Program-made: the position numbers and the translations under genes
NCBI GenBank assembly: GCA_947588955.1
Contig: CANPYX010000017.1
Location: 1 to 48,579, forward strand
DNA: 48,579 nt
Reading direction: 5' to 3'
Origin: an uncultured Oscillospiraceae bacterium
GTDB lineage: Bacteria > Bacillota > Clostridia > Oscillospirales > Oscillospiraceae
Shown here: positions 1 through 48,579 of the stretch, in pieces
How the letters are laid out: the number at the start of each line of letters is the position of its first letter
Numbering within the stretch: the stretch's first letter is position 1
Notes under the pieces: generated by a model
What the model saw: only the letters and a program-made list of their open reading frames with translations
Databases searched by the model: none
Told to the model about the DNA's origin: nothing

Positions 1-215
1 AACTGTGGTTTTTTCCGCAAAAAAGCGGGACTGCGAAAATTCACATCTCAGTCGGCGTGTATTTTCACAGCCCCAAAGGGGAACGTGCGGAAAAAATCCC
101 TGAATTCTGCGGAATTCAGGGATTTTTTCCTGCTGTCACGGTTCGCGCACTCGCTGCGCTCGCACACTCACCGTGACAAAAGGTGATTTTTCCGACGTAC
201 ATGCCGCCGGAAAAA
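1..215 (-). repeat. Modular hairpin repeat, copy 1 (reads leftward)
   Basis: Read on the minus strand this copy has the order shared by the other copies. Module 1 is a TTTTTCCG/CGGAAAAA hairpin (arms 208-215 and 187-194). Then come the linker AAATCACCTTTTGTC and module 2, with outer arms TGTCACGGT/ACCGTGACA (170-178 and 134-142). After the linker GCAG comes module 3, a perfect 19-bp stem with loop CGCA (89-130), then the linker CGCACGTTCCCC. Module 4 is only a 4-bp CCCC/GGGG hairpin (71-81). It runs straight into GGGGCTGTGAAAA (minus strand, 62-74), which looks like the end of another inverted-repeat element continuing towards base 1. The copy starts about 30 bases after the stop codon of the pectate lyase gene. 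The module 3 stem has no sequence in common with those of copies 2 and 3 beyond the closing GGAA/TTCC, yet the loop and linkers are the same. Confidence 0.85.
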
Positions 216-246
216 TATTTAATTTTGAATTTTCCGGCAGCTTAAG

Positions 247-2274
247 CTAATTATATAATTTGTTTGTATCGTCCACATCCCCAGTAATTGAGTCCTTCCA
301 GTTTGAAGGGGTGGTGCGGATAGAGATGTTGCGGCGGTAGGTGCCGGCGGGGGCGGTGAGGGGGTTGTCGCGGAAGATGAAGTTCTGCTGCTCGTTGTCA
401 ACGGAGACACAGCCTGTGACAACGAGCTTGCCGGGGTTAAAGTTGTCGGAGAAGCCCGCCATGATGTTTTGGAAGGCGACGCAGTTTTCCATGACGTGTC
501 CCACGGGCAGGCCCTCGCCGCCCGCCTTGAAGCCGTTCCCGCCGCCGCCCCCGCGAATGACATGGGTGGGGTCGTGTGGGTCCGTCCATATCCCGTTGCG
601 GTACGCCGCGCAGCCGCGCATGGTCACCGGGGAGTTCCTGCCGTTTTCCACCTTGTTGTAGAGGTCAAAGCCGTCGTCCACGTTGTCGTGGGCGACACAG
701 CTTTCAAAGACGTTGCCGGGTCCCACACCCACCTTGGCGGCAAAGCCGTCGGCGTTCATGTGCTTGGGGTCCAGATTGCCGAAGCTCTCGCAAAAGCTCA
801 CCAGGTTGTGGCTGGGCCAGGCGAAGTTGAAGCCCGCGGGCTGACCGCGGCCTATCATGAGCCCCGTCTCGTCGCAGTCGTGGAAGACGCACCTGTCCAC
901 CAGGTTGAAGCTGCCCAGGATCAGACAGCGGGTCTTGGTGAATTCAAGCCCGGTGACGCGCCAGAAGCAGGAATCCAGCCACAGCCCGCCCAGTATCCTC
1001 ACCTTCGCGCCGGGGGCGGGGGCGACGGTCTTGACCGCGCCATCAGCGCCGGACAGCTCGCGGGTGAGCTTCAGCGCCTCCGGGTACTCGCCGTCCGTCA
1101 GATACACCGTGCCGCCCTGGGCGACACGCCGGAGCGCGGAGGTGAGGGAGAGAGGGGACGCCTCGGTGCCGGCGGCGTCGTCCCGTCCGTCAGGGGCGGC
1201 GAAAACCTCACTGCTGGGTCCGGGCGCTTCGCGGTAATCCACCGTGAAGATCTCGGTGAGGGCATTCCCTCCGAAGCGGTAACGGCAGTCAAAGGTGTTT
1301 TCGCCGGGGCGGAGGGAGACGGAGAGGGACGCCGGCCTTTCCTCGGTCAGGGTGAGACTGCCGGCGGGCGCGCCGTTGAATGTTATGTAAACCTCACCGT
1401 CCTCGTTGCCCTGGAGGGTGAGGGTATAGGCGCTGACGGAGGAGACGGCGCCGGAGCGCAGGAGCAGCGTGGGCTTTACGCTGTCGTTTACAGGCACCCA
1501 GAGCTTGGGCGGCTCCTTGGGGGCGGTGTAGTCCGTGATTTCAAGGTCGATGTCCTCGTACCTCACCTGGGCATTGCGGGAGGCAAAGAGGCCCACGTAC
1601 ATATTCTCCGGGTCCTGCTGTTCCAGGAGGTTCGGCGGGCAGTCGGGGACGTACCAGCGGCCGCTCATTTCGCCGTCGGTCATTTGGGCGGCGACGAAGA
1701 AGCCCTTTTCGTCCCTGCCTATCTGCATTTTTACCCCGTCGCCGCCGGTGACGATTTTCGTCTCAAAGGGCAGGTCCAGGTGGTCCAGTGTCACGCCCAC
1801 CAGCTCGCCGGGGTCGTATACGCCGCGCCTGCGGGTGACGCGAAGGACGTTTTCGTTTCGGTCGCCGGCGAACAGGCCTATGTAGACCATATTTGACGGC
1901 GCGGGTATCTCCTGAAAGGAGGGGTCGTAGGGGTCGCGGCGGGGTTGTCCCACGGTGTCCCGGACCATGAGCCCAAAGCCGCACTGCTGGGGCGTGTCGG
2001 CGGTGCCCTCCCGCCCGTAGTTTTCCACGAACACGCGGGCTGTGAGGACGAAGCCCTGCTTTTTCGGGTCAAGGCGGGTGAAGTAGTAGAGGAGCCCGTC
2101 GTGACCGCCGGTTATCTTTCCGCCGCGGCTTTCAAGGGTCACGGAGCCGTCAGGGGCGACGCGCGCCTCATGGAGCCCTATCTTGCCGGCGTACCGGGGC
2201 AGGAGAAGGGTGGAGGTAAAATTGAGGTCGGTGGACTGCCCGAATACGCGGGCCTCCCATTGGGTACTGCTCAT
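247..2274 (-). CDS. Pectate lyase-like right-handed beta-helix protein (PL9-type), no signal peptide
   Basis: About 675 residues. The first ~240 residues resemble a jelly-roll/laminin-G-like domain and a middle section (~240-350) looks Ig-like. The C-terminal ~320 residues form a parallel beta-helix. It begins with GRDDAAGTEASPL and a GGTVYL segment, the usual entry to polysaccharide lyase family 9. The motifs DGFAAKVGVGPGN and DDGFDLY match the PL9 catalytic-lysine and calcium-site region, and GNGFKAGG and GFSDNFNP are typical family coils. The family cleaves polygalacturonate by beta-elimination. The ATG at 2274 is preferred over an in-frame GTG at 2283 because GGAG lies ten bases upstream of it. 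No signal peptide or anchor is visible, so the product should be cytosolic, acting on imported oligogalacturonides, unless export is non-classical. It is the last gene of a leftward group and ends about 30 bases before a modular hairpin repeat. Family assignment is fairly sure; substrate is inferred. Confidence 0.8.
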   Translation of the reverse strand: MSSTQWEARVFGQSTDLNFTSTLLLPRYAGKIGLHEARVAPDGSVTLESRGGKITGGHDGLLYYFTRLDPKKQGFVLTARVFVENYGREGTADTPQQCGFGLMVRDTVGQPRRDPYDPSFQEIPAPSNMVYIGLFAGDRNENVLRVTRRRGVYDPGELVGVTLDHLDLPFETKIVTGGDGVKMQIGRDEKGFFVAAQMTDGEMSGRWYVPDCPPNLLEQQDPENMYVGLFASRNAQVRYEDIDLEITDYTAPKEPPKLWVPVNDSVKPTLLLRSGAVSSVSAYTLTLQGNEDGEVYITFNGAPAGSLTLTEERPASLSVSLRPGENTFDCRYRFGGNALTEIFTVDYREAPGPSSEVFAAPDGRDDAAGTEASPLSLTSALRRVAQGGTVYLTDGEYPEALKLTRELSGADGAVKTVAPAPGAKVRILGGLWLDSCFWRVTGLEFTKTRCLILGSFNLVDRCVFHDCDETGLMIGRGQPAGFNFAWPSHNLVSFCESFGNLDPKHMNADGFAAKVGVGPGNVFESCVAHDNVDDGFDLYNKVENGRNSPVTMRGCAAYRNGIWTDPHDPTHVIRGGGGGNGFKAGGEGLPVGHVMENCVAFQNIMAGFSDNFNPGKLVVTGCVSVDNEQQNFIFRDNPLTAPAGTYRRNISIRTTPSNWKDSITGDVDDTNKLYN

Positions 2275-2321
2275 ATCTGTCACTCTCCTATATATTTTTT
2301 TCGTTTAACGGCAGGCTATGT

Positions 2322-2343
2322 ACGGACCGGCAGACCGGTCCGT
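2322..2343 (-). other. Perfect 9-bp hairpin between two genes
   Basis: The arms ACGGACCGG and CCGGTCCGT pair fully around the loop CAGA. The hairpin lies just after the stop of the 52-aa gene and before the pectate lyase gene. No T-run follows on either strand, so it is not a standard intrinsic terminator. It may mark an mRNA processing or stability boundary. Confidence 0.5.
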
Positions 2344-2347
2344 CGGG

Positions 2348-2506
2348 TCAAAGACCCAGGGAATCCGAGACGTTTTCGATGATGTGTCCCGCGGTCTTGA
2401 GGAACCTTCCCGCGGCGGAGACACGCTTTTTCGGCATGGCGGCGATGGCGCCCACCGCGCCGCCGGCTATCATGCCTATGGCAATTCCCTTGGCAAATTC
2501 GGTCAT
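2348..2506 (-). CDS. Small glycine-rich membrane protein, 52 aa
   Basis: A short gene with ATG at 2506, preceded at a good distance by GGGAGG. The product starts MTEFAKGIAIGMIAGGAVG, a hydrophobic glycine/alanine-rich helix like the glycine-zipper segment of YtxH-type proteins. It continues with a basic PKKR stretch and an amphipathic C-terminus ending DSLGL. One membrane segment with the basic side inside is likely. It sits between the DUF1284 gene (60 bases upstream) and the pectate lyase gene. A sequence complementary to its Shine-Dalgarno region lies upstream (CTCCCTTTT on the minus strand at 2549-2557 against AAAAGGGAG at 2514-2522), so the ribosome site could be masked in the mRNA. Function is unknown; the YtxH likeness rests on composition only. 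Confidence 0.65.
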   Translation of the reverse strand: MTEFAKGIAIGMIAGGAVGAIAAMPKKRVSAAGRFLKTAGHIIENVSDSLGL

Positions 2507-2566
2507 TGTAAAGCCTCCCTTTTTTGTTTGTCAGCTATAGCTTTCCGCAAAAGGGAGATTTTTTTC

Positions 2567-2953
2567 TTATAAAATATTGGTATCAGTGTCGCGGCAGAGA
2601 TTGTACCACTCGCAGGAGGCGCAAATTTCGGGAAATTTTTCTGTTCCGAATATCTCCCGCCGCGCCCTTTCGGAGAGCCTGTCCCAGGGGAGGACGTCGC
2701 CCGCGGAGAGGGAGAGGGCGGAGAGAACGCCGGCGTCCGTGGCCTCCACCTTTTCCGGGGTGGAGCAGCTGCCGCGTATGTTGTTGGGGCACGCCGCGCA
2801 CAGGTCGTCACAGCCGGACACGAGCTCCACTGGCGTTTCGGGACGGTCCCGAAGGACCTTGACGGTTCCCGTCATGTGGGCGGTGAATTTTTCGTCGTAG
2901 CCGTGACCGGTGAATTTCTGTATACAAAGGGCGTGATGGGGCCTCAGGTTCAT
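2567..2953 (-). CDS. DUF1284 domain protein (Cys-rich)
   Basis: 128 residues covering the whole DUF1284 family. It starts MNLRPHHALC and has two cysteine groups, CDDLCAACPNN with a further Cys (~47-63) and CASCEWYNLC (~110-119), suggesting an iron-sulfur or zinc site. The HH near the N-terminus is a family hallmark. The start codon overlaps the birA stop by four bases (ATGA), so translation is probably coupled. The biochemical role of the family is not known to me; the family call itself is secure. Confidence 0.85.
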   Translation of the reverse strand: MNLRPHHALCIQKFTGHGYDEKFTAHMTGTVKVLRDRPETPVELVSGCDDLCAACPNNIRGSCSTPEKVEATDAGVLSALSLSAGDVLPWDRLSERARREIFGTEKFPEICASCEWYNLCRDTDTNIL

Positions 2954-3753
2954 GTCGCAGCCTCCTCCGGGCGGAGGGTTATTTCGCCGCTGGTCAGCGT
3001 CTCCTCCGCGCCGCCGTCATAGCGCACCTTGAGCCCGCACCTGCCGTCACAGCCCAATAGAGTGGCGGAGCGGGACGTGTCCGCACGTATCACGTTGACC
3101 CTTTGCCCCACGTACATGAGGCGGCGGCGGTAGTCCTCCACAAAGCCGGCTTCCTCCACGCGGGGCAAAAGATTTGAAAGCGAGCGTATTACGGCGGCGG
3201 TGAGGTCCTCCACGGCGTATTGGCGGTACTCCGTCAGCACGGCGCCCGCCCTTTGGGATATGTCCTCCGGGAAGCCGCCCTCCGGCGGGCAGACGTTGAC
3301 GCCGATACCCACGACCGCCCATTTTGCCCCGCCGTCGGGGTCAAGGGCGGACTCGGTGAGGATACCGCAGACCTTTTTCCCGCCGGCGTACACGTCGTTT
3401 ACCCATTTTATCCCCGTGGGGACTTGGAAAACGCTCTCAATCGCCAGGGACACCGCGACGGCGGCGGCGGGGGTGAGGAGCGTCAGGTCCTCGGAGGAAA
3501 GCTCCGGGCGGGATATGAGGACGCTGAGATACATCCCCGTCCCCGGAGGGGAGAAGAAGCTCCGCCCCAGCCTGCCGCGCCCATCCGTCTGGCGTCCCGC
3601 CGCGAGAAAGAGGGGTGAGGGGAGCGCCTCCCCGGAGGCGGCAAGGCGCTTGAGGAGGGTGTTGGTGGAGCCGCACTCCCCGATGTACCGGAAGGAGCGG
3701 GGGTCGACGCCGGAGGCGTCAAGAATCCGCTTTACAGTGGCGTTTTCACTCAA
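2950..3753 (-). CDS. birA: Biotin--[acetyl-CoA-carboxylase] ligase (BirA, catalytic type)
   Basis: 267 residues, the length of single-function biotin protein ligases without the N-terminal winged-helix repressor domain. Motifs seen: ECGSTN (~27), the biotinyl-adenylate loop GRGRLGRSFFSPPG (~58-71), KWVNDVY (~118) with the catalytic lysine, GILTES (~133), and a small C-terminal SH3-like domain with LTSGEITLR. It attaches biotin to the carrier domain of biotin enzymes such as acetyl-CoA carboxylase in the cytosol. Because the DNA-binding domain is missing it should not repress biotin genes itself. It overlaps the upstream small gene by eight bases and the downstream DUF1284 gene by four, so the three form one operon. 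Confidence 0.93.
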   Translation of the reverse strand: MSENATVKRILDASGVDPRSFRYIGECGSTNTLLKRLAASGEALPSPLFLAAGRQTDGRGRLGRSFFSPPGTGMYLSVLISRPELSSEDLTLLTPAAAVAVSLAIESVFQVPTGIKWVNDVYAGGKKVCGILTESALDPDGGAKWAVVGIGVNVCPPEGGFPEDISQRAGAVLTEYRQYAVEDLTAAVIRSLSNLLPRVEEAGFVEDYRRRLMYVGQRVNVIRADTSRSATLLGCDGRCGLKVRYDGGAEETLTSGEITLRPEEAAT

Positions 3754-3958
3754 TGGAGAAGTCCTCCCCGGTGAATTTACCGCTGACCGGCGCGGCGGGC
3801 TCAGGGGGTTGGCGCTTCAGCGGGTCGTATTTGAATTTCCTGCACTGTCCCGCGGCGGAGACGATACCGCGTTTGAGGCACGCCACCTCCGTCTCGCTTA
3901 TGCGCGTGCCGTTGGAGCAGTAGGAGCAGCATGGGTCGATTCTTTTGTTGAAGAGCAT
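3746..3958 (-). CDS. Small Cys-rich conserved-type protein, 70 aa
   Basis: 70 residues with five cysteines: CCSYC near the N-terminus, VACLKRG and GQCRKFKYDP. This pattern suggests a small zinc or iron-sulfur fold. The C-terminal third is proline-rich and probably disordered. It is the first gene of the leftward birA operon and overlaps birA by eight bases. The MITE-like element lies 42 bases upstream, so the operon promoter sits very close to, or inside, that element. I do not recognise a characterised family. Confidence 0.7.
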   Translation of the reverse strand: MLFNKRIDPCCSYCSNGTRISETEVACLKRGIVSAAGQCRKFKYDPLKRQPPEPAAPVSGKFTGEDFSIE

Positions 3959-4002
3959 GATATGTCCTCCGTTTTTCCTGCCTCCGTTTATTGGAGGGGT
4001 TA

Positions 4003-4163
4003 GGAACCTCTGAATAAATCGAAGCGCCGAGATTGGCGAGCAGATTTTTCGTCAGGCAAAGTCGAAAAAATGCAGGAATACTTTGTGTATTTCAAATTTT
4101 TTCGGCGAAGCATGGCGGAAAATACGCCGCCAAGATCGGTGCGGCGATTTGTTCAGTGGTTCC
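4003..4163. mobile_element. MITE-like element A, 161 bp, flanked by TTA duplications
   Basis: The ends are imperfect inverted repeats: GGAACCTCTGAATAAATC at 4003-4020 against GGAACCACTGAACAAATC read from 4163 on the minus strand (two mismatches). TTA stands on both sides (4000-4002 and 4164-4166), as expected of a 3-bp target duplication. The interior is partly palindromic, for example GTCGAAAAAAT near 4065 with ATTTTTTCGGC near 4100. It contains TTTTTCGTCAGGCAA, GCAGGAATACT and GCATGGCGG, which recur in the element at 26294-26454. There is no coding capacity. It sits between ylbJ and the birA operon, at the 3' end of ylbJ. Confidence 0.75.
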
Positions 4164-4180
4164 TTATATTATATATCACA

Positions 4181-5347
4181 TCACTTCTTTTTTCCACTCA
4201 ATTTTAAAGAAATTGCGGAAACAATGAGAAAAACGGCGAGGATGCCGGCGGAGAGCACCGCCGAGCCGCGAAGTGCGGAGGAGAAGTCCCGCGAGGCGAT
4301 CTCGCCCACGCGCCCCGCAAGGTACGCGCCAACGGCGGCGTCGCCGGAGATGAGGGACATCGCCACCGCCGCCAGCCCCGCCGAGAGGACGCCGTGGAGG
4401 AGCTTGCCGAGTATGTAGGAGCGGGCGGAGAGCCCGGTGGAGCCTAAGAAGGAGAGAACCTGGCAGTGTACCGAGAGCCCAGCCCAGCCCAGCATAAACG
4501 CCGCCATAGCCACGGATGCGGTGAGGGGACCTGACACGTCTCTGAGGCACCAGACGCCGCTTGTGAGCTCCAGAAGACCGGTTATGAGCATCTGCGCCCA
4601 CTCGCTGTCAAAGCCCAGGAAGCCGAACACAGCTCCCAGCGCCCCCGCCAGCGCGTCCATGATGCCAGAAAGGTACAAAAGCCGCAGAAGAACCGTGAAG
4701 AATATGACAAACCCGCATATGCCCAGGCACGAGGTGAAGGAGGAGCTGACCGATCTCACAAAGGCGGCGGGGAAGGAGGCGCGCGGGGCGTCATCACGGG
4801 ATGCGCGGGTTATCCCGCCGCGTCCGCCGTAATTTCGGAATATGAGCCCCACCAGCACGGAGGCGAGTATGTGGGTGAGGTACAGCACCGCTCCCACGGC
4901 GCCGGAGGAGAATATGCCCGCGCCCACCACGCCGAAGATGAAGGCGGGACCGGAGTTGTTGGAGAAGGCGAGCATACGCTCGGCCTCCCGGCGGGATATT
5001 TTTTTGCCCTCATAGAGGCTTATCACGGTTTTCGCGCCCACGGGATAGCCGCCCACAAAACCGAGAATCAGCGCCGGGGCGCAGCCGCCCCCCACGTTGA
5101 AAAGCGGCTCCATCACCGGAGAGAGCACCCGCCCCAGCCTCTCCGCCAGCCCCAGCTCCACCGTGAGGGAGGATATGACGAAGAACGGAAAGAGGGAGGG
5201 AATCAGCACGTTGAAGCACATATCCACACCGCTTTTCGCCGCCTCCACCGTCCGGGCGGGCAGGAGTATGAGCCCCGCCATAACCCCCAAAAGTCCCAGG
5301 ACCGTGACAAGGTCGAATATCCTCTGCCGCACCGTATAAATTCCCAT
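4181..5347 (-). CDS. ylbJ: Sporulation integral membrane protein YlbJ
   Basis: 388 residues, close to the usual ~400 for YlbJ. It is a polytopic membrane protein of the nucleoside-recognition/Gate superfamily. Gate-like segments are GGYPVGAKTV (~120) and FSNNSGPAFIFG (~148), with about eight to ten hydrophobic helices and a basic C-terminus. In Bacillus YlbJ is made under sigma-E and is needed for a heat-resistant spore coat/cortex. The start has GGAGG about eight bases upstream. It is transcribed away from yqfC, so the ~106-bp gap probably holds two divergent sporulation promoters, but I could not place a convincing sigma-E site there. Confidence 0.9.
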   Translation of the reverse strand: MGIYTVRQRIFDLVTVLGLLGVMAGLILLPARTVEAAKSGVDMCFNVLIPSLFPFFVISSLTVELGLAERLGRVLSPVMEPLFNVGGGCAPALILGFVGGYPVGAKTVISLYEGKKISRREAERMLAFSNNSGPAFIFGVVGAGIFSSGAVGAVLYLTHILASVLVGLIFRNYGGRGGITRASRDDAPRASFPAAFVRSVSSSFTSCLGICGFVIFFTVLLRLLYLSGIMDALAGALGAVFGFLGFDSEWAQMLITGLLELTSGVWCLRDVSGPLTASVAMAAFMLGWAGLSVHCQVLSFLGSTGLSARSYILGKLLHGVLSAGLAAVAMSLISGDAAVGAYLAGRVGEIASRDFSSALRGSAVLSAGILAVFLIVSAISLKLSGKKK

Positions 5348-5453
5348 ATCCGCCGCCTCCCCAAGGTTTTCAAATCAAGTCTATGCCGGTACAATCCTAA
5401 ATTTGCCACTCCCTTCATAAGCTTTAATGATACAGGCTATGGAGGCGAACAGC

Positions 5454-5738
5454 ATGAGGAAAAAACTGTCGGGCCGCGCGGCGCTTTTGCGCGTGTCGGA
5501 AATATTTGACATTCCCGCCGAGGCGGGGGCGGGCGCGCCCAGGGTCACTATAACGGGCGACAGAAGGGTACACATTGAAAACCACCGGGGACTTTTGGAA
5601 TACGGGCCGGAGACCATTGTCGCCGCTTGTCCGGGGATCACGGTGAGGATACGCGGGGCGGGGCTGGAGATCTCGGCGATGAGCGATATGGAGCTCGTGG
5701 TCACCGGCAGGATAGCCGCCGCCGAGATAGTTTCGTAG
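5454..5738 (+). CDS. yqfC: Sporulation protein YqfC
   Basis: 94 residues, the normal length for YqfC/YabP-family proteins. Recognisable segments are VTITGDRRVHIENHRGLLEY and the conserved C-terminal end around VTGRIAAAEI. The ATG at 5454 is chosen over an upstream in-frame ATG at 5427 because GGAGG ends nine bases before it and it matches the family N-terminus. YqfC is a sigma-E-dependent mother-cell protein of unknown biochemistry, nearly always next to yqfD as here. Confidence 0.9.
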   Translation: MRKKLSGRAALLRVSEIFDIPAEAGAGAPRVTITGDRRVHIENHRGLLEYGPETIVAACPGITVRIRGAGLEISAMSDMELVVTGRIAAAEIVS

Positions 5739-5746
5739 GTGGCGTC

Positions 5747-6928
5747 ATGGGAGCGATAATGGACCTTATAAGCGGACGCGTGCGTGTGGAGCTGCGGTGC
5801 CGGTACTCCGAACGGGCGGTGAACATCTGCGCCCGCCACCACATCGAATTCCGCGATCTCACAAGGACGCCGGAGGGGAACGCCTGCCTCACCGTCTCCA
5901 TACCGGGGTATATGAAGCTCCGGGAGGTGGCGCGGGACACCGGAGCCTTCACCGTGGGCATAGTTTTGAGAAGGGGCGCGCCGTTTTTCCTCTGGAGGCT
6001 CAGGAAAAGGTACGCGCTGTTTTTGGGGCTTGCGCTGTGCGCCGTACTCACGGGGCTGTCCACGCTATACGTCTGGCAGATAGACGTGACGGGCAACGAG
6101 ACGGTGCCCACCTCAAAGATTTTGGCGGCGCTGAGAAATAACGGGGTGGACATCGGCACGTGCGTTTTGGACATCGCCGAGTCGCCAATAGCCAACAAAA
6201 TGCTCCTGGACGTGCCGGAGCTTTCATTTATCACCCTCAACTCCCACGGCAGCAGGATAGACGTGGTGGTTCGGGAGAAGGTGTTACGGCCGGAGCTTTA
6301 CGACCCGGACGCGTGCGTCGGGGTTTTTGCCAAAAAGCCGGGTATAATAACTGAGATCACCGCCCTTGAGGGCTGGAGCCTCCGGGAGCCGGGGGACGCG
6401 GTGGACACCGGCGACGAGCTCATCTCCTCCTATGTCCCGGTTGGACAGGGCTACAATACCCACGCATCGGGGGAGGTTTGGGCGCGGACCTGGTACGAGC
6501 TTACGCTGAAAATGCCCCTGGAGACGGCAAAAAAGGAGTATACGGGCAGGACAAAGACCCGCACCGCCGTAATTTTGGGCGGAAAAAGAATAAATCTTTA
6601 TTTTATGGGTGGAAATCCGTATACAAGTTGTGATAAAATTACAACGTACAAAAGGCTGACCCTCCCCGGAGGGGGGGTCCTGCCGGTGACGATAGTCCGG
6701 GAGAGGTACGAGGAGTACGAGAGCGCCGCCTCCGCCTTCACACGGGAGGAGGCGGAGAAGCTCCTCTCCGCACACCTTCTTGAGACCGTGGAGCGGGAGA
6801 TAGGCGACGGGTACGTGGCTGACTTCGACCTTTCAAGCGACGTTTCGGACGGCGTCATCTCCGTCACACTCACCGCCGAGTGCGTGGAGCAGATAGGGCA
6901 GGAGCGGGCAGAGGACGGCACCGAGTAG
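5747..6928 (+). CDS. yqfD: Sporulation protein YqfD
   Basis: 393 residues from ATG 5747; a second ATG at 5759 has a better-placed GGGAG and is possible. The order is a ~85-residue cytoplasmic N-terminal domain, one membrane helix (LFLGLALCAVLTGLSTLYVW, ~90-110), and a long extracytoplasmic part with POTRA-like VTGNETVP and REKVLRPE segments. This is the IV/YqfD family layout. YqfD is a sigma-E-controlled membrane protein required for full sporulation in bacilli. It follows yqfC by eight bases and precedes phoH by 36, the conserved Firmicutes order yqfC-yqfD-phoH. Confidence 0.9.
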   Translation: MGAIMDLISGRVRVELRCRYSERAVNICARHHIEFRDLTRTPEGNACLTVSIPGYMKLREVARDTGAFTVGIVLRRGAPFFLWRLRKRYALFLGLALCAVLTGLSTLYVWQIDVTGNETVPTSKILAALRNNGVDIGTCVLDIAESPIANKMLLDVPELSFITLNSHGSRIDVVVREKVLRPELYDPDACVGVFAKKPGIITEITALEGWSLREPGDAVDTGDELISSYVPVGQGYNTHASGEVWARTWYELTLKMPLETAKKEYTGRTKTRTAVILGGKRINLYFMGGNPYTSCDKITTYKRLTLPGGGVLPVTIVRERYEEYESAASAFTREEAEKLLSAHLLETVEREIGDGYVADFDLSSDVSDGVISVTLTAECVEQIGQERAEDGTE

Positions 6929-6964
6929 CGGAGCTTCGGCGGCACACAAAAGAGAGGAACAGAT

Positions 6965-7966
6965 ATGACAGAACAGACAATGAGCATCGACCGCATGGAG
7001 AACGTGATCAACGTATTCGGCTCCTTTGACGAAAACCTTCGCCTCATCGAGGCGGAGCTGGACGTGCGCGTCACGGACAGGGAGTCGGAGCTGAGGATCG
7101 CGGGAGAGGCGGAAAACGTGATGTACGCCCAGAGAGCCATCGAGGGCCTCATGAGGCTGGCGGCAAAGGGTGAGAACATCGACGAACAGAACGTCCGCTA
7201 CGTCCTGGGGCTTGTGCGCGCGGGGCAGGACGACAAGATTGGCGAGCTTTCCAGGGACGTGATATGCGTCACCGCCAAGGGCAAGCCTATAAAGGCAAAG
7301 ACCCTGGGGCAGAAGAAGTACGTGGACGCCATACTTAAAAACACCGTGACGCTGGGCATAGGACCCGCCGGCACCGGCAAGACGTACCTTGCAGTGGCGG
7401 CGGCGGTGGCGGCGTTTCGGGCAAAGACGGTGAACAGGATAATCCTCACCCGCCCCGCGGTGGAGGCGGGGGAGCGCCTGGGCTTCCTGCCGGGGGATCT
7501 CCAGTCCAAGGTGGACCCGTACCTGCGCCCGCTCTATGACGCCCTCTTTGATATGTTGGGGGCGGAGACGTACCAGAAGTATTTGGAGCGGGGGGACATC
7601 GAGGTTGCGCCGCTGGCGTACATGCGCGGGCGCACGCTGGACGACAGCTTCATAATCCTGGACGAGGCGCAGAACACAAGCCGCGAGCAGATGAAGATGT
7701 TCCTCACACGCCTCGGCTTCGGGTCCAAGATCGTCATCACCGGCGATGAGACGCAGATCGACCTGCCCGCCGACAAGGTATCCGGTCTTCGTGAGGCGGT
7801 GCGCGTCCTGGAGGGCGTGGAGGACATAGCCATAATGCGCCTGAGTTCCGCCGACGTGGTGCGCCACGTCCTGGTCCAGCGCATAGTGGAGGCCTACGAC
7901 CGCTACGAGCGCGCAAAGCAGAGCGGCAGCGGCGGCGCGTCAAAACAACGTAAAACGGGGAGATAA
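6965..7966 (+). CDS. phoH: PhoH family ATPase/RNA-binding protein
   Basis: 333 residues. A KH-like N-terminal part (~1-110) is followed by the PhoH P-loop domain: Walker A GPAGTGKT at 133-140, TRPAVEAGERLGFLPGD, Walker B IILDEAQN and ITGDETQIDLP. Members are linked to RNA metabolism and ribosome quality control and often sit beside ybeY, as here (two genes on). AGAGG lies seven bases before the ATG. Confidence 0.93.
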   Translation: MTEQTMSIDRMENVINVFGSFDENLRLIEAELDVRVTDRESELRIAGEAENVMYAQRAIEGLMRLAAKGENIDEQNVRYVLGLVRAGQDDKIGELSRDVICVTAKGKPIKAKTLGQKKYVDAILKNTVTLGIGPAGTGKTYLAVAAAVAAFRAKTVNRIILTRPAVEAGERLGFLPGDLQSKVDPYLRPLYDALFDMLGAETYQKYLERGDIEVAPLAYMRGRTLDDSFIILDEAQNTSREQMKMFLTRLGFGSKIVITGDETQIDLPADKVSGLREAVRVLEGVEDIAIMRLSSADVVRHVLVQRIVEAYDRYERAKQSGSGGASKQRKTGR

Positions 7967-7971
7967 AAAAG

Positions 7972-9468
7972 ATGAACGTACAGGAAGCTATCGAAAAATT
8001 AAACGATCTGGAGCTCAAGGAATTTGCCTACGGGCACGCCATGGGGATACTCTCCTACGACGACGAGACTGTGGCGCCAAAGGGCTCCGGCATACCCAGG
8101 GGCAAGACCATGGGGGTGCTCAGCGAGCTCAGCTACAAGCTCTCCACCGGCGACGAGGCGCGGGGGCTTCTGGATTTTTTGAAGGAGCACTACGACGAGC
8201 TCTCCCCGGAGGACAAGCGCCGCACGGACCTTCGGGACAAGAGTATGCGGGAGCTTCGGGCGATACCCGTGGAGGAGTACGTGGCGTACACCGAGCTTTT
8301 GAACGACGCCTCCAACGTCTGGCGCGAGGCGAAAAACAAGTCCGATTACAAGCTCTTTGAGCCGTACCTTTCAAAAATCATTGAGACGCAAAAACGCTTC
8401 GCGGGGCTCGTTCGCCCGGACATGGACCCCTACGACTACTGCCTGGACCAGTACGAGGAGGGGCTGACGCGGGAAAAATGCGAGGAGTTTTTCGGCGCGC
8501 TCCGCCGGCGCATCGTGCCCATCATAGAGAAGGTCAAGGCGGCGGAGCCCATCGACGACGCCTTTGTCCGCCGGCGCTTCCCGGTGGAGGACCAGAGGAG
8601 GCTCTCGCGCGCCCTCATGGAGATCATGAGGCTTCCTGAGGACAACTGCGTGATCGGCGAGGTGGAGCACCCCTTCACCACTGGCTTTTCCAAATACGAC
8701 GTGCGCATAACCACCCACTACTACGAGGACAACTTCCTGTCCTCCATGTATTCGGTTATCCACGAGGGCGGACATGCCCTCTACGACCTGCACTCCGACG
8801 ACAGGTTTTGCTTCACATCCCTGGAGGGCGGCGTATCCATGGGCGTCCACGAGAGCCAATCCAGGTTTTACGAGAATATCGTGGGCAGGAGCCGGGAGTT
8901 TATCGAGCTTATCTACCCTGAGATCGTGAAGCTCAGCCCAGAGATGGGCAAGCACACGCCGGAGGAGCTTTACCGCGCAGCGAACGTGGCGCTTCCAAGC
9001 CTCATACGCACAGAGGCGGACGAGCTCACCTACCCACTGCACATCATGGTCAGGTTTGAAATGGAGAAGGCCATGATCGGAGGCGACATTAAGACCTCGG
9101 AGCTTCCGGAGATGTGGAACTCCCTCTACAAGGAGTATCTGGGGATCGACGTACCCGACGACAAAAACGGCATTTTGCAGGACTCCCACTGGTCGGGCGG
9201 CGGCATAGGCTACTTCCCCTCCTACGCCCTGGGCAGCGCATACGGGGCGCAGCTCCTCCACAAAATGCGGGAGAGCTTCGACGTCGCCGAGGCGATAAAA
9301 GCGGGGGAGATAGGGAAAATAAACGGCTGGCTGGAGGATAAAATCTGGAAATACGGCAGCCTCTACAAGCCGTCGGAGCTCATGGAAAAAGCGTTTGGGG
9401 CGGAGTTTGACCCCAAATACTACACCGATTACCTGGAGCGCAAGTTCACGGAGGTGTACAGGCTGTGA
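7972..9468 (+). CDS. Carboxypeptidase M32 (Taq carboxypeptidase type)
   Basis: 498 residues, the full family length. It removes C-terminal amino acids using a metal held by the HEXXH motif HEGGH (H264, E265, H268), with a third ligand from HESQS (E294). Both motifs are exact for family M32, and GIGYFPSYALG near the C-terminus is another family block. No signal peptide is seen, so it works in the cytosol. It is inserted between phoH and ybeY, five bases after phoH, and its stop overlaps the GTG start of ybeY. This is an uncommon passenger in that conserved cluster. Confidence 0.93.
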   Translation: MNVQEAIEKLNDLELKEFAYGHAMGILSYDDETVAPKGSGIPRGKTMGVLSELSYKLSTGDEARGLLDFLKEHYDELSPEDKRRTDLRDKSMRELRAIPVEEYVAYTELLNDASNVWREAKNKSDYKLFEPYLSKIIETQKRFAGLVRPDMDPYDYCLDQYEEGLTREKCEEFFGALRRRIVPIIEKVKAAEPIDDAFVRRRFPVEDQRRLSRALMEIMRLPEDNCVIGEVEHPFTTGFSKYDVRITTHYYEDNFLSSMYSVIHEGGHALYDLHSDDRFCFTSLEGGVSMGVHESQSRFYENIVGRSREFIELIYPEIVKLSPEMGKHTPEELYRAANVALPSLIRTEADELTYPLHIMVRFEMEKAMIGGDIKTSELPEMWNSLYKEYLGIDVPDDKNGILQDSHWSGGGIGYFPSYALGSAYGAQLLHKMRESFDVAEAIKAGEIGKINGWLEDKIWKYGSLYKPSELMEKAFGAEFDPKYYTDYLERKFTEVYRL

Positions 9469-9953
9469 GCTCGGTGACGATAACCAGGGAAAAGCCCAAC
9501 ATCGGTCGCCCTGAGACCGCGAGGCTTGTGAAAAAGGCCGTCCTCGCCGCCCTCAAGGTCGAGGGCATAGAGGCACCCTGCCATGTGGACGTGCTACTCA
9601 CGGACGACGCCGGCATACACGCCATCAACCTTGCGCACCGGGACGTGGACGCGCCCACGGATGTGCTGAGCTTCCCCATGAACGACCTGACGCCCGGAAA
9701 ATTTGACCCGGAGGCCTGCGAGCGGGACTACGACACCGGCGAGCTCATGATGGGCGACATGGTCATCGACATCCCCCGCTGTGAAAGGCAGGGGGAGGAG
9801 TACGGCCACGGCTACGCCAGGGAGGTAAGCTACCTGGCGGTCCACTCCACCCTCCACCTTCTGGGCTACGACCACCTGGACGAGGGACCGCAGAAGGCGC
9901 AAATGCGCGCCAGCGAGGACGCGGTTATGGATATGCTGGGCATAATAAGATAA
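9465..9953 (+). CDS. ybeY: Endoribonuclease YbeY (rRNA maturation factor)
   Basis: 162 residues. The zinc site H3XH5XH is complete: H127, H131 and H137 in AVHSTLHLLGYDH. The upstream segments HRDVDAPTDVLSFP and GDMVID are diagnostic. YbeY trims the 16S rRNA 3' end and takes part in 70S quality control. The GTG start overlaps the preceding TGA (positions 9465-9468), with GGAGGT nine bases before it. Confidence 0.95.
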   Translation: MSSVTITREKPNIGRPETARLVKKAVLAALKVEGIEAPCHVDVLLTDDAGIHAINLAHRDVDAPTDVLSFPMNDLTPGKFDPEACERDYDTGELMMGDMVIDIPRCERQGEEYGHGYAREVSYLAVHSTLHLLGYDHLDEGPQKAQMRASEDAVMDMLGIIR

Positions 9954-9981
9954 AACGCTCAAAGAAAGTTGAGGATCACCT

Positions 9982-10872
9982 ATGATAAAACGTACAGCTC
10001 TTATAACAGTAGTCGGGCGGCCCAACGTGGGCAAGTCCACCCTTGTGAACGCCATGGTGGGGGAGAAGGTGTCCATCGTCACGCCCAAGCCCCAGACCAC
10101 CCGAAACAGGATATTCGGCGTGGCTGAGCGCGGGGAGACGCAGCTCGTCTTTGCCGACACGCCGGGGTTCCACAAGGCCCGCACCAAGCTGGGCGACTAT
10201 ATGGTCCATGTGGTGGAGGAGGCGGTGGACGACGACGTGGACGCCGTCTGCCTTGTGGTGGAGCCCAAGGCGAGCATAGGACCACAGGAGGCGGGGCTAA
10301 TTGCCAGGATAAAGGCGTCAAAGGCCCCCGCGGTGCTGGCCATAAACAAGATTGACACCGTGGAAAAGCCGGAGCTCCTGCCGGTCATAGCCCTTTACGC
10401 CAAGGAGCTTGACTGGGCGGCTGTGGTGCCCGTCTCCGCCCGCCGCGGGCAGGGGATAGAGGAGCTCTTTGATGAGCTTGAAAAATTCGCCAAGGAGGGG
10501 CAGCAGCTCTTCCCTGAGGACATGATAACCGACCAGACCACCAGCCAGATGTGCGCGGAGATCATCCGGGAAAAGCTCCTTTTGAACCTCCAGTCCGAGG
10601 TCCCCCACGGCACGGCGGTGGAGATAACCGCATTCACCGAGCGCGGGGACGGGGTCACGGAGATCACCGCCACCATATACTGCGAGCGGGAGAGCCACAA
10701 GGGGATAATCATCGGCAAAAACGGCGAGAAGCTCAAGGCCGTGGGCGAGGCGGCGCGGCGCGACATGGAGAAGCTCCTGGAGCAAAGGGTCTACCTCAAC
10801 ACCTGGGTGAAGGTGAAGGAGAACTGGCGCGACTCCGGCGCGAACCTCAAAACCTTCGGCTACACAGAATAA
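9982..10872 (+). CDS. era: GTPase Era
   Basis: 296 residues with the G motifs GRPNVGKST (12-20), the effector loop PQTTRNRI, DTPGFHK (~60) and NKID (~122), then a C-terminal KH domain containing GVTEITATI and IIGKNGEKLK. Era binds the 3' end of 16S rRNA and supports 30S assembly. It follows ybeY by 28 bases and is followed by yqzL and recO, the standard Firmicutes order. Confidence 0.97.
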   Translation: MIKRTALITVVGRPNVGKSTLVNAMVGEKVSIVTPKPQTTRNRIFGVAERGETQLVFADTPGFHKARTKLGDYMVHVVEEAVDDDVDAVCLVVEPKASIGPQEAGLIARIKASKAPAVLAINKIDTVEKPELLPVIALYAKELDWAAVVPVSARRGQGIEELFDELEKFAKEGQQLFPEDMITDQTTSQMCAEIIREKLLLNLQSEVPHGTAVEITAFTERGDGVTEITATIYCERESHKGIIIGKNGEKLKAVGEAARRDMEKLLEQRVYLNTWVKVKENWRDSGANLKTFGYTE

Positions 10873-10939
10873 TTTCCCTCTAATAATCCCCGCGTGTGCG
10901 CAAAACCTAACTACGCGGGTGGACCGGAGAGGACAGAGG

Positions 10940-11047
10940 ATGGATATTTCAGGACTTTGGCGGCTTTTCTGGGCGACGGGGGATATACGGATATTCCTCG
11001 CCGCCAAAAAGCTGGAAAACGAGAGAGAGGAAAACGCGGCGCCCTGA
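10940..11047 (+). CDS. yqzL: YqzL-family small protein, 35 aa
   Basis: A 35-residue gene that is easily missed. The product begins MDISGLWRLFWATGDIRIF and continues with a KLENEREE tail. It matches the YqzL pattern (W-x-x-F-x-x-TG-x-I, then KxLE) and occupies the same era-recO position as yqzL in Bacillus. AGAGG precedes the ATG. Function of the family is unknown. An overlapping 68-residue frame at 10894-11100 has no such support and is taken as spurious. Confidence 0.8.
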   Translation: MDISGLWRLFWATGDIRIFLAAKKLENEREENAAP

Positions 11048-11065
11048 GCGCCGCGGGGGGATGGG

Positions 11066-11809
11066 ATGTACATAACAACGCCGGGGCTGGTCCTGCGTGA
11101 AACGGAATACAAGGAATCGAGCCGTATCCTGACGGTCCTCACCGCCTCCAACGGCAAGCTCACGGTCCGCGCCCAGGGCGCAAAGCGGCGGGGCAGCAAA
11201 ACAGCCGCCGCCACTCAGCTTTTGGCACTGTCGGAGATGACGCTTTTTGAAAACCGCGACAGGTACACCCTCACCGAGGCGCGCAGCGTGGAGCTTTTCC
11301 GGGGACTTAGGGAGGACATAGCCAAGCTCTCCCTGGGGACGTATTTTGCCGAGCTCATGGACGCTATCTCCGACGAGGACGCCCCAAGTCCGGAGCTTCT
11401 GTCCCTGGGGCTCAACGCCCTTTACGCCGTGTCAAACTCCGTAAGCTCCGACGCGTCGGTTAAGGCGGCGTTTGAGCTCAGGGCCATGTGTCTTGCGGGA
11501 TTTGAGCCGCTTTTGGGAAGCTGCGCCGTATGCGGCAGGGAGGACCCGGCCTCGCCGGAGCTTGCGCTGGAGGGCGGGACGCTCCTTTGCGCCTCCTGCC
11601 GCCCGGAGGGGGCGGGGGAGTGCCTGTCGCTCCTGCCGGGGACCCTTGCCGCAATGCGTTATATCACCGGCGCGGACCCCAAAAGGATATACTCCTTCCG
11701 CGTCAGCGCGCAGGTGGAAAAGCAGCTCTCCCGCGTGTGTGAGGCGTATCTTTTGACCCAGCTGGGCCGCGGCTTCGCCTCTCTGGATTTTTACAGGACA
11801 GTGAGCTGA
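11066..11809 (+). CDS. recO: DNA repair protein RecO
   Basis: 247 residues. The N-terminal OB-fold starts MYITTPGLVLRETEYKESS, typical of RecO. The helical C-terminal domain carries a zinc finger, CAVCG ... LCASC (~152-180). RecO helps RecA load on SSB-coated single-stranded DNA in the RecFOR pathway. It is the last gene of the conserved cluster, starting 18 bases after yqzL. Confidence 0.95.
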   Translation: MYITTPGLVLRETEYKESSRILTVLTASNGKLTVRAQGAKRRGSKTAAATQLLALSEMTLFENRDRYTLTEARSVELFRGLREDIAKLSLGTYFAELMDAISDEDAPSPELLSLGLNALYAVSNSVSSDASVKAAFELRAMCLAGFEPLLGSCAVCGREDPASPELALEGGTLLCASCRPEGAGECLSLLPGTLAAMRYITGADPKRIYSFRVSAQVEKQLSRVCEAYLLTQLGRGFASLDFYRTVS

Positions 11810-11837
11810 CACCGGATTATTAAAGAAAGGAAACAAC

Positions 11838-13088
11838 ATGGAAATAGATCTCGGCTTCGGCGCGGGGAAACAGCATATCGCCGTGCCCGAAAAAAATCTT
11901 CTGGGCGTACTCACGCAAAATGAGGTGAAAACAGACCTCACCGGCGAGGCGGAGGTCCGCCGCGCGCTGGCGTCGCCCATAGGCTCCCCGCCGCTTCGCG
12001 GCATCGTAAGACCCGGCGAGAGCGTCGCCATAGTCACAAGCGACATTACCCGCCCGATGCCCACCTGGAAGGTGATGCCGGCGCTTTTGGACGAGCTCTA
12101 CGCCGCCGGGGTGAGGCGGGAGGACATAACCCTCGTCTTCGCCCTGGGGAGCCACAGGCGTCAGACGGATGAGGAGCGCCGCCGCCTGGCGGGGGAGCGG
12201 GCGTACTCGGAGATAAGGTGCGTCGATTCTGACCCCAACGACTGCGTACATATGGGCGTGACCTCCCGTGGCACGCCCGTGGACATCTTCACCCCCGTGG
12301 CAAGGGCGGACAGGCGCATATGCATCGGGAACATTGAGTACCACTACTTCGCCGGCTATTCCGGGGGCGCGAAGGCAATAATGCCAGGCGTCTCCACCCG
12401 CGCCGCGATACAGGCGAACCACTCCCGCATGGTGGAGGAAACCTCCCGCGCCGGGCTCCTGGAGGGCAACAACCTGCGCGCCGACATCGAGGAGGCGGGG
12501 GCTGTCTGCGGTATCGACTTCATCCTGAACGTGGTACTGGACGAGCACAAGGAGATTATAAAGGCCGTCGCCGGGGACGTGACGGCGGCGCACCGCGCCG
12601 GGTGCGCGTTTTTGGACACGCTGTACCTGAAGAAAATACCCCGCCGCGCGGACATCGTTGTCGTCTCCCAGGGCGGCGCGCCCAAGGACCTGAACCTCTA
12701 CCAGACGCAAAAGGCGCTGGACAACGCCAAGCACGCCGTGCGGCGCGGCGGCACGGTTATTCTTGTGGGCTCCTGTAAGGAGGGGCTGGGGGAAGCCACC
12801 TTCTCCCGCTGGATAGAGGAGGCTCCCACCTCCCACAGCCTCATCGAGCGGGTGAGAACCGGCTTTGAGCTGGGTGGACACAAGGCCGCCGCCATCGCCA
12901 TGGTCCTGGAAAACGCCGATGTGGTGCTGGTCTCGGAGCTGCCGGAGGAGACGGTGAGGAAGGCGTTCCTCACACCCGCCGCCTCCGCCCAGGCCGCCCT
13001 GGACGCCGCCCTCAGCAAATACGGCCCGGACGCCACCGTTTTGGTCATGCCCCACGGCGGCTCCACCCTTCCGGTGTGCGGGGAGTGA
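11838..13088 (+). CDS. LarA-like nickel-dependent racemase/epimerase (DUF2088)
   Basis: 416 residues, the normal length for LarA-family enzymes. Catalytic and cofactor regions are present: GSHRRQT (~108) with the active-site His, the EYHYFAGYSGGAKAIMPG block (~173-190) carrying the second His and the lysine that holds the nickel-pincer nucleotide, and NHSRM (~200). Family members racemise or epimerise 2-hydroxy acids. The cofactor-making genes larB, larC and larE are not in the window, so they must lie elsewhere if the protein is active. It is followed after 13 bases by a DinB-like gene and then an aldo/keto reductase. Substrate unknown; lactate is only one option. Confidence 0.85.
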   Translation: MEIDLGFGAGKQHIAVPEKNLLGVLTQNEVKTDLTGEAEVRRALASPIGSPPLRGIVRPGESVAIVTSDITRPMPTWKVMPALLDELYAAGVRREDITLVFALGSHRRQTDEERRRLAGERAYSEIRCVDSDPNDCVHMGVTSRGTPVDIFTPVARADRRICIGNIEYHYFAGYSGGAKAIMPGVSTRAAIQANHSRMVEETSRAGLLEGNNLRADIEEAGAVCGIDFILNVVLDEHKEIIKAVAGDVTAAHRAGCAFLDTLYLKKIPRRADIVVVSQGGAPKDLNLYQTQKALDNAKHAVRRGGTVILVGSCKEGLGEATFSRWIEEAPTSHSLIERVRTGFELGGHKAAAIAMVLENADVVLVSELPEETVRKAFLTPAASAQAALDAALSKYGPDATVLVMPHGGSTLPVCGE

Positions 13089-13101
13089 AAGGAGAGATAT
13101 T

Positions 13102-13818
13102 ATGACAAAGCAGGCGCTTTATGACGCTTACCGCGCCGTAGAGGCTGATTTCAGAAGGGCTTTAAACGACAGGGACCCCGTGAAGGTAAAGACCATGGCG
13201 TTGAAGCTCCACGCCCTTGTACACCCGGCGTGCGTATCCGGCGGCGGTGAGAAAACCATGGCGGACCATGTGGCGGAATATATGCTCGCGGGGCGCCAAA
13301 ATGAACAGGTGCCGAGACAGCCCTGGGAGACCGACCTCCACTACGCCGGCACGGACCGGGTGCCGATGGTTTGGCAGCTCTGGCACACCGCGCGCATAGA
13401 GGACCTGGTCAGCAATTTCCTTTTGGCGGACCGGGAGCAGATATTCAACGAAAGCTGGCAAAAAAGGATCGGCTCGCCCATAACCGACACTGGCAACGCC
13501 CTGGAGCCGGGGGAGGCGGTGGAATTCGGGAAGGCCATATGCCCGCGGGCGCTTTACGACTACATGGTCGAGGTTGGGACGAATACCAGAAAAATTATCT
13601 CGGAGCTCAAGGACGGGGAGCTTTTTAATATGGTCCCAGAGGAGTGGGTCATGAGGATATATGAGGCGGGTGGCGTCACGTCCGACCTGCGCTCCGTGTG
13701 GCTGCTTGTTTTCTGGGGCAGGCTCACCCGCGCCGGTATGCTGGAGACGCCCATGACGAACCACTTTATGATGCACCTTCCTCCCTGCCTTGACAACCTC
13801 CCGATAATACCGGAGTGA
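13102..13818 (+). CDS. DinB-like four-helix bundle protein (tentative)
   Basis: 238 residues, soluble, predicted mainly helical. Histidines are placed much as in the DinB/YfiT metal-binding bundle: KLHALVHPACVSG (~47-59), the WQLWHTARIEDLVSNFLLAD helix and NHFMMHLPPCLDN near the C-terminus. DinB-superfamily proteins often bind a metal through three His and act as thiol-dependent transferases. It has a good GGAGAG site and lies 13 bases after the LarA-like gene, with the aldo/keto reductase 39 bases downstream, so co-transcription is likely. The assignment rests on motif pattern alone. Confidence 0.55.
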   Translation: MTKQALYDAYRAVEADFRRALNDRDPVKVKTMALKLHALVHPACVSGGGEKTMADHVAEYMLAGRQNEQVPRQPWETDLHYAGTDRVPMVWQLWHTARIEDLVSNFLLADREQIFNESWQKRIGSPITDTGNALEPGEAVEFGKAICPRALYDYMVEVGTNTRKIISELKDGELFNMVPEEWVMRIYEAGGVTSDLRSVWLLVFWGRLTRAGMLETPMTNHFMMHLPPCLDNLPIIPE

Positions 13819-13857
13819 CGCTCCGCTGAGAATCAAAACATAAAGGGGACAGGAAAA

Positions 13858-14850
13858 ATGTACATGGCTTCCGATACAAGATATGACGGCATGGTCTACA
13901 ACCGCTGCGGCAGGAGCGGGCTGAAGCTCCCGGCGGTGTCCCTGGGGCTGTGGCAGAACTTCGGGCACACCGGGGTATACGCCAACATGGAGGCGATGGT
14001 ACACACCGCCTTTGACCTGGGGATAACCCATTTCGATCTCGCCAACAACTACGGCGCCCCCTACAACGGCAGCGCCGAGGAGAACTTCGGGCGTATACTG
14101 CGGGATATGCGCCATTACCGGGACGAGCTGTGCGTCTCCACCAAGGCGGGCTACGGCATGTGGCCCGGTCCCTACGGCGACAGAAACGGCTCCAGAAAGT
14201 ACCTGACAGCCTCGTTGGACCAGTCACTTAAACGCATGGGGCTGGAGTACGTGGACATCTACTACCACCACATCTACGACCCCGACACGCCGTTGGAGGA
14301 GACCGCCCTGGCGCTTGACAACGCCGTGAGGCAGGGCAAGGCGCTGTACGTTGGCGTCTCCAATTACAGGCACAGGGAGATGGAGGAGATACTTGGCATT
14401 TTCCGTGAGCTCCGCACACCCGTCGTCCTGAACCAGCCCTCCTACTCCATGCTCAACAGGTGGATCGAGGAGGACGGGCTGGACGAGCTCTGCTATGAAA
14501 ACGGCGTGGGCCTCGCGGTGTTCTCCCCACTCTACCAGGGGATGCTCACGGACCGGTACTTAAACGGCATACCCGCCGACTCCAGGGCGGGGCGCGGCAA
14601 CAGCCGCCTTGCCGGGGAGCTGGACGCGGCGATGATAAAGAGGCTCAACGACCTCAACGCAATTGCCGCCTCACGCGGGCAGACCCTCTCCCAGATGGCG
14701 CTCTCCTGGGTATTGCGCAACAGGGCGGTGACGACCGTCCTTATCGGCGCCAGCCGGCCGGAGCAGATAAGGGAGAACGTGAAGTGCGTGGAGCGTCTCG
14801 ATTTCTCCGAGGAGGAGCTGGAGGCAATAGAACGGCTCATTCGCCGATAG
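13858..14850 (+). CDS. Aldo/keto reductase, YghZ/GAP-reductase type
   Basis: 330 residues, an NADPH-dependent TIM-barrel reductase. HFDLANNYGAPYNGSAEENFG (~60) carries the catalytic Asp and Tyr; STKAGYGMWPGPYGD carries the Lys and the family signature; VDIYYHHIYDPDTPLEET carries the catalytic His. This pattern matches the YghZ/Kv-beta branch, which reduces L-glyceraldehyde 3-phosphate and methylglyoxal. A stretch after VLIGAS near residue 300 binds the cofactor phosphate. A second ATG six bases downstream is possible. The transcript ends at the terminator 14893-14935. Confidence 0.88.
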   Translation: MYMASDTRYDGMVYNRCGRSGLKLPAVSLGLWQNFGHTGVYANMEAMVHTAFDLGITHFDLANNYGAPYNGSAEENFGRILRDMRHYRDELCVSTKAGYGMWPGPYGDRNGSRKYLTASLDQSLKRMGLEYVDIYYHHIYDPDTPLEETALALDNAVRQGKALYVGVSNYRHREMEEILGIFRELRTPVVLNQPSYSMLNRWIEEDGLDELCYENGVGLAVFSPLYQGMLTDRYLNGIPADSRAGRGNSRLAGELDAAMIKRLNDLNAIAASRGQTLSQMALSWVLRNRAVTTVLIGASRPEQIRENVKCVERLDFSEEELEAIERLIRR

Positions 14851-14892
14851 GACAAATCAATACTTTAATTCATTCCTTGCGTATTGAAATAC

Positions 14893-14935
14893 AGCGGCCG
14901 TGATGGAAACGTTACCTCACGGCCGCTCCGTTTTT
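14893..14935 (+). terminator. Intrinsic terminator after the aldo/keto reductase
   Basis: An 11-bp stem, AGCGGCCGTGA with TCACGGCCGCT (14893-14903 and 14917-14927), is followed by CCGTTTTT. The loop contains TGGAAACGTTACC, one base change away from a LacI-type operator core, which may be chance. Confidence 0.85.
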
Positions 14936-15029
14936 GCGAATTCTTTCGTATTCTAAACTGTAAATGGCTGATGAATGGGGAAATCTGAAAAAATATGTGA
15001 TTTTTTTCAATATTTTTTCAAAAAAAGGA

Positions 15030-15058
15030 TTGCCAAAAGGACGATGATATGCTAAAAT
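15030..15058 (+). promoter_or_regulatory. Sigma-A promoter for the 15066-15251 transcript
   Basis: TTGCCA (15030-15035) and TAAAAT (15053-15058) are exactly 17 bases apart, and a TG precedes the -10 as in extended -10 promoters. The expected start site is near 15065. No gene follows closely on this strand; the first product would be the structured RNA candidate. Confidence 0.7.
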
Positions 15059-15065
15059 GTGTAAA

Positions 15066-15251
15066 AAGGAGCATAAAGCTTTGACTGTCGCGAACTAAAG
15101 TATGGAAACGGTTCCATATGAGACAATTTTTCCGCCCGTCTCCAGGCACCTTACGTGCCGTCATCTCTTATGGAGGGGAGCCCCGCGCCTATCGGCAAAC
15201 AGGGTGCGTATCCGCGGATACCGCCCTGGAGGGGCTCGCCTTCGTTTTTTT
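15066..15251 (+). ncRNA. Structured RNA candidate with its own promoter and terminator
   Basis: About 186 bases between a 17-bp-spaced promoter and a T-run (15245-15251). Almost all of it can pair: ATGGAA/TTCCAT (15102-15116), GAGAC/GTCTC (15120-15142), GGCAC/GTGCC with an outer TCCA/TGGA (15141-15174), and a large 3' structure. The last has outer arms GAGCCCC/GGGGCTC (15178-15184 and 15231-15237), an inner CAGGG/CCCTG and the palindrome GTATCCGCGGATAC. The final stem plus T-run acts as an intrinsic terminator. It could be an independent small RNA or a leader/attenuator for sigK 117 bases downstream. I do not recognise an Rfam class. A 58-codon frame inside it lacks a ribosome site. Confidence 0.5.
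15101..15118. promoter_or_regulatory. LacI-family operator-like palindrome
   Basis: TATGGAAACGGTTCCATA is a near-perfect palindrome around a central CG, the shape bound by LacI/MalR/CcpA-type repressors. It lies about 36-53 bases downstream of the predicted start of the structured transcript, a roadblock position. AGTATGGAAACG at its left side also occurs on the minus strand upstream of the maltodextrin operon (21139-21150), suggesting one shared regulator. The regulator gene is not in the window. The same bases could instead form an RNA hairpin. Confidence 0.55.
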
Positions 15252-15367
15252 ACGCGCATACATATAATTAAATAAGGTGATATCGAAATAATAACGCGAA
15301 ATAACGGAATACGGACAAATCCTGTCGGAATATGCTAAAGGGAATCTTATAAACGGTGGTGTTTCCC

Positions 15368-16066
15368 ATGCTTTCCGCAGCCTTTGCCGCTCTGTTGGGC
15401 TATCCCTTCCTTCTTCTGCGCCTTTCAAATCCCGTGGGCTCATTCCCGCGCCCGCTGACGGCGAAGGAGGAGAGGGAGTACCTGGAGCTTGCCGCCGCCG
15501 GTGACCAAAACGCCCGCAACACCCTCATCGAGCACAACCTTCGCCTTGTGGCGCACATAGTAAAGAAGTATTACACAAAGACCCGCGACCAGGACGACCT
15601 CATCTCCATCGGCACCGTGGGGCTCATAAAGGGCATATCCACCTACCGCCCGGACAAGGGCGTGCGCCTTGCCACCTACGCCAGCCGGTGCATCGAAAAC
15701 GAGATACTCATGTACTTCCGCTCCCAGCGCAAATCCGCCGGGGACCTGTCACTCTCCGACACCATCGACTCGGACTCCGACGGCGGCAGCCTCTCCCTGA
15801 TGGACGTGGTGTGCTCCGAGGACGACGTATTTGAGCGCCTGAGCTCCCAGGAGATATACACCCGCCTGCGCCGCCACGTGGAGACCGCGCTGGAGGAGCG
15901 GGAGCGACGGGTGATAGCGCTGCGCTACGGGCTTGACGGCGGAAAGCGCCTCACCCAGCGGGAGACGGCGGAAAAGCTGGGCATCTCCCGCTCCTACGTC
16001 TCCCGCATAGAGAAAAAGTCCCTCGACAAGCTCCGCGCCCTCCTGGAGGCCGACGGCGGCATATAA
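15368..16066 (+). CDS. sigK: RNA polymerase sigma factor SigK (late mother-cell sporulation)
   Basis: 232 residues from ATG 15368, which has GGTGGT seven bases upstream; an in-frame GTG at 15356 is less likely. The hydrophobic N-terminus MLSAAFAALLGYPFLLL resembles the pro-sequence of pro-sigma-K, removed by SpoIVFB-type proteolysis. NLRLVAHIVKKYY and DDLISIGTVGLIKGI are sigma region 2, and the end KLGISRSYVSRIEKK is region 4 helix-turn-helix. The reading frame is continuous, so there is no skin-type prophage interrupting it. It directs late spore coat and cortex genes. A terminator follows directly. Confidence 0.92.
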   Translation: MLSAAFAALLGYPFLLLRLSNPVGSFPRPLTAKEEREYLELAAAGDQNARNTLIEHNLRLVAHIVKKYYTKTRDQDDLISIGTVGLIKGISTYRPDKGVRLATYASRCIENEILMYFRSQRKSAGDLSLSDTIDSDSDGGSLSLMDVVCSEDDVFERLSSQEIYTRLRRHVETALEERERRVIALRYGLDGGKRLTQRETAEKLGISRSYVSRIEKKSLDKLRALLEADGGI

Positions 16067-16086
16067 AACCGTTACACATTCGCAAT

Positions 16087-16115
16087 GCACGGATTCAGCT
16101 CCGTGCTGTTTTTTT
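16087..16115 (+). terminator. Intrinsic terminator after sigK
   Basis: Stem GCACGGA/TCCGTGC (16087-16093 and 16100-16106) with loop TTCAGC, followed by TGTTTTTTT. Confidence 0.85.
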
Positions 16116-16157
16116 ATATATCCGCAAGATATGCAATACTAAAATTTAAAAAACTAC

Positions 16158-16186
16158 TGGAAATCATAAATGGTGTGTGCTATAAT
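16158..16186 (+). promoter_or_regulatory. Extended -10 promoter of the ABC exporter operon
   Basis: TATAAT at 16181-16186 is preceded by TGC (extended -10), with a weak TGGAAA at 16158-16163, 17 bases upstream. It drives the two exporter genes. The ~85-base untranslated leader is AT-rich and holds two direct TTGCGAA repeats (near 16195 and 16210). Confidence 0.65.
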
Positions 16187-16270
16187 ATGAAAACTTGCGA
16201 AAAAACGGGTTGCGAACGTAAAAATTGGAACTTTTTTCAGACAACAGTCCATAGTTGGAAGAGGAACAAG

Positions 16271-18052
16271 ATGATTTTCGGAAAGTACATAAACAAATAC
16301 TACATAAAATACGGTCCCATCCTTCTTCTGGGCCTTGCCGCCCTTGCCGTGGTGGACTACATGCAGCTGGTGGTGCCCAGGCTATATCAGCTTGTGGTCA
16401 ACGGCATGAACGACGGTCAGGTCATGTCAGACGGCGTGATGTACGCCTTCGACATGGAATTTCTGCTTGACAAGGTATGCCTGCCGATGCTGGTGGTGGT
16501 CATATCCATGGTCTTCGGGCGCTTCCTTTGGCGCGTCTGCTTCTTCGGCTCCGCCATACGGGTGGAGACGGACATCCGCAACGCCATGTTCGACCACTGC
16601 AAGGACCTCTCCCAGCAGTATTACCAGGTGAACAAGGTGGGCAACCTCATGAGCCTTTTCACCAACGACCTGGACACGGTCCAGGACTGCTACGGCTCAG
16701 GGCTCCTCATGCTCGCCGACGCCCTCATGCTGGGCATACTCGCCATCGGGCGCATGTGGCAGATGGACCACCTGCTCACGGGGCTGTCACTCATCCCCAT
16801 GGTGATACTTTTCGCCATCAGCACCGTGGTGGGGCGCTACATGGAGAAGAAGTGGGACATCCGCCAGGAGGCGTTTTCCAACCTCTCCGACTTCTCCCAA
16901 GAGTCCTTCTCCGGCATAGCCGTCATCAAGGCCTTCGTCAAGGAGGCGAAGGAGCTCTGGGCGTTCAAAAAGCTCAACCTTGAAAACGAGAAGGCAAACG
17001 TGGACTTCACCCGCGCCTCTGTGCTCCTGCACATTTTGGTCACCCTCTTTGTGGAGTCAGTCATCTGCGTGGTTTTGGGCTATGGCGGATACCTTGTACA
17101 CGAGGGCGTTTTCAACGCCGGGCAGCTGGTGGAGTACATCGGCTACTTCAACGCCATCGTCTGGCCCATAATGGCAGTCTCCGAGCTCATAGATATGACG
17201 AGCCGCGGCAAGGCGAGCCTCAAGCGCATAAGCGAGCTTCTTGACGCGAAGCAGGACGTGATCGACCGGGAGGGCGTGAGGGAGCTTCCCCACGTGCGCG
17301 GGGACATCGAGTTTAAAAACCTCACCTTCCGCTATCCCGACGGGGAGTACGACGTGCTCAAAAACATAAGCTTCACCATAAAGGCGGGTGAGAGCGTGGG
17401 CCTCGTCGGACGCACCGGCTCAGGCAAGACCACCCTCGTTGACCTCATACTGCGCACCTACAATGTCCCCGACGGCACCGTATTCGTGGACGGCAGCGAC
17501 GTGAACACCGTCAAGATCCACGACGTCCGCGCCGCCTGCGCCTACGTCCCCCAGGACAACTTCCTTTTCTCCGACACCATCGCCCGCAACATCGCCTTCA
17601 CCTCCGGCGAGCCCGATATGGCGCGCGTCAAGGAGGCGGCGACCCTCGCCGACGTGGACGGAAACATCATGGAATTCACAGACACCTACAACACCATGCT
17701 TGGCGAGCGCGGCGTCACCGTCTCCGGCGGGCAGAAGCAGCGCATATCCATCGCCCGCGCCCTTTTGAAGGACGCGCCGATACTCATACTCGACGACTCC
17801 GTCTCCGCCGTGGACACGGACACCGAAAAGACCATTCTCGACAACCTCAAGCGCACCCGCCGGGGCAAAACCACCATCCTCATAGCTCACCGCATATCCA
17901 CCATCGAGCGCATGGACAAGATAATCTACCTGGAGGACGGGGAATTGGCGGCTGTGGGCAGCCACGCGGAGCTTTGCGAGACCTGCCCCGCCTACAAGCA
18001 CATGGTGGACCTTCAAAAGCTTGAGGAGGAAGGGGGCGAGCACAATGCGTGA
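16271..18052 (+). CDS. ABC exporter half-transporter A (degenerate ATP site partner)
   Basis: 593 residues from ATG 16271 with GAGG seven bases upstream; the frame is open further upstream but without support. A six-helix exporter transmembrane domain (~1-310) is followed by a nucleotide-binding domain: Walker A GRTGSGKTT, signature VSGGQKQR and Walker B ILILDDSVSAVD. The catalytic glutamate after Walker B is replaced by Asp, as in the inactive-site subunit of heterodimeric exporters such as TM287/288 and BmrCD. It overlaps the next gene by eight bases. Together they probably export drugs, lipids or a peptide; substrate unknown. Confidence 0.9.
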   Translation: MIFGKYINKYYIKYGPILLLGLAALAVVDYMQLVVPRLYQLVVNGMNDGQVMSDGVMYAFDMEFLLDKVCLPMLVVVISMVFGRFLWRVCFFGSAIRVETDIRNAMFDHCKDLSQQYYQVNKVGNLMSLFTNDLDTVQDCYGSGLLMLADALMLGILAIGRMWQMDHLLTGLSLIPMVILFAISTVVGRYMEKKWDIRQEAFSNLSDFSQESFSGIAVIKAFVKEAKELWAFKKLNLENEKANVDFTRASVLLHILVTLFVESVICVVLGYGGYLVHEGVFNAGQLVEYIGYFNAIVWPIMAVSELIDMTSRGKASLKRISELLDAKQDVIDREGVRELPHVRGDIEFKNLTFRYPDGEYDVLKNISFTIKAGESVGLVGRTGSGKTTLVDLILRTYNVPDGTVFVDGSDVNTVKIHDVRAACAYVPQDNFLFSDTIARNIAFTSGEPDMARVKEAATLADVDGNIMEFTDTYNTMLGERGVTVSGGQKQRISIARALLKDAPILILDDSVSAVDTDTEKTILDNLKRTRRGKTTILIAHRISTIERMDKIIYLEDGELAAVGSHAELCETCPAYKHMVDLQKLEEEGGEHNA

Positions 18053-19943
18053 GTTCGCGCCGCTTTACATCGTCGGCGCCATCATCGGCGCCTTCACCGT
18101 CCTCTTTGTGGCGGCTTACATCACCTTAAAGCGCCGCAAGGCGGCTGTCACCTTTGACCGCAACATGCCCGACTCCGAGATAATGGCGCGCATGCTGCCC
18201 TACGCCAAGCCCTATTGGAAGAGCTTCCTTGTGGTCCTCTTCCTCATGCTCCTCGCCATAGCCTACGACATCATCTCCCCACTGCTTGTGGGCGACATCG
18301 AGCGTGTAATAAAGGAGGACTTTGAGCTCCGCGACCTTTTCGTCCGCGTGGCCGTCTACGCCGGAATTCTCATCGTCTCCCTCATCAGCACCTACTTCCA
18401 GTCCATAATCCTCCAGAAGACAGGCCAGAAGATACTCTCCTCCCTCCGGCAGGACCTTTTCACCCACATCGAGAGCCTGTCCCACAATCAGCTCAACCAG
18501 ATACCCGTGGGCAAGCTTGTCACCCGCGTCACCAACGACACCAACGCCATCTCCATGATGTTCACCAACATTCTGGTGAACATGATACGCAACGTCTTCG
18601 TCATTGTGGGAGTTCTGGCGGCGATGCTCATCTTAAACTATGAGCTGACGCTGATGATACTGTGCTTCATACCCTTCCTGGTGCTCTTCACCGTCATCTT
18701 CCGCACCTTCACCCGACGGGTGTTCCGCACCGTCAAGGACAGGACCACGGACATCAACACGTACCTCTCCGAAAACCTCTCCGGCATAAAGATCACCCAG
18801 ATCTTCAACCGCGAGGACGCCAAAATGCAGGAGTTTTTGGGCAAATCCAACGGGCTCAAGAAGGCAAAGCGCCAGCAGATGTTCGTCTTCGGCATCTTCC
18901 GCCCCATGGTCTATATGCTCTACATAAGCTCCGTTTTGTGCCTGCTCTACCTTTGCGGCAGGGGCTACATCAAAAACACCTCCTTCCTGGGGCAGACCAT
19001 CGCCAGCGAGACACTGGTCAGCTTCTACATGTACATCTCCAAGTTCTTCAACCCAATCCAGACCCTCGCCGAGCAGTTCAACCAGCTCCAGTCCGCCTTC
19101 GCCAGCGCCGAGAAGATATTCTCCATCTTCGACCTGGAGCCCGAGCTTGTGGACTCCCCGGACGCCATCGAGCTTGACCACATCGAGGGCGAGATAGAAT
19201 TCCGCGACGTCTGGTTCAGCTACGTCCCCGGCGAGTGGGTCCTGAAGGGCGTCAGCTTCCACGTAAAGCCAAAGGAGACAGTGGCGTTCGTGGGCTCCAC
19301 CGGCTCCGGAAAGACCACCATTTTGTCTCTCATATGCCGCAATTACGACATCCAGAAGGGTCAAATACTCATTGACGGCATAGACATACGCCGCATCAAG
19401 ATCGCCTCCCTCCGCCGCCACTTCGGTCAGATGCTCCAGGACGTGTTCCTGTTCTCCGGCACCATCCGCTCCAACATCGTCCTTCGGGAGGAGTCCTTCA
19501 CCGACGAGGAGGTTTGGCAGGCGTGCCGCTACGTGAACGCCGACCACTTCATAAGCAAGCTGGACGGCGGCCTTGACGAGGTTGTCCGGGAGCGCGGCAA
19601 CAACTTCTCCGCCGGTCAGCGTCAGCTTCTCAGCTTCGCCCGCACCATCCTCCACCGACCAGAGGTCATGATTCTTGACGAGGCCACGGCGAATATCGAC
19701 ACCGAGACGGAGCTTCTCATCCAGGACTCCCTGGAGAAGATGAAGAACATCGGCACCATGCTCGTGGTGGCGCACCGCCTCTCCACCATCCAGCACTCCG
19801 ACAACATAATCCTCCTGAGCCACGGCGTCATAAAGGAGCAGGGCACCCACCAGGAGCTCCTCCACAAAAAGGGCCGCTACTACAAGCTCTACACCCTCCA
19901 GTTCGACGAGCAGCAGCGCGCCCTTGCCGAAAAGAATAAATGA
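18045..19943 (+). CDS. ABC exporter half-transporter B (catalytic ATP site partner)
   Basis: 632 residues from ATG 18045. An additional N-terminal helix (~1-25) precedes the six-helix exporter domain. The nucleotide-binding domain has Walker A GSTGSGKTT and a normal Walker B with catalytic Glu (VMILDEATANID), but a changed signature, FSAGQRQ instead of LSGGQ. Subunit A has the converse defects, so one ATP site of the dimer is catalytic and the other degenerate, the hallmark of heterodimeric type IV exporters. An in-frame ATG at 18021 lies inside the previous gene and is not favoured. The operon ends at the terminator 19949-19981. Confidence 0.9.
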   Translation: MREFAPLYIVGAIIGAFTVLFVAAYITLKRRKAAVTFDRNMPDSEIMARMLPYAKPYWKSFLVVLFLMLLAIAYDIISPLLVGDIERVIKEDFELRDLFVRVAVYAGILIVSLISTYFQSIILQKTGQKILSSLRQDLFTHIESLSHNQLNQIPVGKLVTRVTNDTNAISMMFTNILVNMIRNVFVIVGVLAAMLILNYELTLMILCFIPFLVLFTVIFRTFTRRVFRTVKDRTTDINTYLSENLSGIKITQIFNREDAKMQEFLGKSNGLKKAKRQQMFVFGIFRPMVYMLYISSVLCLLYLCGRGYIKNTSFLGQTIASETLVSFYMYISKFFNPIQTLAEQFNQLQSAFASAEKIFSIFDLEPELVDSPDAIELDHIEGEIEFRDVWFSYVPGEWVLKGVSFHVKPKETVAFVGSTGSGKTTILSLICRNYDIQKGQILIDGIDIRRIKIASLRRHFGQMLQDVFLFSGTIRSNIVLREESFTDEEVWQACRYVNADHFISKLDGGLDEVVRERGNNFSAGQRQLLSFARTILHRPEVMILDEATANIDTETELLIQDSLEKMKNIGTMLVVAHRLSTIQHSDNIILLSHGVIKEQGTHQELLHKKGRYYKLYTLQFDEQQRALAEKNK

Positions 19944-19948
19944 TACAC

Positions 19949-19981
19949 CCGCCCGCCCACCAAATACAGGCGGGCGGTTTT
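19949..19981 (+). terminator. Intrinsic terminator after the ABC exporter
   Basis: Perfect 9-bp stem CCGCCCGCC/GGCGGGCGG (19949-19957 and 19969-19977) followed by TTTT. Confidence 0.85.
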
Positions 19982-19995
19982 CTGCCTTTTGCCAC

Positions 19996-20024
19996 TTGTA
20001 TCCTTCGCCATAATATGCTATTAT
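19996..20024 (+). promoter_or_regulatory. Sigma-A promoter of the two-gene membrane operon
   Basis: TTGTAT (19996-20001) and TATTAT (20019-20024) with 17-base spacing and a TG before the -10. The start site would be near 20031, 30 bases before the first gene. Confidence 0.65.
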
Positions 20025-20060
20025 TGGCGTATGATTTTGAGAAAAAGGGGAGGGGAGCCC

Positions 20061-20546
20061 ATGCCGGCAAATTTCAGGGAGCTTTATACCGACGCCGAGC
20101 TTGAAAAGCTCCGCCGCAAAATAAAAGCCTGGACAGTCGCCCTCGCCGTCATCTCCGCCGTCGGCCTCGCCGCCTGCGTGACCCTGGCGGTCCTCACAAA
20201 TACCGCCAACGCCCAGCGCATGGAGCTTTACGCCATCGCCGTCAGCATCGCCGTGGGCTGGTTCGTCATCTACTGCGCCTGCTTCGCCGTGGGCTCCTCC
20301 CGCCGGGAGCTTGCCCACGCCGGCACCCTGCGCGACGGCGAGCGGGAGAGGACCGAGGGGAGGGTCACCGTCACCCGCCAGCGCCTTCGCATAAAAAAGA
20401 GCATAACCGCCAAAAGAGTGCGCGTGGAGACCCCCGACGGCGAGAGTCTTTTCTGGGTCGCCGAAAGCCGCGCCCCGCTCCTTGAGGGCGCCTCGGCTGT
20501 CTGGACTGTCCACGGCTACGTGGCGGGATACGAGGTGGCAAAATGA
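20061..20546 (+). CDS. Two-helix membrane protein of unknown function
   Basis: 161 residues from ATG 20061, preceded by a strong GGAGGGGAG. It starts with a short acidic/basic helix (~1-28), then two membrane helices (~30-52 and ~62-82), then a ~75-residue basic cytoplasmic beta-rich domain. The last contains the segment RRELAHAGTLRDGERE and ends in GYVAGYEVAK. No family is recognised. It overlaps the next gene by four bases (ATGA), so the two products are probably made together, and both lie between an exporter and the maltodextrin operon with their own promoter and terminator. Confidence 0.75.
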   Translation: MPANFRELYTDAELEKLRRKIKAWTVALAVISAVGLAACVTLAVLTNTANAQRMELYAIAVSIAVGWFVIYCACFAVGSSRRELAHAGTLRDGERERTEGRVTVTRQRLRIKKSITAKRVRVETPDGESLFWVAESRAPLLEGASAVWTVHGYVAGYEVAK

Positions 20547-21028
20547 GGTTTTTGAAAAACATATTTTCACAGCTCCACACCTTCGTCCTCTGGGCGCTCA
20601 TGTCCGCCATACTCTGGAGCTGGATCTTCACCATGGTCACCGACACCTCCCCACAAAAAAAGGTCCAGATCTACATCTACGTTGACGAGCTCAGAGACAC
20701 CGACCTTGCCGTTTACCTGGAGCAGGACCTCCCCGACGGCATAAAAATGGTCAAGGTCCACCCCTTCACCTACGCCATGCTCAACGTGGACCTTCTGGAA
20801 AACAGCGACCTCTTCATCCTCCCGGAATCCATGGTGGGGGAGTATGAGGAGCTCCTCCTCCCCGGCGGCGAGGCGGTGAAGGTCTACGATCCCGATACCG
20901 GCTCCGGAGCCGCCGAGGACTACATCTCCTACTCGCACGAGGACTATTACCTCTACTTCGGCGCCAAATCCCTCCACCTTGACGACGGCGCCGCAAAATA
21001 CGTCGCGGATAGGCTTTTGACCTCTTAA
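20543..21028 (+). CDS. Single-helix anchored protein of unknown function
   Basis: 161 residues: an N-terminal membrane helix (~12-32, LWALMSAILWSWIFTMV) followed by an extracellular acidic domain. The latter contains KKVQIYIYVDELRDTDLA, a segment IKMVKVHPFTYAM and the pattern NSDLFILPES. This alternation resembles part of a periplasmic-binding-protein fold, but the protein is far too short to be one. Start overlaps the previous stop. Function unknown; probably a partner of the preceding membrane protein. Confidence 0.75.
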   Translation: MRFLKNIFSQLHTFVLWALMSAILWSWIFTMVTDTSPQKKVQIYIYVDELRDTDLAVYLEQDLPDGIKMVKVHPFTYAMLNVDLLENSDLFILPESMVGEYEELLLPGGEAVKVYDPDTGSGAAEDYISYSHEDYYLYFGAKSLHLDDGAAKYVADRLLTS

Positions 21029-21034
21029 ATCCCA

Positions 21035-21070
21035 TTTCCCACACCGAAAAGTGTGGGAAATTTGGTTTTA
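21035..21070 (+). terminator. Intrinsic terminator of the two-gene membrane operon
   Basis: Perfect 10-bp stem TTTCCCACAC/GTGTGGGAAA (21035-21044 and 21051-21060), loop CGAAAA, then TTTGGTTTTA. Confidence 0.8.
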
Positions 21071-21130
21071 TTATATTAATATTGTGTTAAACCTTTGTTC
21101 AAAATGCACAAAATTTGTTACGAATTTTTG

Positions 21131-21147
21131 TCGAAAACGTTTCCATA
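21131..21147. promoter_or_regulatory. LacI-family operator upstream of the maltodextrin operon
   Basis: GAAAACGTTTCC (21133-21144) is a palindrome with one mismatch around CG, a typical LacI/MalR/CcpA site; its right half TTTCCATA is shared (as complement) with the palindrome at 15101-15118. It is centred about 62 bases upstream of the predicted start, so it fits an activator or a looping repressor better than a simple block. Confidence 0.6.
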
Positions 21148-21165
21148 CTTTTTTACCCAACTTTA

Positions 21166-21194
21166 TTGAATTTGCCTCCGACCTCTGCTATAAT
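21166..21194 (+). promoter_or_regulatory. Sigma-A promoter of the maltodextrin operon
   Basis: TTGAAT (21166-21171) and a perfect TATAAT (21189-21194) separated by 17 bases. Transcription should start near 21201, giving an ~85-base leader. Confidence 0.85.
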
Positions 21195-21202
21195 GTTAAA
21201 AG

Positions 21203-21265
21203 ATAACAGGCCGGACAGGGGCCCCTGTCCGCGTATCCCCGCTTTGCGGGGATAAAAACTGTTAT
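21203..21265 (+). promoter_or_regulatory. Structured leader (three-way junction) of the binding-protein mRNA
   Basis: Outer arms ATAACAG (21203-21209) and CTGTTAT (21259-21265) enclose two perfect hairpins: a 10-bp self-complementary CGGACAGGGG/CCCCTGTCCG (21212-21231) and ATCCCCGC/GCGGGGAT with loop TTT (21235-21253). The fold stops ten bases before AGGAGG. It may stabilise the mRNA or act as a regulatory leader; it does not match a riboswitch I know. Confidence 0.55.
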
Positions 21266-21287
21266 AAATTATTCAGGAGGAATGAAA

Positions 21288-22571
21288 ATGAAAAAAATCT
21301 TAGCAATCGCTCTCGCGCTCCTCATGGTCCTGTCCCTCGTCGCCTGCAATAACAGCAACAGCGACAACAAGGGCGACACCAACCAGGGCGGCGGAGAGCA
21401 GTCCGCGGACCTCGCCGGCACCTATGATGTGACCATCTGGGCGCCTGAGGCGGCTGTGGAGCTCACCAAGCAGCAGGTCGCTGACTTCAACAGCTCCAAC
21501 GAGCTGGGCATCACCTTCAACGCCACCGTTGAGCCCGTTTCCGAGGCTGAGGCCGCCGGCAACGTGGTCACCGACGTCTCCGCCGCGGGCGACCTGTTCT
21601 TCTTCGCCCAGGACCAGCTGAGCGTCATCGTCAAGGCCGGCTGCCTTACCAAGCTCGGACAGGGCGCCGCCGCCACCGTTAAGGAGCTCAACGCCGAGGG
21701 CGCCGTCCTCGCCGCTCAGTCCGGCTCCGACCTCTACGCCTATCCTCTCACCGCCGACAACGGCTACTTCATGTACTATGACAAGTCCGTTATCCCCGAG
21801 GAGCACATTGACAGCCTTGAGGACATCCTCGCCGACTGCGAGGCCGCCGGCAAGTACTTCTCCCTGGAGACCAACACCTCCGCGTGGTACATAGCGGCCT
21901 GGTTCTTCGGCACCGGCTGCCACTCCAATTGGGATTTCGACGAGGCCGGCAACGCCATCGCTCTGGACGACGACTTCAACTCCGAGAACGGCATTATCGC
22001 CTCCAAGGGAATGTTGAAGCTCCTCAACTCCCCCGCCAACCTGAGCGGCTCCAGTGTTGACGCCTTCTCTAACGGTGCCGCCGTGGTCGTCTCCGGCACC
22101 TGGGCTTACAATGACGCCCTCGCCATCCTCGGCGAGAACCTGGGCGCCGCCGACCTGCCCTCCTTCACCGTTGACGGAACGAGCTATCACCTGGGCTCCT
22201 ACAACGGCTGCAAGCTCCTGGGCCTCAAGCCTCAGGAGGATACTAAGAAGGCCGCCGCTCTCAACCAGCTGGCCCTGTACCTGACCAACGAGGAGTGCCA
22301 GATCGCGCGCTTCAACGAGCTGGCCTGGGGTCCCGCCAACAAGAACGCGCAGGCTGACCCCGCCGTTCAGGCTAACCCCGCTCAGGCAGCTCTTTCCGCT
22401 CAGAGCCCCTACTCCGTACCTCAGCCCAACATCCCCAACGCCTGGTGGGATATCGCCAAGGTCATCGCCGATGACGTCAAGGCCGCCGGCAATGACGACG
22501 CCGCCATCAAGGCTGCTCTCGATAAGTATATCGCCAGCGCCCAGGGCTGCGTCACCGCGCCCGCTGAATAA
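21288..22571 (+). CDS. Maltodextrin-type ABC transporter substrate-binding lipoprotein
   Basis: 427 residues from ATG 21288, chosen because AGGAGG is seven bases upstream; the ATG at 21282 is too close. A lipoprotein signal (MKKILAIALALLMVLSLVAC) ends with the lipidated Cys, then an Asn/Ser/Gly-rich linker. The mature part is a family-1 sugar-binding protein: TIWAPEAAVELTKQQVADFN, GDLFFFAQDQ, YPLTADNGYFMYYDKSVI and a C-terminal PNIPNAWWDIAK, as in MalE/MdxE. It binds maltodextrins outside the membrane and delivers them to the permeases encoded next. Codon choice is strongly C-ending, suggesting high expression. Substrate is inferred from the starch enzymes downstream. Confidence 0.88.
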   Translation: MKKILAIALALLMVLSLVACNNSNSDNKGDTNQGGGEQSADLAGTYDVTIWAPEAAVELTKQQVADFNSSNELGITFNATVEPVSEAEAAGNVVTDVSAAGDLFFFAQDQLSVIVKAGCLTKLGQGAAATVKELNAEGAVLAAQSGSDLYAYPLTADNGYFMYYDKSVIPEEHIDSLEDILADCEAAGKYFSLETNTSAWYIAAWFFGTGCHSNWDFDEAGNAIALDDDFNSENGIIASKGMLKLLNSPANLSGSSVDAFSNGAAVVVSGTWAYNDALAILGENLGAADLPSFTVDGTSYHLGSYNGCKLLGLKPQEDTKKAAALNQLALYLTNEECQIARFNELAWGPANKNAQADPAVQANPAQAALSAQSPYSVPQPNIPNAWWDIAKVIADDVKAAGNDDAAIKAALDKYIASAQGCVTAPAE

Positions 22572-22632
22572 ACCGGCTGATTTGGAGCTTTTTTAAAAGC
22601 GTCAGGTTAATTTCGGCCTGATATAGTATCTG

Positions 22633-22664
22633 ATCGGCCGGGACTGGAAACAGCTCCGGCCGAT
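22633..22664 (+). other. Stable hairpin in the malE-malF interval
   Basis: A 9-bp stem ATCGGCCGG/CCGGCCGAT continues through CTG/CAG to a GAAA tetraloop. No T-run follows. Such hairpins after binding-protein genes commonly protect the upstream message and lower expression of the permeases. Confidence 0.6.
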
Positions 22665-22684
22665 TAATTAAAAGGGGTGATTTG

Positions 22685-24226
22685 ATGAAAAGATACAGCG
22701 ATATGGAATACCTTCGCTTATCAAAATGGAACAAATTCGTTTACAAGCTGGTATCCTTCCTGGTGAGCATCCCCTTGGGCATCGGACATTTCTTCGTCAA
22801 GATATGGAAGGGCATCAAGGAATTCGGCGGGAAGGTCGTCGCCGAATGTAAGGACATCTGGACCACCTTCGTCACCGGCGACTGGAAGACAAAGCTCTCC
22901 TTCCTTGTCATGGGCTTCGGGAACCTTGCCCACGGGCAGATCCTCCGCGGCGTCATGTTCCTCCTCTTTGAGGTGGTATTCATCTTCTACATGGTCACCA
23001 CCGGCGGCTACTGGCTGTCAAAGCTTGACAATCTGGGCGACAAGGGTCCTGAGAGCGTTTATAACGCGGTGCTGGACACCAACACCACCGTCTTCAACGA
23101 CAACTCCTTCAAGATCCTCCTCTACGGCGTTCTCACCATCTTCTTCATTATAGCCTTCATTTACACCTGGCGTGCCAACGTCAAGCAGAATAAGCTTATA
23201 AACCAGATCCTCAAATCCGGCAAAAAGCTTAAATCCGGCAAGGACGACCTGAAATCCCTGGTGGACGACCAGTTCCACAAGACCCTTCTCGCCCTTCCCA
23301 TGGTTGGTATCCTGGTGTTCACCGTCATGCCCATAGTGTTCATGGTGCTTGTCGCCTTCACCAACTACGACGGCTCCCACAACGGCTATTCCAACGCCCT
23401 GTTCACCTGGGTGGGGCTAAAGAACTTCGGCACCATGTTCTCCTGGACCGCCAACACCTCGGCGGGGCTCCAGTCCTATTCCGCCACCTTCGGCGAGATA
23501 CTCACCTGGACCCTTATCTGGGCGTTCTTTGCCACCTTCACCAACTACTTCCTGGGCATGTGCGTTGCCATGATGATCAACAAGAAGGGTATCCACCTCA
23601 AGAAGATGTGGCGTACCATCCTTGTTATGACCGTCGCCATCCCCCAGTTTATCTCCCTGATGTACGTATCCAAAATGTTCGCCCAAAACGGACTGTTGAA
23701 CCAAATGCTGATGAACCACGGCTGGATCAAGCAGCCGTTGCCCTTCTGGACTGATGCTACCTGGGCGAGGATCACCGTCATTATCATCAATATCTGGGTC
23801 GGCATTCCTTACCTCATGCTCATCACCACCGGTATTCTTATGAATATCCCCGCGGACCTCTACGAGTCCGCCAAGATAGACGGTGCCAACGCCTGGCAGC
23901 AGTACAGGAAGATCACCCTCCCGTACATGCTGTTCATCACCGGCCCCTATCTGCTCACCAGCTTCACGGGCAACATGAACAACTTCAACGTCATCTACCT
24001 CCTGACCGGCGGCGCGCCCACCAACGCGGCGGCGTCCGGCGCGGCGGGAAGCGTGGGCTACACGGACCTTCTTATCACATGGCTTTTCAAGATCACCACG
24101 GGCGGCGAATCCCTCTACTACTTAGCGTCCGTCGTCGGTATCATGGTCTTCGTAGTGGTGGCGCTGATCTCCCTTGTGGTCTACAACGTGCTGCCCTCCA
24201 TTAAGAATGAGGAGGACTTCCAGTGA
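22685..24226 (+). CDS. Maltodextrin-type ABC transporter permease (MalF/MdxF-like)
   Basis: 513 residues from ATG 22685; a TTG just before it is in frame. It is long for a sugar permease because, as in MalF, extra N-terminal helices and a periplasmic segment (~100-150) precede the core. The core has about six helices with the EAA loop DLYESAKIDGANAWQQYRKITLP (~392-414), which contacts the ATPase. GKKLKSGKDDLKSL (~178-195) is a basic cytoplasmic segment. It forms the transport channel with the next permease. The stop is read into the next start. Confidence 0.9.
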   Translation: MKRYSDMEYLRLSKWNKFVYKLVSFLVSIPLGIGHFFVKIWKGIKEFGGKVVAECKDIWTTFVTGDWKTKLSFLVMGFGNLAHGQILRGVMFLLFEVVFIFYMVTTGGYWLSKLDNLGDKGPESVYNAVLDTNTTVFNDNSFKILLYGVLTIFFIIAFIYTWRANVKQNKLINQILKSGKKLKSGKDDLKSLVDDQFHKTLLALPMVGILVFTVMPIVFMVLVAFTNYDGSHNGYSNALFTWVGLKNFGTMFSWTANTSAGLQSYSATFGEILTWTLIWAFFATFTNYFLGMCVAMMINKKGIHLKKMWRTILVMTVAIPQFISLMYVSKMFAQNGLLNQMLMNHGWIKQPLPFWTDATWARITVIIINIWVGIPYLMLITTGILMNIPADLYESAKIDGANAWQQYRKITLPYMLFITGPYLLTSFTGNMNNFNVIYLLTGGAPTNAAASGAAGSVGYTDLLITWLFKITTGGESLYYLASVVGIMVFVVVALISLVVYNVLPSIKNEEDFQ

Positions 24227-25089
24227 TGAATAACGAAAAGCGTCATATGGGTCTAAAGACCCTCAACAGGGCAAGCAACACTGTTATCTACATTCTGCTT
24301 GTCATAATCAGCGTTATCTGGCTGCTCCCCTTTGTCTTCATCGTCTTCCAGTCCTTCCGTGTTGAGTCCACCTGGCAGGTGGGATACGTCATCCCCCAGC
24401 AGTGGGGCCTCCAGAACTACATAAACCTCTGGAATTCCGACTTCAAGCGTTGGTATCTCAACACCTTCATCATCGCCCTGGCTTCCGCGGTGCTCGTCAC
24501 CGTCATCCAGCTTTGCATGAGCTATACCCTCTCCCGTTTCCGCTTCAAAATGCGCGGGCCCCTTATGCGGTTCATGTTGATTTTGGGAATGTTCCCCGGA
24601 ATGCTCACCATGATCATCCTCTACCGCGTCCTGGCCGACCTGGGCCTCACTCAGGCCAACGCTGTTCCCGGCCTCATTCTTGTGGGCGTGGCTTCCTCCG
24701 GCATGGGCTATTACGTCTCCAAGGGCTTCTTTGACACCATCCCTAAGTCCCTGGACGAGGCCGCCCGTGTTGACGGCGCCACTCGCTTCCAGGTGCTCTA
24801 CAAGATCATCCTGCCCCTGGCAAAGCCCATCGTCATTTACACCATCCTCACCGCCTTCATGGGCCCCTGGGGAGACTTCGTATTCGCCCGTTACGTGGCC
24901 ATGGGCACCTCCGCCGGCTACAACGTGGCCGTCGGTATGTACAGCTGGCTGACCAATGACCAGATCAACAGCTGGTATACCACCTTCTGCGCCGGCGGCG
25001 TTATCGTCGCCCTCCCCGTGACCATCCTCTTCATGTGCCTGCAAAAGTACTATGTCGAGGGCGTTACCGGCGGCGCCGTAAAAGGCTGA
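24226..25089 (+). CDS. Maltodextrin-type ABC transporter permease (MalG/MdxG-like)
   Basis: 287 residues from ATG 24226 (GTG at 24223 is an alternative with the same GGAGG). Six helices and the EAA loop SLDEAARVDGATRFQVLYKIILP (~175-197); the C-terminus VEGVTGGAVKG is conserved in MalG. It pairs with the MalF-like permease. It overlaps the preceding stop by one base and is followed after 20 bases by the ATPase gene. Confidence 0.92.
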   Translation: MNNEKRHMGLKTLNRASNTVIYILLVIISVIWLLPFVFIVFQSFRVESTWQVGYVIPQQWGLQNYINLWNSDFKRWYLNTFIIALASAVLVTVIQLCMSYTLSRFRFKMRGPLMRFMLILGMFPGMLTMIILYRVLADLGLTQANAVPGLILVGVASSGMGYYVSKGFFDTIPKSLDEAARVDGATRFQVLYKIILPLAKPIVIYTILTAFMGPWGDFVFARYVAMGTSAGYNVAVGMYSWLTNDQINSWYTTFCAGGVIVALPVTILFMCLQKYYVEGVTGGAVKG

Positions 25090-25109
25090 TTTGAAAGGAG
25101 AATAAGGAT

Positions 25110-26231
25110 ATGGCAAGTGTAAAACTTACTAACGTCAAAAAAATCTACGACAAGAACGTCGTTGCTGTCCATGACTTCAACCTTGAGATCAAGGACAAGG
25201 AATTTGTGGTCTTCGTCGGTCCCTCCGGATGCGGCAAGTCCACCACCCTGCGCATGATAGCCGGCCTTGAGGACATCTCCGAGGGCACCGTAGAGATCGA
25301 CGGCGAGGTCGTCAACGACCTCCAGCCCAAGGACCGCGGCATCGCCATGGTCTTCCAGAACTACGCCCTCTATCCCCACATGTCCGTCTATGACAACATC
25401 GCCTTCTCCCTGCGCCTCAAGAAGGTCCCTGAGGACGTCATCTACGACAAGGTCACCAAGGCCGCCGAGATCCTGGGCATCACCGAGTACCTGATGCGCA
25501 AGCCCCGCGCCCTCTCCGGCGGGCAGAGGCAGCGTGTCGCCATCGGCCGCGCCATGGTCCGCGACTCCAAGGTCTTCCTCATGGATGAGCCCCTCTCCAA
25601 CCTGGACGCCAAGCTCAGAAACCAGATGCGCGCCGAGATCATCCTTCTCCGCCAGAAGCTTGACACCACCTTCATCTACGTCACCCACGACCAGACCGAG
25701 GCCATGACCCTGGCTGACCGTATCGTAATCATGAAGGACGGCTTCATCATGCAGGTCGGCTCCCCCGACGAGGTCTTTGACATGCCCGACAACCTGTTCG
25801 TCGCCGAGTTCATAGGCGCTCCCAAGATGAACATAGTCCGCACAAAGCTCGTCTGCGAGGGCGGCAAGTATTACGTCACCCCCTTTGGCGCCAAGATCCC
25901 CGTGGACGGCGACAAGGGCAAGGCGCTGGCGGCGCGCAACGTCAAGTCCGGCGACGTGCTCCTGGGCGTCCGCCCCGAGCACATCCAGCTCGCCAAGGCC
26001 GCTGACCACGCCATTCCCTGCACCCTGGTGGTGGACGAGATGATGGGCTCCGAGCTCCATCTCCACGTTGACACCGAGGACGGCTCCCGCCTCATCGTCA
26101 GGGTCCCCACCCTTGACCTTGACAAGGAGGAGCGCCGCGCCCTGGTCGCCGGAGCCAAGCTCCACATCACCTTCGAGGGCAAGGCCATGCACCTCTTTGA
26201 CCCCGACACCGAGAAGAATCTTCTTACCTAA
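25110..26231 (+). CDS. Sugar ABC transporter ATPase (MsmK/MalK/UgpC family)
   Basis: 373 residues. Walker A GPSGCGKST (~37), Q-loop FQNYALYPHMSV, signature LSGGQRQR (~134), Walker B VFLMDEPLSNLD and the H-loop YVTHDQTEAM. The C-terminal ~130 residues form the TOBE/OB regulatory domain with GVRPEHIQL. It energises the permease pair encoded directly upstream; MsmK-type ATPases can also serve other sugar importers. The operon section ends at the terminator 26256-26286. Confidence 0.93.
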   Translation: MASVKLTNVKKIYDKNVVAVHDFNLEIKDKEFVVFVGPSGCGKSTTLRMIAGLEDISEGTVEIDGEVVNDLQPKDRGIAMVFQNYALYPHMSVYDNIAFSLRLKKVPEDVIYDKVTKAAEILGITEYLMRKPRALSGGQRQRVAIGRAMVRDSKVFLMDEPLSNLDAKLRNQMRAEIILLRQKLDTTFIYVTHDQTEAMTLADRIVIMKDGFIMQVGSPDEVFDMPDNLFVAEFIGAPKMNIVRTKLVCEGGKYYVTPFGAKIPVDGDKGKALAARNVKSGDVLLGVRPEHIQLAKAADHAIPCTLVVDEMMGSELHLHVDTEDGSRLIVRVPTLDLDKEERRALVAGAKLHITFEGKAMHLFDPDTEKNLLT

Positions 26232-26255
26232 AATCACCCCTAAAACCTCATTCCG

Positions 26256-26286
26256 GGGCTGTGGCCAACGGCCACAGCCCTATTTT
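26256..26286 (+). terminator. Intrinsic terminator after the sugar ATPase
   Basis: Perfect 11-bp stem GGGCTGTGGCC/GGCCACAGCCC around AAC (26256-26280) followed by TATTTTA. It separates transporter genes from the amylase and pullulanase genes, which would then need their own promoter or read-through. Confidence 0.8.
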
Positions 26287-26293
26287 AGTGTTC

Positions 26294-26454
26294 ATACTAA
26301 TATCTATTTAAAAGGAGACACCGAGCGGCGAGTATTTTTCGTGTCAGGCAAGGAAGACGCCGCAGGGAATACTGTATGTATTTCCAAGGCGTCTGACGCA
26401 GCATGGCGCGAAAAAGACCGGCGCGAATGGCTTGTTTTAATTAGATATTAGTAT
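26294..26454. mobile_element. MITE-like element B, 161 bp
   Basis: Terminal inverted repeats ATACTAATATCTATTTAAA (26294-26312) and, read from 26454, ATACTAATATCTAATTAAA (one mismatch). The interior forms a long imperfect hairpin, for example GACGCC/GGCGTC and GGAATAC/GTATTTCC around 26354-26390. It has no coding capacity. Its core shares TTTTTCGTGTCAGGCAA, GCAGGGAATACT and GCATGGCG with element A although the ends differ. It separates the transporter terminator from the amylase gene and may carry part of the amylase promoter region. Confidence 0.75.
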
Positions 26455-26504
26455 TACTTACGAATTAGCCGAATAACGATTTGATGTTTTAACGGAGGAT
26501 CAAA

Positions 26505-28145
26505 ATGAAAAATCGCGCTTTTGCGCTCTCTCTTGCCCTGCTCCTCCTGCTCACCGCCTGCTCAAAGGGCGTGGAAGTGGGGTCAAATGAGGAATACGAG
26601 CACGCAGATACCGGCGAGGCCATAATCTCCGGCCCCCAGGTGGAGAACGCCGCGGCGACGACCGACAACTACCGGGTGTTCTATGAGATCTTCGTCGGCT
26701 CCTTCTCCGACTCCGACGGCGACGGCACCGGCGACCTTCGCGGCATAATCGACCGCATGGACTATTTGAACGACGGCGACGACGCCTCCGGCCTCTCCCT
26801 GGGCGTGGAGGGCATATGGCTCTCACCCATCTTCACCTCCCCCAGCTACCACAAGTACGACGTGGACGATTACTACGAGATCGACCCAGCCTTCGGCACC
26901 ATGGAGGACCTGAAGGAGCTAATTGACCTGTGCCACCAGCGCAATGTAAAGGTCATTCTGGACCTTGTCATCAACCACACCGGTCCCAACAACGAGTGGT
27001 TCAAAAGCTTCTGCAAGGCCCACGTGGAGGGTGATGCCTCCAATGAGTATTACGACTTCTACTCCTGGAGCCCCGCGGGTCAGACCGCCCCTGCCGGCCG
27101 CACATTCAGCCAGATCCCCGGTTGCGGCGATATGTACGAATGTAACTTCTCCGGCTCCATGCCGGAGCTCAACTACGATAACCCCGCGGTGCGTGAGACC
27201 ATGCTGGACGTTGCGAAATACTACCTCGACCTGGGCGTTGACGGCTTCCGCTTTGACGCCGCCAAGTACATCTACTTCGGCGACAACAAGCTCAGCGGCG
27301 AATTCTGGGTGTGGTACATGGACGAGCTTCGCGCCGTAAAGCCCGACATCTACACCGTCGCCGAGGTCTGGGACGCCGACGCCATCACCGACGCCTACTT
27401 CCCGGCGCTGAACTGTTTCAACTTCACCACCTCCCAGGCCAACGGGCTCATCGCCTCCACCGCCAAGGGCGGAAGCGTGGACTCCTACACCGCCTACGTG
27501 GACGCCTATCTTGACAGGGTCCATGACCTCAACCCCGACGCCATGATCGTGCCCTTCATCGCCAACCACGACACCGACCGGGCGGGGGGCTACCTCTCCT
27601 CCACCAACGGGCAGATGCAGATGGCGGCGAACCTCTACATCCTTTCCCCCGGCTCGCCCTTCATCTACTACGGCGAGGAGCTGGGCGCCAGAGGCTCCCG
27701 CGGCGGCGCGAATACCGACGCCAACCGGAGGCTCAAGATGGAGTGGGGCGGCGACGCCACCGTTCGCGACCCTGAGGGCTCCACCTACAAGGCCGACAAC
27801 CGCGTCCCCGCCACCGCCGAGGAGCAGCTTGCCGACGGCGCCAGCCTTTTGAGCCACTACAAAAAGCTCATCATGGTCCGCAAGGCAAATCCCGCCATAG
27901 CCCGCGGCGACTACACGCCCATCGACCTTGAGGGCACAGGCGTTGGCGGCTTCACCTCCACCTACGAGGGTACCACCGTCGCGGTGTTCCACAACACCAC
28001 CGAGGAGACGGCCACACTTGACCTGTCCTCCGCCGGCATATCCGTGACGGAGATAAACGCCTGCCTCGGAATGGGCAGCGCCCAGCTCAAGGGCTCCACA
28101 CTCACCCTTGACGCCATGACCAGCGTCGTCCTGGCGTGCGGATGA
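26505..28145 (+). CDS. Surface alpha-amylase lipoprotein (GH13)
   Basis: 546 residues. A lipoprotein signal, [19 protein letters not shown], anchors it outside the membrane. The GH13 barrel starts near residue 60 ([19 protein letters not shown], with a calcium-loop motif). The four conserved regions are [15 protein letters not shown] with nucleophile D251, VAEVWD with acid/base E287, and ANHDTDR with D356. A small C-terminal beta domain ends the protein. It cleaves alpha-1,4 bonds of starch or maltodextrins at the cell surface, making substrates for the importer upstream. GGAGG is well placed before the ATG. Confidence 0.9.
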
Positions 28146-28179
28146 ATAAGAAATTGAACGAATAAACGGAGGGGTAAAA

Positions 28180-30912
28180 ATGAAAAAGCGCACAAGACCT
28201 TTGACACGCCTGGGCAGTCTGCTTCTCGCGCTGCTTATGCTCACAGCCCTGTTCTCCGCCTGCCTTACCCCGGTGCTGGCGGCGGAGGGCGTCACCGTAA
28301 AGCTCCACTACAACCGTCCCGACGGCGAATACGACGGCTGGAACCTCTGGTTCTGGCCCGAGGGCAAGGACGGCGCGGTATACGACCTTGTTGAGGAGGA
28401 CGGCGAAATGGTCGCCACCTACCCGGTGCCAGCGGGGACCACAAGGGTCGGCTTCATCGTCCGCAAGGGCGAGTGGGAGCAGAAGGACGTGGACGCCGAC
28501 CAGTTCATAGAGCTTCCCGACGTCCTTCGCGGCACCGTCCACATCTACGTGGAGTCCGGCGTCGAGGGCTACACCCGCGTTGACGGCGACGACGTGGTCA
28601 CCGGCGTCCTCGTCTCCGCCGTGAAGTACGACTACGACGCCCACACCGTAAACGTCACCCTCACCGGCAAGCTCTCCGCCGACCCCGCTGAGGCCTTCGC
28701 CGTCAACGGGCCCGACGGCGCCATCGAGTTCACCGCCGCCGAGACGGGCGACGGAAAATATGCCCTCTCGGTCCCTGAGCTGGATTTGACGCTCACCTAC
28801 ACACTTATCTTTGACGGAACGGAGTACAAGATAACCATGCCCAACATCTACTCCACGGACAGCTTCGAGGCGGAATACACCTACACCGGCGACGACCTGG
28901 GCGCTGTGTGGACGCCGGAAAAGACCGCCTTCCGCCTCTGGGCGCCCACAGCCTCCGAGGCGTTTGTGAACCTTTACGGTTCCGGAACCCAGGGCGCCGA
29001 CGACCTCATTGAGTCCATTCCCATGACAGCCGCCGAAAACGGCACCTGGACCGCCGAAAGGTCCGGCGACCTCAACGGCACATATTACACCTTCTCCGTC
29101 ACCGTCGGCGGCAAGACCGTGGAGGCGTGCGACCCCTACGCCCGCACCACCGGCGTCAACGGCAGCAGGGCGATGGTCATCGACCTTGACTCCACCGACC
29201 CCGAGGGCTGGGCGGAGGACAAAAACCCCAACGCGGATCTCGGCTACACCGACGCCGTGATATATGAGCTCCACGTCCGCGACCTCTCCGTGGACGAAAG
29301 CTCCGGTATCGTGAACAAGGGCAAATTCCTGGGGCTGACCGAGACCGGCGCCAAGACCGCCGGCGGCATGGCGACAGGCGTTGACCACATAAAGGAGCTG
29401 GGCGCCACCCACGTCCACCTGCTGCCTGTCTACGACTTCGGCTCCGTGGACGAGACAAGGCTTGACGAGCCGCAGTTCAACTGGGGCTACGACCCGGTGA
29501 ACTACAACGTCCCAGAGGGCTCCTACTCCACCGACCCCTACAACGGCGCGGTGCGCGTCAGCGAGATGAAGCAGATGGTGAAGGCGCTCCACGACCAGGG
29601 GCTCTCCGTCATCATGGACGTGGTGTACAACCACGTTTACAACGCCTCGGAATTCTGCGTCAACAAGCTCGTCCCCGACTACTTCTCCCGCACCACGGAA
29701 AACGGCTCCTACTCCAGCGGCTCAGGCTGCGGCAACGACACCGCCTCGGAGCGGAGCATGGTGCGCAAGTACATAGTTGACTCCGTGAAATACTGGTGCG
29801 ACGAGTACCACATCGACGGCTTCCGCTTTGACCTGGTGGGTCTCCTGGACACCCAGACAATCAACGAGCTTGTGGACGCCGTCCACGCCGTCCGCCCCGA
29901 CGTCATCTTCTACGGCGAGGGCTGGAGCATGTCCACCTCCGTCACCAAGCCCGACGTGGAGCTCGCCACCCAGCAAAACTCCTCCAAGACGCCCGGCTTT
30001 GCCTACTTCAACGACTCCATCCGCGACGCGTTGAAGGGCAGCGTATTCCAAATCGAGCGCGGCTTTGTCTCCGGCGCGGACGCGAAGAAATCCTCCGTGG
30101 AGCAGAGCTTCCTGGGCAAGCCCATCTGGTGCAAGTCCCCGGCGCAGCTCATAAATTACGCCTCCTGCCACGACAACAACACCCTTTTTGACCGCCTCGC
30201 CCTCTCAAGAAGCGACGCCTCCCGCGAGGACCTCATCAAGATGAACAATCTGGCTGCGGCGATCTATATTACGAGCCAGGGCGTACCCTTCATGCAGGCG
30301 GGGGAGGAGATGCTCCGCTCCAAGGTCAAGGAGGACGGGAGCTTCGATGAGAACAGCTACGCCTCCTCCGACGAGGTGAACTCCATCAAGTGGTCCAACC
30401 TGGACGAGCAGGAGTACAGCGACGTTTTTGAGTATTACAAGGGGCTCATCGCCTTCCGCAAGGCCCACCCCGTACTTCGCCTCTCCACCGCCGAGGACGT
30501 GAAGGCCAACGTCGCCGCCGCCGACGCCCCCAAGGGCGTCGCCGCCTTCGAGCTGAAAGGCGGCGTCAACGGCGAGCCCTCTAACGGAATGTTCGTCATC
30601 TTCAACGGCACCGCCGAGACGCAGACCGTCTTCCTCCCCGTTGGGAACGAGTGGGAGATATGCGTCAACGGCGAGACAGCCGGAACGGAAGTCCTGGGCG
30701 CCGCCTCCAACACCGTCGAGGTCGCGCCCATCTCCGCCCTCATTCTCACAAAGGGCAGGGAGATTGAGATACCCGAACCCCCCGGCGACACCGAGAGCGC
30801 CAATAACGGCCTCTCACCCCTCGCCATCGCCGCCATAGCCGGCGGCTCCGCCGCTGTCCTCGGCGCCGTGGTCGTTGCCGTCGGCTCCAAGCGCCGCAAG
30901 AACGGAAAATAA
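28180..30912 (+). CDS. pulA: Cell-surface type I pullulanase
   Basis: 910 residues. A signal peptide (ends near LAAEG, ~38) is followed by a CBM41-type starch-binding domain (LHYNRPDGEYDGWNLWFWPEG region, ~41-140), a linker beta domain (~145-235) and a CBM48-like domain (TAFRLWAPTASEAFVNLYG, ~250). The GH13_14 catalytic barrel has the type I pullulanase motif FNWGYDPVNYNVPEG and catalytic D551, E580 and D665. A C-terminal hydrophobic helix plus SKRRKNGK tail (~880-910) anchors it in the membrane. It debranches alpha-1,6 links in pullulan or amylopectin outside the cell. It is 34 bases after the amylase gene and is co-transcribed. Confidence 0.92.
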   Translation: MKKRTRPLTRLGSLLLALLMLTALFSACLTPVLAAEGVTVKLHYNRPDGEYDGWNLWFWPEGKDGAVYDLVEEDGEMVATYPVPAGTTRVGFIVRKGEWEQKDVDADQFIELPDVLRGTVHIYVESGVEGYTRVDGDDVVTGVLVSAVKYDYDAHTVNVTLTGKLSADPAEAFAVNGPDGAIEFTAAETGDGKYALSVPELDLTLTYTLIFDGTEYKITMPNIYSTDSFEAEYTYTGDDLGAVWTPEKTAFRLWAPTASEAFVNLYGSGTQGADDLIESIPMTAAENGTWTAERSGDLNGTYYTFSVTVGGKTVEACDPYARTTGVNGSRAMVIDLDSTDPEGWAEDKNPNADLGYTDAVIYELHVRDLSVDESSGIVNKGKFLGLTETGAKTAGGMATGVDHIKELGATHVHLLPVYDFGSVDETRLDEPQFNWGYDPVNYNVPEGSYSTDPYNGAVRVSEMKQMVKALHDQGLSVIMDVVYNHVYNASEFCVNKLVPDYFSRTTENGSYSSGSGCGNDTASERSMVRKYIVDSVKYWCDEYHIDGFRFDLVGLLDTQTINELVDAVHAVRPDVIFYGEGWSMSTSVTKPDVELATQQNSSKTPGFAYFNDSIRDALKGSVFQIERGFVSGADAKKSSVEQSFLGKPIWCKSPAQLINYASCHDNNTLFDRLALSRSDASREDLIKMNNLAAAIYITSQGVPFMQAGEEMLRSKVKEDGSFDENSYASSDEVNSIKWSNLDEQEYSDVFEYYKGLIAFRKAHPVLRLSTAEDVKANVAAADAPKGVAAFELKGGVNGEPSNGMFVIFNGTAETQTVFLPVGNEWEICVNGETAGTEVLGAASNTVEVAPISALILTKGREIEIPEPPGDTESANNGLSPLAIAAIAGGSAAVLGAVVVAVGSKRRKNGK

Positions 30913-30921
30913 TAAACCAAG

Positions 30922-30956
30922 ATATCGAAAAAGCCCGTCAGGGCTTTTTCGATATT
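30922..30956 (+). terminator. Intrinsic terminator after pullulanase
   Basis: Perfect 15-bp stem ATATCGAAAAAGCCC/GGGCTTTTTCGATAT around GTCA (30922-30955). The T-run is inside the stem arm, so it may end transcription on both strands, and some read-through to the debranching enzyme gene 30 bases later is likely. Confidence 0.75.
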
Positions 30957-30984
30957 TCGTAGGAGAATTTTTAAGGAATTTGAC

Positions 30985-32892
30985 ATGAGATTCACCTTTG
31001 ACAAAAAAGATTTCGCGAGCGGCGGCGCTAAAAGCGCCTGCTGGCTCCTCACAAACGGGCTCGGCGGCTTTATGTCCATGGGTCTTGACTTCGGCGTGAC
31101 CCGCTGTGACCAGGGGCTTTTGATCTCCGCCGATTCCCCCAGCCGCCGCTATGACCTTGTCCACTGCGCCCGCGAGGAGCTGAGCTTCGGCGGCAAGCCC
31201 CTGGAGCTTTCGGACCCCGTTTCCTTCGTCTGGGACGCGGGCCCAGAGTGGCGATATGAGGCGGGAGACGTCATACTTCGGCGCAGGTGCGGCATGGAGC
31301 CGGGGGAGAACGCCTCCGCCGTCGTATATGACCTTGAAAACAAGGGCTCCGAGCCCTGCGTCCTCGCCGTCAGGCCCGTGTTCCAGTTTTCCCAAAAGGG
31401 CGAGCCGCCGCGGGAGAGCTTTCCGGCGGAATACGCGGGCGGAACGGTGAGAGCGGCGGGGCTTGAGGCGCGCGTCGCCTCAAATGCTAAGCTTCGCGCG
31501 CTTCCCGTGAGCTTTGAAGGTATAAGCTACCCCGACGACGAGAGGGACGGACGGCGGCCATCGGGCGTGGGCTTTACCTGCTGTGAGGCGCGCCTTCAGG
31601 TCCCCGCCGGAGGGAGCGGCAGTCTGTGGCTCACCTTTTCCCGTGACGGCACGGAAAAAAGCGGATTTGAGATAGTCGCCGACTGCCTTGAGGAAAACCG
31701 CCGCCGCTGCGCGGGCTTTTCCACGCCGGAAGCCTCGGAGCTTGCCCGCGCCGCGGGGGACTTCATAGCGTACCGCGCCTCCACCGGCGGAAAGACCGTC
31801 ATCGCTGGCTACCCCTTTTTCGGCGACTGGGGGAGGGACACCATGATCTCCCTACCCGGCTGTACGCTGTCCACCGGAAGGCTTGAGGACGCGAAAAGCA
31901 TATTGCGCACCTTCATTCACTACGAGCGCGGCGGGCTTTTGCCCAACTATTTCCCGGAGGGGCAGGAGGAGCCGCAGTACAACTCCGCCGACGCGCCGCT
32001 CCTATTCATAAACTGCGTCTGGCTCTATTACCGGCGCTCAGGCGACGGAGATTTTGTCCGCAAGGCTTGGGGGACCATGAAAAGCATAGTTTCCGCCTAC
32101 ATAAACGGCGCCCGCTACGCCATAAAAACGGACTCCGACGGGCTCGTCTGCGCCGGGGAGGGCTTTGACCAGGTGACCTGGATGGACGTGCGCGTGGGCG
32201 ACATACTCCCCACGCCCCGCCACGGCAAGCCAGTGGAGATAAACGCCTACTGGTACTCGGACCTTCGCGCCATGGCGCTGATGGCGCCTGAGGCGGGGGA
32301 GAGCGGGGAGGAATTTGACAAACTGGCGGACAAGGTGCGGGATTCCTTCAACAGGGAGTTTTGGATGGAGGACCGGGGGTATCTGCGGGACGTCATCTCC
32401 GGCACAAGCGCCGATATACAGCTTCGCTGTAACCAGATTTGGGCGGTCTCCATGCCCTTTACCATGCTTTCGCCCGAAAGGGAGAGGCGCGTTGTGGAGA
32501 CGGTGGGGAAATACCTCTACACCCCCAAAGGTCTGCGAACACTGTCGCCCGACGACCCGGATTTCCACCCCACCTACGGCGGGACGCAGCTTGAGCGCGA
32601 TATGGCGTACCACCAGGGCACCGTCTGGCCCTTCCCCATGGGGGCTTATTACCTCTCGCTTTTGAAGGTCATGGGCAACACCCCCCAGGCGGCGGCTCAC
32701 GTCCGCAAGCTCCTGGGGACGATGCCGGAAATACTGCGGGAGGGCTGCGTGGGGCAGCTTCCCGAAATATACGACGGTTTGGAGCCACGAGCCTCCAAGG
32801 GGTGCTTTGCCCAGGCGTGGAGCGTGGGCGAGCTTCTCAGGGTCTACGAGGCGCTGGAAAATATCGAAAGGGAGGCCGGGGAGAATGCTTGA
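30985..32892 (+). CDS. Glycogen debranching enzyme, amylo-alpha-1,6-glucosidase type (GH133)
   Basis: 635 residues without a signal peptide. The N-terminal beta domain has the family signature WLLTNGLGGFMSMGL (~18-32) and YDLVHCARE. The C-terminal (alpha/alpha)6 barrel has FFGDWGRDTMISLPG (~274), LPNYFPEG, NSADAPLLFI and VTWMDVRVGD (~397). It removes alpha-1,6 branch stubs from imported maltodextrins or stored glycogen in the cytosol. AAGGA precedes the ATG. Its stop overlaps the next gene by eight bases, so it is translationally coupled to the alpha-glucosidase. Confidence 0.9.
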   Translation: MRFTFDKKDFASGGAKSACWLLTNGLGGFMSMGLDFGVTRCDQGLLISADSPSRRYDLVHCAREELSFGGKPLELSDPVSFVWDAGPEWRYEAGDVILRRRCGMEPGENASAVVYDLENKGSEPCVLAVRPVFQFSQKGEPPRESFPAEYAGGTVRAAGLEARVASNAKLRALPVSFEGISYPDDERDGRRPSGVGFTCCEARLQVPAGGSGSLWLTFSRDGTEKSGFEIVADCLEENRRRCAGFSTPEASELARAAGDFIAYRASTGGKTVIAGYPFFGDWGRDTMISLPGCTLSTGRLEDAKSILRTFIHYERGGLLPNYFPEGQEEPQYNSADAPLLFINCVWLYYRRSGDGDFVRKAWGTMKSIVSAYINGARYAIKTDSDGLVCAGEGFDQVTWMDVRVGDILPTPRHGKPVEINAYWYSDLRAMALMAPEAGESGEEFDKLADKVRDSFNREFWMEDRGYLRDVISGTSADIQLRCNQIWAVSMPFTMLSPERERRVVETVGKYLYTPKGLRTLSPDDPDFHPTYGGTQLERDMAYHQGTVWPFPMGAYYLSLLKVMGNTPQAAAHVRKLLGTMPEILREGCVGQLPEIYDGLEPRASKGCFAQAWSVGELLRVYEALENIEREAGENA

Positions 32893-34513
32893 CAAGACAA
32901 AATACGGCTGGTGGAAGTCCGCCGTCTTCTATCAGATATACCCCAAGAGCTTTCAGGACTCCGACGGCGACGGCATCGGCGACATACCGGGCATTATAGG
33001 CCGCTTAGATTACCTTGCCGAGCTGGGGGTGGACGGAATATGGCTCTCGCCGGTCTGCGCCTCGCCCCAGGCGGACAACGGCTACGACATATCGGATTAC
33101 CGCTCCATTTGGCCGCCCTTCGGGACCATGGAGGACATGGAAGGGCTCATCTCCGAGGCAAAAAAGCGGGGAATTTCCATCATCATGGACATGGTTCTCA
33201 ACCACACCTCCGACGAGCACAGATGGTTCACCGAGGCGCTTAAATCGAAGGACAACCCGTACCACGACTACTACGTCTGGCGGGACGGGGAGCCGGGAAC
33301 GCCCCCAAACGACATGCGCGGCTGCTTCGGCGGCTCCGCCTGGGAGTACGTGCCGAGCTTGGGGCAGTATTATTTCCACCAGTTTGCCGTAAAGCAGCCG
33401 GATTTAAACTGGGATAACCCCAGGCTTCGCCGGGAGCTTTACGACATGATCCGCTTCTGGGTCCAAAAGGGCGTGGAGGGCTTCAGGCTGGACGTCATTG
33501 ACTCCGTCGCCAAGGAGCCGGACAGAAAGATAACGGCACGCGGTCCCAGGCTCCATGAGTACATCAGGGAGCTGTCCGCCAACGCCTTTATTGAGCCCGG
33601 CATCGTCACCGTGGGCGAGGCGTGGAGCGCCGACACCGGGGAGGCGATAAGGTGGAGCAGTCCCGACGGCTCGGAGCTTTCCATGGTGTTCCAATTTGAG
33701 CACATCTGCCTCGACCGGGGGGAGGAGAAGTGGGACAGCCGCCCCTTCTCCCTTCCAAAGCTCAAGCGGTGCTTTGAGCGGTGGCAGAGGGAGCTCCACG
33801 GAAAGGGCTGGAACAGCCTGTTCCTGGATAACCACGACCTTCCCCGCGCCGTCTCCCACTGGGGCGACGACGGGAAATACCGGGTGGAATCGGCAAAGCT
33901 TTTGGCGCTTATGCTCCACGGCATGGAGGGCACGCCCTATATCTTCCAGGGCGAGGAGATAGGCATGACCAACATAAGGCTGGGGCTTGAGGAATACGAG
34001 GACACGGAGACGCTGAACATGATCGCCGAGCGGCGGGAAATGGGTTACAGCGACGCCGAGATACTTGAGTCCGTCCACCGCCAGAGCCGGGACAACGCCA
34101 GAACGCCCATGCAGTGGGACGACAGCGAAAACGCCGGCTTCACCACGGGTACGCCCTGGTTTGCGGTGAATGACAATTTCAGAGAAATCAACGTAAAATC
34201 CGCTCTTTCCGACAAAAATTCGGTATTTTATTTCTACAAACGCCTCATAGCCCTCAGAAAGGAGCACCCGGTTTTCCGGGAGGGCGATTTCACCCTTTTG
34301 GAGCCGGAGGACGAGACGCTTTTCGCCTATATCCGCGCCGCAAGGACCGAAAGGCTTCTCATCGTCTGCAATTTCGCAAGTGAGGCGAGGCGGTGGCGCG
34401 CGCCGGCGGGATTTGAAAGTGCCCCGGTTCTCCTGGCAAACTACCCGGAGCCCGAAGGCGATCTGAGGCCCTGGGAGGCGCGGCTTTACCTTGCCGGGGA
34501 GGGTGAAAAATGA
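32885..34513 (+). CDS. Intracellular alpha-glucosidase, oligo-1,6-glucosidase type (GH13_31)
   Basis: 542 residues from ATG 32885, inside the end of the previous gene. Calcium-loop motif DGDGIGD (~24), region V QPDLNW as in the GH13_31 subfamily, nucleophile D203 in GFRLDVID, acid/base E245 in VGEAWS, and D318 in DNHDLPR. Val follows the nucleophile (V204); in this subfamily Val goes with alpha-1,6 (isomaltase/dextran glucosidase) activity and Thr/Ala with alpha-1,4 activity. So it probably hydrolyses isomaltose-type products after debranching. No signal peptide. It overlaps the HAD gene by four bases. Confidence 0.9.
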   Translation: MLDKTKYGWWKSAVFYQIYPKSFQDSDGDGIGDIPGIIGRLDYLAELGVDGIWLSPVCASPQADNGYDISDYRSIWPPFGTMEDMEGLISEAKKRGISIIMDMVLNHTSDEHRWFTEALKSKDNPYHDYYVWRDGEPGTPPNDMRGCFGGSAWEYVPSLGQYYFHQFAVKQPDLNWDNPRLRRELYDMIRFWVQKGVEGFRLDVIDSVAKEPDRKITARGPRLHEYIRELSANAFIEPGIVTVGEAWSADTGEAIRWSSPDGSELSMVFQFEHICLDRGEEKWDSRPFSLPKLKRCFERWQRELHGKGWNSLFLDNHDLPRAVSHWGDDGKYRVESAKLLALMLHGMEGTPYIFQGEEIGMTNIRLGLEEYEDTETLNMIAERREMGYSDAEILESVHRQSRDNARTPMQWDDSENAGFTTGTPWFAVNDNFREINVKSALSDKNSVFYFYKRLIALRKEHPVFREGDFTLLEPEDETLFAYIRAARTERLLIVCNFASEARRWRAPAGFESAPVLLANYPEPEGDLRPWEARLYLAGEGEK

Positions 34514-35247
34514 GGTTCAATAACTGCGTTTTTGACTTCTACGGCACGCTGGCGGACATCCGCACAGACGAGGAAAAGCCGGAGCTCTGGGAGGAAATGG
34601 CGGAGCTTTACGCCTCCCGCGGGGCGGTCTGGTCGCCGTCGGAGTTGAAGGAGGCGTATTTCCGCACTGTCCGCGAGGCGGAAAGGGGCGCCGAGCCTTT
34701 AAGACGCGACTCCCACGAGGCGCACCCGGAGATCAAGCTGGAGTACGTCTTTCAAAGCCTCTACGCCCAAAAGGGGGTGGAGGCGAGCCCGGAGCTGGGA
34801 CGTGAGACGGGGGTGCGTTTTAGAGAGGCGTCCATGGAGTATTTGCGCCTTTACGACGGGGCGCGGGAGCTTTTGAGCGCGCTTCGCGGAAGGGGGCAGA
34901 AAATCTACCTCCTTTCAAACGCCCAGGCGATATTCACCCGACGGGAGCTGGACGCCCTTGGAATAACATCCGAGTTCGACGGAATATATCTCTCATCCGA
35001 CTACGGCGTAAAAAAACCCGACAGGCGGTTTTTTGAAATACTGCTGAACGAGCGCAGGCTTGACCCAAAGGACACGGTGATGGTGGGCAACGATGGCGTC
35101 TGCGACATAGAGGGCGCCAAAGGGCTGGGCCTCTCCACGGTCTACATCCGCTCCAACATATCCCCCCGCGAGCCCATGCCCCAGGCGGACTACGTCCTCC
35201 CAACCATGGACCTAACACGCGTCCGGGAGATCCTAACTTCAGATTAG
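34510..35247 (+). CDS. HAD-superfamily hydrolase with DFYGT motif
   Basis: 245 residues, subfamily IA with an all-helical cap (~20-95). Motif I is FDFYGTLAD: the nucleophile Asp is present but the second Asp, normally the acid/base of phosphatases and phosphoglucomutases, is Tyr, as in 2-haloacid-dehalogenase-like members. Motif II is LLSNAQ, III is the Lys in GVKKPD and IV is VGNDGVCDIEGA. Start overlaps the alpha-glucosidase stop (ATGA), so it is the last gene of the starch locus. A phosphosugar role fits the context, but the Tyr argues against simple beta-phosphoglucomutase. Confidence 0.85.
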   Translation: MRFNNCVFDFYGTLADIRTDEEKPELWEEMAELYASRGAVWSPSELKEAYFRTVREAERGAEPLRRDSHEAHPEIKLEYVFQSLYAQKGVEASPELGRETGVRFREASMEYLRLYDGARELLSALRGRGQKIYLLSNAQAIFTRRELDALGITSEFDGIYLSSDYGVKKPDRRFFEILLNERRLDPKDTVMVGNDGVCDIEGAKGLGLSTVYIRSNISPREPMPQADYVLPTMDLTRVREILTSD

Positions 35248-35346
35248 TTCACCCGACAATGGCATTATACATCAAACATAAGCAAAAGTCAAGCAAAAAT
35301 AATCAAAAATTAATTCGTTTTTTGCATATAAGAAAACTATCCCAAC

Positions 35347-35375
35347 CGCTCCGGCGATTTTAAATCGCCGGAGCG
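35347..35375 (+). repeat. Palindrome copy upstream of hairpin repeat 2
   Basis: CCGCTCCGGCGAT ... ATCGCCGGAGCG around TTTTAA forms a long stem. It is nearly identical to the terminator hairpin at 35601-35635 but one G is missing in the right arm and no T-run follows. It lies about 100 bases after the HAD gene; with its twin it brackets hairpin-repeat copy 2. The 35248-35346 stretch before it is AT-rich and I see nothing else in it. Confidence 0.7.
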
Positions 35376-35409
35376 TTCAGACTGTTGACAAACCCCGGAT
35401 AAGAGTAAG

Positions 35410-35598
35410 CCCCCATTTTAACATTTTTCCGGTGGCATGTACGTCGGAAAAATCACCTTTTGTCGCGCAAGTGTGCCGCCTCCGGCGGTGCGCGCAGCGC
35501 GACAGCAGGAAGACCTCCGAGAAAAGCCCGCAGGCTTTTCTCGGAGGTCTTCCGCACGTTCCCCTTGTGGACAAAGGCCAGCGGCCTTTGTCCACAAG
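35410..35598 (+). repeat. Modular hairpin repeat, copy 2
   Basis: Order: CCCCCATTTTAACA lead-in (35410), module 1 TTTTTCCG/CGGAAAAA (35424-35431, 35445-35452), linker AATCACCTTT, module 2 outer arms TGTCGCGC/GCGCGACA (35461-35468, 35497-35504). Then come linker GCAG, module 3 with a perfect 21-bp stem and loop CGCA (35508-35553), linker CGCACGTTCCCC, and module 4 with a 16-bp stem CTTGTGGACAAAGGCC and loop AGC (35564-35598). It lies between the convergent HAD and anti-sigma genes, bracketed by two copies of another palindrome. Confidence 0.88.
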
Positions 35599-35600
35599 CT

Positions 35601-35635
35601 AACCGCTCCGGCGATTTTAAATCGCCGGAGCGGTT
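35601..35635. terminator. Bidirectional terminator after the anti-sigma gene
   Basis: A 16-bp stem, AACCGCTCCGGCGATT with AATCGCCGGAGCGGTT, starts right after the anti-sigma stop codon (35636-35638). T-runs are short (TTTT on the plus strand). Near-identical to the palindrome at 35347-35375. Confidence 0.7.
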
Positions 35636-36286
35636 TTACTGCGCAAAATAGCTATTCTCGTAAATATCAAGAAACCGGGCTATAAAGTTGGCCTGTTCCT
35701 TTTCTTCCTGCGTTCCGGTTTCCAGTTGTGCACCGTAAATTTTATACCATTGGCATGTATCGGTGGATAATTCGGCCAAATCAAACTCTGATTGGATCAG
35801 CGCAATTGCGTCGGGATAAAGCTCTTTGAGTGCGTCCAACGCTTTCTCGGGATTTTTGAACACGGGGTATCCGTATTTGTTTGCCCCAATGTCAAAGCTC
35901 GGGTCAATGGACACATACTGCTGAATATCTACGTTGCCACGGATTCCGGGTTGACCCACAACATACTCTTTGCTATATAGAAGCGCCTGCTTTTGCGTCT
36001 GATCGTAGATGAAAACGGCGCCGGATACGCAAACGACCGTAATAAGGACGGTCAAGCATACAAGGATGATTTTTTTCTTTTTCCACGCGGTTTTGAAACG
36101 CTTTAACGGCCTGATGTCGTTCTCAACGGGGACTTCGACCTTGTTTTTCATGCTCTCATATTGTTTCCGGCATTCCCCACACTGTTCCAAATGCTCCGTC
36201 ACCATAGCGCGGGTATCCTCGCTGACCACTTCATCAACATACAGCGGCAGGATGTCCCTGATTATATTACAAGATATTTTGTTCAC
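35636..36286 (-). CDS. Anti-sigma factor with zinc finger (zf-HC2) and one membrane helix
   Basis: 216 residues. The N-terminal ZAS domain has the H-x3-C-x2-C motif in EHLEQCGECRKQY (~32-44), which holds the ECF sigma factor. A basic stretch and membrane helix (~70-92) are followed by a ~125-residue extracellular domain with no recognised fold. It overlaps the sigma gene by 20 bases. The pair forms a signal-responsive switch; the signal is unknown. Base composition is clearly lower in GC than the surrounding genes, suggesting acquisition by transfer. Confidence 0.85.
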   Translation of the reverse strand: MNKISCNIIRDILPLYVDEVVSEDTRAMVTEHLEQCGECRKQYESMKNKVEVPVENDIRPLKRFKTAWKKKKIILVCLTVLITVVCVSGAVFIYDQTQKQALLYSKEYVVGQPGIRGNVDIQQYVSIDPSFDIGANKYGYPVFKNPEKALDALKELYPDAIALIQSEFDLAELSTDTCQWYKIYGAQLETGTQEEKEQANFIARFLDIYENSYFAQ

Positions 36287-36770
36287 TGTCTAATACCTCC
36301 ATATACTCCTTGATTTGGACTTTTGCCCGATAGAAAACGACGCGCGCCCAACCGGGACTTTTGTTGAACAAAAAGGCTATTTTCTCAAATGACAGCTCGC
36401 CAAATACACGCAGCGAAAATACCTCTTTATACGGCTCTTTCATATTGTGCAGGAATTGGTGGACGCGAAACGCGGTTTCTTCATCTTCGACACTTAAGGT
36501 ATAATCAAACTGGGGCGCCGCAATATTATCGACCGTTTCATTCTCAACATAAATTATTTGCCGTTTGCAATATGTAAAATATGTGTTTTTTGCTATGGTA
36601 AACAGCCACGCCTTAATATCCTTTTTTCCGTCAAAGCGGTCCAATGCTTTCAGCGCCTTGGCGAATGTCTCCTGTGTGATTTCCTCGGCAACGCTTTCGC
36701 TGTTGGATATGCCGCGCAGATATAAGAAAACATCTTTAAAATATGTTTGGTAGATCAAATCAAAATCCAC
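36267..36770 (-). CDS. ECF-family RNA polymerase sigma factor
   Basis: 167 residues starting at GTG 36770 with GGAGG nine bases upstream. Sigma region 2 is IYQTYFKDVFLYLRGI to KAWLFTIAKNTYFTYCKR; a ~30-residue linker follows; region 4 is EVFSLRVFGELSFEKIAFLFNKSPGWARVVFYRAK, a helix-turn-helix. It directs RNA polymerase to its own regulon when released by the membrane anti-sigma factor encoded next. The 5' gap (36771-36867) is AT-rich and probably holds an autoregulated promoter; no convincing -35/-10 pair could be fixed. Confidence 0.9.
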   Translation of the reverse strand: MDFDLIYQTYFKDVFLYLRGISNSESVAEEITQETFAKALKALDRFDGKKDIKAWLFTIAKNTYFTYCKRQIIYVENETVDNIAAPQFDYTLSVEDEETAFRVHQFLHNMKEPYKEVFSLRVFGELSFEKIAFLFNKSPGWARVVFYRAKVQIKEYMEVLDSEQNIL

Positions 36771-36867
36771 ACGCTGTGACCTCCTTTCACTTAAATAACT
36801 GTCGAAATCAAAAAGCGTTACAAAATTTACGAAAAAACTTTTTGCTGAATCATATCGCGGGGAAACA

Positions 36868-36905
36868 AAAAAAGCGGCAAGTCTGAAAAGATTTGCTGCT
36901 TTTTT
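36868..36905 (-). terminator. Intrinsic terminator of the Crp/ABC importer operon
   Basis: On the minus strand AAAAAAGCAGCAAATCT pairs, with two G-U pairs, to AGACTTGCCGCTTTTTTT around TTTTC, ending in a T-run. It separates the leftward importer operon from the ECF sigma gene; the plus strand also ends in TTTTTT. Confidence 0.8.
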
Positions 36906-36937
36906 GCACCCTGTATCCGTGTTGGAGAGTGGGGGTG

Positions 36938-37513
36938 TTATGATTTTCCGGTTATTTTCTGAAATGGGAGCACTGTGTCGGCGAGGGAGAGGGATTCGGA
37001 GTCGTGGGCGGTGAGGAGGATGGGGAGGGGGAGGGCGCGGAGGGAGGACATTATTTTTTCGGTGGTGGGAGGGTCCACGCCGGTGAAGGGCTCGTCTAAG
37101 ATTAGGAGGGACTTATCGTTGGCGTAGGCGAAGGCGCGGGCGAGGGCGAGACGGCGGCGCATACCGCCGGAGAGGGTGTCGGGCTTTGAATCCGGCGCGT
37201 CGGAGAGCCCCACGGCGTCCAGGTATTGGTAGACCTCCGCGCCGCGGGGGAGAACGGCTCTCAGCTGCTCGCGGCAGGTGAGGTTGGGCAAAAGCCTGTC
37301 CTCCTGAAAGAGGAAGGAGGTTTTGGCGAGACCCGGCGCGTGGACGCGCCCGCTTTGGGGCTTTTCAAGCCCCGCGATGAGCCTCAAAAGGGTGGTTTTC
37401 CCGCAGCCGGAGGGACCGGAGATCGCCGTCACGCCGGCGTCGGGAAGCTCAAATGTCAGGCTTTCAAAAACGGGCTTTCCGGGGTAGGAGAAGGAGACGT
37501 TTTCAAGATACAT
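36938..37513 (-). CDS. ABC importer ATPase (SsuB/TauB/NrtD-like), short
   Basis: 191 residues, shorter than the usual 230-260 because the C-terminal extension is missing. Walker A GPSGCGKTT (~33), signature LSGGMRRR (~115), Walker B LLILDEPFTGVD and H-loop LLTAHD are intact. It overlaps the permease gene by 11 bases and has GGAGG before its ATG. It powers the importer with the next two genes upstream; substrate is not evident. Confidence 0.88.
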   Translation of the reverse strand: MYLENVSFSYPGKPVFESLTFELPDAGVTAISGPSGCGKTTLLRLIAGLEKPQSGRVHAPGLAKTSFLFQEDRLLPNLTCREQLRAVLPRGAEVYQYLDAVGLSDAPDSKPDTLSGGMRRRLALARAFAYANDKSLLILDEPFTGVDPPTTEKIMSSLRALPLPILLTAHDSESLSLADTVLPFQKITGKS

Positions 37514-38264
37514 CGCTTCCGCCTCCCTTCAAAAGCGCGCGGCGCACTATGCGCTCTAAGGTTATGGAGAGGACCAATACCACCGCCGTCCAGGCGAAGA
37601 GGGCGGGGACCTCCAGATAGAGCTTTGACCAGTATATGCGGGTCCCTATGGCGGTCCTTGGGATACACAAGACCTCCGCCGCGACGCCGGATTTCCATGC
37701 GAGGCCCATGGAGCTGAGGACTCCGGAGCGAAGATAGGGGAGTGCGGCGGGGGCGTAGATGTATTTAAGGCGGCGGGAGGGGGTCATGGAGTACGCCATT
37801 GAGAGCTCCAAAAGCTCCGGGTCCGCGGAGGACAGGCCGGCGCGCAGATTTTCCCAGACCACGGGGGTGACCATCATGGCGCAGATGACCACGGGGACGT
37901 AATTTGACCCGGTCCAGAGGATTATGAGGATGATGAAGCTCACCACGGGGGTGGCGCGGAGCACCCTCACGGCGGGGCTCAAGAGGGCGTCAAGGGGCGC
38001 GGAGAAGTGGGTCAGAAGGGCGAGCAGGACCCCCGCGAGCACGCCCAGAAGCGTGCCGGAGACTATGCGCAGGAGGGTGGCGCCGGTGCTCAGCCAAAAG
38101 GCGCCGGTGACGGCGAGGGAGCAAAGCGTCCTCGCCACCTCCGCCGGTGAGGGGAGGAGCAGGGGCTTGCCCAGCCACATGGACACAAGCTGCCAAAGCC
38201 CCAGCCAAAAAATGACCGGGGCAAGGAGCCTTATTATTTTTTTAACCGTAGTAGAAGCCGTCAT
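37503..38264 (-). CDS. ABC importer permease (SsuC/TauC-like)
   Basis: 253 residues with about six helices in the BPD_transp_1 fold. The ATPase-contact loop is in ELSMAYSMTPSRRLKYIYAPAALPYLRSG (~148-176). The family moves sulfonates, nitrate, thiamine precursors and similar small ligands. The start lies inside the end of the binding-protein gene (23-base overlap), showing tight coupling. Confidence 0.88.
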   Translation of the reverse strand: MTASTTVKKIIRLLAPVIFWLGLWQLVSMWLGKPLLLPSPAEVARTLCSLAVTGAFWLSTGATLLRIVSGTLLGVLAGVLLALLTHFSAPLDALLSPAVRVLRATPVVSFIILIILWTGSNYVPVVICAMMVTPVVWENLRAGLSSADPELLELSMAYSMTPSRRLKYIYAPAALPYLRSGVLSSMGLAWKSGVAAEVLCIPRTAIGTRIYWSKLYLEVPALFAWTAVVLVLSITLERIVRRALLKGGGSDVS

Positions 38265-39222
38265 CGGGCATCGCGCCGCCTATGGAGGCGGGGTCGGCGT
38301 CAAAGAGCACCCGGAAGTAGGGCTCAAGGGTGGATCTTATGTCCTCGCCGGAGACGAAGGTCAGGTTGCAGTCGGGGATGGCTCTTTTGGCTATCGCCGC
38401 CTTGGGGACGATGCCGTAGCTCTCGCAAAGCTGGGCGGCGTGGTCCACGTCGTCCTTTACGCCGTTTATGGACTTCTCGTATTCCTCCAAAAAGCGGTCA
38501 ACGGCCTTGGGGTTTTCGTCGGCAAACTCCGTGCGCACAGCCACACAGCCCATGGTGAGCTGTCCGCCGGTGCCCAGGGCGTTCCACTCGGCGGTGAGGT
38601 CCAGGGCGGAGCGCACGTCCTGGTTGTTTATGAGGACGGCGGTCGCCGCGGGGACGGGGAGCATGCACAGGTCGATCTCGCCCGACGCCATCTTTGTCTG
38701 AATGACGCTGGCCTCGTCAAAGACCACCTCCACGTCCGCGCCCTCCACGGGGTCAACGGAGGTGCTGACGGTGAGACCGTTGGAGGTGAGGATATACTTG
38801 AGGACGTACTCCGGGTTCGCGCCCTGACCGGCGGCGTAGATGGTCCTGCCCTTCAAATCCGCGACGGAGCTTATGGTGTTGCCGTTCTCCAGGATGTAGA
38901 GGACGCCCAGGGTGTTGAGGGCTATGACCTTTATTTTGCCCTCGGTCTTGTTGTAGAGGGTGGCGGCGACGTTTGTGGCGATGGCGGCGATGTCGTAGTC
39001 GCCGTTGATGAGGCCGTCGCGAATTTGGGTGTTGTCGGCTACGGCGGTGATGCTGTACCTGTCGGTGGTGCTGCCGGCGTCGGCTGCCTCCCACAGGCCC
39101 ACCGCTCCCACGCCGGTGGGACCGGTGAGGACGGCGACGTTTATGTCCGTGCCCTTTTCGCCGCAGGCGGCAAGGGAGAGGACGAGGGTGAGGGCTAAAA
39201 GTAATACTGTGAGCTTTTTCAT
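38242..39222 (-). CDS. ABC importer substrate-binding lipoprotein (NMT1/TauA-like)
   Basis: 326 residues. Lipoprotein signal MKKLTVLLLALTLVLSLAAC, then a two-lobed binding protein: INVAVLTGPTGVGAVGLWEAA, YDIAAIATNVAATLYNK, DLKGRTIYAAGQGANPEYVLKYIL. This matches the NMT1/SsuA-like superfamily. The hinge order and the absence of an obvious sulfonate or nitrate site leave the ligand open. It follows the Crp-family gene by 25 bases in the same operon. Confidence 0.85.
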   Translation of the reverse strand: MKKLTVLLLALTLVLSLAACGEKGTDINVAVLTGPTGVGAVGLWEAADAGSTTDRYSITAVADNTQIRDGLINGDYDIAAIATNVAATLYNKTEGKIKVIALNTLGVLYILENGNTISSVADLKGRTIYAAGQGANPEYVLKYILTSNGLTVSTSVDPVEGADVEVVFDEASVIQTKMASGEIDLCMLPVPAATAVLINNQDVRSALDLTAEWNALGTGGQLTMGCVAVRTEFADENPKAVDRFLEEYEKSINGVKDDVDHAAQLCESYGIVPKAAIAKRAIPDCNLTFVSGEDIRSTLEPYFRVLFDADPASIGGAMPDDGFYYG

Positions 39223-39247
39223 GGTCGTTCCTTTCTAATTACGGAGG

Positions 39248-39892
39248 CTATTCAAGCGCCTCCGGTTTCAACACGGTTATTGTTTTGCCGGACTTTTCGA
39301 TTATTCCCGCCTCTGAGAGCTTGTCCAGCTCCCGGTAGAGGGAGGCGCGGGCGATGCCAAGGCTCGACGCCAGCTCCGTCATGGAGCGGACCTTCACAAC
39401 GCCGGACTCGCCGGAGCCGCGAATGAGGAAGTCCGAGAGCTTCTTTCCGCCGGTGCCGGCGGATAAGGCGTCCACCTTGGCGGAGAGGAAGCGGATGCGC
39501 TGGGCAAGGTAGCGGAGGTAGTTTTCCCGCACCTGCCGGTTCGTATCAATGAGGCCGTAGACGTACTCCTGGTAGAGGAAAAGCGCCTCGCAGGAGGTCC
39601 GGGCGGTGAGGGTGGAGACGTAACGCTCCTCGTCGGTATAAAGCGCCGCCGCGCCGAACATGTCGCCGGCGGCGAGCTCCGAGACGGTGAGGGAGCCCTT
39701 GGTGACGGTGACGGAGCCGCGAAGGACCACGCCCAGCTCCCGGCGGAAGTCCTCAGGGGAGTAGATGACGGCGCCGCGGCGGAAGCGGCGGAGGCGGGCG
39801 TCTGAGCCCTCAAGGAGAGCTTCAAGCCCGGCGGGGTCGATATTGCGGAAGAGAAAGGTGCGGGAGAGTATCTCAAGAACGTCAGCGTCCAC
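39248..39892 (-). CDS. Crp/Fnr-family transcription regulator
   Basis: 214 residues from GTG 39892 with GGAGGT six bases upstream. The cyclic-nucleotide-like beta-barrel (~1-115) lacks the N-terminal Cys cluster of Fnr, so it does not carry that iron-sulfur sensor. The C-terminal winged helix contains MTELASSLGIARASLYRELDKL (~170-191). It is first in the operon with the ABC importer, so it probably controls that importer in response to its ligand or redox state. The palindrome just upstream at the transcription start suggests self-control. Confidence 0.9.
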   Translation of the reverse strand: MDADVLEILSRTFLFRNIDPAGLEALLEGSDARLRRFRRGAVIYSPEDFRRELGVVLRGSVTVTKGSLTVSELAAGDMFGAAALYTDEERYVSTLTARTSCEALFLYQEYVYGLIDTNRQVRENYLRYLAQRIRFLSAKVDALSAGTGGKKLSDFLIRGSGESGVVKVRSMTELASSLGIARASLYRELDKLSEAGIIEKSGKTITVLKPEALE

Positions 39893-39908
39893 GGTGCACC
39901 TCCAAAAT

Positions 39909-39922
39909 GTCTCATTTGAGAC
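39909..39922. promoter_or_regulatory. Palindromic operator at the Crp-family operon start site
   Basis: GTCTCA-TT-TGAGAC is a perfect 6+6 inverted repeat lying about +5 to +18 relative to the predicted start and 17 bases before the GTG start. A regulator bound here would block transcription, consistent with autorepression by the Crp-family protein. Confidence 0.65.
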
Positions 39923-39933
39923 GGTTTATATGT

Positions 39934-39962
39934 ATTATAACAGCGCGGGCGCGGCATGTCAA
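39934..39962 (-). promoter_or_regulatory. Consensus sigma-A promoter of the Crp/ABC importer operon
   Basis: On the minus strand TTGACA (39962-39957) and TATAAT (39939-39934) are both perfect, with exactly 17 bases between them. Such a strong promoter implies tight repression under some condition. Confidence 0.9.
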
Positions 39963-40020
39963 CCATTATCGTTAATAAAATATCAATGTCAAAGCGCGTA
40001 ATATCCTTTCAAAACGACAA

Positions 40021-40055
40021 AAAAATCCCCCTTCTCTCCGCAGAGAGAGGGGGGA
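40021..40055 (-). terminator. Intrinsic terminator after the SLH metallopeptidase
   Basis: On the minus strand a stem of CCCCC-CTCTCT against AGAGAA-GGGGG with a short GC-rich loop is followed by a run of seven T. Confidence 0.85.
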
Positions 40056-40068
40056 TAGAGGTTGGATT

Positions 40069-42465
40069 TTACTCAGCGGTGTCCGTTTCGGGGAGGAGAG
40101 CCGAGAAAGCGGTGAGGGCGACTGCCATCTTGGAGCGGGTGACGGGGGCGTCGGGGTTGACGGCTCCGTTTTCGTCCGCAGAGAGGATGCCGTTTTCAAG
40201 GCACCAATTTGTGGCGTCAACGCCCCAGGATTTGACGGAGGAGGCGTCGGTGGCGGTAAGCTCGCCCTCAACGGAGGTGTCAAGCCCTATAAGGCCGGCG
40301 TACTTGTAGAGGAGGGCGGCGACCTGGACGCGGGTGAGCTCATTGGCGCCGCGGAAGGAGAGGGTACCGTCGTCATTCCTTATGCCGGTGACAAGCCCGA
40401 CGCTCTCGGCCCAGGCCGCGGCGTCCTCATACCAGCGGCCCCCGACGTCGGCAAGGGTGGAGGCTGTGGCGGACTGGATATTGTCCTCCAGCTCCCAGAG
40501 AAGGTAGACGGTCTCGGCGCGGGTTATGGTCTGGGCGGGGCGGAAGGTGCCGTCATCGTAGCCCACCATGAGTCCGGCGTCAATTGCCGCCCAGATCTCG
40601 TCGTAGTCGATGCCGCGCTCGGGGAGGTTGTAGACCACGTCGGGGTACTGCGCGTAGCGGTCCTGAATGAGGAGGTACTCCTCGCCCTTTACCTCAAGAC
40701 CCAGCTTCTCGTTGAGCTCCTCGCCCAGCTCCTTGAGGAAGTCGGGGTCGAAGGGGGAGCGCATATTCATTTCCTCGAACTGCTCCTTGAAGGAGAGTAT
40801 GGGGTCCAGGGAGACGAATTTGAGGTAGTCGCCGTATGCCTTGTCGTAGCCGTTCTCCTGGGCGTCAAGCCAGAACTCGAAGGCGCCCACGGCGGAGACG
40901 GAGTAGCTTATGTAATAGAGGGGCTGGCTGACAATGTGGGGGATCTGCATCCACCACTCCTTGTCGCCGTCAAGGATCTCGTCGACATGGTACTCCACGG
41001 CGAGATCGGCGAACTTGGCGGTTATCTCGTCAAGGGTGGGCCTGGCGTCGGAGTGGATGTAAAGCTCCAGCTCGCCGACCATGGCGCCCATGATGATGCC
41101 CCAGACGACGGTGTTCTCCATCAGGCTGTTGGTGGCGATCTCAACGCCGTACTCGTAATCGCCGAAGAAGTCATCATAAAACTGGGAGAAAAGCAGCTCG
41201 TTGGCCTGGGAGTGGACCTCGGATACGTCGGTGTTGGACTCGGCGGAGTTCCAGTCGTGCTCGTGCCAGTAGTTGTCGTTGTAGTGGCCGAACTCGTGGA
41301 TAACGGTGGTGAAGTCATCGATATACATTACGGGAGAGATTATCATGTATGGGGCGCGGGAGGAGATGAGGCTGTAGGTGAAGCTTGCGCCGCTCTTTGT
41401 CTCGGAATAGGCGTTGTCGATGAGGTTGTGCTCACGCATATACTGCCACGCCTCCAGCATTTCGCTGGAGATTTTGCCGATGTAGGGCTCGATGGCGTCA
41501 AGGGTCTCTTCGGTGGTGAAGTCGCCGCGGTAGACGTTGTTGAAGGAATCGGCGTCGGCATATCTGACCATGCTGAGGAACGCCTCAAGGTAGGGGACCA
41601 GGGGGGCTATGTACTCCTTCACGGCGGCGCAGTACTCCTGCATCTCCTCCTGGGTGTAATCCCGGACGAAGACCTGCTCGTAGGCGTAGTCGGCGTAGCT
41701 GTCATAGCCGTAATGCTCGGCTATGCGGGAGCAGACGTCCTGGAGGTGGGCGTAGACGGCGGCGAGGGCATTGTAATAGGCGTCGTTGTAGAGCGTTGCC
41801 AGGGCCATATAGGTCTCGTCGTCGATCTCGCCGGACTGGTAGGCGGCTACGATGTCGTCAGAGGTCCAGGTGACGCCCTCGTATTCAACGGTGGGGTCGC
41901 CGTAAAGCGCGTCGTAGTACTCGCCCTCAACGCCGAGGAGCTCATCGTCCAGGTCAAACTCCTCCTGGGTCTTGGGCTCGTAGTCCTTGAGGAAGTCGAT
42001 GTCCTCCTGAACGAGCTGCTGTTCAAGGTAGGAGGCGAAGGGGGAGTTGAGGACCTCCTTGGCGGCGAGGAGCACCTGGTCCCAATACTCGTTGATGAGG
42101 GTGCCGTAAGCCGCGTAGAGGCCGTAGGCCTCCTCGTCGTTTATGTCGGCGCTGTAAAGGTAGTAGTAATACTGGTAGTTGGTGGTGGCGTCCTCGTACA
42201 TCTTGACAATGGAGTCAAAGCCATTCTGGACGTCGGTAATGACGGTGCCCTCGTCCTCAAAGAGGGCGTAGAAGGCGGCGAGAGCCGCGGCGTTGGCCTC
42301 CTCGTCCACAACGGGCGGGGTGTAATTTTGAAGGTCTACGTTGGGGTCGTGCCACAGGTCCTCGAAGTAGTCGGTCTCGTTCACGTCCTCGCCGTCAGCC
42401 AGCGCCATGGGCGCCAGGGAGAGGACAAGGCTCAGCACGAGAAGCAGGGAAAGAAGCTTCTTCAT
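40069..42465 (-). CDS. Secreted M3-like metallopeptidase with three SLH domains
   Basis: 798 residues from ATG 42465 (GGAGG nine bases upstream). A signal peptide ends at APMALA. The helical metallopeptidase body (~30-590) has VIHEFGHYND (HEXXH near residue 394) and a downstream TDVSEVHSQANE with the likely third ligand Glu, the oligoendopeptidase F/M3 pattern. Three S-layer homology repeats follow: TRAETVYLLWEL, TRVQVAALLYKYAG and TRSKMAVALTAFS. These bind secondary wall polymers, so the enzyme is displayed on the cell surface and should trim peptides there. M3 enzymes are usually cytosolic, so a wall-anchored form is unusual. It is divergent from the two-component system. Confidence 0.88.
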   Translation of the reverse strand: MKKLLSLLLVLSLVLSLAPMALADGEDVNETDYFEDLWHDPNVDLQNYTPPVVDEEANAAALAAFYALFEDEGTVITDVQNGFDSIVKMYEDATTNYQYYYYLYSADINDEEAYGLYAAYGTLINEYWDQVLLAAKEVLNSPFASYLEQQLVQEDIDFLKDYEPKTQEEFDLDDELLGVEGEYYDALYGDPTVEYEGVTWTSDDIVAAYQSGEIDDETYMALATLYNDAYYNALAAVYAHLQDVCSRIAEHYGYDSYADYAYEQVFVRDYTQEEMQEYCAAVKEYIAPLVPYLEAFLSMVRYADADSFNNVYRGDFTTEETLDAIEPYIGKISSEMLEAWQYMREHNLIDNAYSETKSGASFTYSLISSRAPYMIISPVMYIDDFTTVIHEFGHYNDNYWHEHDWNSAESNTDVSEVHSQANELLFSQFYDDFFGDYEYGVEIATNSLMENTVVWGIIMGAMVGELELYIHSDARPTLDEITAKFADLAVEYHVDEILDGDKEWWMQIPHIVSQPLYYISYSVSAVGAFEFWLDAQENGYDKAYGDYLKFVSLDPILSFKEQFEEMNMRSPFDPDFLKELGEELNEKLGLEVKGEEYLLIQDRYAQYPDVVYNLPERGIDYDEIWAAIDAGLMVGYDDGTFRPAQTITRAETVYLLWELEDNIQSATASTLADVGGRWYEDAAAWAESVGLVTGIRNDDGTLSFRGANELTRVQVAALLYKYAGLIGLDTSVEGELTATDASSVKSWGVDATNWCLENGILSADENGAVNPDAPVTRSKMAVALTAFSALLPETDTAE

Positions 42466-42518
42466 ATGTTTTTTCCTCCTGTTTTTGCGGAATGTACGCA
42501 AACGGCGTAAACACAAAT

Positions 42519-42547
42519 ATTTTATCATTGTGCCGTTTTATTTTCAA
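42519..42547 (-). promoter_or_regulatory. Promoter of the SLH metallopeptidase gene
   Basis: On the minus strand TTGAAA (42547-42542) and TAAAAT (42524-42519) with 17-base spacing. It is divergent from the response-regulator promoter about 75 bases away. Confidence 0.75.
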
Positions 42548-42622
42548 TAGAAAAATGAAATTTTTAATTTCGGAAATTTCATATACGGGAAACGCGCCCG
42601 GCGGCGTGATTTTGACCGTTTC

Positions 42623-42651
42623 TTGACTTTCCGGGGGTATTTTTTTAAAAT
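42623..42651 (+). promoter_or_regulatory. Promoter of the two-component operon
   Basis: TTGACT (42623-42628) and TAAAAT (42646-42651) with 17-base spacing. The start site is near 42658, giving a very short leader before GTG 42681. Confidence 0.8.
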
Positions 42652-42680
42652 AGGTAAAAAACGAAAAAGGGGTGAGGCCT

Positions 42681-43355
42681 GTGGGATACAGGATACTTGT
42701 GGCGGACGACGAGGAGCTGCTGCGGGAGGTGGTCTCGGAGCACCTGACGCGGGAGGGGTATACGGTTTTCCTCGCCTCCGACGCCGGGGAGGTGAGGAGC
42801 CGGCTGGCGCTGGGACCTGACCTTATTTTGCTGGACATCAGTATGCCGGGGAAGGACGGGCTGGAGCTGTGCGGGGAGATAAGGGACCGGGTGGGGTGCC
42901 CCATAATATTCCTCACCGCAAGGATAACGGAGCAGGACAAGATACGCGGCTTCGAGGCGGGAGGAGACGACTACATCACAAAGCCATTCAGCCTTTCGGA
43001 GCTGTCGGCGAGGATAGCGGCGCATCTGAGACGAGACGAGAGGCAAAGGCGGAGCTCCGGGGCGCTGAGCTTTCGCGGGCTGACGGTGGACCTTGCCGGC
43101 AGGCAGGTAAGCTGGCAGGGGGAGGAGATACGGTTTTCCAAGCGGGAGTTTGACATCATCGAGTTTCTCGTCATGAACAGGGGACAGATTTTTGACAGGG
43201 AACGTATGTATGAGCTCATCTGGGGGATTGACGCCGAGGGGGACAGCGGCGTCATCAAGGAGCACGTGAGGAAGATACGCGGCAAGCTGCTGGAGGTCAC
43301 AGGGCAGGAGTATATCGAGACGGTCTGGGGGATGGGCTACAGATGGAAAAGGTGA
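42681..43355 (+). CDS. OmpR-family response regulator
   Basis: 224 residues from GTG 42681, preceded by AAGGGGTG; a GTG at 42672 is also in frame. Receiver domain: acidic pair DDEE (~8-11), phospho-acceptor Asp in LILLDISMPG (~50) and Lys in DDYITKPF (~100). Winged-helix output domain: FSKREFDIIEFLVMNRGQIFDRERMYELIWG and a VWGMGYRWKR end. It should be phosphorylated by the sensor kinase whose gene overlaps its end by 13 bases. The divergent metallopeptidase gene is a plausible target by position. Confidence 0.93.
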   Translation: MGYRILVADDEELLREVVSEHLTREGYTVFLASDAGEVRSRLALGPDLILLDISMPGKDGLELCGEIRDRVGCPIIFLTARITEQDKIRGFEAGGDDYITKPFSLSELSARIAAHLRRDERQRRSSGALSFRGLTVDLAGRQVSWQGEEIRFSKREFDIIEFLVMNRGQIFDRERMYELIWGIDAEGDSGVIKEHVRKIRGKLLEVTGQEYIETVWGMGYRWKR

Positions 43356-44680
43356 AAAAGGGCTCGTTAAAGCGGGAGTTTATTTTGGCGGTGGCGGTGA
43401 CGCTGACACTTGTGGCGGCGGCGTCGGCGCTGACGGTCTGGGGGTGCTGGGCGCTGAGGCGCGCTCTTGTGCCAAGGCCCGACAGCCTCATTTTGAGGGC
43501 GACCTTCAAAAGCCCCGACGGGTGGACGGAGGACACGAATATATACGTGGAGCCCGACGGGGACGAGGTGACGCTGGGCGAGCCGGCGGCACGTCTGGAG
43601 ATCCGGCCGGGGGCGCATACTGAGCGGGAGAGCGATGAGCCGGAGGACGCGGGGGAGAGGCCGGTGACGGCATATACATTCAGGCTTTTGAGCCCGGAGT
43701 TCAGCGCGTACAAAAACGGCCCACGCCGCGGGGCGGCGTACATCGCGGCGGGTGTTGCGATGGCGGTGCTGCCGGCACTCTATGCCGTCGCGGGGACGGT
43801 GCTGTGCGGGCTGTGGATATTCAGGCGCAAGCTGGCGCCGGCGATAGACGTGCTGGAGGACGCCACGGGGCACATAAGCGGTCAAGACCTGGATTTCAGG
43901 GTGGAGAGCCCCACGAACAACGAGCTGGGGAGGCTGTGCGCGTCCTTTGAGAGGATGCGGGCGGCGCTTTACGACAATAACCTGGTTCTCTGGCGGGCGC
44001 TGGAGGAGAGGCGGAGCACAATGGCGAGCGTGGCGCACGATCTGAGGAACCCACTGGCGATAATGGAGGGGACAGTGGAGAACGTGAGGGCCATGGCGGA
44101 AGCTGGGGAGCTGACGGGGGAGAGGCTGGAGGCGGCGCTGGGGAATATTGACGCCACTGCGAAAAGAATGGAGCGGTACACGGACTACATCAGGGATATC
44201 GACGAGGTGGAGGAGCTGCCGGTGAATTTGGAGCCCGTGGAGCTTCCCGGATTTCTCCACAGGGCGGCGGAGAGCGTGGCGATGCTGGCGGGGGAAAAGA
44301 CCGTGGGCGCGGCGTTCGACGTGCCGGAGTGTCGGGCGGAGCTGGACGGGGAGATTTTTTACAGGGTGCTGGAGAACGTTGTATCAAACGCCGTCAGGTA
44401 CGCCAAAAGCCGGGTGGACATGGAATTTTCCCTGCGGAGGGATTTGCTGACGGTGCGCGTCATCGACGACGGGCCGGGGTTTTCGGACGCCATGCTCAGC
44501 CGCCGGAACAGCCTTTATTACACCGAGGACCCCACGGGCGAACACCTGGGGTTGGGCCTTGCCACGGGGCGGATACTTTGCGAAAAGCACGGCGGCGGAT
44601 TGAGGATCAGGAACAGGGAAGGGGGAGGGGAAGTAGAAATTATGTTCCTCTTGTCACAAAAGGGCGAAGCCCTTTTGTGA
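43343..44680 (+). CDS. Sensor histidine kinase whose C-terminus is encoded by a hairpin repeat
   Basis: 445 residues. Membrane helix 1 (~12-38), an extracellular sensor domain (~40-130), helix 2 (~134-158), HAMP (~160-212), then HisKA with the phospho-His in MASVAHDLRNPLAI (~230). The catalytic domain has ENVVSNAVRYA (N box), DDGPGFSD (G1) and HLGLGLATGRIL (G2). The last ~12 residues, MFLLSQKGEALL, are encoded by module 4 of the hairpin repeat at 44646-44846, and the stop codon (44678-44680) lies in its stem. The original end probably followed the GGEVEI strand. Activity should be little affected. Confidence 0.92.
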   Translation: MEKVKKGSLKREFILAVAVTLTLVAAASALTVWGCWALRRALVPRPDSLILRATFKSPDGWTEDTNIYVEPDGDEVTLGEPAARLEIRPGAHTERESDEPEDAGERPVTAYTFRLLSPEFSAYKNGPRRGAAYIAAGVAMAVLPALYAVAGTVLCGLWIFRRKLAPAIDVLEDATGHISGQDLDFRVESPTNNELGRLCASFERMRAALYDNNLVLWRALEERRSTMASVAHDLRNPLAIMEGTVENVRAMAEAGELTGERLEAALGNIDATAKRMERYTDYIRDIDEVEELPVNLEPVELPGFLHRAAESVAMLAGEKTVGAAFDVPECRAELDGEIFYRVLENVVSNAVRYAKSRVDMEFSLRRDLLTVRVIDDGPGFSDAMLSRRNSLYYTEDPTGEHLGLGLATGRILCEKHGGGLRIRNREGGGEVEIMFLLSQKGEALL

Positions 44681-44846
44681 CAAGAGGAGGGGGAACGTGC
44701 GGAAGACCTCCGGGAAAAGCCTGCGGGCTTTTCCCGGAGGTCTTCCTGCTGTCGCGCGGCGCGCGCCGCCGTAGGCGACACACTTGCGCGACATAAGGTG
44801 ATTTTTCGCGAGGCAAAGCCCCGCGAAAAATGTTTTATTGGGGGAT
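44646..44846 (-). repeat. Modular hairpin repeat, copy 3 (reads leftward)
   Basis: On the minus strand the lead-in is CCCCCAATAAAACA. Module 1 has changed arms TTTTTCGCG/CGCGAAAAA (44822-44830, 44802-44810). Module 2 has outer arms TGTCGCGC/GCGCGACA (44786-44793, 44750-44757). Module 3 is a 21-bp stem with loop CGCA (44701-44746). The linker CGCACGTTCCCC follows, then module 4, a perfect 20-bp stem with loop TTC (44646-44688). Module 3 differs from copy 2 by one paired change (A-T to G-C). Module 4 overlaps the 3' end of the histidine kinase gene. Confidence 0.88.
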
Positions 44847-44946
44847 TTTAAATCGGGGGGCGGCTTGGGGAATTGGGGAGGTTTTTTGAATTTTTTGGCT
44901 GATTTTTGACTTTTGTGGGGTAGGGTGGGGGTGGAGGTGAAGTGGA

Positions 44947-45843
44947 GTGAGTGGGAGATGGACGAAAAGGCGGGTATGGAGGACGGCGGTGGGGTATTTG
45001 GCGCTTATTTTGGCGGCGGCGGTGATTTTGGGGGCGGCGGCGCTGGCGGTGTGCGGGTGCCTTTATGTGGGGGAGCATTTGAGGATTGGCGGAGGGAATG
45101 TGGAGATAGCGGGGGAGACGGAGGAGGAAAAGACGCCGGAGGAGGCGGAAAAGGCGCCGGCAGAGGAGGAAAAGGTGCCGGAGGAGTATGTTTTCGGGGA
45201 GCCGGTGGAGGAGAGCGGGAGAGTTGAGGACGACCGGTTTGACGGGGCGGTGTTTTTGGGGGACTCAAGGACAGAGGGGCTGGAGCTTTTCGGCGGGCTG
45301 TCCCACGGGGATTTTTATTGGCACAGGGGGCTGTCCGTCTTTGCCGCCGACGGGGAGGAGCACAGGTATTTTGACGTGGGAGGGGAGAAGCTGACGCTTC
45401 TTGAGGCGCTGGGCGCTAAAAGCTATTGCGCGGTGTACCTCATGCTGGGCGTCAACGAGCTGGGGTACCCGCCGGAGTCCTACGAGAGGGCGCTGGGGGA
45501 GCTGGTGGAAAGAATCGTGGAGGCTCAGCCTGAGGCGGTGGTCTATTTGCAGACCATGCCGCCGGTGAACGACCGGGCGGCGACGGAAAACGGGCTGCCG
45601 GAGTATGAGTGCTGCGAGAACGTGGACAGGTTCAACGAGATAATCGTAAAAACGGCTGAGGAGAAGCGCGTGGCGCTGCTGGACACCGCGTCCTGCTACC
45701 GGGGGGAGGACGGGCAGCTGCCGGAGGAGCTTACCCGCGACGGGGTTCACTTCTCCTTTGACGGGTACACGCGCTGGGCGGAGTACCTGCGAACGCACGT
45801 AATTGACCCGGAGAGATATTTTTACTGGAGAGATGCGAAATGA
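44947..45843 (+). CDS. Membrane-anchored SGNH/GDSL-type hydrolase
   Basis: 298 residues from GTG 44947 (GGAGG upstream). One membrane helix (~14-38), an acidic Glu/Pro-rich linker (~50-80), then an SGNH domain: FLGDSRTEGL with the catalytic Ser (~103), GVNELGYPPESY with Asn (~160), and DGVHFSFDGY with Asp and His (~270). Such domains add or remove O-acyl groups on envelope polymers. It heads a three-gene operon with a DUF4358 lipoprotein (four-base overlap) and a cell-wall amidase. The 44847-44946 leader is very G/T-rich. Confidence 0.85.
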   Translation: MSGRWTKRRVWRTAVGYLALILAAAVILGAAALAVCGCLYVGEHLRIGGGNVEIAGETEEEKTPEEAEKAPAEEEKVPEEYVFGEPVEESGRVEDDRFDGAVFLGDSRTEGLELFGGLSHGDFYWHRGLSVFAADGEEHRYFDVGGEKLTLLEALGAKSYCAVYLMLGVNELGYPPESYERALGELVERIVEAQPEAVVYLQTMPPVNDRAATENGLPEYECCENVDRFNEIIVKTAEEKRVALLDTASCYRGEDGQLPEELTRDGVHFSFDGYTRWAEYLRTHVIDPERYFYWRDAK

Positions 45844-46301
45844 GGCTTACATTGACGTTTTTGATATTTGCCCTGCTGACGGCGGCTCTTGCCGGGTGCG
45901 CCGGCGTGGGGCGGGAGTACACGGTTCGGGACGTTCAGACGCTTTTGGACGCGGGGCTCTTTGAGGGCGACATGATGGAGGTGGGCGCTTCGGCGGCGGA
46001 GAGCATATGCGGCGCGGCGGCGGAGGACATAGTGGAGTTCAGGAGCGTCCGCGCGGGCAATACGGCCGTGAGCTGTGACGAGGTGACCGTCGTTGTGCTG
46101 GTCGACGAGGACAGCGCAAAAAGCGCGGAGGAGACGCTGAGGGAGCGGCTTGAGAGTATGACGGAAAACGCGCTTGCCTACACTCCGGCGGCGGTTCCGA
46201 GACTTGAGGCGGCGGTGCTCCACCGGGTGGGCCGCTCGGTGCTGTTCGCCGTGGGCGACCCGGAGAGGCTCGCGGACGAGGTGGGGAGGCTGAGAGAATG
46301 A
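45840..46301 (+). CDS. DUF4358 lipoprotein
   Basis: 153 residues. A lipoprotein signal (LTAALAGC, lipidated Cys ~20) is followed by a DUF4358 domain with VRDVQTLLDA, IVEFRSVRAGNTAVSCDEVTVVVL and the helix SAEETLRERLESM. DUF4358 lipoproteins are often found with SGNH hydrolases and MBOAT acyltransferases; the SGNH partner is directly upstream and no MBOAT gene is in the window. Overlaps both neighbours by four bases. Confidence 0.8.
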   Translation: MRLTLTFLIFALLTAALAGCAGVGREYTVRDVQTLLDAGLFEGDMMEVGASAAESICGAAAEDIVEFRSVRAGNTAVSCDEVTVVVLVDEDSAKSAEETLRERLESMTENALAYTPAAVPRLEAAVLHRVGRSVLFAVGDPERLADEVGRLRE

Positions 46302-47083
46302 CGGATCGGGAGCGAATGAAAAGAAAGCGGAGAAGATTTGCCGTTGCCTTCCTTGTGAGGGCGGGAATCGCGCTTTTCGCGGCGGCGATACTGGCGCTCA
46401 TGGTTTGCGGCGCGCTGTATATCGGCGAAAGGCTGGAAAAAGACGGGGAAAACGGGGAGCCCGCGGGCGGAGCGGATACGTCGGAGGGCGGCGGCGCGGA
46501 GGACCTTGAAGGCGACGCGGAGGGCGGCGACACGGAGGACAGTGAGGCTTCTGCGGTGGTGGTTATCGACGCGGGGCATGGGGGAGTGCAGTCCGGGTGC
46601 GTTTTTGACGGGGTGATGGAGAAGGATATAACGCTCTCCGTGGCGAAGCTTGCCCGTGAAAAGCTATCCGAGGCGGGGGTGACCGTCATTATGACCAGGG
46701 ACGGGGACGAGGACGTGTCGCTGGACGAGAGGTGCGAGATCGCCAACTCCGCCGGTGCGGAGCTCTTTGTGAGCATACACTGCAACTCCTTTACCGAGGA
46801 CGAGGGGGTCAGCGGCTTTGAGGGGTACTACCATTTGGGCACCGAGGGCAAGAGGCTGGCGGAGTACATAATGGAGAAGGCGGTGGGGCTTGGGGTGAAG
46901 ACGAGGCGCGTCAAGGACGCAAATTATCAGGTGCTAAGGGAGACGGATATGCCCGCGGCGCTGATGGAGATAGGATTTCTGTCAAATCCCGGCGAGAGGG
47001 AGACGCTTCAAACGGAGGAGTACCAGGACACCATCGCCGAGGCGGTGGCCCAGGGGGTCATGAAAATGCTCGAAAGCAGGTAA
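46298..47083 (+). CDS. N-acetylmuramoyl-L-alanine amidase (Amidase_3, CwlD-like)
   Basis: 261 residues. A membrane helix (~15-38), an acidic linker (~45-80), then the Amidase_3 domain: VVVIDAGHGGVQSG (zinc His ~92), MEKDITL (zinc Glu), VSIHCNSF (zinc His) and ALMEIGFLSN with the catalytic Glu (~225). It cuts the bond between the glycan strand and the peptide of peptidoglycan outside the membrane. CwlD of spore formers makes muramic-lactam in spore cortex and has this length and anchor, but the neighbours here do not prove that role. Confidence 0.9.
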   Translation: MTDRERMKRKRRRFAVAFLVRAGIALFAAAILALMVCGALYIGERLEKDGENGEPAGGADTSEGGGAEDLEGDAEGGDTEDSEASAVVVIDAGHGGVQSGCVFDGVMEKDITLSVAKLAREKLSEAGVTVIMTRDGDEDVSLDERCEIANSAGAELFVSIHCNSFTEDEGVSGFEGYYHLGTEGKRLAEYIMEKAVGLGVKTRRVKDANYQVLRETDMPAALMEIGFLSNPGERETLQTEEYQDTIAEAVAQGVMKMLESR

Positions 47084-47088
47084 AGGGG

Positions 47089-47117
47089 TTGCGGAGAGAC
47101 GGGAAAGGTTGTATAAT
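47089..47117 (+). promoter_or_regulatory. Promoter of the GH28 gene
   Basis: TTGCGG (47089-47094) and a perfect TATAAT (47112-47117) with 17-base spacing, five bases after the amidase stop codon. The -10 is 25 bases before the GTG/ATG region, giving an ~18-base leader. Confidence 0.75.
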
Positions 47118-47142
47118 AGGAAAAAACAAAGGAGGCGCGGCA

Positions 47143-48402
47143 ATGGGGACGGAATTTTTTCCCGACGGGGTCACGCGGATAGACGGGTGGTTTTATGACA
47201 TACGCGTGCCGGAGCTGGAGGAGCTGGGGCGGAGGTATGTGCTGACAGAGCACGGGATACTTGACGACGGCAGGGTCCACACACGGGAGATACAAGACCT
47301 CATCGACACCGCCTGTGCCGATGGCGGCGGCGTCATTGTGGTGCCCCGTGGCACGTATTTGACGGGGGCGCTCTTTATGCGGCAGGGGGTGAACCTCTAC
47401 GTCTGCGACGGCGGAGTTTTGCGGGGGAGCGACGACATCGCCGACTACCCGGTGACGATTACCCGCATCGAGGGCGAGACGTGCCGCTACTTCCCGGCGC
47501 TTATAAACGCCGACGGGGTGGAGGGCTTTGTCATGTGCGGACCGGGGACAGTGGACGGAAACGGCATGAGGTCCTGGAGGTCCTTCTGGCTCCGAAGGGA
47601 GTGGAACCCCGACTGCACCAACAAGGACGAGCAGAGGCCGAGGCTCGTTTACATATCAAACAGCCGGGATGTGCTGATCGCGGGACTACATCTGCAAAAT
47701 TCCCACTTCTGGACAAACCACATTTACAATTGCCAAAGGGTGAAATTTATAGGCTGTACCATATACTCCCCGGCGTCGCCCGTGAAGGCTCCCAGCACCG
47801 ACGCCATTGACATCGACGTGTGCTCCGACGTGCTGGTGAAAAACTGCTACATGGAGGTCAACGACGACTCCGTGGTGCTCAAGGGCGGCAAGGGACCCTG
47901 GGCGGATTCGGACCCCGCCAACGGTGGAAACGAGCGGGTGCTGGTGGAGGACTGCGTTTACGGCTTCTGCCACGGGTGCCTGACCTGCGGCTCGGAGTCG
48001 GTACACAACAAAAATATACTGGTGAGGCGGATAAAGGTTCTGGACGGGAGCAACCTCCTTTGGCTGAAGCTTCGGCCGGATACGCCCCAGCACTATGAGT
48101 ACATAACTGTGGAGCATGTAACCGGGAGGGTCGAAAACTTCCTCACCGTCCGCCCCTGGACGCAGTTTTTTGACCTCAAGGGCCGGGAGGACAAGCCGAA
48201 ATCCATCGCCGAGCACATCACAATGCGCGACTGCGACTGTGACTGCGACGTATTCTTCAACGTCGAGCCGGACACCGAGCAGTACGAGCTCAGAGACTTC
48301 ACCCTGGAAAACCTGACCGTCAGGGCAAACCACAACGGCTACAGGGACGGCGCGATTGACGGGATAGCAATAAGAAACGTGGAAATAAAAGAACACCCTT
48401 AA
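47143..48402 (+). CDS. Polygalacturonase-like glycoside hydrolase (GH28), no signal peptide
   Basis: 419 residues from ATG 47143 with GGAGG seven bases upstream. It is a right-handed beta-helix with the GH28 catalytic set: STDAIDI (D220), NDDSV (D241, D242) and CHGCLTCGSE (H277). The normal RIK motif is replaced by LKLRPD, as in many bacterial exo-acting members. The N-terminus has no signal peptide, so the enzyme should act on oligogalacturonides inside the cell, parallel to the leaderless PL9-type lyase at the other end of the window. The 48403-48417 gap leads into hairpin-repeat copy 4. Confidence 0.87.
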   Translation: MGTEFFPDGVTRIDGWFYDIRVPELEELGRRYVLTEHGILDDGRVHTREIQDLIDTACADGGGVIVVPRGTYLTGALFMRQGVNLYVCDGGVLRGSDDIADYPVTITRIEGETCRYFPALINADGVEGFVMCGPGTVDGNGMRSWRSFWLRREWNPDCTNKDEQRPRLVYISNSRDVLIAGLHLQNSHFWTNHIYNCQRVKFIGCTIYSPASPVKAPSTDAIDIDVCSDVLVKNCYMEVNDDSVVLKGGKGPWADSDPANGGNERVLVEDCVYGFCHGCLTCGSESVHNKNILVRRIKVLDGSNLLWLKLRPDTPQHYEYITVEHVTGRVENFLTVRPWTQFFDLKGREDKPKSIAEHITMRDCDCDCDVFFNVEPDTEQYELRDFTLENLTVRANHNGYRDGAIDGIAIRNVEIKEHP

Positions 48403-48417
48403 AGCTTTGCTGCTCTC

Positions 48418-48514
48418 CCTCATAAAACATTTTTCCGGCGGCATGTACGTCGGAAAAATCACCTTTTGTCGCGCAAGTGTGCCGCCTTTGGCGGCGCGCG
48501 CAGCGCGACAGCAG
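48418..48514 (+). repeat. Modular hairpin repeat, copy 4 (truncated)
   Basis: Lead-in CCTCATAAAACA, module 1 TTTTTCCG/CGGAAAAA (48430-48437, 48451-48458), linker AATCACCTTT, module 2 outer arms TGTCGCGC/GCGCGACA (48467-48474, 48503-48510) and linker GCAG. Module 3 and the CGCACGTTCCCC linker are missing; the copy runs directly into AAAAAGGGGCTGTGAAAA. Up to that point it is almost identical to copy 2. It starts 16 bases after the GH28 stop codon. Confidence 0.85.
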
Positions 48515-48579
48515 AAAAAGGGGCTGTGAAAAAAGTCCCGTAAAAAAGGAAGAGAGTTACCAAGGGACCCTGGTAACTC
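48515..48579 (+). mobile_element. Possible end of a GGGGCTGTGAAAA inverted-repeat element, cut by the window edge
   Basis: GGGGCTGTGAAAA begins at 48520. The same words occur on the minus strand at 62-74 next to repeat copy 1, and AGTCCCG follows in both cases. A 9-bp hairpin GAGTTACCA/TGGTAACTC (48554-48562, 48571-48579) ends exactly at the window edge. The shape suggests the end of an insertion sequence or MITE; the rest is outside. Confidence 0.4.

What the first reader, a model, noticed from the sequence alone, without database searches (positions are those of the whole stretch)
35410..35598. A dispersed family of modular multi-hairpin repeats whose stems covary between copies
Seen directly: four copies (1-215 minus, 35410-35598 plus, 44646-44846 minus, 48418-48514 plus) share the fixed linkers AAATCACCTT, GCAG and CGCACGTTCCCC and a CGCA loop, but the stems change on both arms together. 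Module 1 is TTTTTCCG/CGGAAAAA or TTTTTCGCG/CGCGAAAAA. Module 2 is TGTCGCGC/GCGCGACA or TGTCACGGT/ACCGTGACA. Module 3 is a 19-bp or 21-bp perfect stem of unrelated sequence; even the two similar copies differ by a paired A-T to G-C change. Module 4 is 4, 16 or 20 bp, again different. Stem replacement with conserved joints is not what decay of a normal MITE gives. It implies selection on structure, or a process that rewrites or swaps hairpins (gene conversion, template switching or a transposase acting on hairpin DNA). I know of no described family of this design.
Basis: partly seen in the sequence, partly recalled or inferred. Interest (0 to 1): 0.88.

Follow-up and report, generated by a model that had tools for sequence, protein, structure and literature searches.

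The report
Terminator-seeking DNA elements with swapped hairpins
The window holds four copies of a large family of small mobile DNA elements built from interchangeable hairpins that settle next to gene ends in gut bacteria of the Oscillospiraceae; between two sister species the hairpins inside a copy have often been exchanged while the copy itself stayed in place.

Summary
A subset of copies carries terminal repeats that match those of IS1182-family insertion sequences of the genus. IS and element both sit beside terminator palindromes and duplicate them; one insertion is present in a sister species and absent here. So these are IS1182-type MITEs. The covarying stems are explained largely by in-place module exchange: at 31 loci with both flanks orthologous (mean 96% identity) the second hairpin is replaced in 22 and the third in 17. 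Hairpins two and three assort independently within a genome. Hairpins one and two form a core conserved across genera with 94 G-U against 6 A-C pairs on one strand, so that strand probably folds as RNA or single-stranded DNA. Shown: family, terminal repeats, palindrome duplication, exchange. Inferred: trans-mobilisation, recombination route, RNA function. A new variant of a known kind, close in style to pneumococcal BOX.

The parts
35344..35375 (.). left copy of the duplicated terminator palindrome AACCGCTCCGGCGATTTTAAATCGCCGGAGCG (target duplication)
   Evidence: 32-bp exact direct repeat with 35601-35632
35379..35393 (+). 5' terminal inverted repeat AGACTGTTGACAAAC (long-leader type)
   Evidence: pattern search, 29 hits against 1 control; fixed distance to M1
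35422..35454 (+). module 1 hairpin (M1) of the 35.4-kb copy
35461..35504 (+). module 2 hairpin (M2) with inner stem; GCAG linker follows at 35505-35508
35509..35552 (+). module 3 hairpin (M3), variable arms, CGCA tip
35553..35564 (+). joint CGCACGTTCCCC
35565..35598 (+). module 4 hairpin (M4), terminator-like end hairpin
35586..35600 (-). 3' terminal inverted repeat AGCTTGTGGACAAAG, overlapping the right arm of M4
35601..35632 (.). right copy of the duplicated terminator palindrome
78..221 (-). second copy (M1 to joint); the place of M4 is taken by a contig-end repeat
44646..44846 (-). third copy, M1 to M4 (model match 44690-44836)
48426..48517 (+). fourth copy, M1 and M2 only, then the contig-end repeat
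30930..30947 (.). empty site: terminator palindrome core AAAGCCCGTCAGGGCTTT, duplicated around an element in the sister genome (L089 about 5111-5438)

Best explanation
A family of non-autonomous, IS1182-dependent mobile elements (MITEs) that insert at terminator palindromes and duplicate the palindrome. The body is a chain of hairpin modules (M1-M2-M3-M4) with fixed joints. Shown: terminal repeats shared with IS1182-family IS whose ends also lie in this genome, palindrome duplication by IS and element, one clean insertion polymorphism, many positions shared between sister species, and in-place exchange of whole hairpins at those positions. Inferred: the IS1182 transposase moves the element in trans; hairpins are exchanged among the roughly 100 dispersed copies by short-tract gene conversion or replication template switching at the identical joints; arm-to-arm template switching and/or selection keeps each stem near perfect; the M1-M2 core is constrained as a single-stranded fold (RNA most likely) on the strand reading M1 to M4.
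For: Terminal repeats: a 5' repeat (11 or more of 15 matches) in 22 of 88 own and 26 of 93 sister copies, 47 of these 48 starting about 44-47 or 26-30 nt before M1, against 0 in control windows; 3' repeats in 35 of 76 and 31 of 85 against 1 and 1. The two repeat types match the two end types of IS1182 IS. Pattern AGNCTGTNGNCAAAS: 29 own hits against 1 control, 12 of them within 210 bp of a contig end, as multi-copy IS ends would be. IS protein: NF033551 440 bits, cut-off 270. Of 9 IS over the cut-off, 8 were fetched; 7 of the 8 have the same palindrome on both sides. Element palindrome duplications, e.g. 32 bp in the window and 27 bp in L080; empty site. Exchange: at 31 loci M2 identity is below 0.9 in 22 and M3 in 17, against 78 of 883 flank windows of similar size. 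In 13 of the 25 swapped loci M4 is retained and matches its own locus best (7 of the 17 with M3 swapped). M2 arm type and M3 tip type are independent (p 0.18 own, 0.66 sister), while the two arms of M2 are linked (0 of 2000 shuffles).
Against: No transposition was observed, and 66 of 88 own copies have no recognisable 5' repeat. Of five empty-site candidates (2 among 47 own, 3 among 44 sister copies with both flanks found), one is clean; L035/L222 and L092/L081 are partial losses, L031/L183 is unresolved, L040/L224 proved filled. The IS1182 profile found no match in the own genome at E<=1e-30, only IS pieces at contig ends. M1 tip and M3 tip are associated in the own genome, though not in the sister. 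In 12 of 25 swapped loci M4 changed too or is not distinctive. A MITE body conserved across many genera is unusual. Both genomes are fragmented (58 and about 100 contigs).
Confidence: 0.78

Rival explanations
1. A structured RNA family (3'-UTR or terminator-associated) whose stems covary because selection keeps the RNA fold; mobility is secondary.
For: Across 24 sequences (4 own, 3 congeners, 17 loci from 13 other genera) 21 of 31 M1-M2 pairs have changes on both sides, covariation score 0.419 against 0.157 shuffled; 94 G-U against 6 A-C on one strand. In the own genome the gene beyond M4 is on the opposite strand in 66 of the 81 copies with a called downstream gene, usually with its stop codon close to M4.
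Against: M3 stems show no excess of wobble on that strand (17 G-T, 36 A-C). Neighbour M3 stems differ by one full base pair twice as often as by one unpaired base (52 against 26). M2 arms are clear hybrids in 8 of 13 classifiable own nested copies. Genes on the M1 side run toward the element in only 52 of 84 copies with a called upstream gene.
Confidence: 0.35
2. Stems stay perfect mainly because replication template switching copies one arm onto the other (quasipalindrome correction), so the covariation within modules is mutational, not selective.
For: Paired one-step changes in M3 have the transition:transversion ratio of the flanks (34:18 against 945:639, p=0.47). In-place paired transversions at orthologous loci: M3 of L061/L144 and L052/L171, M4 of L086/L161. 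Mechanism described in PMC8794818 (abstract and opening paragraphs seen).
Against: Unpaired single changes are nearly all transitions (24:2, p=0.0004 against flanks), which fits tolerance of wobble-like mismatches under selection. The pairs compared are not independent events, and conversion from another copy could give the same paired changes.
Confidence: 0.45
3. The module swaps are assembly errors of short-read genomes at repeats.
For: Both genomes are fragmented (the sister is a named MAG) and the nested insert of about 110 nt is near read length (read length not known here).
Against: Both flanks of the 31 loci are syntenic, so each swap would need two compensating misjoins. The M2-M3 and M3-M4 joints are 4 and 12 nt, below usual k-mers (general knowledge). 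A half-swapped M3 (L058/L230) lies inside an otherwise orthologous copy.
Confidence: 0.05

Closest known systems
BOX elements of Streptococcus pneumoniae (PMC3049150, passages read)
   Same: Dispersed, intergenic, modular (boxA-boxB-boxC), predicted to fold as stem-loops, with TIRs and target duplications; found in clusters with other repeats, one of them terminator-like (SPRITE).
   Different: Here modules are swapped in place between orthologous loci, the likely mobiliser is IS1182-type, the target duplication is a terminator palindrome, and the core spans many genera.
IS1272 / TnSha1, IS1182 family (PMC4923244, passages read)
   Same: IS1182-family element that targets terminator hairpins without primary sequence specificity; the paper cites Siguier 2015 (not seen) that some IS1182 members target palindromes.
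   Different: IS1272 is reported there to lose part of the target and make no duplication; the IS here duplicates the palindrome. The hairpin element carries no transposase.
Template-switch maintained RNA hairpins (PMC8794818, abstract and opening paragraphs seen)
   Same: Perfect stems that change on both arms in one step.
   Different: That paper concerns RNA genes; here whole hairpins are also exchanged between dispersed mobile copies.

Membership tests
MITE (non-autonomous DNA transposon) | terminal inverted repeats | tested here: met
   5' repeat in 22 of 88 own copies against 0 controls, 3' repeat in 35 of 76 against 1; the other copies lack a recognisable repeat
MITE (non-autonomous DNA transposon) | target duplication and empty site | tested here: met
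   window palindrome 32 bp, L080 27 bp (output partly cut, so a minimum); one clean empty site at window 30930-30947
MITE (non-autonomous DNA transposon) | no own transposase, ends shared with an autonomous IS | tested here: met
   IS ends at contig breaks of the own genome; a full IS with the same ends in the sister genome
MITE (non-autonomous DNA transposon) | mobilised in trans | not testable with these tools
   needs an experiment
IS1182 family (the mobiliser) | IS1182 transposase profile | tested here: met
   NF033551 440 bits, cut-off 270; Pfam DUF772, DDE_Tnp_1 and DDE_Tnp_1_6
Rfam RNA families | match at gathering score to any described family | tested here: not met
   window: none. 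25 loci at relaxed thresholds: no hit reached its gathering score; hits on elements were weak (E 0.02-0.7); a 6S-like hit in L047 (42.6 bits, gathering 46.4) lies beside the element
structured RNA | covariation above controls with strand-specific wobble | tested here: met
   M1-M2 core only; M3 shows no such wobble bias
structured RNA | expression as RNA | not testable with these tools
   no RNA-seq at hand
BOX elements | sequence homology to boxA/B/C | not tested
   resemblance is in design only

The most novel reading that the evidence does not exclude
An active hairpin-exchange system: dispersed elements stay at fixed loci while their hairpin cassettes are shuffled through constant joints as short as 4-12 nt, perhaps by the palindrome-seeking IS1182 transposase itself acting on hairpin DNA and not by ordinary homologous recombination; the constant M1-M2 core would then be a family-wide RNA or single-stranded DNA signal.
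Probability: 0.1. Interest if true: 0.9.

Novelty: new variant of a known kind. Interest (0 to 1): 0.72.

Why it matters
Covariation is the usual proof of RNA function. Here much of it arises because whole hairpins are exchanged between mobile copies, seen by comparing the same loci in two sister species. That gives a natural test bed for how perfect hairpins arise and stay perfect, a question usually put to RNA genes. It also shows IS1182-type elements that duplicate whole terminator palindromes, with a wide satellite family beside genes of gut bacteria that I found described in none of seven literature searches, and a conserved one-strand core whose function can be tested.

Tried and rejected
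Rejected: match to an Rfam family. Rejected as full explanation: pure RNA selection (no M3 wobble bias, hybrid M2 arms) and assembly artefact (synteny of both flanks). Considered from memory and not tested: integron attC-like, IS200/IS605- or RAYT-linked designs. Led nowhere: identity of the repeat GGGGCTGTGAAAA at both window ends; identity of the nested insert of about 110 nt (no gathering-level Rfam match).

Rows dropped and limits: of 36 pairs with both flanks matched, 4 lacked a parsed module set, leaving 32 pairs at 31 own loci (L023 pairs twice with a tandem M1 in L178). Copies without a parsed joint (10 of 91 own, 10 of 96 sister) are left out of module counts, and nested copies whose arms could not be classed (3 of 16 own, 2 of 24 sister) out of the hybrid counts. 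On recount, one of nine own arm hybrids by pattern (L033) is a single-base variant of a matched arm, so I give 8 of 13; the Fisher test used 9 of 13. The sister figure, 6 of 22, is by pattern and was not re-read copy by copy. Outputs were cut in the middle, so the number of palindrome duplications is a minimum. R1 scored at most 10 candidates per genome in the family search and 92 in the genus search. Of the family-wide hits I read 17 loci from 13 other genera; the others rest on model scores with rough E-values. Gene context rests on a simple ORF caller. IS1182 profile hits at E<=1e-30: 12 of 20 genomes with 15 or more R1 hits, 3 of 14 with 6 or fewer; too few and too assembly-dependent to weigh. 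Papers: 7 searches listed no description of this family; they cover the held open-access library only. PMC10969869 was searched for terms only: no mention of IS1182, modular, mosaic or gene conversion.

Full report
What was checked. The four copies exist as described. The window is a whole contig (C17) of a 2.56-Mb, 58-contig genome. The joint AAAATCACCTT has 66 exact hits in the genome against 0 for the reversed control (at least two are not elements), and CGCACGTTCCCC 85 with up to one mismatch against 10. Of the 34 genomes of the genus, this one included, 20 have 15 or more hits and 14 have 6 or fewer (3 of them none). In the taxonomic family 135 of 300 genomes and 64 of 106 genera have a hit at E<=1e-5.

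Anatomy. Reading the strand on which the 35.4-kb copy was found: a 5' terminal repeat, an AT-rich leader, hairpin M1, CACCTT, hairpin M2 with an inner hairpin, GCAG, hairpin M3 with a CGCA tip, the joint CGCACGTTCCCC (or CTGAACGTTCCCC), and one or more end hairpins M4 that look like terminators. M2 has three common outer-stem types and several loops. In 16 of 81 parsed own copies and 24 of 86 sister copies the M2 loop holds a second structured element of about 110 nt. That element also occurs elsewhere: of 53 places among the loci held, 41 lie in an M2 by script and at least 7 of the other 12 are clearly outside by eye; its core has 31 exact hits in this genome and 39 in the sister.

Mobility. 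The 5' repeat comes in two forms, AGACTGTTGACAAAC starting about 44-47 nt and AGACTGTCAAAAAAC about 26-30 nt before M1. At 11 or more of 15 matches a 5' repeat is present in 22 of 88 own and 26 of 93 sister copies (47 of these 48 at the two distances), 0 in control windows; 3' repeats in 35 of 76 and 31 of 85, 1 and 1 in controls. The long-leader repeat is also the end of an insertion sequence at contig breaks of the own genome: of 29 pattern hits 12 lie within 210 bp of a contig end. A full copy in the sister genome encodes a 537-aa IS1182-family transposase (NF033551, 440 bits). Nine IS in the genus are over the family cut-off; of the eight fetched, seven lie between two copies of one palindrome, and in the eighth only one end was recognised. 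Two of the seven have the long-leader type of end, five the short-leader type. Elements do the same: the window copy lies between two exact copies of a 32-bp terminator palindrome. In the sister genome one element lies in a terminator that is undivided in this window, with 18 bp of the palindrome duplicated (17 of 18 identical). The own genome also has a 53-bp palindrome with the same ends (L111).

Exchange in place. Flanks of the paired loci are 96% identical. Of 47 own copies whose two flanks lie on one fetched sister locus, 45 are filled; of 44 sister copies, 41 (biased, since loci of both genomes were mostly fetched because they hold a copy). Positions are thus often shared. The contents are not: at 31 loci with all modules parsed, M2 is below 0.9 identity in 22 and M3 in 17: M2 alone 8, M3 alone 3, both 14, neither 6. 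Flank windows of 45 columns fall below 0.9 in 78 of 883, and in 22 of 128 of those nearest the element. In 13 of 25 swapped loci (7 of the 17 with M3 swapped) M4 is kept and is closer to its own orthologue than to any other own M4, so there the element was not simply lost and re-inserted; in the other 12 M4 changed too or is not distinctive. L058 carries an M3 whose right arm alone differs in type from its orthologue.

Mosaic structure. Within each genome, M2 arm type and M3 tip type are independent (mutual information p 0.18 own, 0.66 sister), as are M2 loop and M3 tip (0.65, 0.41), while the two arms of M2 are tightly linked (0 of 2000 shuffles). M1 tip and M3 tip are associated in the own genome (0 of 2000 shuffles) but not in the sister (p 0.70), a result against full independence. 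Arm hybrids of M2 occur in 0 of 65 own and 1 of 59 sister copies without the nested insert, but in 8 of 13 own (9 by pattern, one being a single-base variant) and 6 of 22 sister copies with it, as expected if recombination crosses over in the insert.

How stems stay perfect. M3 has 69 distinct sequences among 81 own copies and 77 among 86 sister copies; 58 and 63 copies are perfectly paired. Among 130 distinct M3 sequences, 52 pairs differ by exactly one base pair, 26 by one unpaired stem base, 16 by two non-partner positions. Paired steps have the transition:transversion ratio of the flanks (34:18 against 945:639, p=0.47), single steps do not (24:2, p=0.0004). The first fits one-step copying of one arm to the other, the second fits tolerance of wobble-like mismatches. 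These counts are not independent events, so I do not choose firmly.

The conserved core. Twenty fetched relatives (17 loci from 13 other genera, 3 congeners) keep M1 and M2 in sequence and order; 10 of the 17 have an upstream hairpin after GCCTCGCAGAGTT, and none of the 17 shows an M3 by eye. On 24 aligned sequences 21 of 31 pairs change on both sides, covariation 0.419 against 0.157 in shuffles and at most 0.103 when slid. G-U pairs outnumber A-C 94 to 6 on the M1-to-M4 strand, so that strand probably folds alone. In M3 the bias is the other way (17 G-T, 36 A-C, p 0.013). The gene beyond M4 is on the opposite strand in 66 of the 81 copies with a called downstream gene; the gene before M1 runs toward the element in 52 of 84. 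Whether the core is an RNA is open.

Verdict. IS1182-type MITEs of a modular design for which I found no description, with hairpins exchanged in place.

Noticed in passing
L028, L019, L047, L181, L020 (about 434-590) and others: A second dispersed structured element of about 110 nt (GGGGTCCCC-hairpin-GGGGAGAGGAGGAGCGAAG...GAGGTTAAGCGRCTTC...GACGACGA) with its own variable hairpins and fixed linkers; 31 exact core hits in this genome and 39 in the sister. In L020 it abuts the start of the tmRNA gene (575-929).
   Followed up: partly
window 1-77 and 48510-48579; also L029, L049, L062, L063, L114: Contig ends run into another repeat beginning GGGGCTGTGAAAA..., which takes the place of M4 in several copies; possibly another IS or palindromic repeat.
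   Followed up: no
L182 (sister of L009): A hairpin-rich insert of roughly 300 nt between M1 and M2, besides the nested element, absent from the own orthologue.
   Followed up: no
L089 about 10146-10998 and L104 about 5960-6680: Insertions of about 850 and 720 bp in the sister genome next to or in an element; the L104 one has a leader with a 5' terminal repeat at its far end.
   Followed up: no
L046 980-1200: A copy whose M1 is followed by a second, divergent M1-M2 pair with different stems (TTCCAAGG/CCTTGGAA and GGTCCCC/GGGGACC).
   Followed up: no
L047 1297-1494 minus: A sub-threshold 6S RNA match (42.6 bits, gathering 46.4), likely the 6S gene.
   Followed up: no
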